Part shown: positions 1-45,236 of the stretch, one piece after another
Numbering within the stretch: the first letter of the stretch is position 1
Layout: each line of letters starts with the position of its first letter
Origin: Lachnospiraceae bacterium
GTDB taxonomy: Bacteria > Bacillota > Clostridia > Lachnospirales > Lachnospiraceae
Direction: 5' to 3'
Length of the DNA: 45,236 nucleotides
Assembly: GCA_021202635.1 (NCBI GenBank)
Contig: JAJQCQ010000035.1
Location: forward strand, 1-45,236
Position numbers and translations under genes: made by a program
The notes under the pieces: model-generated
Seen by the model: the letters and a program-made list of their open reading frames with translations, nothing else
Database searches by the model: none
What the model was told of the DNA's origin: nothing

Positions 1-47
1 AGACTGCTATCTTCGAAAATGTGAAATTCTTTCCACGAAAGAGATAA

Positions 48-142
48 TTTGATAACGGAAAATAAGCAAAAAGGATTAAAATGGTGTTGGAAATAAGAAA
101 TGGCTGGTTTATAATGAATATATGAATTTGTGAAATTCTGAA
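48..142 (+). repeat. imperfect direct repeat, copy A of promoter region
   Basis: This A/T-rich stretch, including GGCTGGTTTATAATGAAT followed by GTGAAATTC, reappears in diverged form at 605-718. Both copies contain a GATAA-A-rich start, a GCAAAAA-GATTAAAA block and the -10 box. The borders are approximate because they were placed by eye. Confidence 0.55.
87..115 (+). promoter_or_regulatory. sigma-A-type promoter, upstream copy
   Basis: TTGGAA at 87-92 and TATAAT at 110-115 are separated by 17 bases. The sequence around the -10 box is nearly the same as the promoter before the ABC permease at 659-687. It reads into a degraded region with no intact gene, so it may be an orphan copy left by a rearrangement. 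Confidence 0.6.
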
Positions 143-154
143 AAAACAGGGATT

Positions 155-262
155 GTGAAAGAATGGAGACAGGCACCCCATATCGTATGGGCAACGGGAG
201 GAAGCCTTGTACCGGAAGAAATACGGGAAGAATACAGAAATTCTTATATCTCTCAGGAATGA
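155..262 (+). pseudogene. C-terminal remnant of D-serine ammonia-lyase (DsdA-like)
   Basis: An open frame of 35 codons ending in TGA at 260-262 contains HIVWATGGSLVPEE, which resembles the conserved C-terminal tail of DsdA, the PLP enzyme that turns D-serine into pyruvate and ammonia. The frame opens only just upstream (stop at 131-133) and has no room for the rest of the roughly 430-residue enzyme. A promoter repeat lies directly before it. It is therefore read as a decayed gene end brought next to the promoter by recombination. The assignment rests on recalled family sequence, not on a search. Confidence 0.5.
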
Positions 263-384
263 GACATTCCATAAAAGTTCCCCTGCGCAGATAATGGCGA
301 ATGCTGCCCAGAATAATCATTGTCGAAATTACTGAAAAAATAAAAATAGAAAAAAATAATTATACAAAATGGACAAAATTCTTA

Positions 385-413
385 TTGCGTTTTTTGAAAA
401 GATACGGTACAAT
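385..413 (+). promoter_or_regulatory. possible additional promoter
   Basis: TTGCGT at 385-390 and TACAAT at 408-413 are spaced by 17 bases. No gene with a ribosome binding site follows before 737. Downstream, an open frame at 474-623 has no proper start and is not recognised. The site may be relict. Confidence 0.3.
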
Positions 414-604
414 GACAAATAGATGGTTTCGGCTTCCTGGTTTGTCCGGAACAATTCATTTCGCAAGGGGTGAGCCAGTGAAAAGTACCCGCTGACAGAT
501 CAGATGATTCGGGCGGAAAAGGAACAGGATACTTATGGCAGGCGTTCCATTCCGGTCTGCTCGTCCCTTCTATCGTCAGATTGTGCAATTATTTCCCAAT
601 TTAT

Positions 605-718
605 CATTGATAATGAAAAATAATCCTTAAAAAATATGCAAAAAAGATTAAAAACTTATTGAAAATGAGAAACGGTTGGTTTATAATGAATCTATAGTTT
701 CGTGAAATTCCAAAAAGT
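605..718 (+). repeat. imperfect direct repeat, copy B of promoter region
   Basis: This is the second copy of the repeat at 48-142 and contains the working promoter of the downstream ABC transporter operon. Shared blocks include GGTTGGTTTATAATGAAT and GTGAAATTCC. The two copies bracket about 460 bases of degraded sequence. Confidence 0.55.
659..687 (+). promoter_or_regulatory. promoter of the ABC transporter operon
   Basis: TTGAAA at 659-664 and TATAAT at 682-687 are 17 bases apart, close to the sigma-A consensus. The box lies 49 bases before the start codon of the first permease, and a GGAGGT ribosome binding site sits in between at 725-730. Confidence 0.7.
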
Positions 719-736
719 GAAAAGGGAGGTAATGCT

Positions 737-1684
737 ATGGCGAAAAAGAAAACCCCCGCGGTGCAGAAAAATGACATTCCGCTGGGGAAAGCAATGAAGC
801 GGGACTGGCAGCTATACGTGATGCTGGCGTTCCCCATCATTCTGGTGGTTGTGTTCAGCTATGCGGCGTATCCGGGACTGCGGATGGTATTCATGGATTA
901 TAAGCCGGCAAAAGGCTATGCTGGCAGCGAGTGGGTTGGCCTTGAGACGTTCCGGAAGATTTTTAAGGACAGGGATTTTTTCCGCGCACTGCGAAATTCG
1001 ATCGCGTTCAATCTTCTGGATCTGGCTGTAGGGTTTCCTCTCCCGATTATTCTGGCTCTGATTTTGAATGAGCTGCGCTACCAGAAGTTTAAGAAGGTGA
1101 CGCAGACAATCCTGTACCTGCCGCATTTCCTTTCCTGGGCGATCATAGGCAGCGTGGCATATACGATGTTCCGCCCGACATCTGGTCTGGTAAATATCAT
1201 TTTGATGGACTGGGGCGTGATTGAATCAGGTATCCCGTTCCTGACGGAAAAATGGCACTGGGCGGTGACTTACCTGCTGATTGGCGTATGGCAGACGATG
1301 GGCTGGGGAACGATTATGTACCTGGCGGCGATTACTGGTATCAGCGGCGACCTCTATGAGGCGGCTATGATCGACGGTGCTGGCCGGTGGAAGAGAATGC
1401 TTCACATTACGCTTCCGGGTATTCGGCCAACGATTGTTACACTCTTAATTATGAACCTTGGCCGTATTATGGGCAGCAATCTGGAACGTCTGACCGCATT
1501 TGAAAATTCGATGGTGAGGGATTTTGAGTACCAGTTCGCAATTTATATTTATGAGAAAGGTCTTTCTTCCGGCAAATATAGTATGGCGACGGCAGTGAAT
1601 CTGTTCCAGTCACTGGTAGGCGTAGCACTGGTATTGATTGCAGATCGGGTGGCGAAACAGCTCGGTGAAGACGGCTTGCTGTAG
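737..1684 (+). CDS. ABC sugar transporter permease, LplB/YteP type
   Basis: This 315-residue inner-membrane protein has about six hydrophobic segments, the first near residues 29-50. The cytoplasmic EAA loop that docks the ATPase is seen as EAAMIDGA from residue 208, followed by a glycine and LP. This is the LplB/YteP class of importers for oligosaccharides, in which the second permease and the binding protein follow directly, as they do here. The start has a GGGAGGT site seven to eight bases upstream. No ATPase gene is nearby; such systems usually share an MsmK-like ATPase encoded elsewhere. Together with GH105 and GH112 downstream, the likely cargo is rhamnogalacturonan or galactosyl-rhamnose fragments. 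The substrate is inference; the family is secure. Confidence 0.9.
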   Translation: MAKKKTPAVQKNDIPLGKAMKRDWQLYVMLAFPIILVVVFSYAAYPGLRMVFMDYKPAKGYAGSEWVGLETFRKIFKDRDFFRALRNSIAFNLLDLAVGFPLPIILALILNELRYQKFKKVTQTILYLPHFLSWAIIGSVAYTMFRPTSGLVNIILMDWGVIESGIPFLTEKWHWAVTYLLIGVWQTMGWGTIMYLAAITGISGDLYEAAMIDGAGRWKRMLHITLPGIRPTIVTLLIMNLGRIMGSNLERLTAFENSMVRDFEYQFAIYIYEKGLSSGKYSMATAVNLFQSLVGVALVLIADRVAKQLGEDGLL

Positions 1685-1701
1685 AAGAGGAGGCGATACA
1701 T

Positions 1702-2631
1702 ATGGCGAAAAATAAGAAAAAATCAGAGGGTGAAGGCGATTTCACAACCAATGGGAGCCATGCGATTACGAAATTCCGCTTCAGTGATGCTGTGATGATG
1801 TTTATTCTTGTCATTTTGTGCGCGACCTGTGTGCTTCCGTTTATTCATCTGCTGGCGAAGTCCATCTCCAGTAACAATGCGGTTCTGGCAAAGCAGGTGA
1901 CGTTTTGGCCAAAGGGAATTAATTTTGACGCATACATTTCCATTTTCAAGGATGGCAGTCTGGTATACTCGTTTGTATACAGCGTAGTAGTTACTCTAAT
2001 CTTTACGGTTTTAGGTATGGTTGCCTGTACGTGCGCGGCATACCCGCTTTCTAAAAGGCGTCTGAAAGGGCGCGGCTGGATTACATTTGTCCTTATGGTT
2101 CCGATGTACTTTACGGCAGGTATTATTCCAAGTTATCTGTTAATGTTTCAGCTGGGACTTCTAGACACGATGTGGGTGCTGATCTGGCCTTTGATTTATT
2201 CTCCGTACAATATGCTGATCATGAAGAATTATTTCATGTCCAACATTCCTGAGAGCCTGGAGGAGTCCGCTTTTATTGATGGTGCGACGAATGTCCAGGT
2301 GCTGACGAAGATCGTACTTCCACTATCCAAGCCGATTCTTGCGACACTCTCTCTGTTTTACGCGGTTGGTCGCTGGAATGCGTATGCGGATAATATGTAT
2401 TATATCCGTTCGGACTCTCTTAAGATGGTGCAGTATAAGCTGTATCAAATGGTAGCATCCGCAAGTGAGGCGCAGACGACCACATTATCGGAGGGGGCGG
2501 CCGTGACAAGTACGCCGGAGGTGCTGCAGGCGGCGGCAATCATGTTTGTCACGATCCCGATTATCTGTATTTATCCGTTCCTGCAGAAGTATTTCGTATC
2601 AGGTACGATGCTGGGAGCAGTGAAAGGATAA
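1702..2631 (+). CDS. ABC sugar transporter permease, YtcP/LplC type
   Basis: This is the 309-residue second permease of the importer, 17 bases after the first and with GAGGAGG before its ATG. The N-terminus is a charged Lys-rich cytoplasmic leader of about 30 residues, then six membrane segments. The EAA loop reads EESAFIDGA from residue 188, followed by the usual LPLSKP. The C-terminus ends in GAVKG, the typical MGAVKG-like end of this CUT1 subfamily. It forms the heterodimeric channel with the preceding permease. In Bacillus subtilis the YteP-YtcP-YtcQ system serves rhamnogalacturonan oligosaccharides, which matches the enzymes encoded further on. Confidence 0.9.
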   Translation: MAKNKKKSEGEGDFTTNGSHAITKFRFSDAVMMFILVILCATCVLPFIHLLAKSISSNNAVLAKQVTFWPKGINFDAYISIFKDGSLVYSFVYSVVVTLIFTVLGMVACTCAAYPLSKRRLKGRGWITFVLMVPMYFTAGIIPSYLLMFQLGLLDTMWVLIWPLIYSPYNMLIMKNYFMSNIPESLEESAFIDGATNVQVLTKIVLPLSKPILATLSLFYAVGRWNAYADNMYYIRSDSLKMVQYKLYQMVASASEAQTTTLSEGAAVTSTPEVLQAAAIMFVTIPIICIYPFLQKYFVSGTMLGAVKG

Positions 2632-2860
2632 TATTTCTCCAAAGATTTATTTCCCGGATATTCCGGGTGTAAATGAATATGGCGATTCAAAGACAGGTGT
2701 GAGAGGTATATTCTGCTGTCAGGGCTGTCCTACGGATCGCTGCAAGCGAAACTCTATCATTTAGGGGCGCCTTCGGAAGTGAGTGAAATTCCGGGCGATG
2801 GCGCTGTCTGTGTCATCAGCGACTGAGCTGATGCAGAAACGAAAAGGAGGAAGAAACACA

Positions 2861-4537
2861 ATGGCAAGTAAAATATCGAGAAGAGATTTTCTTCGCGGCG
2901 GAGCGGCAGCTTTTGTTGGGACAATGATGTTCTCCGGTATTGCAAGTGCGGAAGAAGCTACTGGTATGGATTCATGGGAAGCATTTAGTGACACTGTGAC
3001 GCTGCAGATCCCGGTTTACGACAGAGGAGCAGAGGGTGTGCCGGATGTATCCGATAACTACTGGACACAGTGGATTCAGGAGAACTTTGGTGATCAGTAT
3101 AATATCAATGTGGAGTTCGTGCCGATTACTCGTACGGATGTTATGACGGACTATGCGCTGCTCGCGTCTTCTCAGTCTCTTCCAACGATCCTCATGGAGT
3201 ACGATTATGATAAGCTGGCAAGCTGGGCGGTAGATGGCTATCTGCAGGAGTATGATGTAGAAGAGTTCGCGAAGATCGCTCCGACCTATTATCAGAACAT
3301 GATTGACAACGAGCAGCTGGGTTACATTGAATTGGCTGGCGGCAATTATCTGGCAACGGCTGAAAGACCATATTATAACACCGGTTATACCTGGATTACA
3401 TGGGTTCGTGAGGACTGGCTTGAGGAAGTAGGCTGGGATCACATTCCGAGCGGTAATTCCCAGGATTACCTTGACGCAATGACCGCGATCAAGGAAGCAG
3501 GTCTTGCGGATTATCCGGCAGGAGGAGCGATGCTGACAGGCGTTGGTTCTGACCAGACATACGGATATCGTGATTTCCCGCAGGATGGTGAGCATTGGGC
3601 AATGTATGGCGACTACCAGATTCCATCTTTAAGCAGTGTGGAGAACCGCAGACTTCTGAAGTTTGAGAATCAGAAGTACAACCTGGGACTGACAAATCCG
3701 GAGTATTACACCATTGACACGGAGACTGAAAAGTCGAACTTTATCAATGGACAGACCTATGGCTATTCGGGATATATTTCTTCGACGATTGACTGGCTGG
3801 AGTCTTTCTATGAGCAGAATCCGGACGCAACCCTGGCGGTAGTGGTGCAGAACAATGAGCTGAATGATCTGGGTTATGCTCCGGCTTACCGCGCGGATAA
3901 TCCATTCGGTATGCTGATCGGATTCTCTTCTCAGGCATCTGAGGACGAAATTAAGGCTGCCATGATGTATATGGAGTGGATGAGCCAGGAGGATGTACTT
4001 TTCACGATGCAGTGGGGCATAGAGGGTGAGACCTTTAACTATGGCGATGATGGGCTTCCGGTATCAGTAGATTATGATGCGCAGCCGTCTGATTACAAGC
4101 AGGGCTATAACAACAGCAAGGATTACTGGTGCGTAGTCATCGAGTCTAAGAACGCAGGTACGATTGAGGATACGATTACATCGAATACACCGCAGAACCT
4201 GCCGCAGAATTTTACACAGGAAGTGATTGACAACTATTATGCTCGTCTGGAATCCGCAGAGATGGGTTGGGCTGTATCTGACTGCATGTTTGGAGATTCC
4301 CTGGAGTCTGTGACAGAGTATCAGGAAACTCTGGTAAACCTGTATGTAGAGCTTCGTGATAAGCTGGTAACTGCTTCGGAAGATGATTTCGATTCTCTTT
4401 ATGAGGAGTATGCACAGCAGTACCTTGACGCAGGTTATCAGGAAGTTATCGATGAGAGACTGGCTCTTTATCAGGAAGGTCTTACTACAACACTTCCGGA
4501 ATATGAGAACGCAGTAGCTACCGAGATTGAAGACTAA
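2861..4537 (+). CDS. extracellular solute-binding protein with Tat signal
   Basis: This 558-residue binding protein is the partner of the two permeases. The ATG at 2861 is chosen because AAAGGAGG lies eight to nine bases before it. An in-frame ATG 78 bases earlier lacks such a site. The N-terminus holds SRRDFLRGG (Arg7 and Arg8), an Ala-rich hydrophobic stretch and a likely cleavage site after ASA at residue 30. That is a twin-arginine signal with no lipobox cysteine, unlike the lipoprotein signals usual for Gram-positive binding proteins. The size (about 550 residues) and the many Tyr, Trp and Asp residues fit the large YtcQ/LplA-like oligosaccharide binders. Without a lipid anchor, how it stays at the membrane is unclear. 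Confidence 0.88.
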   Translation: MASKISRRDFLRGGAAAFVGTMMFSGIASAEEATGMDSWEAFSDTVTLQIPVYDRGAEGVPDVSDNYWTQWIQENFGDQYNINVEFVPITRTDVMTDYALLASSQSLPTILMEYDYDKLASWAVDGYLQEYDVEEFAKIAPTYYQNMIDNEQLGYIELAGGNYLATAERPYYNTGYTWITWVREDWLEEVGWDHIPSGNSQDYLDAMTAIKEAGLADYPAGGAMLTGVGSDQTYGYRDFPQDGEHWAMYGDYQIPSLSSVENRRLLKFENQKYNLGLTNPEYYTIDTETEKSNFINGQTYGYSGYISSTIDWLESFYEQNPDATLAVVVQNNELNDLGYAPAYRADNPFGMLIGFSSQASEDEIKAAMMYMEWMSQEDVLFTMQWGIEGETFNYGDDGLPVSVDYDAQPSDYKQGYNNSKDYWCVVIESKNAGTIEDTITSNTPQNLPQNFTQEVIDNYYARLESAEMGWAVSDCMFGDSLESVTEYQETLVNLYVELRDKLVTASEDDFDSLYEEYAQQYLDAGYQEVIDERLALYQEGLTTTLPEYENAVATEIED

Positions 4538-4578
4538 GCAGAGAATAAAGAGTAAAAAGACGTTTGTTCGTCCACCGG

Positions 4579-4608
4579 GCAGGGGGAGAAATCTCCCTGC
4601 TCTGTTTA
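4579..4608 (+). terminator. probable terminator after the ABC transporter
   Basis: GCAGGG(GG)AGA and TCTCCCTGC form a hairpin with a small bulge at 4579-4600, followed by TCTGTTTA. It lies 42 bases after the binding-protein stop codon. The U-run is weak. The hairpin resembles one at 20082-20108. Confidence 0.55.
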
Positions 4609-4665
4609 TAGATGAAAAAAGTTACAAAAATAAATAAAAAATAGAGAAAAAGGTTACAAACACCC

Positions 4666-4693
4666 TTGAAATAATGCGGAAAAATGTTACAAT
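4666..4693 (+). promoter_or_regulatory. promoter of the DUF4143 ATPase gene
   Basis: TTGAAA at 4666-4671 and TACAAT at 4688-4693 are 16 bases apart. The start codon is 25 bases further on, with GGGAGG in between. The ATPase gene therefore appears to be transcribed separately from the transporter. Confidence 0.6.
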
Positions 4694-4718
4694 TCAGACA
4701 CGGGAGGTATTGTGACCA

Positions 4719-6074
4719 ATGTTAGAGAGGGATATTTCTTCCAGGCTGAAAGCGTGGAAAGCGGAAACTCCTAAAAAGGCGCTGTGCATTATCGGAGCCA
4801 GACAGATTGGGAAGACCACGATTATTGAAAAGTTTGGCAGGGAGTTTTATGATTATTTTGTAGAGATTAATTTTGTGACGGATGCAGGGGCAGGACAGAT
4901 TTTTGATGGCAGCCTGGATGCAGATACAATTATAGAAAATCTGACAGCTTACACAATGCAGAAAATGGAACCGGGGAAAACACTTGTTTTTCTGGATGAG
5001 ATCCAGGAATGTCCCAATGCGAGATGTGCGATCAAGTTTCTGGTGGAAGATGGGCGGTTTGATTATATTGAATCGGGTTCTATGCTGGGTGTTCGGTATA
5101 AGGAAGTGAAATCCTATCCGGTTGGTTTTGAGGAAATCTGCTATATGTACCCTATGAATTTTTGGGAATATGCTGCCGCCAATGGTGTTCAGGACTCTAC
5201 GTTTGAATTGTTAAAAAAGTGTTACGAGCAGTCACAGCCCGTGCCGGAAGCTGTACACAATACGATGAAAAAGCTTTTTTATACGTATATCGTAGTGGGC
5301 GGGATGCCGGCTGTTGTTCAGACGTATGTGAATACACATGATATCGGGAAGGTTGTCCAGGCACAGAGGGATATTCTGGAGCTTTATCGTCTGGATATTG
5401 TCAGATATGCCAACGGGAGTGACCGGATCAAGATTCAGGCGATTTTTGACAGTATTCCATCGCAGCTGAATGATAAAAACCGAAGGTTTTTCCTGAAACG
5501 GGTGGATGAGAACGGAAGACATAACCGATACGAAAATGCTTTTTTATGGCTAAGCGATGCGGGAGTCGCGCTCCCGTCTTATAATGTCAGTGAGCCGCAG
5601 ACGCCCTTACAGCTGAACGAGAAAAGAAATATTTTTAAACTGTTTCTGAATGACACGGGACTTTTGTGCGCGGCCTGTATGAAAAACATTCAGTTTGACC
5701 TTTTGCAGGGAAATCTGGAAGTGAATATGGGAAGCATTCTGGAAAATGAATTTGCTCAGGCTATAAAAAGTAATGGATTCTCTCTGAATTATTACGAGTC
5801 GAAGAAAGCAGGGGAACTGGATTTTATCGTACAGAATGGAACAGAAGTAGATCTGATCGAAGTGAAATCCGGACATGACTATAAAAAGCATCCTGCATTA
5901 AATCATGTATCTCAGACTTCGGGATGGACGTTTGGAAGGAAAATGGTTTTTTGCGAGGGGAATATAGAGAAAGAAGAAGGTGTGGAATATCTGCCCTGGT
6001 ATATGATTTTGTTTTATAAGCGGGAGGAGGCGCCGCTTGGGTATCTGTATCAGGTGGATTTATCGGCATTGTAA
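4719..6074 (+). CDS. AAA ATPase with DUF4143 domain
   Basis: This 451-residue protein has Walker A at residues 26-34 (GARQIGKTT) and Walker B ending in Asp93-Glu94 within LVFLDEIQE. The C-terminal part carries Asp368 and a later Glu381-Val-Lys383, a PD-(D/E)xK-like nuclease signature usual in the DUF4143 domain. The family is widespread in gut bacteria and has no firmly known role; defence and DNA-related functions have been suggested. It has its own promoter and sits between the transporter and the enzymes of the sugar locus, so it looks like an insertion rather than a pathway member. Start: GGGAGG at 4701-4706. Length is typical for the family and all motifs are intact. Confidence 0.88.
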   Translation: MLERDISSRLKAWKAETPKKALCIIGARQIGKTTIIEKFGREFYDYFVEINFVTDAGAGQIFDGSLDADTIIENLTAYTMQKMEPGKTLVFLDEIQECPNARCAIKFLVEDGRFDYIESGSMLGVRYKEVKSYPVGFEEICYMYPMNFWEYAAANGVQDSTFELLKKCYEQSQPVPEAVHNTMKKLFYTYIVVGGMPAVVQTYVNTHDIGKVVQAQRDILELYRLDIVRYANGSDRIKIQAIFDSIPSQLNDKNRRFFLKRVDENGRHNRYENAFLWLSDAGVALPSYNVSEPQTPLQLNEKRNIFKLFLNDTGLLCAACMKNIQFDLLQGNLEVNMGSILENEFAQAIKSNGFSLNYYESKKAGELDFIVQNGTEVDLIEVKSGHDYKKHPALNHVSQTSGWTFGRKMVFCEGNIEKEEGVEYLPWYMILFYKREEAPLGYLYQVDLSAL

Positions 6075-6188
6075 GCAAAGCGAAGATCGATATATAGCAG
6101 TGTGGTGGTAATCCTTCAGAATAATAGCTCGCATCGGTAGCGAGATATGTATGAAAATGGAAAGATTACAATGTAGGAGGTAGAGAAA

Positions 6189-7004
6189 ATGAGATTTACG
6201 TACCCGAACGGCCTGACAAAGGCACTGACATTCAGTTATGATGATGGCAGGATTTACGATCGGAGACTGGTGTCAATTTTTAATGAGTATGGAATGAAAG
6301 GAACCTTTCACCTGAATTCGAGCACTCTCAACAGCGAAGAGCATCCGAACGAGGAATCGGTTTCCGAGACGGAAGTGGCAGAGCTGTACAAAGGGCATGA
6401 GGTGGCCTGCCATGGCCTGCGTCACCGCAATCCGACGTCTGTGTCGACGGCGCTGATGGAGATTGAGCTGCGCGAGGATCGGAAAAACCTGGAAGCTCTG
6501 ACCGGAGGTCTGGTGCAGGGACTTTCTTATGCGTACGGCAATTATACGGAAGAGACGAAGCAGATCGCGCGGGCGAATGGGATCAAGTATTCCCGCACCG
6601 TGAAGTCCACGGGCTCTCTCTGGGCACCGACCGATTTTCTGGAATGGCATCCGACCTGCCATCACAACGACAGCCGTCTGTTTGATATCGGGAAACGCTT
6701 CCTTACTCTGAATGGCGACTGGGAGCTTTCACTTCTGTATGTATGGGGGCACAGCTTTGAATTCAACAGCGATAATAACTGGGAGCGCATCGAGGAATTC
6801 GCGCGGATGATGTCTCACCAGGAGGGCGTCTGGTATGCCACGAACCTGGAAATCTGTGATTATATCACAGCTGTGCGGGCGCAGGAATTTTCCGCAGATG
6901 GACTTATTATGCGCAACCCGACTGCGCAGACGATCTGGCTGACCACCAGAGACGGACTGCTTACCGTTGCGCCGGGAGCGTGCATACGGATTGGAGAACG
7001 GTAG
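6189..7004 (+). CDS. cytoplasmic polysaccharide deacetylase (NodB-like, CE4)
   Basis: This 271-residue protein has the NodB fold motifs: FSYDDG with Asp18-Asp19 near the N-terminus, HGLRH with His75 and His79 as metal ligands, and a late GHS with His188. The final 30 residues look like a small beta-strand tail. It has no signal peptide or membrane segment, so it should act inside the cell on imported oligosaccharides rather than on the cell wall. A TAGGAGG site precedes the ATG. Its place with GH105 and GH112 suggests removal of acetyl groups from rhamnogalacturonan fragments, which are often acetylated. The substrate is inference; N-acetyl sugars remain possible. Confidence 0.8.
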   Translation: MRFTYPNGLTKALTFSYDDGRIYDRRLVSIFNEYGMKGTFHLNSSTLNSEEHPNEESVSETEVAELYKGHEVACHGLRHRNPTSVSTALMEIELREDRKNLEALTGGLVQGLSYAYGNYTEETKQIARANGIKYSRTVKSTGSLWAPTDFLEWHPTCHHNDSRLFDIGKRFLTLNGDWELSLLYVWGHSFEFNSDNNWERIEEFARMMSHQEGVWYATNLEICDYITAVRAQEFSADGLIMRNPTAQTIWLTTRDGLLTVAPGACIRIGER

Positions 7005-7011
7005 AAAGGAG
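7000..7011 (+). repeat. left 12-bp near-direct repeat around the DUF5674 pair
   Basis: GGTAGAAAGGAG here and GGCAGAAAGGAG at 7670-7681 differ at one position and bracket the DUF5674 gene pair. Both contain a ribosome binding site, so the match could be chance. Confidence 0.3.
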
Positions 7012-7020
7012 GTTTCTGTT

Positions 7021-7365
7021 ATGGTGATTCTTTCTGAAAGGGTTACATTGGATGAACTGATGCACATTGAACCTCATGTATTTTTCGATGATATGATGAA
7101 ATGTGTTGTTGATATAGAAAAAGAACTCCTTGCTGTGAATGCAGAATTACATGCAGAACTGGAAACCTTTTTGCTGGAAAACGGTTCTGCCCAGAAAAGT
7201 TTGTATGGGATAAATATTTTGGATGATGGGGAGATTGAATTCGACTCTCTGATCAATCCTCCGCGAAACAGAGAAGCCGGATACCCGAGAGTGGGAAGGT
7301 ATGTCGCAGATCCGGTGGCGAGAAAAAAGATAGAGGAGGTTGTTCGCCGATGGTTGCTGATATAA
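7021..7365 (+). CDS. DUF5674 family protein
   Basis: This protein of 114 residues starts at the ATG at 7021, eight bases after AAAGGAGG; an upstream ATG inside the deacetylase gene has no such site. The middle part, VVDIEKELLAVNAELHAELETFLLENGS followed by GIN and EFDSLIN, matches the pattern of DUF5674 proteins (a conserved VDIE, ELHAD-like and EFDS pattern) as recalled. No biochemical role is known to me. It overlaps the next gene by 16 bases, so the two are translationally coupled. The pair sits between two enzyme genes of a sugar operon but shows no link to sugar metabolism. A toxin-antitoxin or other accessory module is possible but unproven. Confidence 0.7.
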   Translation: MVILSERVTLDELMHIEPHVFFDDMMKCVVDIEKELLAVNAELHAELETFLLENGSAQKSLYGINILDDGEIEFDSLINPPRNREAGYPRVGRYVADPVARKKIEEVVRRWLLI

Positions 7366-7646
7366 AATGGTTCGATATGCCGATCGGGCAGCAGATATGC
7401 AATGCTGGGAGTGAACTGGGGCGAGCCATCCGCCGTAAGAATAAAAATGATATGCTGGGTGCACAGGAATTCTGTATCCACGCGATAGAGATGCTTTCCT
7501 ACACCAAACTGGATCCGAAGAATGCCAACTGCAGAAATGAACTGACCTGTGCACAGGAAGAGATACTGGACTATATTCTTGGGGATAATCTGTATCAGAA
7601 TGATGATCAGTCCATTATGAAATGGTATGACGCATTTCTTCGATAA
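7350..7646 (+). CDS. small acidic protein paired with DUF5674, unknown function
   Basis: This 98-residue soluble protein has no recognised domain. It has a helical look, with several Cys residues, a charged RRKNK patch near residues 28-32 and a Trp-Tyr near the C-terminus. Its ATG is preceded by GAGGAGG, which lies inside the end of the DUF5674 gene, and the two frames overlap by 16 bases. Such coupling suggests the products act together or one controls the other. A next gene (GH105) follows after 41 bases. It is kept as a gene because of the strong site and the tight packing. I do not recognise it. Confidence 0.7.
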   Translation: MVADIKWFDMPIGQQICNAGSELGRAIRRKNKNDMLGAQEFCIHAIEMLSYTKLDPKNANCRNELTCAQEEILDYILGDNLYQNDDQSIMKWYDAFLR

Positions 7647-7669
7647 AAAGGAATATGAAAAAAATATAT

Positions 7670-7681
7670 GGCAGAAAGGAG
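7670..7681 (+). repeat. right 12-bp near-direct repeat around the DUF5674 pair
   Basis: This is the partner of 7000-7011, with 11 of 12 positions the same. Recombination between the two would join the deacetylase stop directly to the ribosome binding site of the GH105 gene, leaving a seamless operon. Confidence 0.3.
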
Positions 7682-7687
7682 TCGACT

Positions 7688-8740
7688 ATGCTGAAGCTGG
7701 AATATGACAAGAACGAGATCGAGCAGGTGATTGACAAAATCGTGAAAAAGACCATGAATATGGACCTGAGCTGGGACTGGCCCTGCGGGGTGGCGTATTA
7801 TGGGATCAGCGATGCGTATGAAAAGACCGGAAGGCAGGAATATCTGGATCTTCTGAAGGATCGGGTGGATGAGCTGATTGATCTGGGGTTGCCGAGTGTG
7901 TGGACGGTCAATGCCTGTGCGATGGGGCATTGTCTGATTACGCTGTATCAGGCGACCGGTGAGCAGAAATACTATGATATCCTCATGAGTAAGATTGCCT
8001 ATATTACGAATGACGCGCTCCGTTTTGGCGACCATGTACTGCAGCATACGGTTTCCGCGAACAATGATTTTCCGGAGCAGGCTTGGGCCGATACCCTGTT
8101 TATGGCGGCGTTTCTGCTTTTACGGGTGGGTGTCATGAATAAAGATCAGGCGATGATTGACGACGCACTGAATCAGTATTACTGGCATATTAAATATCTG
8201 CAGAATCCGGACAGCGGATTTTACTACCATGGCTATAACAACATCACCGGAGACCATATGTCCGGTATTTACTGGGGCCGCGCGAACGCCTGGGCAGCGT
8301 TTACCATGTCGAAGGTGGGGGATATCTTGCCGGAATGTTACCTTTATCCGAAGTATATTGATATTGTCGGTTCCTTAAATGAGCAGCTGGCGGCGCTGAA
8401 GACAGTGCAGACAGAAAATGGCCTCTGGCGGACGGTTCTGGACGATCCGGAGTCCTATGAGGAAGTCTCTGCGTCGGCGGGCATCGCGGCGGCGATGCTG
8501 AACCGCGGCAATCCGCTGCATTCCAAATACATCAACAAATCGATCAAAGGCCTGCTCGCGAATGTCAGTGCAGAGGGAAAGGTCATGAACGTTTCCGGCG
8601 GGACGGCTGTTATGAATGACATTGAAGGATATCGCGGCATACCGAGAGCCTGGATCCAGGGCTGGGGGCAGGGACTGGCGCTTTCCTTCTTCGCTACGCT
8701 GCTGGTGTCTGACCAGATCGCGAAGGATGGGGCACTTTAA
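7688..8740 (+). CDS. GH105 unsaturated rhamnogalacturonyl hydrolase
   Basis: This 350-residue enzyme belongs to the GH88/GH105 alpha6/alpha6-barrel family. It has the conserved WADTLFM block with Asp135, the expected catalytic acid, and WGRANAW from Trp196, the counterpart of the WGRGNGW signature. It lacks a signal peptide, so it acts in the cytoplasm on lyase-made oligosaccharides, removing the 4,5-unsaturated galacturonyl residue by a hydration mechanism. The ATG at 7688 has AGAAAGGAG before it; an in-frame ATG 33 bases earlier does not. GH112 begins 13 bases after its stop codon. This order fits stepwise trimming of rhamnogalacturonan-I fragments. It resembles YteR of Bacillus subtilis. 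Confidence 0.88.
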   Translation: MLKLEYDKNEIEQVIDKIVKKTMNMDLSWDWPCGVAYYGISDAYEKTGRQEYLDLLKDRVDELIDLGLPSVWTVNACAMGHCLITLYQATGEQKYYDILMSKIAYITNDALRFGDHVLQHTVSANNDFPEQAWADTLFMAAFLLLRVGVMNKDQAMIDDALNQYYWHIKYLQNPDSGFYYHGYNNITGDHMSGIYWGRANAWAAFTMSKVGDILPECYLYPKYIDIVGSLNEQLAALKTVQTENGLWRTVLDDPESYEEVSASAGIAAAMLNRGNPLHSKYINKSIKGLLANVSAEGKVMNVSGGTAVMNDIEGYRGIPRAWIQGWGQGLALSFFATLLVSDQIAKDGAL

Positions 8741-8753
8741 AGGGGAGGAATCT

Positions 8754-11054
8754 ATGACAGAAAAGACAAAAGGCGGTTTTACCCTTCCGGGGGAATCCGG
8801 CTATGAACAGCTGACGCTCTCCATGGCGGAAAAATGGGGAGCGGATGTGATTCGTGACAGCGATGGGACGGTGCTTTCCGATGAGATCGTCCATGCGGGC
8901 TATGGAATTTACTCCACGATCTGTGTGATCCGGGATCATAATGAATGGGCGGCGAAAAATCCGGATAAGCTGCAGCAGACCTTTTTGTGTACGCCGCCAG
9001 TGGTAGCTGTACCAGGAAAGCCGGAAGTGGGGACAGCAGCTTCAGACGGGGTGAGCAACAATATTTCTGGTTCCGGCGGCCGGGAGGCAGATGAAATTCG
9101 GATTGGTCTGATGGACGCTTTCTTTGAGGAGCAGTTCCGGATTAACGACAGCGAGGCCGCGCTCAAATACTGGGAGGTTTATGACCGCACGACGAATCAG
9201 AAGGTTGCCCGTGAAAAATGGTCATATGACCCTGCGGCTGGCCGTGTGACGATTCATGATGTGGCGCTGTTCCATAAATATACCGTCAGTTTTCTGGCGT
9301 ACCGCATCTGGGAAGAGATCTCCATGTATAATCACACGACGAACCACTGGGACAAAGAACATCTGATGCAGATTGATCCCCGCTATCCCGAGACGCAGGA
9401 ATACCTGCTTGGCTGGATGAAGAACTGGTGTGAGACGCACCCGGACACCACGGTTGTGCGTTTTACCTCGATGTTTTACAATTTCGTCTGGATCTGGGGC
9501 AGCAATGAGCGAAACCGGAACCTGTTTACGGACTGGGGTTCTTATGATTTTACGGTCAGCGCTCTGGCGCTGGATGAGTTTGAGAAAAAATATGGCTACG
9601 CCATGACAGCGGAGGACTTTATCAATAAAGGAAATCTCCATGTGACCCATATGCCGGGCGACGCGCGGAAAAAGGACTGGATGGCATTTATCAATGATTT
9701 CGTTATTTCTTTTGGAAAGCAGCTCATTGACCTGGTGCATGCCTACGGGAAAAAGGCCTATGTCTTTTATGACGACAGCTGGGTCGGCGTGGAGCCGTAC
9801 AACGGCCGGTTTTCCGAATTTGGTTTCGACGGCCTGATTAAGTGTGTGTTCTCCGGCTATGAGGCAAGGCTCTGTGCCGGTGTGGATGTGCCGACGCATG
9901 AGCTGCGTCTGCATCCTTATCTGTTCCCGGTAGGCTTAGGCGGCGCGCCGACCTTTGCCGAGGGCGGCAATCCGACACTGGACGCGAAAAAATACTGGAT
10001 CAGCGTGCGGCGGGCGCTGCTGCGGGCAAAAATTGACCGGATTGGCCTGGGCGGCTATCTGCATCTGACAGAGCAGTTTCCGGATTTTTGCGATTACATC
10101 GAAAAGGTGGCGGACGAATTCCGCCTGATCCGCTCGTTCCACGATGCGGGTAAGCCTTATACGATCAAAACCAAAGTGGCTGTCCTTCACTATTGGGGGG
10201 CGCTTCGCTCCTGGACGCTTTCCGGCCATTTCCATGAGACTTACATGCATGACCTGATCCACATCAATGAGGCGCTTTCCGGGCTGCCTGTGGATGTGCG
10301 TTTCCTTTCCTTCGAGGATGTGAAAAACGGCGCGCTGGCGGATGTCGATGTGGTCATCAATGCGGGACGCGCGGGCAGTGCGTGGAGCGGCGGCGACGCC
10401 TGGAAGGACGACGAGCTTGTGACCATCCTCACCAAATGGGTATACGAGGGCGGTACCTTCCTCGGTGTGAACGAGCCTTCGGCTGTAGAAGGTTATGATA
10501 CGTACTTCCGCATGGCGGATGTGCTTGGTGTGGACGAAGATACCGGCGCGAAAGTGTGTCACGGAAAATGGAGCTTTGCTGTGTGTGATGGAGAGGAACT
10601 GTCTGCGGCGGATGCTGTGTGTGCAGACGATGCAGAAGCAGCTGGCAGGTCCTGTGCCGCAGCGAAGATCATTCCGGACGGAGCAGGCATTGAAGCAAAG
10701 GAAAACCGCTATCTGACGGATGGTACCGCAAAGGTACTCCTGGCAGACGGCGATCAGCCGCTGGTGACGGTTCACGGTTTTGGCCAGGGGAAAGGGATTT
10801 ATCTGTCCTCCTTCCAGGTGAGTCAGGAAAATACGCGCATGCTCTATCAGCTGCTCCGATACGCAGGCGGCGAAGGGCTGAACGGTCTTTATATGACCGA
10901 CAATCTTTATACCGAGTGTGCGTATTATCCGGCGAGCGGCCGTCTGGTCGTGATCAATAACAGCGACGCAGAACAGACTACGACCATCCCGACAGAAAAA
11001 GGCGGGCGGACGGTGAGTGTCGCGCCGTATGACACGACATTTATCGAATTATAA
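8754..11054 (+). CDS. GH112 beta-galactoside phosphorylase
   Basis: This 766-residue protein matches the GH112 family along its length, starting with GGFTLPGESGYE and a WGADVIRDSDGT block. GH112 enzymes cleave beta-galactosides with phosphate into galactose 1-phosphate plus N-acetylhexosamine or L-rhamnose. The DDSWVGVEP block (Asp340-Asp341) lies where the catalytic acid is expected. The start at 8754 follows GGGGAGG. The neighbouring GH105 and the importer favour D-galactosyl-beta-1,4-L-rhamnose phosphorylase over lacto-N-biose or galacto-N-biose phosphorylase. Two Ala/Ser/Gly-rich inserts, near residues 86-114 and 612-650, appear to be additions in surface loops. It is cytoplasmic, with no signal peptide. 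Family secure, specificity inferred. Confidence 0.87.
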   Translation: MTEKTKGGFTLPGESGYEQLTLSMAEKWGADVIRDSDGTVLSDEIVHAGYGIYSTICVIRDHNEWAAKNPDKLQQTFLCTPPVVAVPGKPEVGTAASDGVSNNISGSGGREADEIRIGLMDAFFEEQFRINDSEAALKYWEVYDRTTNQKVAREKWSYDPAAGRVTIHDVALFHKYTVSFLAYRIWEEISMYNHTTNHWDKEHLMQIDPRYPETQEYLLGWMKNWCETHPDTTVVRFTSMFYNFVWIWGSNERNRNLFTDWGSYDFTVSALALDEFEKKYGYAMTAEDFINKGNLHVTHMPGDARKKDWMAFINDFVISFGKQLIDLVHAYGKKAYVFYDDSWVGVEPYNGRFSEFGFDGLIKCVFSGYEARLCAGVDVPTHELRLHPYLFPVGLGGAPTFAEGGNPTLDAKKYWISVRRALLRAKIDRIGLGGYLHLTEQFPDFCDYIEKVADEFRLIRSFHDAGKPYTIKTKVAVLHYWGALRSWTLSGHFHETYMHDLIHINEALSGLPVDVRFLSFEDVKNGALADVDVVINAGRAGSAWSGGDAWKDDELVTILTKWVYEGGTFLGVNEPSAVEGYDTYFRMADVLGVDEDTGAKVCHGKWSFAVCDGEELSAADAVCADDAEAAGRSCAAAKIIPDGAGIEAKENRYLTDGTAKVLLADGDQPLVTVHGFGQGKGIYLSSFQVSQENTRMLYQLLRYAGGEGLNGLYMTDNLYTECAYYPASGRLVVINNSDAEQTTTIPTEKGGRTVSVAPYDTTFIEL

Positions 11055-11076
11055 AATTTACGGGGATTGATTTATC

Positions 11077-11111
11077 TATACCGGCTCCTGTTATCCGATA
11101 GAGCCGGTATA
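11077..11111 (+). terminator. hairpin after the GH112 gene
   Basis: TATACCGGCTC and GAGCCGGTATA form a perfect 11-bp stem around a 13-base loop, 22 bases after the stop codon. No U-run follows, so it may act as an RNA end stabiliser or weak terminator. The repeat at 11117 starts right behind it. Confidence 0.55.
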
Positions 11112-11116
11112 TTGAT

Positions 11117-11145
11117 GCGCAGAGCCGGGTAAGGAGTTTTGTGGC
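11117..11145 (+). repeat. degenerate copy of the dispersed structured repeat
   Basis: GCGCAGAGCCGG, then GGAGTTTTGTGGC, matches the left half of the elements at 20031 and 26591. The right half of the stem is not preserved, so this copy is broken. Like the others it follows a hairpin. Confidence 0.5.
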
Positions 11146-11290
11146 AGGTGTGTGAGCAGTAAAATTGTGGTTTGTGCAATATCATTCTAAAAAATTATGA
11201 AAAACCAGGAAAAAACCGAAAAAAATTGGCGGAAATGTATGTTTTACCCACTTGTATCGAAAAAATATCGGTTTTGGCCAAAAATCTTGC

Positions 11291-11319
11291 TTTACAAACA
11301 TAGCATCCTGTGTTAGTAT
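11291..11319 (+). promoter_or_regulatory. promoter of the alanine/glycine symporter leader
   Basis: TTTACA at 11291-11296 and TAGTAT at 11314-11319 are 17 bases apart. Transcription from here would run through the terminator-like hairpin at 11362 before reaching the gene. The stretch 11146-11290 shows nothing else recognisable and is A/T-rich. Confidence 0.5.
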
Positions 11320-11361
11320 ATTTCTAAATTTTGGAACGTAATATGTATAGGATGATTGCTT

Positions 11362-11402
11362 CGCAGGCGAAGACTGATTGTTCAGTTTTTGCCTGCGTTT
11401 TT
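11362..11402 (+). terminator. leader terminator (candidate attenuator) before symporter gene
   Basis: CGCAGGC and GCCTGCG close a stem that includes GACTGA/TCAGT, followed by TTTTTC. It is a full intrinsic terminator 45 bases upstream of the symporter start codon and about 35 bases downstream of the transcription start expected from the promoter at 11291. No gene lies between promoter and terminator, so it probably controls read-through into the symporter gene. No known riboswitch fold was recognised. Confidence 0.6.
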
Positions 11403-11446
11403 CTTTGCATAAAAGGTTCCGGTAAATGTTTGAGGAGGATGCAGGT

Positions 11447-12949
11447 ATGTTGAATGTTGTAAAGAGTGTAAATGATGTCGTAAACGGCATCGTCTGGGGC
11501 TGGCCGGCGCTGATTCTTCTGTCGTTTGTCGGCGTGCTGATGACCTGCCTGACGAAATTTTTTCAGATCAGTCACATTGGCCACTGGATGAAGCTGACGA
11601 TTGGGGCAATCTTCAGTGATAAGGATGTGACCGGCCACACGAAGGATAAGTCGATTTCCCAGTTTCAGTCGCTTTGTACGGCACTGGCGGCGACTGTCGG
11701 TACCGGCAATATCGTTGGTGTGGCGGGCGCGATCATGGTCGGCGGTCCGGGCGCGGTGTTCTGGATGTGGCTGATCGCTTTCTTTGGCATGATGACAAAT
11801 TATTCGGAGAATGTGCTGGGTATCTATTACCGCCGGAAGAATCAGGCGGGCGAGTGGTCCGGCGGCGCGATGTACTACTTACGGGACGGTCTTGGCGCAA
11901 AGAAGGGCTGCAAGGGCGTCGGCGCGGTGCTGGCGGTATTGTTTTCCATCTTCTGCTTTCTGGCTTCCTTCGGTATTGGCAACATGACGCAGGTGAACTC
12001 GATTTCCGGAAATATGGAATCCGTGTTTGGCGTACCGACCTGGGTGACCGGTGTAGTAGTGCTGATCGTGGCGGGGCTGGTCATTGTCGGCGGTCTGAAG
12101 CGCATCGCCTCCGTAACCGAGAAAATTGTGCCATTTATGGTAGTCCTTTATATTATAGGGACAATCGTCATTCTGATTACGAATATTTCACAGGTAGGCG
12201 CTGTGTTTGGAGCGATCTTTAAAGGCGCGTTTGCGTTGAAGGCGGCCGGCGGCGGCGTCATAGGCTATGGCATTAAGCTGGCGATTGAGCAGGGCATGAA
12301 GCGCGGCGTTTTCTCAAATGAAGCCGGTCTTGGCTCTTCGGTTATGGTCCATTCAAATTCGAACGTGAGCGAGCCGGTTCGCCAGGGAATGTGGGGGATT
12401 TTCGAGGTGTTTGCGGATACGATTATTGTCTGCACACTGACTGCGTTCGCGGTACTTTCCTCCGGACTGGTAGATCTGGAGACAGGAGAGACGGTGGCAG
12501 AGTACGCCGGCGTCACACTGACAAAAGCGAATATTGTTGCACAGGTCTTTTCCATGCATTTCGGTCAGATCGGCGCGGCGTTTGTAGCTGTCGCGATCAT
12601 GCTCTTCGCGTTTTCGACTGTCCTGGGCTGGAGCCACTACGGCACCAAAGCATGTGAATTTCTCTTTGGTGAGAAATATACGATCATCTACCGCGTGGTG
12701 TTTGTGATTGCGATTTTTGGCGGCGCAGTAATGGGCGATAATCTGGCATGGGATCTGGCGGATACCTTCAACGGTCTGATGATGATCCCGAACCTGATTG
12801 GCGTACTGGTGCTTTCCCCGCTGGTCTATCAGATTACGCAGAATTACGTGGATCGCGTCCTGAAAGGAAAGAAGGTCAAACCAATGCTTTCCGCATTCCC
12901 GGATGTACAGAAGGAGCAGGAGGAGAAATTGGCAAAAGAGGGCGTCTGA
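11447..12949 (+). CDS. sodium:alanine/glycine symporter (AGCS family)
   Basis: This 500-residue membrane protein of the AGCS family uses a sodium gradient to import alanine or glycine. It shows the family block TVGTGNIVGVA followed by GGPGAVFWMW, an NEAGLGS motif after a KRGVFS segment, and about 10-11 hydrophobic segments. The ATG at 11447 is chosen because GAGGAGG lies eight bases before it; an in-frame ATG at 11426 overlaps that site. The Lys/Glu-rich tail is cytoplasmic. A leader with its own terminator precedes the gene, so amino-acid-dependent attenuation is plausible. It stands alone and ends in a hairpin terminator at 12981. Confidence 0.9.
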   Translation: MLNVVKSVNDVVNGIVWGWPALILLSFVGVLMTCLTKFFQISHIGHWMKLTIGAIFSDKDVTGHTKDKSISQFQSLCTALAATVGTGNIVGVAGAIMVGGPGAVFWMWLIAFFGMMTNYSENVLGIYYRRKNQAGEWSGGAMYYLRDGLGAKKGCKGVGAVLAVLFSIFCFLASFGIGNMTQVNSISGNMESVFGVPTWVTGVVVLIVAGLVIVGGLKRIASVTEKIVPFMVVLYIIGTIVILITNISQVGAVFGAIFKGAFALKAAGGGVIGYGIKLAIEQGMKRGVFSNEAGLGSSVMVHSNSNVSEPVRQGMWGIFEVFADTIIVCTLTAFAVLSSGLVDLETGETVAEYAGVTLTKANIVAQVFSMHFGQIGAAFVAVAIMLFAFSTVLGWSHYGTKACEFLFGEKYTIIYRVVFVIAIFGGAVMGDNLAWDLADTFNGLMMIPNLIGVLVLSPLVYQITQNYVDRVLKGKKVKPMLSAFPDVQKEQEEKLAKEGV

Positions 12950-12980
12950 GGCCCCGAAATGATTGCAGCATAAAAGCAGG

Positions 12981-13032
12981 GAAGCTCTGACAAATTCAAA
13001 AGCTGGATTTGCCGGAGCTTTCTTTCGTTTTC
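12981..13032 (+). terminator. terminator after symporter gene
   Basis: GAAGCTC...CAAAT pairs with ATTTG...GAGCTTTC, followed by the T-rich TCTTTCGTTTTC. It starts 31 bases after the stop codon. Confidence 0.7.
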
Positions 13033-13045
13033 AATAAAATTTTCC

Positions 13046-13074
13046 TTGTATCTCATTTCTTACTTTGATAAACT
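13046..13074 (+). promoter_or_regulatory. possible promoter of FAD dehydrogenase-glf operon
   Basis: TTGTAT at 13046-13051 and TAAACT at 13069-13074 are 17 bases apart, just after the previous terminator. The match to consensus is moderate. Confidence 0.4.
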
Positions 13075-13122
13075 ATCAGCAGTATGTGGGATGTTGTTAA
13101 AAAGAAGGGTGGCGGAAAAAAT

Positions 13123-14586
13123 ATGGAATACAATTATGATGTGAGCATTATCGGTGCCGGGCCTGGCGGCATTTTCGCGGCATATGAGATCGTGACAAAC
13201 CGGCCGGATCTGAGAGTAGCTGTTTTTGAAAAGGGGCATTCTCTGGAAAAGCGGAAATGTCCGATTGACGGGAATAAGGTAAAGTCCTGCATTGGCTGTA
13301 AGACCTGTTCCATCATGAGCGGGTTCGGCGGAGCGGGCGCGTTTTCGGACGGTAAATATAATGTGACAAATGATTTCGGCGGCACGCTGTATCAGTACAT
13401 CGGCAAGGAGAAAGCCCTGGAGCTGATGTATTATGTCGATGAGATCAATATGAAATATGGCGGGGAGGGCACAAAGATGTACTCGACCGCAGGGACGAAA
13501 TTCAAGAAGCTCTGTATGCAGAATGGATTGAATCTTCTCGATGCGTCCGTGCGGCACCTGGGGACGGATATCAATTATAAAGTGCTGGAGAATCTCTATG
13601 AGTTTTTGAAGGATAAGGCTGATTTCTATTTTGACACGCCGATAGAAGGTGTGGAGAAAGCAGAAGGCGGCTATCTGGTTTTTGCACGCGGAAAAAGTCC
13701 GGTGGAGAAATCGGACATTCCGGAAAACGCAGCGGCAGCTTCGCGGGATGGAGCGCCCGGTTCGTCTTCAAAACGAGATGGGCAAGGGTATTTCTGCCGC
13801 GAATGTGTGATTTCCGTCGGCCGCAGCGGCAGCAAATGGATGGAGACGATCTGTGAGGAGCTCGACATCCCGACAAAGTCTAACCGCGTGGACATCGGTG
13901 TGCGGGTGGAGCTTCCGGCGGTTATTTTTTCCCATCTGACGGATGAGCTTTATGAGAGCAAGATCGTTTATCGTACGGAGAAATTTGAGGACCGGGTGCG
14001 CACGTTCTGTATGAACCCATATGGCATCGTTGTGAACGAGAACACGAACGGGATCATTACAGTAAACGGGCACAGTTATGAGTCGGAAGAATTGCAGACA
14101 GAAAATACGAATTTCGCGCTTCTGGTGGCGAAGCATTTTTCCGAGCCCTTTAAGGACAGCAACGGTTACGGCGAGAGCATCGCCCGCCTTTCTAATATGC
14201 TGGGCGGCGGCGTGATCGTTCAGCGCTTCGGCGATCTGGTGCGCGGGCGGCGCAGCACCGTCTCCCGCATCGAAGAGGGACTGGTGCGCCCGACCCTGAA
14301 AGCGACGCCGGGCGATCTGAGCCTGGTATTGCCGAAGCGGATTCTGGACGGGATCATCGAGATGATTTACGCGCTGGATAAAATCGCGCCCGGCACCGCG
14401 AACGACGACACGCTTTTGTATGGCGTCGAGGTTAAGTTTTATAACATGGAAGTCGAGATTGACGGGAATCTGGAGACAAAAAATAAAGGGCTGTATGTCA
14501 TCGGCGATGGCAGCGGCGTCACGCATTCCCTCTCGCACGCGTCCGCGAGCGGCGTGTATGTCGGGCGGAAGATCTGTGAGGAATGA
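13123..14586 (+). CDS. NAD(P)/FAD-dependent dehydrogenase (COG2509-like)
   Basis: This protein of 487 residues begins with a Rossmann FAD-binding site, GAGPGG at residues 11-16. Next comes a cysteine cluster (Cys46, Cys56, Cys59, Cys62, the last three as CIGCKTC) and then an FGGAGAFSDGK block. The C-terminal part has GDGSGVTHSLSHASASG, the second FAD contact. This is the pattern of uncharacterised FAD-dependent dehydrogenases common in clostridia. The substrate is unknown. The start is uncertain: ATG at 13123 fits homologous N-termini, while an ATG at 13084 would add 13 residues; the GGGTGGCGG site favours 13123 only weakly. An Ala/Ser-rich loop insert lies at about residues 190-225. The gene precedes glf by 29 bases, likely one operon. 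Confidence 0.8.
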   Translation: MEYNYDVSIIGAGPGGIFAAYEIVTNRPDLRVAVFEKGHSLEKRKCPIDGNKVKSCIGCKTCSIMSGFGGAGAFSDGKYNVTNDFGGTLYQYIGKEKALELMYYVDEINMKYGGEGTKMYSTAGTKFKKLCMQNGLNLLDASVRHLGTDINYKVLENLYEFLKDKADFYFDTPIEGVEKAEGGYLVFARGKSPVEKSDIPENAAAASRDGAPGSSSKRDGQGYFCRECVISVGRSGSKWMETICEELDIPTKSNRVDIGVRVELPAVIFSHLTDELYESKIVYRTEKFEDRVRTFCMNPYGIVVNENTNGIITVNGHSYESEELQTENTNFALLVAKHFSEPFKDSNGYGESIARLSNMLGGGVIVQRFGDLVRGRRSTVSRIEEGLVRPTLKATPGDLSLVLPKRILDGIIEMIYALDKIAPGTANDDTLLYGVEVKFYNMEVEIDGNLETKNKGLYVIGDGSGVTHSLSHASASGVYVGRKICEE

Positions 14587-14615
14587 ATAAAAAATGATAA
14601 AGGAGATTTCAGAAA

Positions 14616-15728
14616 ATGAAATATGATTATCTTGTAGTAGGCTCCGGCCTGTACGGAGCGGTTTTTGCGCATGAGGCAAAAAAACATGGAAAGAGCGTTC
14701 TGGTGATTGATAAGCGCCCGAACATCGCGGGCAATGTCTACACGGAGGATGTGGAAGGAATTCATGTCCACAAATACGGCGCGCATATTTTCCATACGAA
14801 TAATAAAAAGGTCTGGAATTACATCACGCAGTTCGCGGAGTTTAACCGTTTTACCAATTCGCCGGTCGCGAATTACAAGGGCGAGCTGTATTCCATGCCG
14901 TTCAATATGTACACGTTTAACAAGATGTGGGGCGTGGTGACGCCCGAGGAAGCCGCGGCGAAGATCGCAGAGCAGAAAAAAGAGATCACCGGTACGCCGC
15001 GCAATCTGGAAGAACAGGCGATTTCTCTGGTAGGCCGTGATATTTTCGAAAAGCTGGTGAAGGGCTATACGGAAAAGCAGTGGGGGCGTGACTGCAAAGA
15101 CCTCCCGGCGTTCATCATCAAACGCCTGCCTGTCCGCTATACCTTTGACAATAATTATTTCAACGCACTCTATCAGGGCATTCCGATCGGAGGCTATACG
15201 AAGATGGTCGCGAATCTGCTGGAGGGGATTGAAGTTCGCCTGAATATCGATTATCTGGCGCAGAAAGAGGAGCTGGATGCGCTTGCGGACCGGGTTGTGT
15301 ACACCGGGCCGATTGACGCGTACTTTGATTATCAGCTCGGCTGCCTGGAGTATCGTTCGGTGCGATTCGAGACAGAGCTTCTGGATCAGCCGAACTTCCA
15401 GGGGAACGCAGCCGTGAATTACACCGACCGCGAGACCCCCTGGACCCGTATCATCGAGCACAAATGGTTTGAATTCGGCAAGGACGGGGAGGGCAACGAT
15501 TTGCCAAAGACGGTGATCAGCCGCGAATACAGCTCCGAGTGGAAGCTTGGCGACGAGCCCTATTATCCGGTCAATGACGAGAAAAACGGTGCCCTTTACG
15601 CGCAGTACCGCTCTCTCGCCGATGCGGAGGAAAACATTATCTTTGGCGGCCGCCTGGGAGAGTATAAGTATTACGACATGGACGCGGTTATCGCATCTGC
15701 GCTGGAACTGTGCGGGCGGGAATTGTAG
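14616..15728 (+). CDS. glf: UDP-galactopyranose mutase
   Basis: This 370-residue flavoenzyme interconverts UDP-galactopyranose and UDP-galactofuranose, the donor for galactofuranose in surface glycans. It has GSGLYG at residues 9-14 for FAD, then DKRPNIAGNVY and YGAHIFHTNN, and ends with the GGRLGEYKYYDMD block, all typical of Glf at full length (family about 370-390). AAAGGAG precedes the ATG. It shares an operon with the FAD-dependent dehydrogenase. Its 3' end overlaps the oppositely transcribed histidine kinase gene by 41 bases. No galactofuranosyltransferase is in the window. Identification is secure. Confidence 0.95.
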   Translation: MKYDYLVVGSGLYGAVFAHEAKKHGKSVLVIDKRPNIAGNVYTEDVEGIHVHKYGAHIFHTNNKKVWNYITQFAEFNRFTNSPVANYKGELYSMPFNMYTFNKMWGVVTPEEAAAKIAEQKKEITGTPRNLEEQAISLVGRDIFEKLVKGYTEKQWGRDCKDLPAFIIKRLPVRYTFDNNYFNALYQGIPIGGYTKMVANLLEGIEVRLNIDYLAQKEELDALADRVVYTGPIDAYFDYQLGCLEYRSVRFETELLDQPNFQGNAAVNYTDRETPWTRIIEHKWFEFGKDGEGNDLPKTVISREYSSEWKLGDEPYYPVNDEKNGALYAQYRSLADAEENIIFGGRLGEYKYYDMDAVIASALELCGREL

Positions 15729-17508
15729 AGTCTGTTGGAAACCGCACGATTGCCTTGAAAAGATCGCCGTCAGTGACGATCTCAAACTTCCCGCCCTGAA
15801 GCTCGACAAAGTTTTTTACGATGGCGAGGCCGAGTCCGCTTCCTTCGGTGTTGCGGGATTTGTCGCCGCGCACGAAGCGCTCGGTCAGGGTATCGACGTC
15901 GAAGTTTAGCTCCTGGGCGGAGGTGTTTTTGACTGTGATGACCGCTTCGTCAGAGATTACCTCCAGCTGCACCCAGGCGCGCGTCCCGGCGAGGGCGTAT
16001 TTGGCTACGTTGACCAGGAGGTTTTCGAGGACGCGGTAGGTTTTTTCCGAATCCAGTTCGAGGAGAACACGCCTGGCGTTCCCTGTATGATCACCCGCCT
16101 CAGAACTGGCAGAGGAACGGATAGCGGCATCGGTGCTGTTGCTGTCGGTATTCGCGAAAGTGGCGGAGACCGATGTGCTCCAACCGCTGCCAGGAGTGCG
16201 CACGCGGCAGTCGATCCCGGCGGCCTCCAGGCGATCCTGCTGTTCGGCGACGGCCTGGCGCACCATTTCAGAAAGGTCAACCGGACTCTTTTTCAGCTCT
16301 ACGTTGCCGCTGGCTGCTTTGCTCACTTCAAAGAGGTCCTCGATCAGCTTTTTCAGCCGCAGAGATTTGCGGTCAAGAATGTCGATGTAGCTGCGGCGTT
16401 CTTCTTCGGTGATATTCTCATCCTTTAGAAGATTGACATAAGTGATGATTGCGGTCAGCGGCGTTTTCAGGTCGTGAGATACGTTTGTGATCAGCTCCGT
16501 CTTCATGGCCTGGCTGCGCATTTCCCGGTCGACCGCCTTTTGAAAGCCGGAGCCGATGGTGGCGAGCGCTTTTTTTATGGGCTCGAAAATCCCCAGATCC
16601 TCCGGAATATCTATCGAGAGGTTACCTTCCGCCATCTGCTCCGTCGCGGTCAGCAGTCTCCGGTATTGGCCTTTGACCCGGTTTACATATCGACGAAGGC
16701 CGAAAAAGAGGAGGATGCTGTAAACGCCTGCCCCAGTCATATCCCAGAACAGGAAAAGGAAAAGACGCGGCAGGTAGAAGATGTAGTAATAAACTTCGTC
16801 ATGAATGATGATACAGTACAGGAATATGGCGCCGATAAAAAGAATTCCCCAATTGGCTCCGGCGATCTTCAGCAGCCAGCGGTCAGAGGTTTCGCCGAGG
16901 TCGATGGCAGTCACTTCATGGGCGAACCGTCTCGCCGCACGGGAGAGAAAGGAGAAAAACCGTCTCCCATTGCGGAGCAGGAAGGTATGCTCCAGAAGGT
17001 ATGCCTTGCATCCGATGTCCAATATTTGCAGCAGCGAGAGGACAGCGAGCAGCCAGACGCCATAGAGCAGCATATATGCGAGAAACGAAAGAAAAGCAAA
17101 GTAAAAATAGGCTTCGTCAGAGGCATACCAGTGGCAGATGGAAATAGCGAGCTCTTCCAGATAAATGCACAGCGGGATCAGCACGGCCGCAAATTCTGCC
17201 GGAAATCGCTGAACCAGCCGACTGGATTTGCGCAGCTGGCGAAAAGCCGGGAGCAGGAAAGCACAAAGCGCCAAAGCTGCCAGCGCGAGAAGATAAACCA
17301 GACCGATGCTATCCCGCAGCTCGTTCCAGTATCCTTTATAGCCATAGGTTTCATAGTCATAGAGCCACAGATCCCTGGCGTACGGAAAACAGGCTACTGT
17401 GGCCAGACTGCACAGCAGCAGGAGAATCGCGGCCCAGGTAGAGGGTTTCCCGTGGGAAAATATGCGCAAAATGTTACTGTTATTGTTTTTCAATTTTGTA
17501 TCCAACAC
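15688..17508 (-). CDS. sensor histidine kinase
   Basis: This 606-residue membrane kinase is the partner of the response regulator upstream. The first half has about six hydrophobic segments and almost no extracellular domain, then a HAMP-like linker. The H-box is NVSHDLKTPLTAI with His345, the N-box is NLLVNVAKYA, and the G-box is GSGLGLAIVKN. The start codon is GTG at 17506-17508, within AAAGGTGGTGTGGG, overlapping the regulator gene by 29 bases, so the two are coupled. A Ser/Thr/Ala-rich insert of about 45 residues sits between the H- and N-boxes, which is unusual for the catalytic domain. Its end overlaps glf in antisense. The signal sensed is unknown. Confidence 0.9.
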   Translation of the reverse strand: MLDTKLKNNNSNILRIFSHGKPSTWAAILLLLCSLATVACFPYARDLWLYDYETYGYKGYWNELRDSIGLVYLLALAALALCAFLLPAFRQLRKSSRLVQRFPAEFAAVLIPLCIYLEELAISICHWYASDEAYFYFAFLSFLAYMLLYGVWLLAVLSLLQILDIGCKAYLLEHTFLLRNGRRFFSFLSRAARRFAHEVTAIDLGETSDRWLLKIAGANWGILFIGAIFLYCIIIHDEVYYYIFYLPRLFLFLFWDMTGAGVYSILLFFGLRRYVNRVKGQYRRLLTATEQMAEGNLSIDIPEDLGIFEPIKKALATIGSGFQKAVDREMRSQAMKTELITNVSHDLKTPLTAIITYVNLLKDENITEEERRSYIDILDRKSLRLKKLIEDLFEVSKAASGNVELKKSPVDLSEMVRQAVAEQQDRLEAAGIDCRVRTPGSGWSTSVSATFANTDSNSTDAAIRSSASSEAGDHTGNARRVLLELDSEKTYRVLENLLVNVAKYALAGTRAWVQLEVISDEAVITVKNTSAQELNFDVDTLTERFVRGDKSRNTEGSGLGLAIVKNFVELQGGKFEIVTDGDLFKAIVRFPTDSTIPARTVPAQMR

Positions 17509-18226
17509 CCCACACCACCTTTAAATATTTTGGATTTTTCGGATCGACTTCGATTTTCGTCCGAATGTTTCGAATGTGTACCATAATCGTTTCGGTTGCG
17601 ATTGCCCGTTCGTTCCAGACCCGCTCATAAATCTCGTCCGCCGGGAAGACGCGCCCGGGATTTTTCATCAGCAGAGCCAGAATCCTGAACTCGATCGGCG
17701 TCAGAGCGACAGGCTCGCCGTCTACCCGCACCTCCACCGTTTCTGTGTTCAGCTCCAGACCGCCGTTGATCAGTACGTGATCGGATTTTTCTCCGTTTTG
17801 CGCCAGCTTCAGATAGCGCGCGTAGCGCCGCAGCTGCGAGTTGACACGGGCCAGAAGCTCCATCGGAGAGAAAGGCTTTGTGACATAGTCATCCGCGCCG
17901 ATGTTCAGCCCGGTCACCTTGTCGATTTCCTCTGATTTTGCGGAGAGCATGATGACCGGAAAATCATAGGTTTCGCGCAGCCGCATGGTCATCGTGATTC
18001 CATCCATCACCGGCATCATGATGTCGACGATGGCCAGATGGATTTCCTGTTCATCCAGGATGCGCAGCCCTTCCCGGCCATTTTGCGCTTTGAAGACGAC
18101 ATAGCCCTGATTTTTCAGGTAGATGCCAATGCCGTCAAGAATTTCCCGGTCGTCCTCGACGACAAGGATGTGGAAACGCTCATTCCCATTCGCTTCGCGA
18201 AGAGCGGGACTGTGGTAAGAATTCAT
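17480..18226 (-). CDS. OmpR/PhoB-family response regulator
   Basis: This regulator of 248 residues has a receiver domain with the acidic pair Asp25-Asp26, phospho-acceptor Asp68 in VDIMMPVMDG, Ser95 and Lys117. It is followed by a winged-helix DNA-binding domain with LTPIEFRILALLMKNPGRV and the final WGVGYKIE. The first 15 residues before the receiver are extra. AAAGGAAGG precedes the ATG. It is the first gene of a two-gene signalling operon with the kinase. A 7-bp inverted repeat 20-40 bases before the start could be an autoregulatory site. Confidence 0.93.
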   Translation of the reverse strand: MNSYHSPALREANGNERFHILVVEDDREILDGIGIYLKNQGYVVFKAQNGREGLRILDEQEIHLAIVDIMMPVMDGITMTMRLRETYDFPVIMLSAKSEEIDKVTGLNIGADDYVTKPFSPMELLARVNSQLRRYARYLKLAQNGEKSDHVLINGGLELNTETVEVRVDGEPVALTPIEFRILALLMKNPGRVFPADEIYERVWNERAIATETIMVHIRNIRTKIEVDPKNPKYLKVVWGVGYKIEKQ

Positions 18227-18246
18227 CAGGAATCCTTCCTTTCTAA

Positions 18247-18269
18247 ACTGTTACATACACTTTAACAGT
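18247..18269. promoter_or_regulatory. inverted repeat, possible operator of the two-component operon
   Basis: ACTGTTA and TAACAGT are separated by nine bases. The site lies in the leader of the response regulator gene, downstream of the promoter at 18375-18404. A role in autoregulation is inference. Confidence 0.35.
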
Positions 18270-18374
18270 GAAAACAAAAGAGCAGACGGGTGGAATAAAA
18301 AACAGAATCCTAAGAAAATCAAAAGATTTTCGAAAGACGCCGGGGTGTTTTTCGTGGTGTATCTGTTTATTCCT

Positions 18375-18404
18375 ATTTTACTTAGGGGAAGGAAAGCTTG
18401 TCAA
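18375..18404 (-). promoter_or_regulatory. promoter of the two-component operon
   Basis: On the minus strand TTGACA (18404-18399) and TAAAAT (18380-18375) are 18 bases apart. The leader would be about 140 bases long and contains an A/T-rich hairpin (GAAAATC/GATTTTC). The rest of 18227-18528 shows no gene. Confidence 0.55.
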
Positions 18405-18528
18405 TGTAGAATAACGCAATTTTATCTTTCCGTTGACTTACGAGGGGAAACTATGGTAAGCTTTTAAGAAAGATTTGAAAAAGAATGGAAGGATTTCCAT
18501 ACCTGATAACCAGAGGGAGAAAGAGACA

Positions 18529-19170
18529 ATGGTAAAAAAAGAACAAATAGACGGTATCATTCTGGACGTGGACGGCACTCTGTGGAATTCCACGGGGATT
18601 GTGGCGAAGGCCTGGACGCGGGCGGTGCGGGAAAACGGCTGTCCGGAGAGGACGGTGACGCCCCAGATGCTGCAGGCACTTTTTGGCAGGACGATGGATG
18701 TTATCGCCGCTCATCTTTTGCCGGATCTGACGGCAGAACACCGGAGCCGCATTATGGATTTCTGCTGTGTCTACGAGCAGCAGGAGTTAGAGGCGGACGA
18801 ATGCCGGATCTGCTATTCCGGTGTGGAGGAGACCATCCGGGAGCTTTCCGATGTGCTTCCACTCTTTATTGTGAGTAATTGCCAGAAAGGCTATATTGAG
18901 CTTTTTTTGAAAAAAACCGGACTTGGCCCTTATATTAAGGATATCGAGTGTTATGGAAATACCGGAAAAGGAAAGAGCGATAATATCCGGCTTTTGATGG
19001 AGCGCAATGGCCTGAAATCGCCGGTTTATGTCGGAGATACGCAGGGGGATGCGGATGCGGCGAAGGGAGCCGGGATTCCGATAATTTTTGCAAAATATGG
19101 ATTTGGAACCGTGGATCATGCGGAGGCAGAGATTTCGACCTTTTCGGAGTTAAAAGATATGTTTGGGTAA
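18529..19170 (+). CDS. HAD-family phosphatase (phosphoglycolate phosphatase-like)
   Basis: This protein of 213 residues has HAD motif I DVDGTLW (Asp13 nucleophile, Asp15 acid), motif II in IVSNC, a Lys in GKGKSDN and motif IV VYVGDTQGDADAAKGAG. The cap region between motifs I and II is the helical C1 type, as in Gph/PgmB-like enzymes. The substrate cannot be told from sequence. The ATG at 18529 follows GAGGGAGAAAGA. It is separated from the acyltransferase gene by 73 bases and is probably co-transcribed. Cytosolic. Confidence 0.85.
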   Translation: MVKKEQIDGIILDVDGTLWNSTGIVAKAWTRAVRENGCPERTVTPQMLQALFGRTMDVIAAHLLPDLTAEHRSRIMDFCCVYEQQELEADECRICYSGVEETIRELSDVLPLFIVSNCQKGYIELFLKKTGLGPYIKDIECYGNTGKGKSDNIRLLMERNGLKSPVYVGDTQGDADAAKGAGIPIIFAKYGFGTVDHAEAEISTFSELKDMFG

Positions 19171-19243
19171 CCGGAAGGTACCGAACAGGAAACGAGTCAT
19201 TTCGGTATGAAAATTAGCCGGAAAATAAGGAGGAAGTATTGCG

Positions 19244-19960
19244 ATGAAACGAATCATCTGGATGTTTTTAATGAACCTGATTCATGTGCCGAGGGTGTTT
19301 TTCCAGCTGATGACAAGGGCGGCGCACCCGGAACGCTATACGGTAGAAGAACGGTACGCAGTGGTTCATGAGATCGCGGAGCGAGGTGTCAGGGGAGGCC
19401 GCGTGGATGTGGTCTCAACCGGGATCGAGAAGCTGCCAAAAGAGGGAGGGTATATCCTGTACCCGAACCATCAGGGATTGTTTGATATCATGGTTCTGAT
19501 TAAGCTGCATGAGACGCCGATTTCCGCGGTTTTGAAACAGGAGCTTGTAAAAATCCCGGTTCTGAAGCAGATTATTCTCTGTCTGGGTGCGCTGGCTCTG
19601 GATCGTTCCGATGCCCGTCAGGGACTTCAGGTTGTCCTTCAGGTCGCGGAGGACGTGAAAAAGGGCGGTAAATACATCATTTTTGCGGAGGGAACGCGCA
19701 GCCGTAATGGCAATCAGCTGCTGGACTTTAAGGGGGGCAGTTTCAAGAGTGCGACTAAGGCCCAGTGTCCGATCGTGCCGGTGGCGCTGATTGATTCTTA
19801 TAAGGCGATGGATACCGGTTCGATTGATCGGGTGACGGTGCAGGCGCATTTTCTGGACCCGATTCCCTATGAAGAATATAAGGGGATGAAGACCGTGCAG
19901 ATTGCGGAAATGGTAAAGGGACGGATCGAAGCGAAAATCGCGGAATGTGAGGCAGCGTAG
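19244..19960 (+). CDS. plsC: 1-acyl-sn-glycerol-3-phosphate acyltransferase
   Basis: This 238-residue membrane-associated acyltransferase adds the second acyl chain in phospholipid synthesis. The catalytic NHQGLFD has His76 and Asp81, and the substrate motif EGTRSRNG lies near residue 146. An N-terminal hydrophobic stretch with a following amphipathic region anchors it. AAGGAGG precedes the ATG. It ends 28 bases before a strong terminator. Some bacteria carry several PlsC paralogs, so this may be the main enzyme or an accessory one. Confidence 0.88.
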   Translation: MKRIIWMFLMNLIHVPRVFFQLMTRAAHPERYTVEERYAVVHEIAERGVRGGRVDVVSTGIEKLPKEGGYILYPNHQGLFDIMVLIKLHETPISAVLKQELVKIPVLKQIILCLGALALDRSDARQGLQVVLQVAEDVKKGGKYIIFAEGTRSRNGNQLLDFKGGSFKSATKAQCPIVPVALIDSYKAMDTGSIDRVTVQAHFLDPIPYEEYKGMKTVQIAEMVKGRIEAKIAECEAA

Positions 19961-19988
19961 CGAAAGGTAAAGATTCACTGGATATAGG

Positions 19989-20026
19989 AGCAGAACCATT
20001 CAGAAATGTCTGGTTCTGCTTTTTTT
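19989..20026 (+). terminator. intrinsic terminator after plsC
   Basis: AGCAGAACCA and TGGTTCTGCT form a perfect stem around a 12-base loop, followed by six further T residues. It is a strong rho-independent terminator for the HAD-plsC operon. Confidence 0.9.
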
Positions 20027-20030
20027 ATGC

Positions 20031-20078
20031 GCAGGGCCGGACAGGGAGTTTTGCGGCTAAAGCCGCCCCGGCCCGCGC
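20031..20078. repeat. dispersed structured repeat, full copy 1
   Basis: The outer stem pairs GGGCCGG with CCGGCCC and is extended by GCGC/GCGC. An internal loop with GGAGTTTT leads to an inner hairpin GCGGC-TAAA-GCCGC. It starts four bases behind the plsC terminator. A second hairpin follows at 20082. The fold is shared with 26591-26641. Confidence 0.65.
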
Positions 20079-20081
20079 GGA

Positions 20082-20108
20082 CGAGTAGGGAGAAAATCTC
20101 CCTGCTCG
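20082..20108. repeat. companion hairpin next to structured repeat
   Basis: CGAGTAGGGAGA and TCTCCCTGCTCG pair around a short A-rich loop. The sequence GGGAGAAA(A)TCTCCCTGCTC is also found at 4583-4602 after the ABC transporter, so it may be a separate small family. Confidence 0.5.
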
Positions 20109-20112
20109 ATTG

Positions 20113-20138
20113 GTAACAGTTTTGAACAGCGTCGAAAG
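20113..20138. mobile_element. solo end of the palindromic mobile element
   Basis: GTAACAGTTTTGAACAGC followed by GTCGAAA matches one end of the elements at 39381 and 40725. The other end and the target duplication are absent. It is probably a remnant. Confidence 0.45.
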
Positions 20139-20197
20139 TAATATATTTCCGCAAATCGGGCAGAATAATAAGCAAAAAAGTTCAGGAGGGAATGCAC

Positions 20198-21331
20198 ATG
20201 ATCAATCAAATGAAGGGCAGTCGGAGCATGGAATTTGAGAATGCCCCGCGGATTGTAAGCGCAGCTTCCGTGGTCGGGCCAAAAGAAGGAGAAGGACCGC
20301 TTGGAGACTGCTTTGACCTGGTTTCGGATGAGGCAGAATTTGGCGAGGATACCTGGGAAAAAGCAGAAAGTACAATGCAGAAAGAAGCATTGCAGACGGC
20401 AATCGGAAAGGCGCATCTGGAAGCGTGGCAGATTCGGTATCTATATGGAGGAGATTTGCTCGCGCAGATCATCGCCACTTCCTTTGGAGGTGGAGCTGCA
20501 AATGCAGATACCCCGTTCTTTGGCCTGTACGGCGCGTGCTCAACCTGCGGGGAATCGCTGACGCTTGCGGCGATGGCAGTGGCAGGAGGATATGCGGACT
20601 ATGCGGCGGCGGTGACTTCCAGCCATTTTGGCAGCGCCGAGAAGGAGTTTCGGTTTCCCCTGGGATATGGAAACCAGCGTCCCCTGTCAGCTACCTGGAC
20701 GGTCACCGGGAGCGGCGCCTTTGTATTGTCCGCCAGGAGCGGGGGTGCCGCTGATTCCGCTTCAACTGATGATATAAGCGGCGAAGAGAATGACTGTGAA
20801 AACCATCTCTCGCTGTGTGAAGGGCGGGAGGGCGAAAAAAGTTATGTAAAGGTGCGCGGCGCGACGCCGGGCCGGGTAGTGGATATGGGTGTACGCGACA
20901 ATATGAATATGGGCGCCTGCATGGCGCCCGCGGCGGCGGACACGATTTACCAGAACCTGATGGATTTCAACAGTCAGCCGGAGGACTACGATCGGATCAT
21001 TACTGGCGACCTGGGGGAGATCGGCCAGCGGATTCTGCTGGATCTGATGAAAGAAAAGGGGTATGACATAAGCAAACAGCACATGGACTGTGGAATTGAG
21101 ATTTATGACAAAGAAAAACAAGACACCCACGCGGGCGGGAGCGGCTGCGGCTGCTCGGCGGTCGTTCTTGCCGGGATGATTCTGCCAAGACTTGAGACAG
21201 GGGAATGGAGACGGGTGCTGTTTGTGCCGACCGGGGCGTTGCTCTCAAAGGTCAGCTTTAACGAAGGCCAGACAGTGCCGGGGATTGCGCATGCGGTGAT
21301 ATTGGAGTGTCCATTCTCCGCGGAAAGCTGA
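20198..21331 (+). CDS. spoVAD: stage V sporulation protein AD
   Basis: This 377-residue thiolase-fold protein is SpoVAD, part of the SpoVA complex that moves dipicolinic acid into the developing spore. Family features include PRIVSAASVVGPKEGEGPLGD at the start, GACSTCGESL, and SATWTVTGSGAF. The ATG at 20198 is preferred because AGGAGGG is seven bases upstream; an ATG at 20192 is too close. The protein is longer than the usual 335-340 residues because of an Asp/Ser/Glu-rich insert around residues 185-210. spoVAE follows after 110 bases; spoVAC is not in front. A GAATAATA at 20163-20170 could be part of a forespore promoter, weakly supported. Confidence 0.92.
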   Translation: MINQMKGSRSMEFENAPRIVSAASVVGPKEGEGPLGDCFDLVSDEAEFGEDTWEKAESTMQKEALQTAIGKAHLEAWQIRYLYGGDLLAQIIATSFGGGAANADTPFFGLYGACSTCGESLTLAAMAVAGGYADYAAAVTSSHFGSAEKEFRFPLGYGNQRPLSATWTVTGSGAFVLSARSGGAADSASTDDISGEENDCENHLSLCEGREGEKSYVKVRGATPGRVVDMGVRDNMNMGACMAPAAADTIYQNLMDFNSQPEDYDRIITGDLGEIGQRILLDLMKEKGYDISKQHMDCGIEIYDKEKQDTHAGGSGCGCSAVVLAGMILPRLETGEWRRVLFVPTGALLSKVSFNEGQTVPGIAHAVILECPFSAES

Positions 21332-21441
21332 TATTGACGGTGGCGTACTGTTGATAAGGTGAACTGAGGCTGGGACCTGGAATTGTGTAGAAAATAGTAG
21401 ATAATGAATCATCCAAAGATTTTGAGGAGGCAGGATATCGC

Positions 21442-21798
21442 ATGGACTATGTAAAAGCGTTTCTGGTGGGCGGTCTGATTTGCGCTCTTGTACAGATATT
21501 ATTAGAGAAGACAAAGCTGATGCCCGGCCGGGTGATGGTGATCCTGGTGTGTCTGGGGGCTGTGCTTGGCGCGGTGGGATGGTATGAAAAGCTGATTGAT
21601 TTCGCCGGAGCAGGAGCGTCCGTGCCGTTGCTGGGATTTGGAAACACGCTCTGGAAGGGCGTGAAAGAGGCAGTGGACGATAAAGGGCTGCTGGGACTGT
21701 TCGCGGGTGGTCTGAAAGCAAGCGCTGTCGGAATCAGTGCTGCGCTGATATTTTCTTACATTGCGAGCTGGATTTTCAAGCCGAAGATGAAGGAATGA
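21442..21798 (+). CDS. spoVAE: stage V sporulation protein AE
   Basis: This small membrane protein of 118 residues has three to four hydrophobic segments and the conserved family opening MDYVKAFLVGGLICALVQ (SpoVAEb type). It belongs to the SpoVA channel for dipicolinic acid and is usually encoded directly after spoVAD, as here. GAGGAGG lies before the start. The segment ends in a short Lys-rich tail. Confidence 0.9.
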   Translation: MDYVKAFLVGGLICALVQILLEKTKLMPGRVMVILVCLGAVLGAVGWYEKLIDFAGAGASVPLLGFGNTLWKGVKEAVDDKGLLGLFAGGLKASAVGISAALIFSYIASWIFKPKMKE

Positions 21799-21837
21799 GG
21801 ATTATTATAGATATTCGTTTAAATTTCATTTTCCCCA

Positions 21838-21865
21838 TTGACATTTTCCTTTTCCTGAATAGAAT
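21838..21865 (+). promoter_or_regulatory. promoter of the MATE exporter gene
   Basis: TTGACA at 21838-21843 and TAGAAT at 21860-21865 are 16 bases apart, 56 bases before the start codon. The gene is thus likely independent of the spore genes. Confidence 0.6.
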
Positions 21866-21921
21866 AGTGTGAGTTGCAATTCAAATTCACTTTCACAGAT
21901 TCAGGAGGGACACAGACGAGT

Positions 21922-23280
21922 ATGAAAAAACAGCACATAAGAGACCTGACGGTGGGAAATGAGACAGCATTGTTGCTGATTTTTGCGATGCCGATGTTGG
22001 TCGGGAACCTTTTTCAGCAGTTTTATAACATGGTAGATTCCATTGTAGTGGGTAATTATGTAGGGAAAAACGCGTTGGCGGCGGTTGGGGCGTGCTCTTC
22101 ATTGCTTTATATGTTTTTTTCACTGGTCGCCGGCTTTGCGAACGGAACGGGCGTCCTGATCGCGCAGTATTTCGGTAATAAAGATGAGAAAATGGTAAAA
22201 AATGTGATCGGGAATTCGATTTATCCGATTCTTGGCATGAGCCTGATCGTCAGCGTCGTGTCGGTGGCTTTTTCCAGGCCGATTCTGCAGCTTCTCGGCA
22301 CTCCGGAGGTCATTTTTGAGGATGCTCTGCTGTATCTGCGGATTGCCTGCGCCGGAGTGATCTTCATCGGACTTTATAATGGGATTGCCGCCATGCTGCG
22401 TGCACTTGGCGATTCCGCTACGCCGCTGATTTTTCTGATCGTGGCCAGCGTCCTGAACGTGATCGGAGACCTGGTGCTGGTGCTGGTGTGCCATCTCGGG
22501 GTGGCCGGAGTGGCAATCGCCACGATTGGCGCGCAGCTGCTCTCCGCAGTGGCCTGTATCATCTATGCAGTAAAAACGAATCCGTACTTTAAACTGACCA
22601 TGCAGGATTTCAAACCGAATCGGATGATTATCGGGAAATGTCTGCGTCTGGGTATTCCCTTTGGTGCGCAGGGCTCTTTGATCGCGCTCTCCTGCGTGAT
22701 CCTGCAGGCAGTGATCAATCAGTTTGGAGAGGATGTAATTGCGGCCTTCACGGCGACCTCCCGCATTGAGTCACTGGTACAGCAGCCATTTAACTCGCTG
22801 GGAGCGGCGCTTGCGACCTTTACCGGCCAGAACCTGGGTGCAGGGAAGGTAGAGCGGGTGAAAAAAGGCTTCCGCAGCAGTGTGCTGATTGTTGCGGTTT
22901 TCAGTGCGCTTATGCTGTTGCTGATGTATTTCTTTGGCAATTCGTTTGTCCGGCTTTTTGTGGATGACGGAAATGTCATCGCGATCGGAGGCAGGGCGAT
23001 TCGCATTACAGCGCTGTTTTATTTCCCACTCGGCATGATCCATCTGCCGAGAAACCTTCTGAATGGAGCGGGCGATTCGACCTTCGCTTTTATCAGTGGT
23101 ATTGTAGAAGTGATCGGACGCGTGGGATTTTCTCTGATTCTCTCGATGATTCCTTCCATCGGGTATTGGGCCGTCTGGTACACGACCGGCCTGACCTGGC
23201 TGATCACAGCGCTGACCTGTGTGTGGCGATATGTCCAGGGGAAATGGATGTCAATTTCGCTTGTGGAGCGAAATGCGTAA
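21922..23280 (+). CDS. MATE family multidrug exporter
   Basis: This 452-residue protein has about 12 membrane segments in two related halves, with NxFQQFYNMVDSIVVG-like first-helix residues and GIAAMLRALGDS typical of the MATE (DinF/NorM-like) family. These are cation-coupled exporters of drugs and metabolites. The ATG at 21922 follows GGAGGG by 12 bases. An upstream in-frame ATG at 21874 lacks a site and lies almost at the expected transcription start. It stands alone between its own promoter and the terminator at 23341. Substrate unknown. Confidence 0.9.
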   Translation: MKKQHIRDLTVGNETALLLIFAMPMLVGNLFQQFYNMVDSIVVGNYVGKNALAAVGACSSLLYMFFSLVAGFANGTGVLIAQYFGNKDEKMVKNVIGNSIYPILGMSLIVSVVSVAFSRPILQLLGTPEVIFEDALLYLRIACAGVIFIGLYNGIAAMLRALGDSATPLIFLIVASVLNVIGDLVLVLVCHLGVAGVAIATIGAQLLSAVACIIYAVKTNPYFKLTMQDFKPNRMIIGKCLRLGIPFGAQGSLIALSCVILQAVINQFGEDVIAAFTATSRIESLVQQPFNSLGAALATFTGQNLGAGKVERVKKGFRSSVLIVAVFSALMLLLMYFFGNSFVRLFVDDGNVIAIGGRAIRITALFYFPLGMIHLPRNLLNGAGDSTFAFISGIVEVIGRVGFSLILSMIPSIGYWAVWYTTGLTWLITALTCVWRYVQGKWMSISLVERNA

Positions 23281-23340
23281 AGGCCTTTCAATCTTCATTT
23301 CAGTGCGACAAAAACAGGAATGTATCATTTCTTAATAGAA

Positions 23341-23370
23341 AACAGGGGCCGGAAAGGCCCCTGTTTTGTT
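23341..23370. terminator. bidirectional terminator
   Basis: AACAGGGGCC-GGAA-AGGCCCCTGTT is a near-perfect hairpin with T residues on the plus side and TTTTCTATT on the minus side. It separates the converging MATE gene and the large secreted protein gene. Confidence 0.85.
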
Positions 23371-23398
23371 GAAGGTGCGCCTGACGGCGCAGGTTCGG

Positions 23399-26152
23399 TT
23401 ATTTGGCTGTTTTTGATTTTTTTGCGCTCCAGCCGGAATAATAGGTATTGCCATTCACGGTCTTATAGCTTCTCACCCGAATGTAATATTTTGTCCCGGA
23501 TGTAAGTTCGGACAACGTCGCCTGCAGATTGGAAGCAGACACTCTCACAGTGGCTGCATCCGTAAATGTTTTTGAAGTAGAATACTTAATTACGTACCCG
23601 TCCGCGCAGGAATTTGCCGCCCATGCAACTGTCAGCGTGCCAGATTCCCCTTTTGAGACGCTTAAGATGCTGGTGGTAGTCATCCGGTAGATTTTTTTCT
23701 TTACAGACTTTGCACTTTTATACAGCTTTCCGCCGGATCTGATGTACGCGCGAACCTTATACACGTATTTTTGCCCGTTGGAGGTCGCTCCGGTATCTAA
23801 ATAGGTAAGCGTGGCCGCTCCTGTAACCGTAGCGATTTTTTCACCATTTCGGAAAATGATGTAGCCGGTTGCATTCGAGTCTCCTTCCCATGTGAGCAAA
23901 ATACCGGAGGCTTTGTTTTTCGCCGAGGTGATCTTTGGAGTGGTGACCGTTATTGCGGCTTCCGTCTCTTCGGAGGAAGAAGCCTCGGTTTCAGATACAG
24001 AGGAATCGGCTGCTGTACCTGATTCGGCTGCGGTTTCTGTTTCCGGCGCTGTCTCGGTTTCCGTTTCTGCCACTGTTTCCGTTGTTGCCTCTGTCGCCGC
24101 TTCCGTCGCTGGGTCCGTCTCCATTTCCGTTTCGGTCTCAGTCTCTGCGACGGTTTCTCCATTCAGTGCCAGCGTATAAGTGTTTCCAGAGACAAGGCCT
24201 GCGGAAGAATAGAGTACATAATTTACCGTGTTTCCCGAATAGGAGGAACCGGCATTCCAGTTTGCTGTTACGGAGATCAGTTCGCTGCCGTCTGAGTCAT
24301 AGATGGTAATAAGGTCGCCATCAGAAACCAGTCCGGTTCCGGCAGTGCCATTTTGCATCATCCCCTGATCAGGCGCAGTCTCCTGGTTCTGGTCTGGCGC
24401 TGCGTTCTGGCTTTGATCAGGCGTGGTTTCCTGGCTCTGCCCGGCAGCATTGCCGTCCGGCGTCATATTCATATTTCCCTGCTCCATCCCGGCCGTTGGC
24501 GTGAATTGCCCGCTTGAATCGGTACCTGCCGTGGCCGAGCCGGCTGCGGACCAAGCGACGTATGTCTGGGAACCGGAGGAGGGCAGGCTCATCATGTCGT
24601 ACATGCCGATTGCCAGGACAGTACCGCCGGAGATGGTCAGCGTACCGTCGCAGTCAAGGGAATTATTCGTCTCGGAGGAATTGTCGAGCGCTCCCAGAGC
24701 GATCACAGTGCCGCCGGAGATGGTGATGTTTCCATTCGAATCCAGGCAGTCATTTGTAAGAGATGCGGCATAAATCGTACCGCCGGAGATGTTCAGCTGG
24801 AATGCGTAATTACTCAGATCGCTGTTGGCTGCGTTGATACAGTCATCGGTGCTGTAGATGGTATAGGTGCCGCTGTAGAGGTTCACATCAGCACCCTCCA
24901 GTCCTTCATAACAGGAATAGATGGCAATGGAGAGGCTGCCGTCAGAGCCGCCGGATGTGCCCGCGGACAGAGTACCATCTGCATGGATCGCGTCATCGCC
25001 GCTGTAAATCGTGAAGCTGCCGCCGGTAATCGTCATGTCCCCGTCGGTATGAACGGAGTCATCCGCAGAATTGATGGAGAATGTTCCTCCGGAGATATTC
25101 AGTGTGCAGCCGGTTGCATCAATTTCGTTGCCGTCTGAATCTTCATAGGAACCGGATGCTTTCAGTCCCTTGGCGCTGGGGTAGGAGTCGTCGTCTTTAT
25201 CGTAGGCAGCGGTATAGCCGCCGTAGGTTGTGATATCAAAGGTACCGCCGCTGATGTTCAGGCTGACCATGGCCTGTATGGCGTCGGCGCAGCAGTCGAT
25301 GGCAAAGATACCGCCGGTAATGGTGATGGAACCGGTTGCGGAGCTGTCAGCGCAGGCTTTGATGCCGTCTCCTTCCTGTGTAGTGATGGAAATGGAGCCG
25401 GACGTAATGGTGATACTGTTTTCGGAACTGATCCCGTTATCCAGGGCGCTGATGTTCAGCGTCACATCCTGAATGGTCAGCAAATTGTTGGCTTTGATCC
25501 CGTTTTTCCCGTTTCCATTTATATTAATTGTGCCGCTGCCGGCGATGGTGACGTCGCTGCCGTCCTTAAATTTCAGAACAGCCTTTTCAGCTGCGGCGTT
25601 ATCACTATAGGTATCATCATTATTATACGCGTTATCAGTCAGCGTATTGACCGTGCCTGCGACAGCGTAAATGGTACAGGCAGCGGAGCTGTCTTTTTTT
25701 ACTGTGATGACAGAGGTAAACGCAGAGGTAAGATCCAGACCATTCAGATAGAGCACCGCATCATCTGTCGCCTCTTTTTTAACTGCGATGCTTCCGTTTC
25801 CGGTGCCGCTGAAAACATACGAGCCGCCGCTCTTTTTGATTGATACAAGCAGCTGCCCTGTGCTTCCGTCAGGCACAGAGTATACCGTATTTCCATTGGA
25901 GTCCTCAGAGGTGTCCGCGTCGGACTCTGTATCTGAGGAGTCATAGACCACGACTTCGTAATTGGTGCTGTTTCCCTCTGTGACCGTTACGCTGTCCCCA
26001 TCGAACACAAAGGAGGTCTCTTCACTTAAGGCTGCGGAGGAAGCGGAATCGTCTGCGTCCGTGGCAAAAGCGTTCGCCGGCAGGAGGGAGGCGGACAGTG
26101 AGAGACAGAGCAGAAATGCGAGTGACCTTTTAAACAATAAGGAATGGTTCAT
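23399..26152 (-). CDS. large secreted beta-helix protein (DUF4353-like) with two FN3 domains
   Basis: This 917-residue protein has a signal peptide (residues 1-31, ending AFA) and then a region of about 500 residues built of repeats of the type ITGGxFxI...DDxIHADG, expected to form a right-handed beta-helix. This matches carbohydrate-binding domain proteins (DUF4353) of clostridia. Next comes a Gln/Pro/Asp-rich linker, a strand-rich segment, a Thr/Glu linker (ETETE type) and two fibronectin type III domains of about 90 residues. No LPxTG, SLH or transmembrane anchor is seen, so it may be released or held by another protein. The ligand is unknown. GAAAGGAG precedes the ATG. Transcribed alone toward a bidirectional terminator. 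Confidence 0.85.
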   Translation of the reverse strand: MNHSLLFKRSLAFLLCLSLSASLLPANAFATDADDSASSAALSEETSFVFDGDSVTVTEGNSTNYEVVVYDSSDTESDADTSEDSNGNTVYSVPDGSTGQLLVSIKKSGGSYVFSGTGNGSIAVKKEATDDAVLYLNGLDLTSAFTSVITVKKDSSAACTIYAVAGTVNTLTDNAYNNDDTYSDNAAAEKAVLKFKDGSDVTIAGSGTININGNGKNGIKANNLLTIQDVTLNISALDNGISSENSITITSGSISITTQEGDGIKACADSSATGSITITGGIFAIDCCADAIQAMVSLNISGGTFDITTYGGYTAAYDKDDDSYPSAKGLKASGSYEDSDGNEIDATGCTLNISGGTFSINSADDSVHTDGDMTITGGSFTIYSGDDAIHADGTLSAGTSGGSDGSLSIAIYSCYEGLEGADVNLYSGTYTIYSTDDCINAANSDLSNYAFQLNISGGTIYAASLTNDCLDSNGNITISGGTVIALGALDNSSETNNSLDCDGTLTISGGTVLAIGMYDMMSLPSSGSQTYVAWSAAGSATAGTDSSGQFTPTAGMEQGNMNMTPDGNAAGQSQETTPDQSQNAAPDQNQETAPDQGMMQNGTAGTGLVSDGDLITIYDSDGSELISVTANWNAGSSYSGNTVNYVLYSSAGLVSGNTYTLALNGETVAETETETEMETDPATEAATEATTETVAETETETAPETETAAESGTAADSSVSETEASSSEETEAAITVTTPKITSAKNKASGILLTWEGDSNATGYIIFRNGEKIATVTGAATLTYLDTGATSNGQKYVYKVRAYIRSGGKLYKSAKSVKKKIYRMTTTSILSVSKGESGTLTVAWAANSCADGYVIKYSTSKTFTDAATVRVSASNLQATLSELTSGTKYYIRVRSYKTVNGNTYYSGWSAKKSKTAK

Positions 26153-26177
26153 ACACGATTTCTCCTTTCATAGGCGT

Positions 26178-26201
26178 CCTGTTGCCAGAGGGGCAAACAG
26201 G
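26178..26201 (-). promoter_or_regulatory. leader hairpin of secreted protein gene
   Basis: CCTGTT...GCC pairs with GGC...AACAGG just before the ribosome binding site on the minus strand. It could be an operator or mRNA stem; the function is not known. Confidence 0.3.
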
Positions 26202-26217
26202 ATTTATGTTTTTTGCG

Positions 26218-26246
26218 AGCATAGCATAAAAAATATCATTAGTCAA
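26218..26246 (-). promoter_or_regulatory. promoter of secreted protein gene
   Basis: On the minus strand TTGACT (26246-26241) and TATGCT (26223-26218) are 17 bases apart, giving a leader of about 60 bases. Confidence 0.6.
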
Positions 26247-26557
26247 CAATTTTGACATAAAAACTTAATAAAAACGAAATAAAATTTATACAAATTTAAC
26301 AATTCTTTACAAATAGTAACATTGTAACATGGCTGGACCTTGTCAGTATGACAGCCAACATCGTGACGGGCTTTCGGACAGAGATTGAGGAGGACTGGCG
26401 AAGATAAGGAAGCTGCGCGTTTTGTCCATGCGTACGGCTGGCGCAAACCCTTGTATTTTATACAAGAAAGCAAGAAAAATGAAGTGTATTGTAGTTGAAT
26501 ATTACACTGGACGGAAAATAAAAAAGCGTTAAAATAAAATAAAAATTTAAAGTTTAT
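26247..26557. other. intergenic stretch without recognisable gene
   Basis: The sequence is A/T-rich at both ends. No coding frame with a ribosome binding site was found and no convincing plus-strand promoter could be chosen, although one for the antiporter operon is expected here. Confidence 0.5.
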
Positions 26558-26590
26558 GCAGCCTCGTTTTACTGGCTGCCTAATTTTTAT
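26558..26590 (+). terminator. weak hairpin with T-rich tail
   Basis: GCAGCC and GGCTGC pair around a 10-base loop, followed by CTAATTTTTAT. It directly precedes the structured repeat at 26591, as the plsC terminator does at 20031. Confidence 0.4.
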
Positions 26591-26641
26591 GCACACAGGC
26601 GGGTGTGGAAATTTGCGGCTTGCGCCGCACCCGCCTGGTGC
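26591..26641. repeat. dispersed structured repeat, full copy 2
   Basis: The outer stem pairs AGGCGGGT with ACCCGCCT and is extended by GCAC/GTGC. The inner hairpin GCGGC-TTGC-GCCGC sits behind GGAAATTT. Compared with 20031-20078, stem bases differ on both sides so that pairing is kept. It lies in the leader region of the antiporter operon. Confidence 0.65.
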
Positions 26642-26674
26642 AGCGGACAGGGGTGAGAGCATTCCAGTCCGATT

Positions 26675-26707
26675 GCACAGAGCCGGGCAAGGTGGATTTG
26701 TGCCCGG
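26675..26707. repeat. partial repeat copy and hairpin before mrpE
   Basis: GCACAGAGCCGGGCAAGG resembles the left half of the dispersed repeat. CCGGGCA and TGCCCGG form a 7-bp stem that ends four bases before the ribosome binding site of mrpE, so it could affect translation. Confidence 0.4.
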
Positions 26708-26725
26708 AAAAGGAGGGGTTCGTTC

Positions 26726-27187
26726 GTGTTTTTGTTGTATTTTGTCCTGTGGCTCATTTACTTTGGATCGGTTACTTTGGAGAGTGTGCTGTTCGGTCTG
26801 GGGATTGCGGCCGCGATCTTCGCGTTTACGTGCGCGTTTCTGGATCACAGCATCAAAAAGGAAATCTGTCTCTATAAGCGCGTACCGCAGATGATTCATT
26901 ATGTGTATGTGCTGATCTGTGAGATTGTGAAGGCAAATCTGGCGGTGATTCACATGATTTTGTCAGAAGAAGAAGAGCTGGAGCCGGTGCTGGTCCGCTT
27001 TCATTCGGATTTGAAAACGCCGACCGGACGCGCGTTTCTGGCAAATGCGATTACACTGACCCCGGGAACGATTACCGTATCTCTGGAGGAGGGGGAGTAT
27101 GTGGTTCACTGCCTGGATGAAGAGCTGGCGGAAGGGATGGATACCTCCGTGTGTGCGCAGATGATCGCAGAGATAGAAGCAGACTGA
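26726..27187 (+). CDS. mrpE: Mrp antiporter subunit E
   Basis: This 153-residue membrane protein has two to three hydrophobic segments and the MrpE hallmark ANAITLTPGTITV. The start is GTG at 26726, nine bases after GGAGGGG. It opens a ten-gene operon for a cation/proton antiporter complex of Mrp or Mbh type. MrpE is needed for assembly in known Mrp systems. A gap of 160 bases with no clear gene follows before mrpF. Confidence 0.9.
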   Translation: MFLLYFVLWLIYFGSVTLESVLFGLGIAAAIFAFTCAFLDHSIKKEICLYKRVPQMIHYVYVLICEIVKANLAVIHMILSEEEELEPVLVRFHSDLKTPTGRAFLANAITLTPGTITVSLEEGEYVVHCLDEELAEGMDTSVCAQMIAEIEAD

Positions 27188-27347
27188 GACATTTTTTGCT
27201 GTTGGTCACACCTGCAGACGTAAAAAGGTAAATTTGGTCAGAATGTGGCCTGAGATTTTTTTGCAGACGATAAGCAGTCAGGCATGAGGCAGATGATTTT
27301 GCCGGAAGGTCAGGCTGGTCTGTATAGAACGGAGAGGAGACGAGACT

Positions 27348-27689
27348 ATGGGAGAAGGCGTACCGGGCCTTGCATCGGCCTATACGATTTTGTTTACAGC
27401 AGCGCTGATTTTTCTGGCAATCCTGCTGGTACTGTGCCTGATCCGGGCGATTATCGGGCCGCGGGTGGCGGACCGGCTGGTCGCGGTGAATATGATGGGC
27501 ACGATTGTGATGGTGATCATCGCGATCCTGGCGCTGATGCTGCAGGAAGGATATCTGGTGGATATCTGCCTGATCTATGCCATGATCAGCTTCCTGGCGG
27601 TGATCGTGCTTACAAAGGTGTATATGGGCGTATATCTGGCGAAAAAAGGTCAGACGGAAGGAAAGGAGCAGAAAGATGGCAATGATTGA
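27348..27689 (+). CDS. mrpF: Mrp antiporter subunit F
   Basis: This protein of 113 residues has three membrane helices and the family segments CLIRAIIGPRVADRLVAVNMMGT and GYLVDICLIYAMISF. In Mrp complexes MrpF packs with MrpE and MrpG at the cation-handling side. A GGAGAGGAG site precedes the ATG. It overlaps mrpG by 14 bases. The Lys/Glu-rich tail faces the cytoplasm. Confidence 0.92.
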   Translation: MGEGVPGLASAYTILFTAALIFLAILLVLCLIRAIIGPRVADRLVAVNMMGTIVMVIIAILALMLQEGYLVDICLIYAMISFLAVIVLTKVYMGVYLAKKGQTEGKEQKDGND

Positions 27690-28128
27690 ATGGCTGCAGT
27701 TTCTGGTCGGTGCGGTTCTTCTTTTGCTTGGCCTGGGGATTTTTACCGTGGAGATGATCGGTGTCTATCGCTTTCACTATGTTCTGAACCGGATGCACGC
27801 GGCCGCGATGGGCGATACGCTGGGGATTGGCTTCTGCCTGGTCGGACTGATTGTGATGAATGGACTGAACTTTACTTCATTGAAGCTTTTCCTGGTAGTG
27901 GCGTTTCTCTGGTTTTCTTCCCCAACCTCTTCTCATCTGATTGCGCGTCTGGAGGTGACGACGGATACGGAGAAAGAAAAGCATTACCGGGAGGTTCCAC
28001 TGACGGAGCTGGAAGAGGAACTGTCCTCTTGCGAGGAGAAGGACGGAATGCAGGAAGCGAAAGACTTTATGACGCAGGATGGCTCTGCAGATAGGGAATT
28101 GAGAGAAAACCTGGGACAGGAGGCGTAA
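27676..28128 (+). CDS. mrpG: Mrp antiporter subunit G
   Basis: This protein of 150 residues has three membrane helices and the MrpG pattern GIGVYRF-like GVYRFHYVLNRMHAAAMGDTLG, then SPTSSHLIAR. After residue 100 it has an acidic tail of about 50 residues (Glu- and Asp-rich) that goes beyond the usual 100-120 residues of the family. AAGGAGCAGAAAG precedes the start inside mrpF. The next gene begins three bases after its stop. Confidence 0.9.
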   Translation: MAMIEWLQFLVGAVLLLLGLGIFTVEMIGVYRFHYVLNRMHAAAMGDTLGIGFCLVGLIVMNGLNFTSLKLFLVVAFLWFSSPTSSHLIARLEVTTDTEKEKHYREVPLTELEEELSSCEEKDGMQEAKDFMTQDGSADRELRENLGQEA

Positions 28129-28131
28129 AAG

Positions 28132-28416
28132 ATGCAGATTTTCACTTGTATTTTACTTGGGTTTCTTCTGGTCTGCGCGATTTCCGTCAGTCTTTCGAAG
28201 AATCTTTTGAATTCTATTTTGATCTATATGTCTTACAGCCTGGTGATGTCGATTATCTGGATTCTGCTGGAGTCGCCGGATCTGGCGATCACGGAGGCAG
28301 CAGTCGGCGCAGGCGTGACTACGATTTTATTTTTTCTGACATTGAAAAAATACGCGCGATTATGGACGAGAAAAAGGGGGAAGATGCCTCCCAGGATGAG
28401 GAGCTTAAGAAGATAG
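28132..28416 (+). CDS. MbhD-like (DUF4040) antiporter subunit, apparent frameshift
   Basis: This frame of 94 residues has three helices and the DUF4040/MbhD signature SPDLAITEAAVGAGVTTILFFLTLKK. At an A6 run (28345-28350) the frame then leaves the expected path and ends as a basic tail of 21 residues. In the -1 frame an uninterrupted sequence continues as IRAIMDEKKGEDAS and further Glu/Lys residues to a stop at 28452-28454, overlapping the next start by eight bases. One extra A, ribosomal or transcriptional slippage would give a 107-residue product. The core is intact either way. It links Mrp and membrane-bound hydrogenase-type complexes. Confidence 0.78.
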   Translation: MQIFTCILLGFLLVCAISVSLSKNLLNSILIYMSYSLVMSIIWILLESPDLAITEAAVGAGVTTILFFLTLKKYARLWTRKRGKMPPRMRSLRR

Positions 28417-28446
28417 AGGAAGAGGAAGCGAAGGGAGGCGAGGAGA

Positions 28447-29412
28447 ATGAGTAGAAAATTATCGGACGATGAATATCGAAAGACAAAGTCTTTTCGCCTG
28501 AAGCGGTGGCTGGACGGGACAAAGGATCCGTTTCTCGATACGGTCGAGATGAAAGCGCAGAAGCCGTTTGAGGAAGACCAGGAAGAAAAAAAGCAGTTTG
28601 ACCAGGAGAGAAAGACCCGGCTGACAAATTGGGTATACAATTCAAAACGAAACCGGGATGTGACTGCGTTCCGTTCTCTTTACCGGATCTGCGCGGCGCT
28701 GTTCTGTGTTTTTTTGCTGATTACGCTGCTGACCGCTGTCTCCTGGCTGCCGACGGAGGGCGAGGAAGACCGCCCGGTGAACAATGAAGTCTCTGAGCGC
28801 TACATTGAGAGCGGCCTGCAGGAGACCGGCGCGGTGAACATTGTGACGGGCATGATTCTGGACTATCGTGCGTTTGATACGCTGGGTGAGTCACATGTGC
28901 TTTTTGCCGCCACCATGACGGTGCTGATTCTGCTGCGGCTGGACCGGGATAAGGATAAAAAAGAGCAGCATGCGGACGACCGCGTCTATGAGCCGAAAAA
29001 TGACGTGATTCTTCAGACCGTTGCGAAGATTCTGGTGCCGCCGATTTTCATCTTCGGCATTTACGTAATCCTGTGCGGCCACCTGGGACCGGGCGGCGGC
29101 TTCTCCGGCGGCGCAATCATCGGCGCGGGACTGATTTTGTATGTAAATGCGTTTGGGTTTGCGAAGACGGAACGCTTCTTTACGGCGAAGACGTATAAGG
29201 TCACAAGCTTCTGCGCGCTGGCCTGCTACTCCCTGTCAAAGTGCTACTCGTTTTACACCGGAGCGAATGAGATTGAGAGTGTGATTCCTCTGGGAACGCC
29301 GGGGGCGATCTTAAGCAGCGGTCTGATTTTTGTGCTGAACATCTGCGTCGGCATTGTAGTGGCCGGGACGATGTATACGTTCTACGTGATGTTCCGAAAA
29401 GGCGGATACTGA
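28447..29412 (+). CDS. mrpB: MbhE-MrpB fusion antiporter subunit
   Basis: This protein of 321 residues joins two units. After a charged cytoplasmic leader of about 75 residues, a helix leads to an MbhE-like part with LPTEGEEDRPVNNEV, RYIESGLQETGAVNIVTGMILDYRAFDTLGE. Then follows MrpB with PPIFIFGIYVILCGHLGPGGGFSGG and three more helices. Such joining is known from Mrp and Mbh operons. The long charged N-terminus is unusual. The start follows GGCGAGGAGA and overlaps the -1 frame of the preceding gene. Confidence 0.88.
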   Translation: MSRKLSDDEYRKTKSFRLKRWLDGTKDPFLDTVEMKAQKPFEEDQEEKKQFDQERKTRLTNWVYNSKRNRDVTAFRSLYRICAALFCVFLLITLLTAVSWLPTEGEEDRPVNNEVSERYIESGLQETGAVNIVTGMILDYRAFDTLGESHVLFAATMTVLILLRLDRDKDKKEQHADDRVYEPKNDVILQTVAKILVPPIFIFGIYVILCGHLGPGGGFSGGAIIGAGLILYVNAFGFAKTERFFTAKTYKVTSFCALACYSLSKCYSFYTGANEIESVIPLGTPGAILSSGLIFVLNICVGIVVAGTMYTFYVMFRKGGY

Positions 29413-29444
29413 TTTGGGCGAGACGGTTACGAGGAGGTATAAAG

Positions 29445-29822
29445 ATGAATTTTGCCAACTTACTGGATAATTATGAAGAAGCGGTCGCGATGATTCTGTT
29501 TGTAATCGGGTTCTCGAACCTGCTTTTGCAGCCGAACCTGATCAAAAAAATCATTGGCATGAACATCATGGACACGGCGATCTATCTGTTCCTTGCACTG
29601 AAGGGCTACATAGAGGGGCATAAGGCGCCGATCGTGACGGATGGTGTGCAGAGCGTGGACGCTTATATTAACCCGATTCCGAGCGGCCTGGTGCTGACGG
29701 GTATTGTGGTCTCTGTGTCGGTATCGGCGCTGATGCTGTCGCTGACCATTCGTCTGTACCGCAGGTATCACACACTGAACCTGGATGAGATCTCCACGCA
29801 GATTAAAAAGGAGGGGATGTGA
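29445..29822 (+). CDS. mrpC: Mrp antiporter subunit C (NuoK-like)
   Basis: This protein of 125 residues has three helices, with GFSNLLLQPNLIKKIIGMNIMDTAIYLF and a late NPIPSGLVLTGIVVSVSVSALMLSL segment, the NuoK/MrpC pattern. It lies next to the antiporter-type subunits as usual. GAGGAGG precedes the ATG. Its stop codon overlaps the next ATG by one base. Confidence 0.92.
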   Translation: MNFANLLDNYEEAVAMILFVIGFSNLLLQPNLIKKIIGMNIMDTAIYLFLALKGYIEGHKAPIVTDGVQSVDAYINPIPSGLVLTGIVVSVSVSALMLSLTIRLYRRYHTLNLDEISTQIKKEGM

Positions 29823-31327
29823 TGGAATTCGTTCAGAATTTTCCTTTCCTGACTATTATTATGGCGCTGTTTTCCGGGCCGCTCTGTTCGGTGTTAAAAA
29901 GCAGGGCGGCGAAGTGGGTGAACACGATTGTGATTGCGCTGATTCTGGTGATGTCTGTCGCGGTGCTTCTGTTTACCCTGCAGACCGGCGAGGCTTATGT
30001 ATATCGGATGGGACATTTCTCCGCGCCCTGGGGCAATGAGATTCGCGTCGGGGTACTGGAAGCGTTTATGGCAGTGTTTTTCTGCGTGGTCATGCTGTTG
30101 TGTATGCTCGGCGGCCGCAGAGAGCTGGCGGAAGAGGTTGAGGAGACCAAGCAGAATCTTTACTATGTGATGATCGGTCTGCTGCTTTCCTCTCTGCTTG
30201 CACTGATTTACACAAACGACCTGTTTACCGCCTATGTTTTTGTGGAAATCAATACGATTTCCGCCTGCGGACTGATCATGATCCGTCAGAACGGGCGTGC
30301 GATCGAGGCGGCGACGCGCTATATGATTATGAGTCTTCTGGGGTCCGGCCTGCTGCTGATGGGGATCTGTTATCTGTATGATCTGACCGGACATCTGCTG
30401 ATGAGCAACATCAAAGAGCAGGTGGCGGTTTTGGCGGAGACAGGAGAGTACCACATCCCTCTTCTGATCTCAATTACGCTGATGTCGGTCGGACTCGCGA
30501 TCAAAAGTGCCCTGTTTCCGTTCCATTCCTGGGTACCGGATGCTTATGGATATTCGACCCTGTCATCCTCAGCGATCCTGTCCTCCCTGGTATCCAAGGG
30601 CTACATTTTTCTGGTGGTTAAGATTTTTTACCGTGTGATTGGATTCGATGTGATCCGCGAGAGCAAGGTGATTAATGTACTGTTTGTATTTGGCGTCATG
30701 GGAATGATTTTCGGGTCGTTGAGCGCGATCCGGGAGAGCAACATCCGACGGATGATCGCCTGGTCATCTGTGGCGCAGATTGGCTACATTTACATGGGAT
30801 TTGGCCTGGGCACGACGGCGGGAATCATTGCCAGCCTGTTCCATATTCTGAGCCATGCGGCGACGAAATCCATGCTTTTTGTATCGGCCTCCGGCCTGAT
30901 GGATGCCTCCAACCATGATACAGACTTTTTCGCGCTTACCGGCTCCGGCTACCGCAACAAAGCCGCGGGAGTCGCCTTTACGGCCGGCTCGCTTTCGATG
31001 GTCGGCATTCCGCTGTTTTCCGGTTTTATCTCAAAAGTGTTATTTGCCTCGGCGGCTTATGACACCTCAGGAAAACTGATTCCGGCAATGATTGCGCTGG
31101 CTTTGAGTACACTGCTGAACGCGATTTATTTTATGAAGACGGTCATTCGCATATACACACCGGCGCATCGGGCGAATATAGAAACAGACAGCCGGGTGAT
31201 TACGGTAAAGGAGCAGCCGCAGAAAGCGGTTGTGCTGGCGCTGTTTGTTGTACTGAACCTGATATTGGGTCTTTGCTCAGAGCCGATCGTAAACATGCTC
31301 ACGCAAGGACTGGAACTGTTCGGATAA
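29822..31327 (+). CDS. mrpD: Mrp antiporter subunit D (NuoN/M-like), first of four
   Basis: This protein of 501 residues has about 14 helices. The conserved Glu in YVFVEINTISA (helix 5), Lys in AIKSALFPFHSWVPDA (helix 7) and Lys in LVSKGY (helix 8) are all present, as needed for ion movement. The motif after PDA reads YGYSTLSSSA instead of AHPxAPAPxSA, a departure seen in some family members. The start is ATG at 29822 (five bases after AAGGAGGGG); a GTG at 29819 is the alternative. It is the first of four such subunits here. Confidence 0.9.
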   Translation: MEFVQNFPFLTIIMALFSGPLCSVLKSRAAKWVNTIVIALILVMSVAVLLFTLQTGEAYVYRMGHFSAPWGNEIRVGVLEAFMAVFFCVVMLLCMLGGRRELAEEVEETKQNLYYVMIGLLLSSLLALIYTNDLFTAYVFVEINTISACGLIMIRQNGRAIEAATRYMIMSLLGSGLLLMGICYLYDLTGHLLMSNIKEQVAVLAETGEYHIPLLISITLMSVGLAIKSALFPFHSWVPDAYGYSTLSSSAILSSLVSKGYIFLVVKIFYRVIGFDVIRESKVINVLFVFGVMGMIFGSLSAIRESNIRRMIAWSSVAQIGYIYMGFGLGTTAGIIASLFHILSHAATKSMLFVSASGLMDASNHDTDFFALTGSGYRNKAAGVAFTAGSLSMVGIPLFSGFISKVLFASAAYDTSGKLIPAMIALALSTLLNAIYFMKTVIRIYTPAHRANIETDSRVITVKEQPQKAVVLALFVVLNLILGLCSEPIVNMLTQGLELFG

Positions 31328-31337
31328 GGAGGAGACT

Positions 31338-32900
31338 ATGGAAATCTGGATTTTGATACCGGTTTTTCTGCCGGTTATCGTGGGCGTATTGCTTCTTTTG
31401 CCTGTAAAGCAGGAAGATGTTGGAGATGGCAGCAAGGAGAGCCTGACCCGTTTGCACACAGTGACTGCGGCTGTGCTGGTGATTTCCGCAGTACTGGCGC
31501 TTCTGGCGGCCTGGTCGGGAGACAACAGCTATACCTGGTTTGAATTGATGGAAGGAATCCCGATCTACTTCCAGGTGGACGATATCAGCCGCCTGTTTGT
31601 GACGGTATTCAGCATTGCCTGGGTCCTGGTGTGCTTCTATGCGTTTACTTACATGGAACATGAGGGGAAGGAACGTCGGTTCTTCGGGTTTTACCTGATT
31701 GTCTATGGGGTGCTGGTGGCGCTCTGCTTTTCGGGCAATCTGGTGACGATGTATCTGTTCTATGAGCTGATGACGCTGACCTCGATGCCGATGGTGCTGC
31801 ACAGTGGTACGCGCGAATCAATTATGGCGGCGCTGAAATACCTGTTTTATTCCATGTGCGGTGCGTACCTCGGCCTGTTTGCGATTTTCTTCCTATATAA
31901 ATACTGTGATTCGATCACCTTTACAGCCGGAGGCACCCTGAATCTGGCACTGGCACAGGGGCATACGGGGATTCTCCTGGCGGCGGTAATGGCAGCACTG
32001 ATTGGTTTTGGTGCAAAAGCCGGTATGTTCCCGCTGCATGCGTGGCTGCCGACCGCGCATCCGGTCGCTCCGGCTCCGGCTTCCGCGGTGTTATCCGGTA
32101 TCATTGCCAAGGCCGGCGTGCTTTCAATCGTCCGCGTGGTATTTTATATTGTGGGCGCGGATTTTATCCGCGGTACCTGGGTGCAGATCGCCTGGATGAC
32201 GCTGTCACTGCTTACCGTATTTATGGGCTCCATGCTCGCGTTCCGCGAAAAGATAGTGAAAAAGCGCCTGGCGTATTCTACGGTCAGCCAGGTGTCCTAT
32301 ATTCTGTTTGGATTGTCCGTCCTTTCTCCGATCGGGATGGAAGGGGCGCTGCTGCATGTGGTTTTCCATGCATTTATCAAATGCGCACTGTTTTTAACCG
32401 CCGGAATCTTTATCTATCGGGCAGGGCTTTCGCAGGTGGACCAGCTGGAAGGCATCGGCAAAAAAATGCCGAAGACGCTCTGGTGCTTTACCTTTGCTTC
32501 TCTCGCTCTGGTGGGTATTCCGCCTGCAAGCGGCTTTATCAGCAAGTGGTATCTGGCGCAGGGAGCGCTGGAGGCAAACGTGGGCGTCTTTGGCTGGGTC
32601 GGTCCGGCAGTGCTGCTGCTGTCCGCCCTGCTGACGGCGGGATACCTGCTGTCGATTGTGACCAATGGATTTTTCCCGAAGGTAAAATCGAATGCGCATG
32701 TTGCGATCGCTGCGGAGAAGGCCGCCGCACCGGAAACGGATGTTGCCCAGACACAGACGGATCCGCTCTCAGGTGTCACTGAGGCGCCGCTTGGGATGCT
32801 GGTTCCGCTTGCCATTTTCGCGGCACTGTCGATTCTTCTGGGCGTTTTTCCGAATCCGCTGATTCAGTTTGTGAGCAGGATTGCCACAGCAGTGATGTAG
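31338..32900 (+). CDS. NuoL/M/N-type antiporter subunit, second of four
   Basis: This protein of 520 residues has about 14 helices and the canonical motif GFGAKAGMFPLHAWLPTAHPVAPAPASAVLSG, with Lys in AKAG, and Glu in LFYELMTLTSMP. It can be assigned to the proton-conducting transporter family (MrpD/MbhH type). An Ala/Thr/Gln-rich loop lies near residues 453-485 before the last helix. GGAGGAG precedes the ATG ten bases after the previous gene. Confidence 0.9.
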   Translation: MEIWILIPVFLPVIVGVLLLLPVKQEDVGDGSKESLTRLHTVTAAVLVISAVLALLAAWSGDNSYTWFELMEGIPIYFQVDDISRLFVTVFSIAWVLVCFYAFTYMEHEGKERRFFGFYLIVYGVLVALCFSGNLVTMYLFYELMTLTSMPMVLHSGTRESIMAALKYLFYSMCGAYLGLFAIFFLYKYCDSITFTAGGTLNLALAQGHTGILLAAVMAALIGFGAKAGMFPLHAWLPTAHPVAPAPASAVLSGIIAKAGVLSIVRVVFYIVGADFIRGTWVQIAWMTLSLLTVFMGSMLAFREKIVKKRLAYSTVSQVSYILFGLSVLSPIGMEGALLHVVFHAFIKCALFLTAGIFIYRAGLSQVDQLEGIGKKMPKTLWCFTFASLALVGIPPASGFISKWYLAQGALEANVGVFGWVGPAVLLLSALLTAGYLLSIVTNGFFPKVKSNAHVAIAAEKAAAPETDVAQTQTDPLSGVTEAPLGMLVPLAIFAALSILLGVFPNPLIQFVSRIATAVM

Positions 32901-32915
32901 AGAGGAGGAGGTTGG

Positions 32916-34496
32916 ATGCGTGCCTTTTTTCTGGCAGTTCTTGTACTGCTTCCGATTGTGGGCGGGGCATTGATTCCGCTGCTTCCATTCCGTGACCGAA
33001 AACAGATGATGATCTATACGGAAGGTGTGGTACTTCTGAATTCTCTGCTGGCGCTGACGGTGCTTTTCTACCGGCCGGAGGGAGCGTTTGTCCTGTTCCG
33101 TTTCACGAGCAACCTGTCACTGAGTTTTTCCCTGGACGGTCTGGGAACCGTATTTGCCGCTCTGATTTCCGTCCTCTGGCCGCTGGCGACGCTCTATGCG
33201 TTTGAGTATATGAGCCATGAAGAGCACGAGAAATTTTTCTTCATGTTTTATACGATGACCTTTGGCATCACGATGGGCATCGCTTTGGCGGAAGACCTGG
33301 TGACGATGTACTGCTTTTACGAGATGCTGACGCTGGTGACGCTGCCGCTTGTCATCCACACGCTGACGCGGGAGGCGGTCCTGGCAGGCCGGACCTACCT
33401 GTATTATTCACTTGGCGGTGCGGCGTTTGCTTTTATCGGTGTGATTTTTATTCTGGTCTACGGTACGTCGGCGGACTTTGTGGCGGGCGGCGTGCTGGAT
33501 CTGACTAAGATCGGCAGCCGGACAAATCTGCTGCTTCTGGTCTATGTATTCTGCTTTTTCGGATTTAGCGTGAAAGCTGCCATGTGGCCGTTCTCCGGCT
33601 GGCTGCCGAAGGCGGGCGTTGCCCCGACACCGGTTACGGCGCTTCTTCACGCGGTAGCCGTCGTCAAGGCCGGTGCATTTGCCACCATGCGGATCACTTA
33701 CTATAGCTTTGGTACTGAATTTCTGCGCGGTACCTGGGCGCAGACCGCGGTGCTGATTCCGATTGTCTTCACGATTGTCTACGGCTGCAGCCGCGCGCTC
33801 AAAGAAACACATTTGAAACGGCGGCTGGCCTGGTCGACGGTGAGCAATCTTTCCTACATCCTGTTTGGAACGGCACTGATGACGCCGCTGGGGCTGGTCG
33901 GCGCGCTCTGTCACATGATCTGCCATGCGGTGATCAAGATCTGTTCCTTCTTCTGTGCGGGTGCGGTGATCTGCCAGAGCGGCAGAGAATACATTCATCA
34001 GCTGGACGGACTCGGGAAAAAGATGCCGAAGGTATTTGCCATTTTTACGGTTTCCGGACTGGCGCTGATGGGCGTGCCGGGGCTGGCGGGCTTTATCAGC
34101 AAGTGGAATCTGGTAAAGGCTGCGCTTGACAGTGCGCATCCATTGGCGGTCGTCGGTGTGGCGGCGCTGATGATTTCCGCGCTTCTGACCGCGATCTATA
34201 TGCTGACGATCAGTGTGCGGGCGTTTGTGCTGTCGCCAAAGGAGGAAGAGTCCACAGAGATGTCCCTTTGCGAAGATGCCCAGACGGATCGTTCCACCTC
34301 ATTAAAAGATACTTCAGATGGAGTCGAAGAGGAGGAGGCCGCTGCGCATAAGATCGTCCCGTATGACGAGGTCAAAGACCCGGGATGGATGATGCTTCTG
34401 CCGCTGACTCTTTTTGTGGCCGCGATGCTTGTGATTGGCCTGCATCCGCAGCCACTGATTGACGCATTTACACAGATCGCGTCAGCGATTCAATAG
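32916..34496 (+). CDS. NuoL/M/N-type antiporter subunit, third of four
   Basis: This protein of 526 residues is from the same family. It has Glu in CFYEMLTLVTLP, VKAAMWPFSGWLPKAGVAPTPVTALLHAVAVVKAGAF with two Lys, and about 14 helices. AVAVVKAG makes it more NuoL/MrpA-like. A Glu/Ser/Thr-rich cytoplasmic loop at about residues 439-485 precedes the last helix. AGAGGAGGAGG precedes the ATG, 15 bases after the previous stop. Confidence 0.9.
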   Translation: MRAFFLAVLVLLPIVGGALIPLLPFRDRKQMMIYTEGVVLLNSLLALTVLFYRPEGAFVLFRFTSNLSLSFSLDGLGTVFAALISVLWPLATLYAFEYMSHEEHEKFFFMFYTMTFGITMGIALAEDLVTMYCFYEMLTLVTLPLVIHTLTREAVLAGRTYLYYSLGGAAFAFIGVIFILVYGTSADFVAGGVLDLTKIGSRTNLLLLVYVFCFFGFSVKAAMWPFSGWLPKAGVAPTPVTALLHAVAVVKAGAFATMRITYYSFGTEFLRGTWAQTAVLIPIVFTIVYGCSRALKETHLKRRLAWSTVSNLSYILFGTALMTPLGLVGALCHMICHAVIKICSFFCAGAVICQSGREYIHQLDGLGKKMPKVFAIFTVSGLALMGVPGLAGFISKWNLVKAALDSAHPLAVVGVAALMISALLTAIYMLTISVRAFVLSPKEEESTEMSLCEDAQTDRSTSLKDTSDGVEEEEAAAHKIVPYDEVKDPGWMMLLPLTLFVAAMLVIGLHPQPLIDAFTQIASAIQ

Positions 34497-34510
34497 GAAG
34501 GAGGAGGACG

Positions 34511-36850
34511 ATGAATAGGAATGGGATACTGGCAGTGCTGGTCTTTTACCCGATGCTTGGCGGCCTCCTGGCCTGGGTGCTCCGCGGATGCATCAAAAAG
34601 GAAAACGGAAGGCATTCCCGCTTCTTTCTGACCGGCAGTGCGCTGGTGGCAGATGTCGTGGCGGTCACAGAATTTCTGCTGATGCTGGCTCTGTTTATCA
34701 GCAGTGCGCAGGATGCGCAGGAGAGTGCCGTCCTGTCCCTGACGATCCCTGGTGTCTGCGGGTTCGGCCTGCATTTTACGCTGGACGGATTCCGGCTGCT
34801 CTATGGACTGATCGCGGGGCTGATGTGGATGATGACGGCGCTTTTGTGCCCGCAGTATTTTGGAAACCACGTGGCGGTTCACGTGAGCGGACATTCCGCG
34901 AAGAAGCAGGAGCTTTCCGCGAGAGCTTCAGAAACAGATTCGGCGGGGGGTCCGGAGGCGGCACAGGAAGAAAAAGAGCCGTCATCCGATCGCTTTTATG
35001 TATTCTTTTTACTGACACTGGGCGCGACCCTGGGAGTATTTTTCTCCGCAGACCTGTACACGACGTTCATCTTTTTCGAGATGATGTCCTTTACCTCCTA
35101 TGTCTGGGTGGCGCATGAGGAAAACAATGCGGCGCTCCGGGCGGCGGATACGTATCTGGCTGTGGCGGTGCTTGGCGGCCTGGTGATGCTGATGGGGATT
35201 TTTGGCGTTTACCATGAGCTGGGGACTCTTACGATCTCTGAGCTTTCTGCCGCGGCATCCGCGTATGAAAACAAGCCGGTGCTTTACGCGCTGGGCTGCT
35301 GTATGCTGGTCGGCTTTGGTGCAAAGGCAGGCGCGTTCCCGCTGCATATCTGGCTGCCGAAGGCACATCCGGTGGCTCCTGCCCCGGCGTCCGCGCTGCT
35401 TTCCGGTATTCTGACAAAGACCGGTATTTACGGCATTCTGGCGATTTCCTGCGGACTGTTTCTGCATGATAAGCAGTGGGGGACGCTCATTTTGATCATT
35501 GGCGCGATTACCATGTTCGGCGGCGCGCTGCTGGCAGTCTTTTCGATCAACCTCAAGCGGACACTTGCCTGCTCGTCCATGTCGCAGATCGGCTTTATCC
35601 TGATCGGTGTGGGGATGCAGTGTCTGCTCGGTGAGGAGAATGCGCTGGCGGTGCATGGAACACTCCTTCACATGATGAACCATTCCATGATCAAGCTGGT
35701 CTTGTTTATGGCAGCCGGTGTGATTTATATGAATGTGCATGCGCTCGATCTGAACGTCATCCGCGGCTATGGCAGAAAAAAGCCTCTGCTGAAGGTGATT
35801 TTCCTGATTGGCGCGCTGGCGATCGGCGGCATCCCGCTCTTTGGCGGTTATATCAGCAAAACGCTGCTCCACGAGAGCATCCTGGAGTACGGCGGCGGCC
35901 TGATTTTCCGTGCGCTGGAATATCTCTTCCTGTTCTCGGGCGGTATGACCGTGGCTTACATGACGAAGCTTTTTGTGGCGATTTTTGTGGAGAAAAACGC
36001 AGATGATACGTTGCAGAAGAGCTACGATGAGCAGAAGAACTACATGAATCCGCTGAGCACCTTCGCCCTGGCGGGCAGCGCACTGGTTCTTCTGGTGTGG
36101 GGACTCTTCCCGCACGCGATCATGGACAAAGCCGCAGCGCTTGGGCAAAGCTTTATGGGACTCGAAGAATTCGGGCATGTGGTCAGCTACTTCAGCCTGA
36201 AGAATCTTTCCGGGGCGATGATCTCGATCGGTATCGGGGCGATTGTGTATTTGTTTGTCATTCGAAAGCTGTTGATGAGAGAGGTACGGCCGGCTGCGGT
36301 TCCGAAACGTGCAAAAGGCGGAAAAGCAAAGAAAGCATCTTCGACACGTACTGCCGCAGCAAGGGAATATATCAATGCATGGCCGGCCTGGCTGGATCTG
36401 GAAAATCTGATCTACCGTCCGCTGGTGCTGCAGCTTCTGCCATTTGTGTTCGGAGCCATCTGCCACGTGCTGGATGTGCTGACCGATACGTTGGTGAAGC
36501 TCCTGATCCCGGTTGGACATGTCGCGGCGCGGCTGCTTGACAGTCTGATTGATTTTTCTGTAGTGGGATTGCGCAAGAGCGTCTACAAAGACTCCCCACT
36601 GCCGCATGAGTGCCCGCACGGAACGGTGCTGACCGATGCGGCCGGGAAGCTCCTGAATGCACTTCAGCGTCTGGCAAACCGTACCTGGAGGCGCAAAAAT
36701 CCTGGCACTGTCGACTACCAGCGCGAGCTGGCGCTCCGCTATGATGTATGGCGGGAGAGCAATACGCTCATAGCCAGAAGTCTTTCCTATGGGCTGTTGC
36801 TGGTCATCATTGGATTTACTCTGACGCTGGTGTATATTCTCTGGTGGTAA
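34511..36850 (+). CDS. NuoL/MrpA-type antiporter subunit with C-terminal extension, fourth of four
   Basis: This protein of 779 residues is the longest. Residues up to about 530 form the antiporter core, with FEMMSFTSYVWVAHEE (Glu), VGFGAKAGAFPLHIWLPKAHPVAPAPASALLSG and LTKTG, where the second Lys is kept. The last 250 residues add at least three helices joined by Lys/Arg-rich stretches, like the long lateral part of NuoL, MrpA or hydrogenase-4 subunit B. A polar insert of about 35 residues lies near 124-160. GGAAGGAGGAGG precedes the ATG. It ends the operon, with a hairpin 65 bases beyond. Confidence 0.88.
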   Translation: MNRNGILAVLVFYPMLGGLLAWVLRGCIKKENGRHSRFFLTGSALVADVVAVTEFLLMLALFISSAQDAQESAVLSLTIPGVCGFGLHFTLDGFRLLYGLIAGLMWMMTALLCPQYFGNHVAVHVSGHSAKKQELSARASETDSAGGPEAAQEEKEPSSDRFYVFFLLTLGATLGVFFSADLYTTFIFFEMMSFTSYVWVAHEENNAALRAADTYLAVAVLGGLVMLMGIFGVYHELGTLTISELSAAASAYENKPVLYALGCCMLVGFGAKAGAFPLHIWLPKAHPVAPAPASALLSGILTKTGIYGILAISCGLFLHDKQWGTLILIIGAITMFGGALLAVFSINLKRTLACSSMSQIGFILIGVGMQCLLGEENALAVHGTLLHMMNHSMIKLVLFMAAGVIYMNVHALDLNVIRGYGRKKPLLKVIFLIGALAIGGIPLFGGYISKTLLHESILEYGGGLIFRALEYLFLFSGGMTVAYMTKLFVAIFVEKNADDTLQKSYDEQKNYMNPLSTFALAGSALVLLVWGLFPHAIMDKAAALGQSFMGLEEFGHVVSYFSLKNLSGAMISIGIGAIVYLFVIRKLLMREVRPAAVPKRAKGGKAKKASSTRTAAAREYINAWPAWLDLENLIYRPLVLQLLPFVFGAICHVLDVLTDTLVKLLIPVGHVAARLLDSLIDFSVVGLRKSVYKDSPLPHECPHGTVLTDAAGKLLNALQRLANRTWRRKNPGTVDYQRELALRYDVWRESNTLIARSLSYGLLLVIIGFTLTLVYILWW

Positions 36851-36914
36851 GGGTCTTTCTGAAAGAAAACAGAGATATCCGGCGAAAGCTTATTGGCAGA
36901 TGACAGGAAAAAAG

Positions 36915-36946
36915 AACGGCATCCCGTGAAATCTGGGGATGCCGTT
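36915..36946 (-). terminator. terminator between converging operons
   Basis: AACGGCATCCC and GGGATGCCGTT form a perfect 11-bp stem with a 10-base loop. On the minus strand CTTTTTTCC follows, so it serves the GGDEF gene best. On the plus strand the U-run is missing. Confidence 0.85.
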
Positions 36947-36958
36947 AGGTATCGTTAC

Positions 36959-39313
36959 CTATACTTTTTCAATTACACAGGTATGCTTTATTACTTCCCA
37001 TTTCCGTTCTTTTTTCACCTCGTAAAGTTTCTGGTCCGCGTGAATCAGCGCTTCTTTCAGCGAAATGTCATCTTCCGGTGCGATAGGACAGGCACCGGCA
37101 GAGACAGTCAGCAGATAAGGCTTATCGCTGCTATGGTTATAGCAGTCAAATTTTTTATAGAGAGATTCGATGAGCTCTTCCCCATTGTCTCCTCTGCGTG
37201 ACTCAATCAGGCAGGTAAATTCATCCCCGCCGATGCGTCCGGCAATGCCGCGGCCGTTTACAAGCTCTTTTAGTATCTGGCCGATGTTCCGCAGGGAGGA
37301 ATCGCCTTCCCTGTGGCCGAAGCGGTCGTTGACGATCTTGAGGTTGTTCATATCGATATAAAGGACGATCTGGTGGCGCCCCGCCTGCCGCAGCACCTCG
37401 AAGCGTTCTTCTGCCAGTGCATAGAAGCCGCGGAGGTTCAGAATGCCGGTGAGCGGGTCGGACTTTGAGATGGTGTCCAGTTCAATATTGTGGTCCCTGA
37501 GCGCCTCCAGATTTACCTCCAGCTGTGCCTGAATCTTTTCGTTGGACTGAAGAAGCGTAATCATCTTGATCGCGGAGCTTAGCTGGTTGATCAGAAACTC
37601 GCCGTTGACATACAGGGAATGTGCCATGTCGCAGATCAGGACGCCGTACACGATTTTCCCAAAGAAAAGAGGGAGCATAATCTGGGCGTGTGCGTCTTCA
37701 CCGGCCGGCTTTGTATACTGATACATTTCCCCTAAGGTCTGTGCCTGCTCCGGCTGCGGCACAGATCGCACCCGGCCATCCTCCAGAACCGCTTTCAGCT
37801 CCAGCACAGCCGGGGAGTCGAATGGCTCCAGAAACTGGTGCTCCAGGGGTGCCGGGAGAAGATAGAGCCAGGCGTTTCTGATCTGCAGCCAGTCCAGGTT
37901 CTCCAGAATCGAACAGAAGCTCTCATCGGTCCCATGCTCAAACTGCAGAAGATTCTGCACGAAGAGCTTCATATCGTAATTCATCTGGTATTCCTGCTTT
38001 AGTACGGTGGCTGACTGACGGTTCATGGCGCGAATGATTTTCCGGTATATGGTAGAAAAGGCATTCCTCAGCTCGAAGCGGGATTCCGTATCGGTCTGAA
38101 ATTCCAGAAGAGCGTGGTAAAACTGCTCAAATCCCGTCATCAGGCCATCCATATCCGCGATGCCGACAACGTCCCGGCTCAGAAAATCATCGAGAGCAAA
38201 GCCCATATCCGCGACAGAGACCGAGTTGTCCCCTTTGCGCATAAAGTAGGCGGCGAGATACTCAAACAGCCGGATATAGGATTGTCTGACATTCTCCAGA
38301 TCGATCTGGGCTTCTGCGTGATAATTGTGATAAAAAATATCATGAAAACCGGATTCCAGTCCTCCCAGAATCTGTATCACGCTTTTTCTCCCTTCCGTCC
38401 CCTGCCGGATGGAGTCACGCAGGATAAAGTGCGTGGGAATGGAACGCTCTTTCACCGGCCGGCCGGAATACAGATCCAGTACGGCGCACAGAGCTGCCTC
38501 ACCCAGCTGATTCGGGTCGGCGAGTACGGTGGAAAGCGGAGGAGACGCCTTTGCACCGGCCGGCGCATCATCAAAGCCGAAAATGGAGAGATCCCGTCCG
38601 GGCATAAGCCCGCGCCGATACATCTCCTGGTACAGGCCGAGCGCGGTATCATCATTGACACAGAATACCGCTTCCAGATCCGGATTTTCATCCAGAAAGG
38701 AGCGAAAAACGGACTCGTTGTTCGAGGATAAGTCTCCTTCCGTATAGCGGTGCGCAGGCAAAGCAAGTCCGTGTTCGGAGAGAACGCGGCGGAAAATCCC
38801 GTGACGTTCGACCGCATCGGTATTGTTCTCATGTCCGCCGATCATACCGATTCGGGTGAAGCCACAGGTATCAATCAGATACTCCAGTCCCTCCCGGATC
38901 CCGGATTCATTTTCAAAGGTCACATCCAGGTAACCGTCCATTCGGGCCGCGATCAGTACAATCGGAATCCCGTCATACTGGTGCAGCAGTCTGCGCATCC
39001 GCTCCTGTGTCGTAAAACAGCCGATGCAGTCTGCTGCGACGATCAGGGCATCGACGCAGCCTTTTTCCAGATAGGAAAAAACAGTGCTGTGCTGATATTC
39101 ATACATCAGCTCGCGATTGTCTTTCAGGTCACGATCCAGGTATTTGCCGGGGAGAAAGATGGTATCTACGCCCTTTTTCTGTGCTTCTGCCATAATGCCA
39201 TTGCAGATGTGCTGTGTGAAGTCATCAAGAATGCCGCTGACAAGCACGCCAACGGTCAGTCTTCTGTCTGCGGGTTCTTCCCTTGAAACGCTTTTTTTGT
39301 CGCAGTACATCAT
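36959..39313 (-). CDS. LacI-type sensor-GGDEF diguanylate cyclase
   Basis: This 784-residue protein has a periplasmic-binding-protein-like domain of the LacI/GalR type (about residues 18-310, with VGVLVSGI, FENESGIREGLEYLI, IGMIGGHEN, CVNDDTALGLY and FGFDDAP) but no DNA-binding helix-turn-helix, signal peptide or membrane helix. A middle helical and GAF-like region follows. The GGDEF domain ends the protein, with intact GRIGGDEF near residue 697. The RxxD inhibitory site is missing (NGRG). It likely makes c-di-GMP in the cytosol in reply to a sugar-like ligand. GAAGGGG lies before two adjacent ATGs; the second would shorten it by one residue. No EAL or effector gene is near. Confidence 0.88.
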   Translation of the reverse strand: MMYCDKKSVSREEPADRRLTVGVLVSGILDDFTQHICNGIMAEAQKKGVDTIFLPGKYLDRDLKDNRELMYEYQHSTVFSYLEKGCVDALIVAADCIGCFTTQERMRRLLHQYDGIPIVLIAARMDGYLDVTFENESGIREGLEYLIDTCGFTRIGMIGGHENNTDAVERHGIFRRVLSEHGLALPAHRYTEGDLSSNNESVFRSFLDENPDLEAVFCVNDDTALGLYQEMYRRGLMPGRDLSIFGFDDAPAGAKASPPLSTVLADPNQLGEAALCAVLDLYSGRPVKERSIPTHFILRDSIRQGTEGRKSVIQILGGLESGFHDIFYHNYHAEAQIDLENVRQSYIRLFEYLAAYFMRKGDNSVSVADMGFALDDFLSRDVVGIADMDGLMTGFEQFYHALLEFQTDTESRFELRNAFSTIYRKIIRAMNRQSATVLKQEYQMNYDMKLFVQNLLQFEHGTDESFCSILENLDWLQIRNAWLYLLPAPLEHQFLEPFDSPAVLELKAVLEDGRVRSVPQPEQAQTLGEMYQYTKPAGEDAHAQIMLPLFFGKIVYGVLICDMAHSLYVNGEFLINQLSSAIKMITLLQSNEKIQAQLEVNLEALRDHNIELDTISKSDPLTGILNLRGFYALAEERFEVLRQAGRHQIVLYIDMNNLKIVNDRFGHREGDSSLRNIGQILKELVNGRGIAGRIGGDEFTCLIESRRGDNGEELIESLYKKFDCYNHSSDKPYLLTVSAGACPIAPEDDISLKEALIHADQKLYEVKKERKWEVIKHTCVIEKV

Positions 39314-39380
39314 TCACCCCTTCTTTGCGCTTTGGCTGATTCTTAAAAACATGTTTCACGGAAAATCTGTTTGAACATTA

Positions 39381-39556
39381 GTAACTATTCAGAACAGCAG
39401 GCCGCAGACCGCCTGCGATGCAGGCTATATGCCGCTAATGCGTCATATGTCTGTGGCTTGATGGGCGTTCCGCCCATCCCGAAATGAAAAAACAGCCCTT
39501 AGCAGGTAAACCTGCCCAGTCTGTCTTTTCATTTCGATGCTGTTCTGAACTGTTAC
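39381..39556 (-). mobile_element. palindromic miniature mobile element, long form
   Basis: The ends GTAACTATTCAGAACAGCA (39381-39399) and TGCTGTTCTGAACTGTTAC (39538-39556) are inverted copies with one mismatch. Directly outside both ends lies GAACATTA (39373-39380 and 39557-39564), a perfect 8-bp target duplication. The inside is rich in hairpins, among them CGAAATGAAAA/TTTTCATTTCG and GCAGGTAAACCTGC. It has no gene. GTAA ends plus an 8-bp duplication are the pattern of IS66-type elements, so a MITE of that group is likely. Confidence 0.8.
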
Positions 39557-39837
39557 GAACATTATAGCATAGATGTCCCGAAAGCAAAAGGGATATGAAA
39601 AAATAATTATTTTTTTCTGTGTACTTGAAATATAAGCGGTGAAATTGTATGATAAGGGCATTCATGATCGTAAAGCGACTGACGTCGTTTACTATCATTT
39701 ATCAGAAGCAAAGAGCGCCTGCAGGTATCGCCTGATATGTCAGCGACAGTCCAATGCTTTTAGAATACGCTGGACATGGAGTGAATACGGAGTATGGCAG
39801 GAGCATTGCATAGGGACAGACGAAGAGGAAGAGACCG
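39557..39837. other. intergenic stretch before tatD, no gene recognised
   Basis: The short frames here lack ribosome binding sites and look like nothing known. A promoter for tatD was not convincingly found. Confidence 0.5.
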
Positions 39838-40704
39838 ATGATTTTTGATACACACGCACACTACAATGAGGAGGCCTTTGATGAGGATCGGGAAGCACTG
39901 CTTGCCGGGATGGAGGCAGCCGGGGTCACCGGCATTGTCAACATGGGCGCCTCCTGGCGGGATGTGGAGGAGAGCCAGCTTCTTGCGGCGCGCTATCCGT
40001 ATATTTATGCGGCGGCCGGCATTCATCCGGATCACGCCGGGGAATTGATGAAGGAAGTACCGGCATACCAGGAACCGGCTTCGGCGGAAGATGGCGTCTC
40101 CGCCCTGAACAGCGTCCCGTGCAGTGCAGACGTAGCGGAAGACAAATTCGCCCGGCTGTATGAATTCTGCCGCAGGCCAAAGACGGTAGCGGTCGGGGAG
40201 ATCGGGCTGGATTATTACTGGGATAAGGAAAGCCGCGACCTGCAAAAAGCGTGCTTTGTGCGCCAGCTGCAGATGGCGAAGGAGGTGGATCTGCCGGTCA
40301 ATATCCACAGCCGGGATGCGGCACAGGACACATTCGATATTATGAAAGCGGAACACGCCGGAACGACGGGCGGCATCATCCATTGTTTTTCCTCGTCCGC
40401 GCAGATGGCACTGGAGTATGTGAAGCTGGGATATTACATTGGCATCGGCGGCGTCGTCACCTTTAAGAACGCGCGTGTGATGAAGGAAGTCGCAGCGGCA
40501 GTGCCTTTAGATCACATTGTGGTCGAGACCGACTGCCCTTATCTGGCGCCCGCGCCGCATCGCGGGAAGCGCAATTCCTCCCTCTATCTGCCCCTGGTGA
40601 TCGAAGCGATTGCCGGGATCAAAGGGATCGATCCGCAGGAGGTGGAGGATGTGACTTACGCGAACGCCCGGCGGGTGTATCGGCTGGATGACCGGTTTTT
40701 GTAA
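39838..40704 (+). CDS. tatD: TatD family metal-dependent hydrolase
   Basis: This protein of 288 residues is a TIM-barrel nuclease or hydrolase of the TatD family. Metal ligands are seen in FDTHAHYN (His6 and His8), GEIGLDYYW, NIHSRDA, IHCFS and ETDCPYLAPAPHRGKRN. The protein is longer than usual by about 30 residues because of an Ala/Ser/Glu-rich insert near residues 78-105. AGAGGAAGAG precedes the ATG. In many clostridia tatD, rnmV and ksgA lie together; here rnmV is missing and a mobile element separates tatD from ksgA. Confidence 0.92.
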   Translation: MIFDTHAHYNEEAFDEDREALLAGMEAAGVTGIVNMGASWRDVEESQLLAARYPYIYAAAGIHPDHAGELMKEVPAYQEPASAEDGVSALNSVPCSADVAEDKFARLYEFCRRPKTVAVGEIGLDYYWDKESRDLQKACFVRQLQMAKEVDLPVNIHSRDAAQDTFDIMKAEHAGTTGGIIHCFSSSAQMALEYVKLGYYIGIGGVVTFKNARVMKEVAAAVPLDHIVVETDCPYLAPAPHRGKRNSSLYLPLVIEAIAGIKGIDPQEVEDVTYANARRVYRLDDRFL

Positions 40705-40724
40705 AGCTCCGGTATCATTACATT

Positions 40725-40788
40725 GTAACAATTCAGAACAGCATCGAAAAGAAAAGACTGACTGTGGCCTGCTGTTCTGAATTGTTAC
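40725..40788. mobile_element. palindromic miniature mobile element, short form
   Basis: The ends GTAACAATTCAGAACAGCA and its exact inverted copy (40770-40788) enclose 26 bases. ATTACATT stands directly outside each end (40717-40724 and 40789-40796), a perfect 8-bp target duplication. The inside (TCGAAAAGAAAAGACTGACTG then TGGCC) matches the two outer parts of the long form at 39381 joined together, so it is an internally deleted copy. Confidence 0.82.
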
Positions 40789-40830
40789 ATTACATTTATT
40801 TTATGAAAGGATTATGGAACTGCCCTTCGT

Positions 40831-40898
40831 GTGCGCCAAGCGGCGGCCGCACCAGCTCGCTGAAGGACGCTGTGCGCGGGGCAGGTGCTGTGGCGCAC
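40831..40898. repeat. GC-rich inverted repeat in ksgA leader
   Basis: GTGCGCCA (40831-40838) and TGGCGCAC (40891-40898) form an 8-bp stem; inside it GCACC pairs with GGTGC. The region differs in base use from the gene that follows. It may be a leader structure or an unrelated insert. Confidence 0.4.
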
Positions 40899-40930
40899 TT
40901 CTTATGTGCGCCCGTCGGCAGATGATTTAT

Positions 40931-41788
40931 ATGGAAAAGCTTTCAAATCCAAAGAAAACCATTGAGATTATACAGAAGAATCACTTTAATTTTCAGAAAA
41001 AATTCGGACAGAATTTTCTGATTGACGCGCATGTGCTGGAGAAGATTATCGCGGCTGCGCAGATTACGAAGGACGACTTTGTCCTGGAGATTGGCCCGGG
41101 AATCGGGACGATGACGCAGTATCTGGCGGAGGCAGCGCGTGAGGTGGCCGTGGTCGAGATTGACCGGAATCTGATTCCGATTCTGGAAGAGACGCTTTCA
41201 GATTATGATAATGTCACCGTGATCAACGAGGATATCCTGAAGGTAGACATCGCCGCGCTGGCGGAGGAAAAGAACGGAGGGAAGCCGATCAAAGTAGTCG
41301 GAAATCTTCCTTATTATATTACGACTCCGATTGTCATGGGACTTTTAGAGAGCAATGTGCCGTTGGAGAGCATCACGGTTATGGTGCAGAAGGAGGTAGC
41401 GCTGCGGATGCAGGCCGGCCCGGGAAGCAAGGACTATGGCGCGCTTTCCCTGGCAGTGCAGTATTACGCCGAGCCCTATCTGGCGGCCAATGTACCGCCC
41501 AATTGCTTCATCCCGCGCCCGGGTGTCGGCAGTGCGGTGATCGTCCTGACGCGTAGGAGCGCTCCGGCAGTCCAGGTACAGGATGAGAAGCGGATGTTCC
41601 GCCTGATCCGCGCCTCCTTTAACCAGCGCAGAAAAACGCTGGTTAATGGGCTGAAAAATGCCGGAGATCTGGAATATTCCAGAGAACAGATTCTGACAGC
41701 TCTTCAGAAGGTGGGACTAAGTGAGACGGTGCGGGGAGAAACCCTGACGCTGGAGCAGTTTGCGGCGCTGGCGGATGCGCTTTCATAG
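40931..41788 (+). CDS. ksgA: 16S rRNA dimethyladenosine transferase
   Basis: This enzyme of 285 residues dimethylates two adjacent adenines in the 16S rRNA 3' hairpin. It shows FQKKFGQNFLID (residues 21-32), the SAM motif EIGPGIG (53-59), NLPYYITTP and the C-terminal FNQRRKTL. The start at 40931 fits family N-termini but has no good ribosome binding site. An in-frame ATG at 40814, three bases after AAAGGA, would add a Cys/Arg-rich leader of 39 residues that is not typical. ATG at 40922 is a further option. Kasugamycin sensitivity depends on this gene in other bacteria. Confidence 0.9.
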   Translation: MEKLSNPKKTIEIIQKNHFNFQKKFGQNFLIDAHVLEKIIAAAQITKDDFVLEIGPGIGTMTQYLAEAAREVAVVEIDRNLIPILEETLSDYDNVTVINEDILKVDIAALAEEKNGGKPIKVVGNLPYYITTPIVMGLLESNVPLESITVMVQKEVALRMQAGPGSKDYGALSLAVQYYAEPYLAANVPPNCFIPRPGVGSAVIVLTRRSAPAVQVQDEKRMFRLIRASFNQRRKTLVNGLKNAGDLEYSREQILTALQKVGLSETVRGETLTLEQFAALADALS

Positions 41789-41870
41789 AAAAGCTGTGCT
41801 GGTGAATTGGACGGATGCCGGTATCAGTTTGCCTCAAGAACAGTGGTTTATTTAAGGAAGGAGTGTCGGT

Positions 41871-42842
41871 ATGCGAACAGAACATTTTTATTTTCTATCC
41901 AGTGAGGGAACAAAACAGATTCACGGGATGCGCTGGATTCCGGATGGGGAGGTGCGCGGGGTCGTACAGCTGGTCCACGGAATGTCAGAGTATATTGCCC
42001 GCTATAGCGCGTTCGCGGAATACCTGACGGAGCAGGGATTTGCGGTGACCGGGCATGACCATCTTGAACATGGAGATTCCGCGGCAGAAGCCCCATGCGG
42101 AGCGTCTGTCCATGGACGGGAACACGCTGCTGCCGCGCCGGAATATGGCTACTTCGCAGAAAAAAACGGCAACCGTGCTCTGGTGCGTGACATTCACCAC
42201 GTCTACCGCCTGATGAAAAAAGACTATGACGGCGTGCCCTACTTTATTCTGGGTCACAGCATGGGGTCCTTTCTCACACGGCAGTACATCTGCTGCTATG
42301 GGAATGGTGTGGATGGCGCGATTCTCTGCGGCACCGGTTATCACCCGGAACCAGAAGTCAGGCTGGCTCTGGCGCTCTGCCAGGTCGGCGGGAAGCTTTT
42401 TGGATGGCACCATCACAGCCGTCTGTTTGCATGGATGACCTCCGGAATTTACAATAAACAATTTGCACCGAACCGCACCTCTGCGGACTGGCTCTCGCGG
42501 AAGAAAGAGAACGTAGACGCCTATCTGGCCGACCCGAAGTGCGGGTTCACCTTTACCTTTAATGGATATTATACACTGATGCTGACCCTGTATAAGATCA
42601 ACCGGATGGAGTACCTGCGGAGAATGCCGCGCGACCTGCCGGTGCTGTTTGTCTCCGGAGCGGAGGACCCGGTCGGCGCGTCCGGCAAGGGCGTCCATCG
42701 GGTAGAAGAGCAGTTTCGTGCGATTGGGATGCGCGACGTTTCCTGCATTCTTTACCCGGAAGACCGGCATGAGCTGCTCAATGAGACCGATAAGGAAAAA
42801 GCGTGGAAGGACATCGTGGAATGGATACGGGAGAGGGAATAA
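41871..42842 (+). CDS. alpha/beta hydrolase, serine lipase-like
   Basis: This cytosolic protein of 323 residues belongs to the Hydrolase_4 (monoacylglycerol lipase-like) family. It has LVHGMSEYIARYSAFAEYL, GHDHLEHGDS, the nucleophile elbow GHSMGS with Ser130, an acid in SGAEDPVG and a final His in DRHELLNE. An Ala/Gly-rich insert of about 20 residues lies around 70-92. AAGGAAGGAGTG precedes the ATG. The substrate is likely an acylglycerol or lysophospholipid but is not shown by sequence. It overlaps no gene; the dipeptidase follows after 29 bases. Confidence 0.88.
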   Translation: MRTEHFYFLSSEGTKQIHGMRWIPDGEVRGVVQLVHGMSEYIARYSAFAEYLTEQGFAVTGHDHLEHGDSAAEAPCGASVHGREHAAAAPEYGYFAEKNGNRALVRDIHHVYRLMKKDYDGVPYFILGHSMGSFLTRQYICCYGNGVDGAILCGTGYHPEPEVRLALALCQVGGKLFGWHHHSRLFAWMTSGIYNKQFAPNRTSADWLSRKKENVDAYLADPKCGFTFTFNGYYTLMLTLYKINRMEYLRRMPRDLPVLFVSGAEDPVGASGKGVHRVEEQFRAIGMRDVSCILYPEDRHELLNETDKEKAWKDIVEWIRERE

Positions 42843-42871
42843 AAGCCCTGACACAACAAAGGATGAGAAAA

Positions 42872-43954
42872 ATGCCAAAAGAGGACAGATCAGAACATAG
42901 ATTAAACAGTCAGATAAAGGATCAAACCTGCGCTTACGTGGATATGCACTGTGATACATTGCTGCGCACGGTGCGATACGAGGAAGAAACCCTATATGAC
43001 GGGAAGGGCATGCAGAGCCTGCGGCAGATGCGGGAAGCCGGGCAGCTGTGCCAGTTCTTTGCCGTTTTTTTCCCGCCGCGGGAGGAGCTGATACGGGAAG
43101 CCTTCTGGGAGAGGCCGGATGTGAAAGCAGCTGCTTCCTTAGAAAGCGTTTCGTATGGTGTAAATATGGAGGAAGCACTCTGGAAGATTCTCACGCTGAA
43201 TCTGCGTCGGGAAGTGGCGGAGCATTCGGAGCTCATCGCCATGGCGCGAAATGCCCGTGAGATAGAGGAAAATAATCGCGCCGGAAAGATGTCCGCCGTA
43301 CTTACCATCGAGGATGGCCGGATGATCAACGGCAATATGGATCGCCTGATCGCTCTGAAGGAAGAGGGAGTCTGCGCAATCGCCCTGACCTGGAACTTTG
43401 CCAACTGTTTCGGCTCACCAAATTCCAAAGCTCCGGCGGTCATGAATGCCGGACTGACCTCCTTTGGGAAAGAAGCGGTGCGGGTCATGAACGACATCGG
43501 CATTCTGATTGATGTTTCCCATCTCTCCGACGGCGGCTTCTGGGACGTGGCAAAGCTCTCGGAAAAACCATTCGTCGCGACCCATTCCAATTGCCGCGCC
43601 ATCTCGCCGCACCAGAGAAACCTGACCGATGAGATGATCCGTGCGCTCGCTCAGAAGGGCGGAGTCAGCGGCCTGAACTTCAGTCCGGATTTTCTGAGCC
43701 CGGATCTGACTAACCAGGTGTCGCGCGTGGAGCTTCTGGCCGACCATGTAATGCATTTCATCAAAACAGGCGGCGAAGACTGCGTCGGCCTGGGCACGGA
43801 CTTCGACGGCATCGAAGGTACCTTCGAGATCGGACATCCCACACAGATGCATCTGCTGTTTGAAGAGCTTTCCCGGCGAGGACTGAGCCAGAGGCAGCTG
43901 GATAAGATAAGAAGCGGGAACGTGCTGCGCGTGATGCGGGAAAGCATCGGGTGA
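42872..43954 (+). CDS. M19 membrane-type dipeptidase
   Basis: This protein of 360 residues is a peptidase of family M19 (renal dipeptidase-like), a two-zinc enzyme that splits dipeptides, including D-amino-acid types. It has VDMHCDT (His26, Asp28), the bridging Glu in LTIEDG, HLSDGG, THSNCRAI, HQRN and VGLGTDFDG. There is no signal peptide. The ATG at 42872 has AAAGGA eight bases before it; earlier ATGs overlap the hydrolase gene. A Tyr/Phe/Arg-rich part near residues 50-70 is normal for the family. Confidence 0.9.
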   Translation: MPKEDRSEHRLNSQIKDQTCAYVDMHCDTLLRTVRYEEETLYDGKGMQSLRQMREAGQLCQFFAVFFPPREELIREAFWERPDVKAAASLESVSYGVNMEEALWKILTLNLRREVAEHSELIAMARNAREIEENNRAGKMSAVLTIEDGRMINGNMDRLIALKEEGVCAIALTWNFANCFGSPNSKAPAVMNAGLTSFGKEAVRVMNDIGILIDVSHLSDGGFWDVAKLSEKPFVATHSNCRAISPHQRNLTDEMIRALAQKGGVSGLNFSPDFLSPDLTNQVSRVELLADHVMHFIKTGGEDCVGLGTDFDGIEGTFEIGHPTQMHLLFEELSRRGLSQRQLDKIRSGNVLRVMRESIG

Positions 43955-44006
43955 CTGATGTGAAGCAGGGAGATGCTACAGGGTAGAAAAACGGGAGGAA
44001 AACGTT

Positions 44007-44975
44007 ATGAAGAGAAAGAGATGGCTCCATGCTATTCCGATGATGATTATGTGTCTGCTTTTTTTGTCCGGCCTGGCAGCGCCGCATTCCTGTGCCTCGG
44101 AAGAAAGCGGCCTGGATGAACCGGCGGCAGTCTCCTCTTCTTCTACAGTGAAGAAGGGGCTGGTCAAGATTGGCAGCTATTACTATTATTACAAAAAAGA
44201 TGGAACAAAGCTGACAAATAAATGGAAAACGATTGATGGCTACCGGTATTATTTTAAAAGCAGCGGGAAAGCTGCGGTTGGCGGATATAAAATAGGCGAT
44301 ACCGTTTATGTATTTGGCGTAAAGGGACGGCTTAAGACCGGTAAAAAGTCACGCTTTCTCACCATCAACGGCAAGACCTATTATGTGAGTGCACAAGGAA
44401 CGGCTTCGACCGGCTGGTTTGTGGTGAATGGCAAGCTTTACAGGGCCACTTCGGGAGGAAAAATATCGACCAGAACCGTGGATGGAATCACCTTTACGGA
44501 GAGCGGTGCAGCTGTGGATAATACGGAAAGCCGTCTGAAGATCAAGGTCATGCAGGTGATCGCGGACATCACGACCGAAAGTATGAGCCAGTCGGAGAAG
44601 CTGAAAGCCTGCTGGAATTACATGACAGGAAGCGGCTGGACATACGTTCAGTACAATACCTCGTTTTCAAGCGGCTGGCAGAAGCAATGTGCTTATGATA
44701 TGCTTGTGAAGCGCCGCGGAGACTGTAAAAGCTTTGCCTGTGCTTTTGCTGCCCTGGCCTGTGAGATTGGATATGACGCCTACGTGATCCGTGGTCGTGT
44801 GCCCGGTACACGTGATCAGGCCGCAGATGGTTACACAAAGCACAGCTGGGTGAGAATTGATGGCCGCTATTTCGATCCGGAGGGCGACTGGGCCGGATGG
44901 AATAAGGGCTGCTACAATTACAGTTCCTATAATGTATCTCACACGATTCAGCAGATTATCCGTTTTATGGATTAG
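44007..44975 (+). CDS. secreted transglutaminase-like protein with cell-wall-binding repeats
   Basis: This protein of 322 residues has a signal peptide (about 1-31), then a low-complexity Ser/Thr part and three to four choline-binding-like repeats rich in Tyr, Gly and Lys (YYYYYKKDGTKLTNKW, then YRYYFKSSGKA and GKTYYVSAQGTASTGW). The C-terminal half is a transglutaminase-like fold with Cys240 in RGDCKSFA, His279 in KHSWVRIDG and Asp290 in YFDPEGDW, a complete triad. It probably acts at the cell surface as a protease or crosslinking enzyme; the substrate is not known. CGGGAGGAAAACG precedes the ATG. Confidence 0.87.
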   Translation: MKRKRWLHAIPMMIMCLLFLSGLAAPHSCASEESGLDEPAAVSSSSTVKKGLVKIGSYYYYYKKDGTKLTNKWKTIDGYRYYFKSSGKAAVGGYKIGDTVYVFGVKGRLKTGKKSRFLTINGKTYYVSAQGTASTGWFVVNGKLYRATSGGKISTRTVDGITFTESGAAVDNTESRLKIKVMQVIADITTESMSQSEKLKACWNYMTGSGWTYVQYNTSFSSGWQKQCAYDMLVKRRGDCKSFACAFAALACEIGYDAYVIRGRVPGTRDQAADGYTKHSWVRIDGRYFDPEGDWAGWNKGCYNYSSYNVSHTIQQIIRFMD

Positions 44976-45014
44976 GGGAAACAGCGACAGGGGAACAGGA
45001 ATTCGTTTGAAATA

Positions 45015-45069
45015 AAAAACATGCGCCGTTAGGTAAAATTATCTGATGGCGTATGTTTTACTTTTTTAT
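45015..45069 (+). terminator. terminator after transglutaminase gene
   Basis: AAAACATGCGCC and GGCGTATGTTTT pair with an inner AGGTA/TATCT stem, followed by CTTTTTTATT. It is a clear rho-independent terminator, 40 bases after the stop. Confidence 0.85.
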
Positions 45070-45194
45070 TGATAAAAAACAAAAAAAAGTTAAAATGCAA
45101 ATAAAAGTTAAGAATGAGAAAATGCTGCGTTGGAATTTTTAAATCGCGTACTTGGTATTCGCGTGATATATAAAGACGGTAAGATAGCTTCCTG

Positions 45195-45200
45195 TATAAT
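45195..45200 (+). promoter_or_regulatory. -10 box before the last gene
   Basis: TATAAT at 45195-45200 lies 24 bases before the ATG at 45224. No good -35 box was seen 16-18 bases upstream, so an activator may be needed. Confidence 0.4.
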
Positions 45201-45223
45201 ACAAACATAGAGGGGGTTGACGA

Positions 45224-45236
45224 ATGAAAATACCTC
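45224..45236 (+). CDS. partial gene, first four codons
   Basis: The ATG at 45224 follows GAGGGGG by seven bases and a -10 box. Only Met-Lys-Ile-Pro is present before the window ends, so the product cannot be named. Confidence 0.5.

Follow-up and report, generated by a model that had tools for sequence, protein, structure and literature searches.

The two short palindromic elements on either side of tatD in the window (the whole 45,236-nucleotide stretch of Lachnospiraceae DNA analysed here) are very likely copies of a non-autonomous Lachnospiraceae MITE family with GTAACNNTTCAGAACAGC ends, which a transposase of the ISBst12 group would move. Element A, a non-coding 176-bp long form (39381–39556, plus strand), is flanked on both sides by exact copies of GAACATTA (39373–39380 and 39557–39564), and element B, a 64-bp short form (40725–40788, minus strand), by exact copies of ATTACATT (40717–40724 and 40789–40796). 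Shared ends and perfect 8-bp duplications had been reported for both elements in the preliminary description, and all four 8-mers were confirmed to the base. The terminal inverted repeats are 19 bp in length (consensus GTAACNNTTCAGAACAGCA). Those of A, GTAACTATTCAGAACAGCA on the left (39381–39399, plus strand), which supplies the 5′ half of the outer stem of the predicted fold, and GTAACAGTTCAGAACAGCA on the right (39538–39556, read on the minus strand), differ at two positions, the dinucleotide after GTAAC, and those of B are identical. Allowing up to three mismatches, GTAACNATTCAGAACAGC occurs five times in the window, against 0.05 occurrences expected from shuffled sequence; four of these are the ends of A and B and the fifth is a lone degenerate end at 20113. 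This single left end (20113–20130, three mismatches, followed by GTCGAAAG) is probably the remnant of an old copy.

When reverse-complemented, B aligned to A with 59 of 64 bases identical and one 112-base gap, so that it covers the initial 22 and the final 42 positions of A; the direct orientation gave 53 of 64 with two gaps. The alignment supports the earlier proposal that the shorter element, in which the outer parts of the long form are joined, is a deletion derivative, and adds that it is inverted relative to A. The gene between them, tatD (39838–40704), begins 281 bp after the end of A and stops 21 bp before the start of B. On the other side of A, the minus strand of 36959–39313 encodes a 784-aa protein which we take, by eye, to be a LacI-type sugar-binding sensor fused to a GGDEF-like domain.

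The window's genome (G000) is a draft of 3.98 Mb in 106 contigs with a completeness of 97.46. A search of this genome for the ends, as the preliminary description had suggested, returned 211 matches to GTAACNATTCAGAACAGC at ≤2 mismatches and none to the reversed-pattern control, and therefore about 100 copies are present; at this density in 3.98 Mb, two copies inside 1.5 kb would be unremarkable by itself. BLAST with the 176-mer returned 66 matches, partial and internal inverted ones counted, with eight at full length and ≥97% identity, the window copy included. Pairs of ends, spaced 36–450 bp apart, were drawn from the loci around 100 of the 211 ends and from the best BLAST hits. An exact 8-mer stood on both sides in 13 of the 60 pairs (shuffled right flanks, mean 0.30), rising to 22 pairs at ≤1 mismatch (shuffled mean, 0.90) and 31 pairs at ≤2 mismatches (shuffled mean, 3.21). 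The length of the exact repeat peaked at 8 (13/60 pairs) and no pair reached 9. The remaining 38 pairs had ≥2 mismatches in the 8-mer; some of these may be old and some mispaired by the pairing rule. The 22 best duplications (≤1 mismatch) were rich in A+T (83.5%), and the copies that they enclose ranged from 41 to 328 bp, with classes near 52–68, 175–176 and 225–227 bp. The copies are too short for a transposase gene, 176 bp leaving room for at most 58 codons. Inverted ends, a constant 8-bp duplication, the lack of a transposase gene and dispersed copies with empty sites together mark the family as a MITE. Similar ends (GTAACTATTCAGAACAGTACCTCGCA... and like) enclose an interior of a second type at three loci of G000 (L100, L109 and L098), and the copy at L100 is 134 bp with an exact 8-bp duplication.

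A close relative, G035, made it possible to compare occupied and unoccupied sites; its TatD aligns with that of the window as two segments, at 93% and 98% identity. The element A is absent from its site in G035, where the sequence is continuous and holds a single copy of the 8-mer, GAATATTA. Empty sites were predicted for 22 copies and then searched for in G035. At five of the 22 sites, that of A included, the element was missing and exactly one 8-mer stood in its place, in three cases with a single base substituted. Of the others, four were without the element at an imprecise junction, one was without it beside other changes, seven were filled, one was half-retained and four gave no call. The half-retained site is that of the 64-bp element, where G035 keeps the right half, and at the same site decayed element-like sequence was recognised by eye in G014, G065 and G030. 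No empty site for B was found among these four relatives aligned. Because intact or decayed remnants occupy B's site in all four, the 64-bp copy is older than the 176-bp copy. The preliminary description had claimed movement of a non-coding element and had looked to sister strains for empty sites; the duplications and the empty sites of G035 back the movement, and the comparison of sites bore out the prediction for the 176-bp element and failed to do so for the 64-bp element.

Among the filled sites, one carries 68 bp in G000 and 49 bp in G035, differing by a clean internal deletion, and another carries 176 bp that are identical in the two genomes, with flanks that differ by 3.0 and 4.3%. At a further filled site (L107 in G000, L374 in G035) the 8-mers are near-identical and the interiors measure 49 and 115 bp, as if the interior had been exchanged. 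The tatD of G035 (L327) has about 75 bp more than that of the window, with the frame open (349 aa); by eye the extra sequence is not such an element.

An immobile family of fixed regulatory or terminator hairpins would fit the strong folds described below and the intact or decayed element at the 64-bp site of four relatives, but is hardly credible given the empty sites with one 8-mer, duplications far above chance and an inconsistent orientation to neighbouring genes. For 32 full-length copies, crude ORF calls placed the element (E) as -E- in eight cases, -E+ in six, +E+ in six and +E- in four, with the other eight copies apparently inside an ORF.

The transposase responsible is one that we infer from the ends, since no such transposase was found in G000: PF03050 (IS66 transposase) had no match there, and a divergent IS66 protein query and a six-member profile likewise recovered no transposase. 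G030 and G035, of 60 genomes the two relatives richest in these ends, likewise gave no IS66-type transposase; PF03050 matched 18 of 36 genomes of the genus, G030 and G035 not among them. Classical IS66 (tnpABC) was considered as the mover and rejected, as its ends share only GTAA with the family and none of the 11 classical loci carries GTNACNNTTCA. The four classical loci of the genus that could be placed end in GTAAACG (twice), GTAAATG and GTAAGCG, and three of the four have exact 8-bp duplications; a fifth locus runs into a contig end.

The divergent, ISBst12-like IS66 elements have ends of the form GT[A/T]ACT[A/G]TTCA, which match those of the family. An exact GTNACNNTTCA was present at 12 of 13 divergent IS66 loci (12 of 14 when the weak hit L298, which has no exact GTNACNNTTCA, is counted) compared to 0 of 11 classical loci, with 19 matches against a shuffled mean of 1.15; further weak loci from the six-member profile (L341–L349) lay outside this comparison. 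A 2,267-bp IS in G014, a lower-scoring PF03050 match, has GTTACTATTCAC ends and an exact 8-bp duplication, the only matching one among the divergent ISs in the loci examined. Its 520-aa transposase scores 41 bits with PF03050 (cut-off 23.1) and 140 with NF033517 (cut-off 180), and as a query it found matches in 5 of 47 genomes of the genus and, with the threshold at E 1e-20, in 8 of 392 across the order. Judged by its ends, L306 comes nearest to the family: these read GTAACTATTCAGTAG, the element has a single ORF and measures 1,453 bp, its transposase scores above the NCBIfam cut-off for IS66, and its outer flanks are without a matching 8-mer. The ends of the family match ISBst12-type ends over about the first 12 bases only, and no autonomous element with the full 18-bp end was found in the examined loci under the pairing rules. 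In the first set of loci scanned, no autonomous element with matching 8-mers was found at a spacing of 450–6000 bp; in the wider loci, spaced pairs such as L170 1076–2803 and L186 763–4555 enclose ordinary genes and have no matching 8-mers, and a 787-bp pair in L240 shares its left end with a 176-bp copy.

The divergent ISs were assigned to the ISBst12 group from their ends and build. ISDge4 of Deinococcus geothermalis, a single-ORF member of the ISBst12 group of IS66 with a 449-aa transposase ORF, is bounded by GTGACTACTCAGCA and GTAACTGCTCAGCA, and its direct repeat, CCTCGATG, is 8 bp long (PMC12898284, in excerpt). Because both the divergent-IS ends and the ends and 8-bp repeat of ISDge4 agree with the family, its mover is probably of the ISBst12 group. 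The IS66-like mover of the preliminary description is accordingly narrowed to the divergent branch, by its ends and 8-bp duplication, and the classical branch, sharing only GTAA, drops out; the comparison of ends that it had proposed within the same genome was run on elements of other genomes, G000 having yielded none, with the same split between divergent and classical ends.

The ISBst12-type ends were also counted across ten transposase-carrying genomes, using GTWACTRTTCAS and a reversed control. They were clearly enriched in four (G014, 204 vs 2; G275, 54 vs 0; G315, 37 vs 5; G119, 12 vs 2), weakly in two (G069, 6 vs 1; G243, 20 vs 10) and not enriched in four (G413, 11 vs 14, and G226, G202 and G083), so that such a transposase is not always accompanied by many such ends. 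In G014, 26 of the listed GTWACTRTTCAS matches lie ≤90 bases from a contig start (e.g., L394 and L403), which suggests a high-copy IS breaking the assembly. The GTTACTATTCAC hits of this genome were first read as MITEs, a reading since dropped: by eye, of three contig-end hits, the two of C3 resemble IS ends and the one of C1 does not. A 143-bp hairpin element of G014 (L410) was set aside, being without an 8-bp duplication.

It is improbable that another transposase family, also producing 8-bp duplications, moves the MITE and that the likeness to ISBst12 ends is a coincidence. Such a mover would suit the failure to find an IS66-type transposase in G000, G030 and G035, and an end match that beyond about 12 bases is common to no IS examined. 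Against it stand the distribution of GTNACNNTTCA between divergent and classical loci, the agreement of ISDge4 in both the kind of end and the length of duplication (PMC12898284, in excerpt), and the breaking of drafts at repeats, as at the contig starts of G014. At least four G000 contigs (C31, C34, C73 and C74) end inside a copy, and since the draft is fragmented and its contigs end in this way, a multi-copy IS could be missing from it.

A parallel family supports comparison with the ISBst12 branch. In G315 (one contig), the elements with GTTACTGTTCAC ends that were examined comprise three 145-bp forms and a 60-bp form, and each of the four has an exact 8-bp duplication; the folding energies of the 145-bp forms, given without a shuffle control, run from -47.9 to -61.7 kcal/mol. 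Like the elements of the window, these have ISBst12-type ends, exact 8-bp duplications, long and short forms and a hairpin fold, whereas their interior differs (by eye) and their ends are GTTACTGTTCAC. An ISBst12-like IS is present in the same genome; its ends are GTTACTGTTCAG, its flanks show no matching 8-mer, and its ends and those of the MITEs differ at base 12 (G vs C).

At ≤1 mismatch, GTAACNNTTCAGAACAGC was found in 21 of 60 genomes, with 20 of these in the window's genus (eight having a single match) and one lone hit elsewhere. A scan of named genomes returned at least 112 stretches, mostly from Lachnospiraceae (also Blautia, Roseburia and Frisingicoccus), and the scattered hits in other groups look like chance. 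In 19 of these 112 stretches the ends could be paired with ≤1 mismatch in the 8-mer, and the duplication was exact in 11. The viral-contig hits (11 loci) included no pair with ≤1 mismatch in the 8-mer.

The preliminary description had also read the internal hairpins of the long form as a hint that it may be transcribed and folded, and prediction bore out the folding. For A, the modelled RNA structure has an energy of -95.5 kcal/mol (z -13.9 vs shuffles) and consists of an outer stem, one branched arm and two hairpins, with the arms on the plus strand: arm 1, branched, at 39400–39458 (helices 2, 3 and 4 in the pair counts); arm 2 at 39460–39478, GATGGGCG ... CGCCCATC (helix 5); and arm 3 at 39480–39536, CGAAATGAAAA ... 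TTTTCATTTCG (helix 6). Several genomes together supplied 32 distinct copies of full length; 26 of them were aligned, the six of 227 bp being left out, and 95.8% of the cells in this alignment pair. Changes on both sides of a pair were present at 24 of 71 pairs, a count that none of 500 shuffles reached (mean, 8.8), and shifting the partner by 1–3 columns reduced pairing to 35–41%. Because the reference structure derives from the window copy and the kinship of the sequences inflates covariation counts, these controls outweigh the raw counts. RNAalifold on the same alignment gave 55 pairs, 21 with double changes. Helix 6 had the most compensatory changes (11 of 22 pairs changed on both sides), and helix 5 had no double-sided change, with 97.1% of cells paired. 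Example pairs divide into GC 17 / UA 9 and GC 17 / AU 9, with no GU. Rfam returned no match to the element that reached the gathering score; weak hits to microRNA models were seen, together with T-box-like leaders outside element copies (L215:3655–4090 and L072:1147–1408, minus strand, both below the gathering score).

The modelled fold of the long form is strongly supported by these counts, and its compensatory changes could also come from palindrome correction. Replication template switching, in which a quasipalindrome is corrected against its own arm as described in E. coli (PMC7202029, in excerpt), would produce them without selection on the fold; this is a real possibility, somewhat short of likely, and is compatible with a MITE family moved by an ISBst12-group transposase. 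It accords with double changes that have few one-sided intermediates and with the fully homogenised ends of the short form. The wobble counts would fit it as well: G-U cells exceed A-C cells over all pairs (74 vs 20), yet without three wobble positions and the outer five pairs they number 8 vs 15, and as the G-U cells do not then exceed the A-C cells, no RNA strand stands out. On the other hand, most long copies retain their loops and the TA/CT mismatch close to the ends, both of which correction would erase.

Several copies in the alignment (L042, L044, L046, L049, L051, L197 and L215) have lost outer bases and kept the inner stem. Two of these, L051 in G000 and L197 in Lachnospiraceae AH.1_3, are orthologous end-eroded copies. 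Over the element and an adjoining hairpin copy they are 95.6% identical (216/226), compared to 81.2% in the left flank (203/250, 100 gap columns) and 87.3% in the right flank (349/400; Fisher p 8e-7 and 6e-4, for a single locus with element boundaries set after viewing the alignment). Correction between arms alone predicts no such excess over the flanks, which counts against template switching as the full account. With regard to the fold, pair 14/169 is compensated between the two copies and pair 29/72 broken, the other differences lying in loops or lost outer pairs. An extra arm-3 hairpin or tail was observed just upstream of L049, L051, L197 and L215 (partly also of L044, L046 and L042), across a spacer of about 10 bases. 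L213 appears to have lost what lay between two such 52-bp repeats; this locus had been considered as an empty site of L215, a reading that was dropped because the alignment fits loss between direct repeats.

Taken as a mechanism, a DDE transposase of the ISBst12 group (IS66 family) would bind the GTAACNNTTCAGAACAGC ends and move the element in trans, cutting an A+T-rich target with an 8-base stagger that gives rise to the 8-bp duplication. That elements also shrink in place is seen between G000 and G035. Purifying selection on the element, acting on RNA or on a DNA hairpin, and homogenisation of the palindrome may each account for part of the upkeep of the fold, and the host may have retained a few of the end-eroded copies. 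A further-reaching account, which seems rather doubtful, is that the long form is a mobile structured cassette, RNA or DNA hairpin, whose fold is itself selected, with copies that have lost their ends keeping the fold by compensation as the host takes them over.

Bacterial MITEs with long hairpins are a well-known kind (PMC2229807, in excerpt), and four systems are close enough to compare. The ISBst12 group, as represented by ISDge4 and ISBst12, resembles the family in its GTNACT..TCAG-type ends and in direct repeats of 8 bp (PMC12898284, in excerpt), but its members are autonomous with a single transposase ORF, whereas the copies here span 41–328 bp. The remaining three are described in PMC2229807, again in excerpt. 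RUP of Streptococcus pneumoniae is likewise a short palindromic MITE whose mover, IS630-Spn1, was deduced from shared ends, but it inserts at TA in place of the 8-bp duplication and IS66-type ends found here. YPAL/RU-2 of Yersinia is a 168-bp hairpin element with recent mobility visible from empty and filled sites; unlike the present family, with its terminal repeats and duplications of 8 bp, it carries its inverted repeats internally, and its duplications vary from 3 to 26 bp. The Correia or NEMIS elements of Neisseria are dispersed, folded MITEs of 107- and 155-bp species, the RNA of which has been proposed to be cut by RNase III; they carry TA at their termini, whereas the family here is known from DNA alone. 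No prior description of the family was found in the open literature at the level of titles and abstract openings. The family has been mobile recently and, so far as searched, is itself new, while belonging to a known kind of MITE.

The finding adds to the Lachnospiraceae an abundant and recently active MITE family, tied to the ISBst12 branch of IS66, a branch for which active transposition was termed a first report in the ISDge4 paper of 2026 (PMC12898284, in excerpt). With G035 beside the window's genome, sites can be studied directly in their filled, empty and shrunken states. The covariation, seen in copies that keep the transposon ends and in copies that have lost them, makes it testable whether selection on RNA, selection on a DNA hairpin or template switching maintains the folds of bacterial MITEs, and the unusually well-kept branched fold is the part that deserves follow-up.
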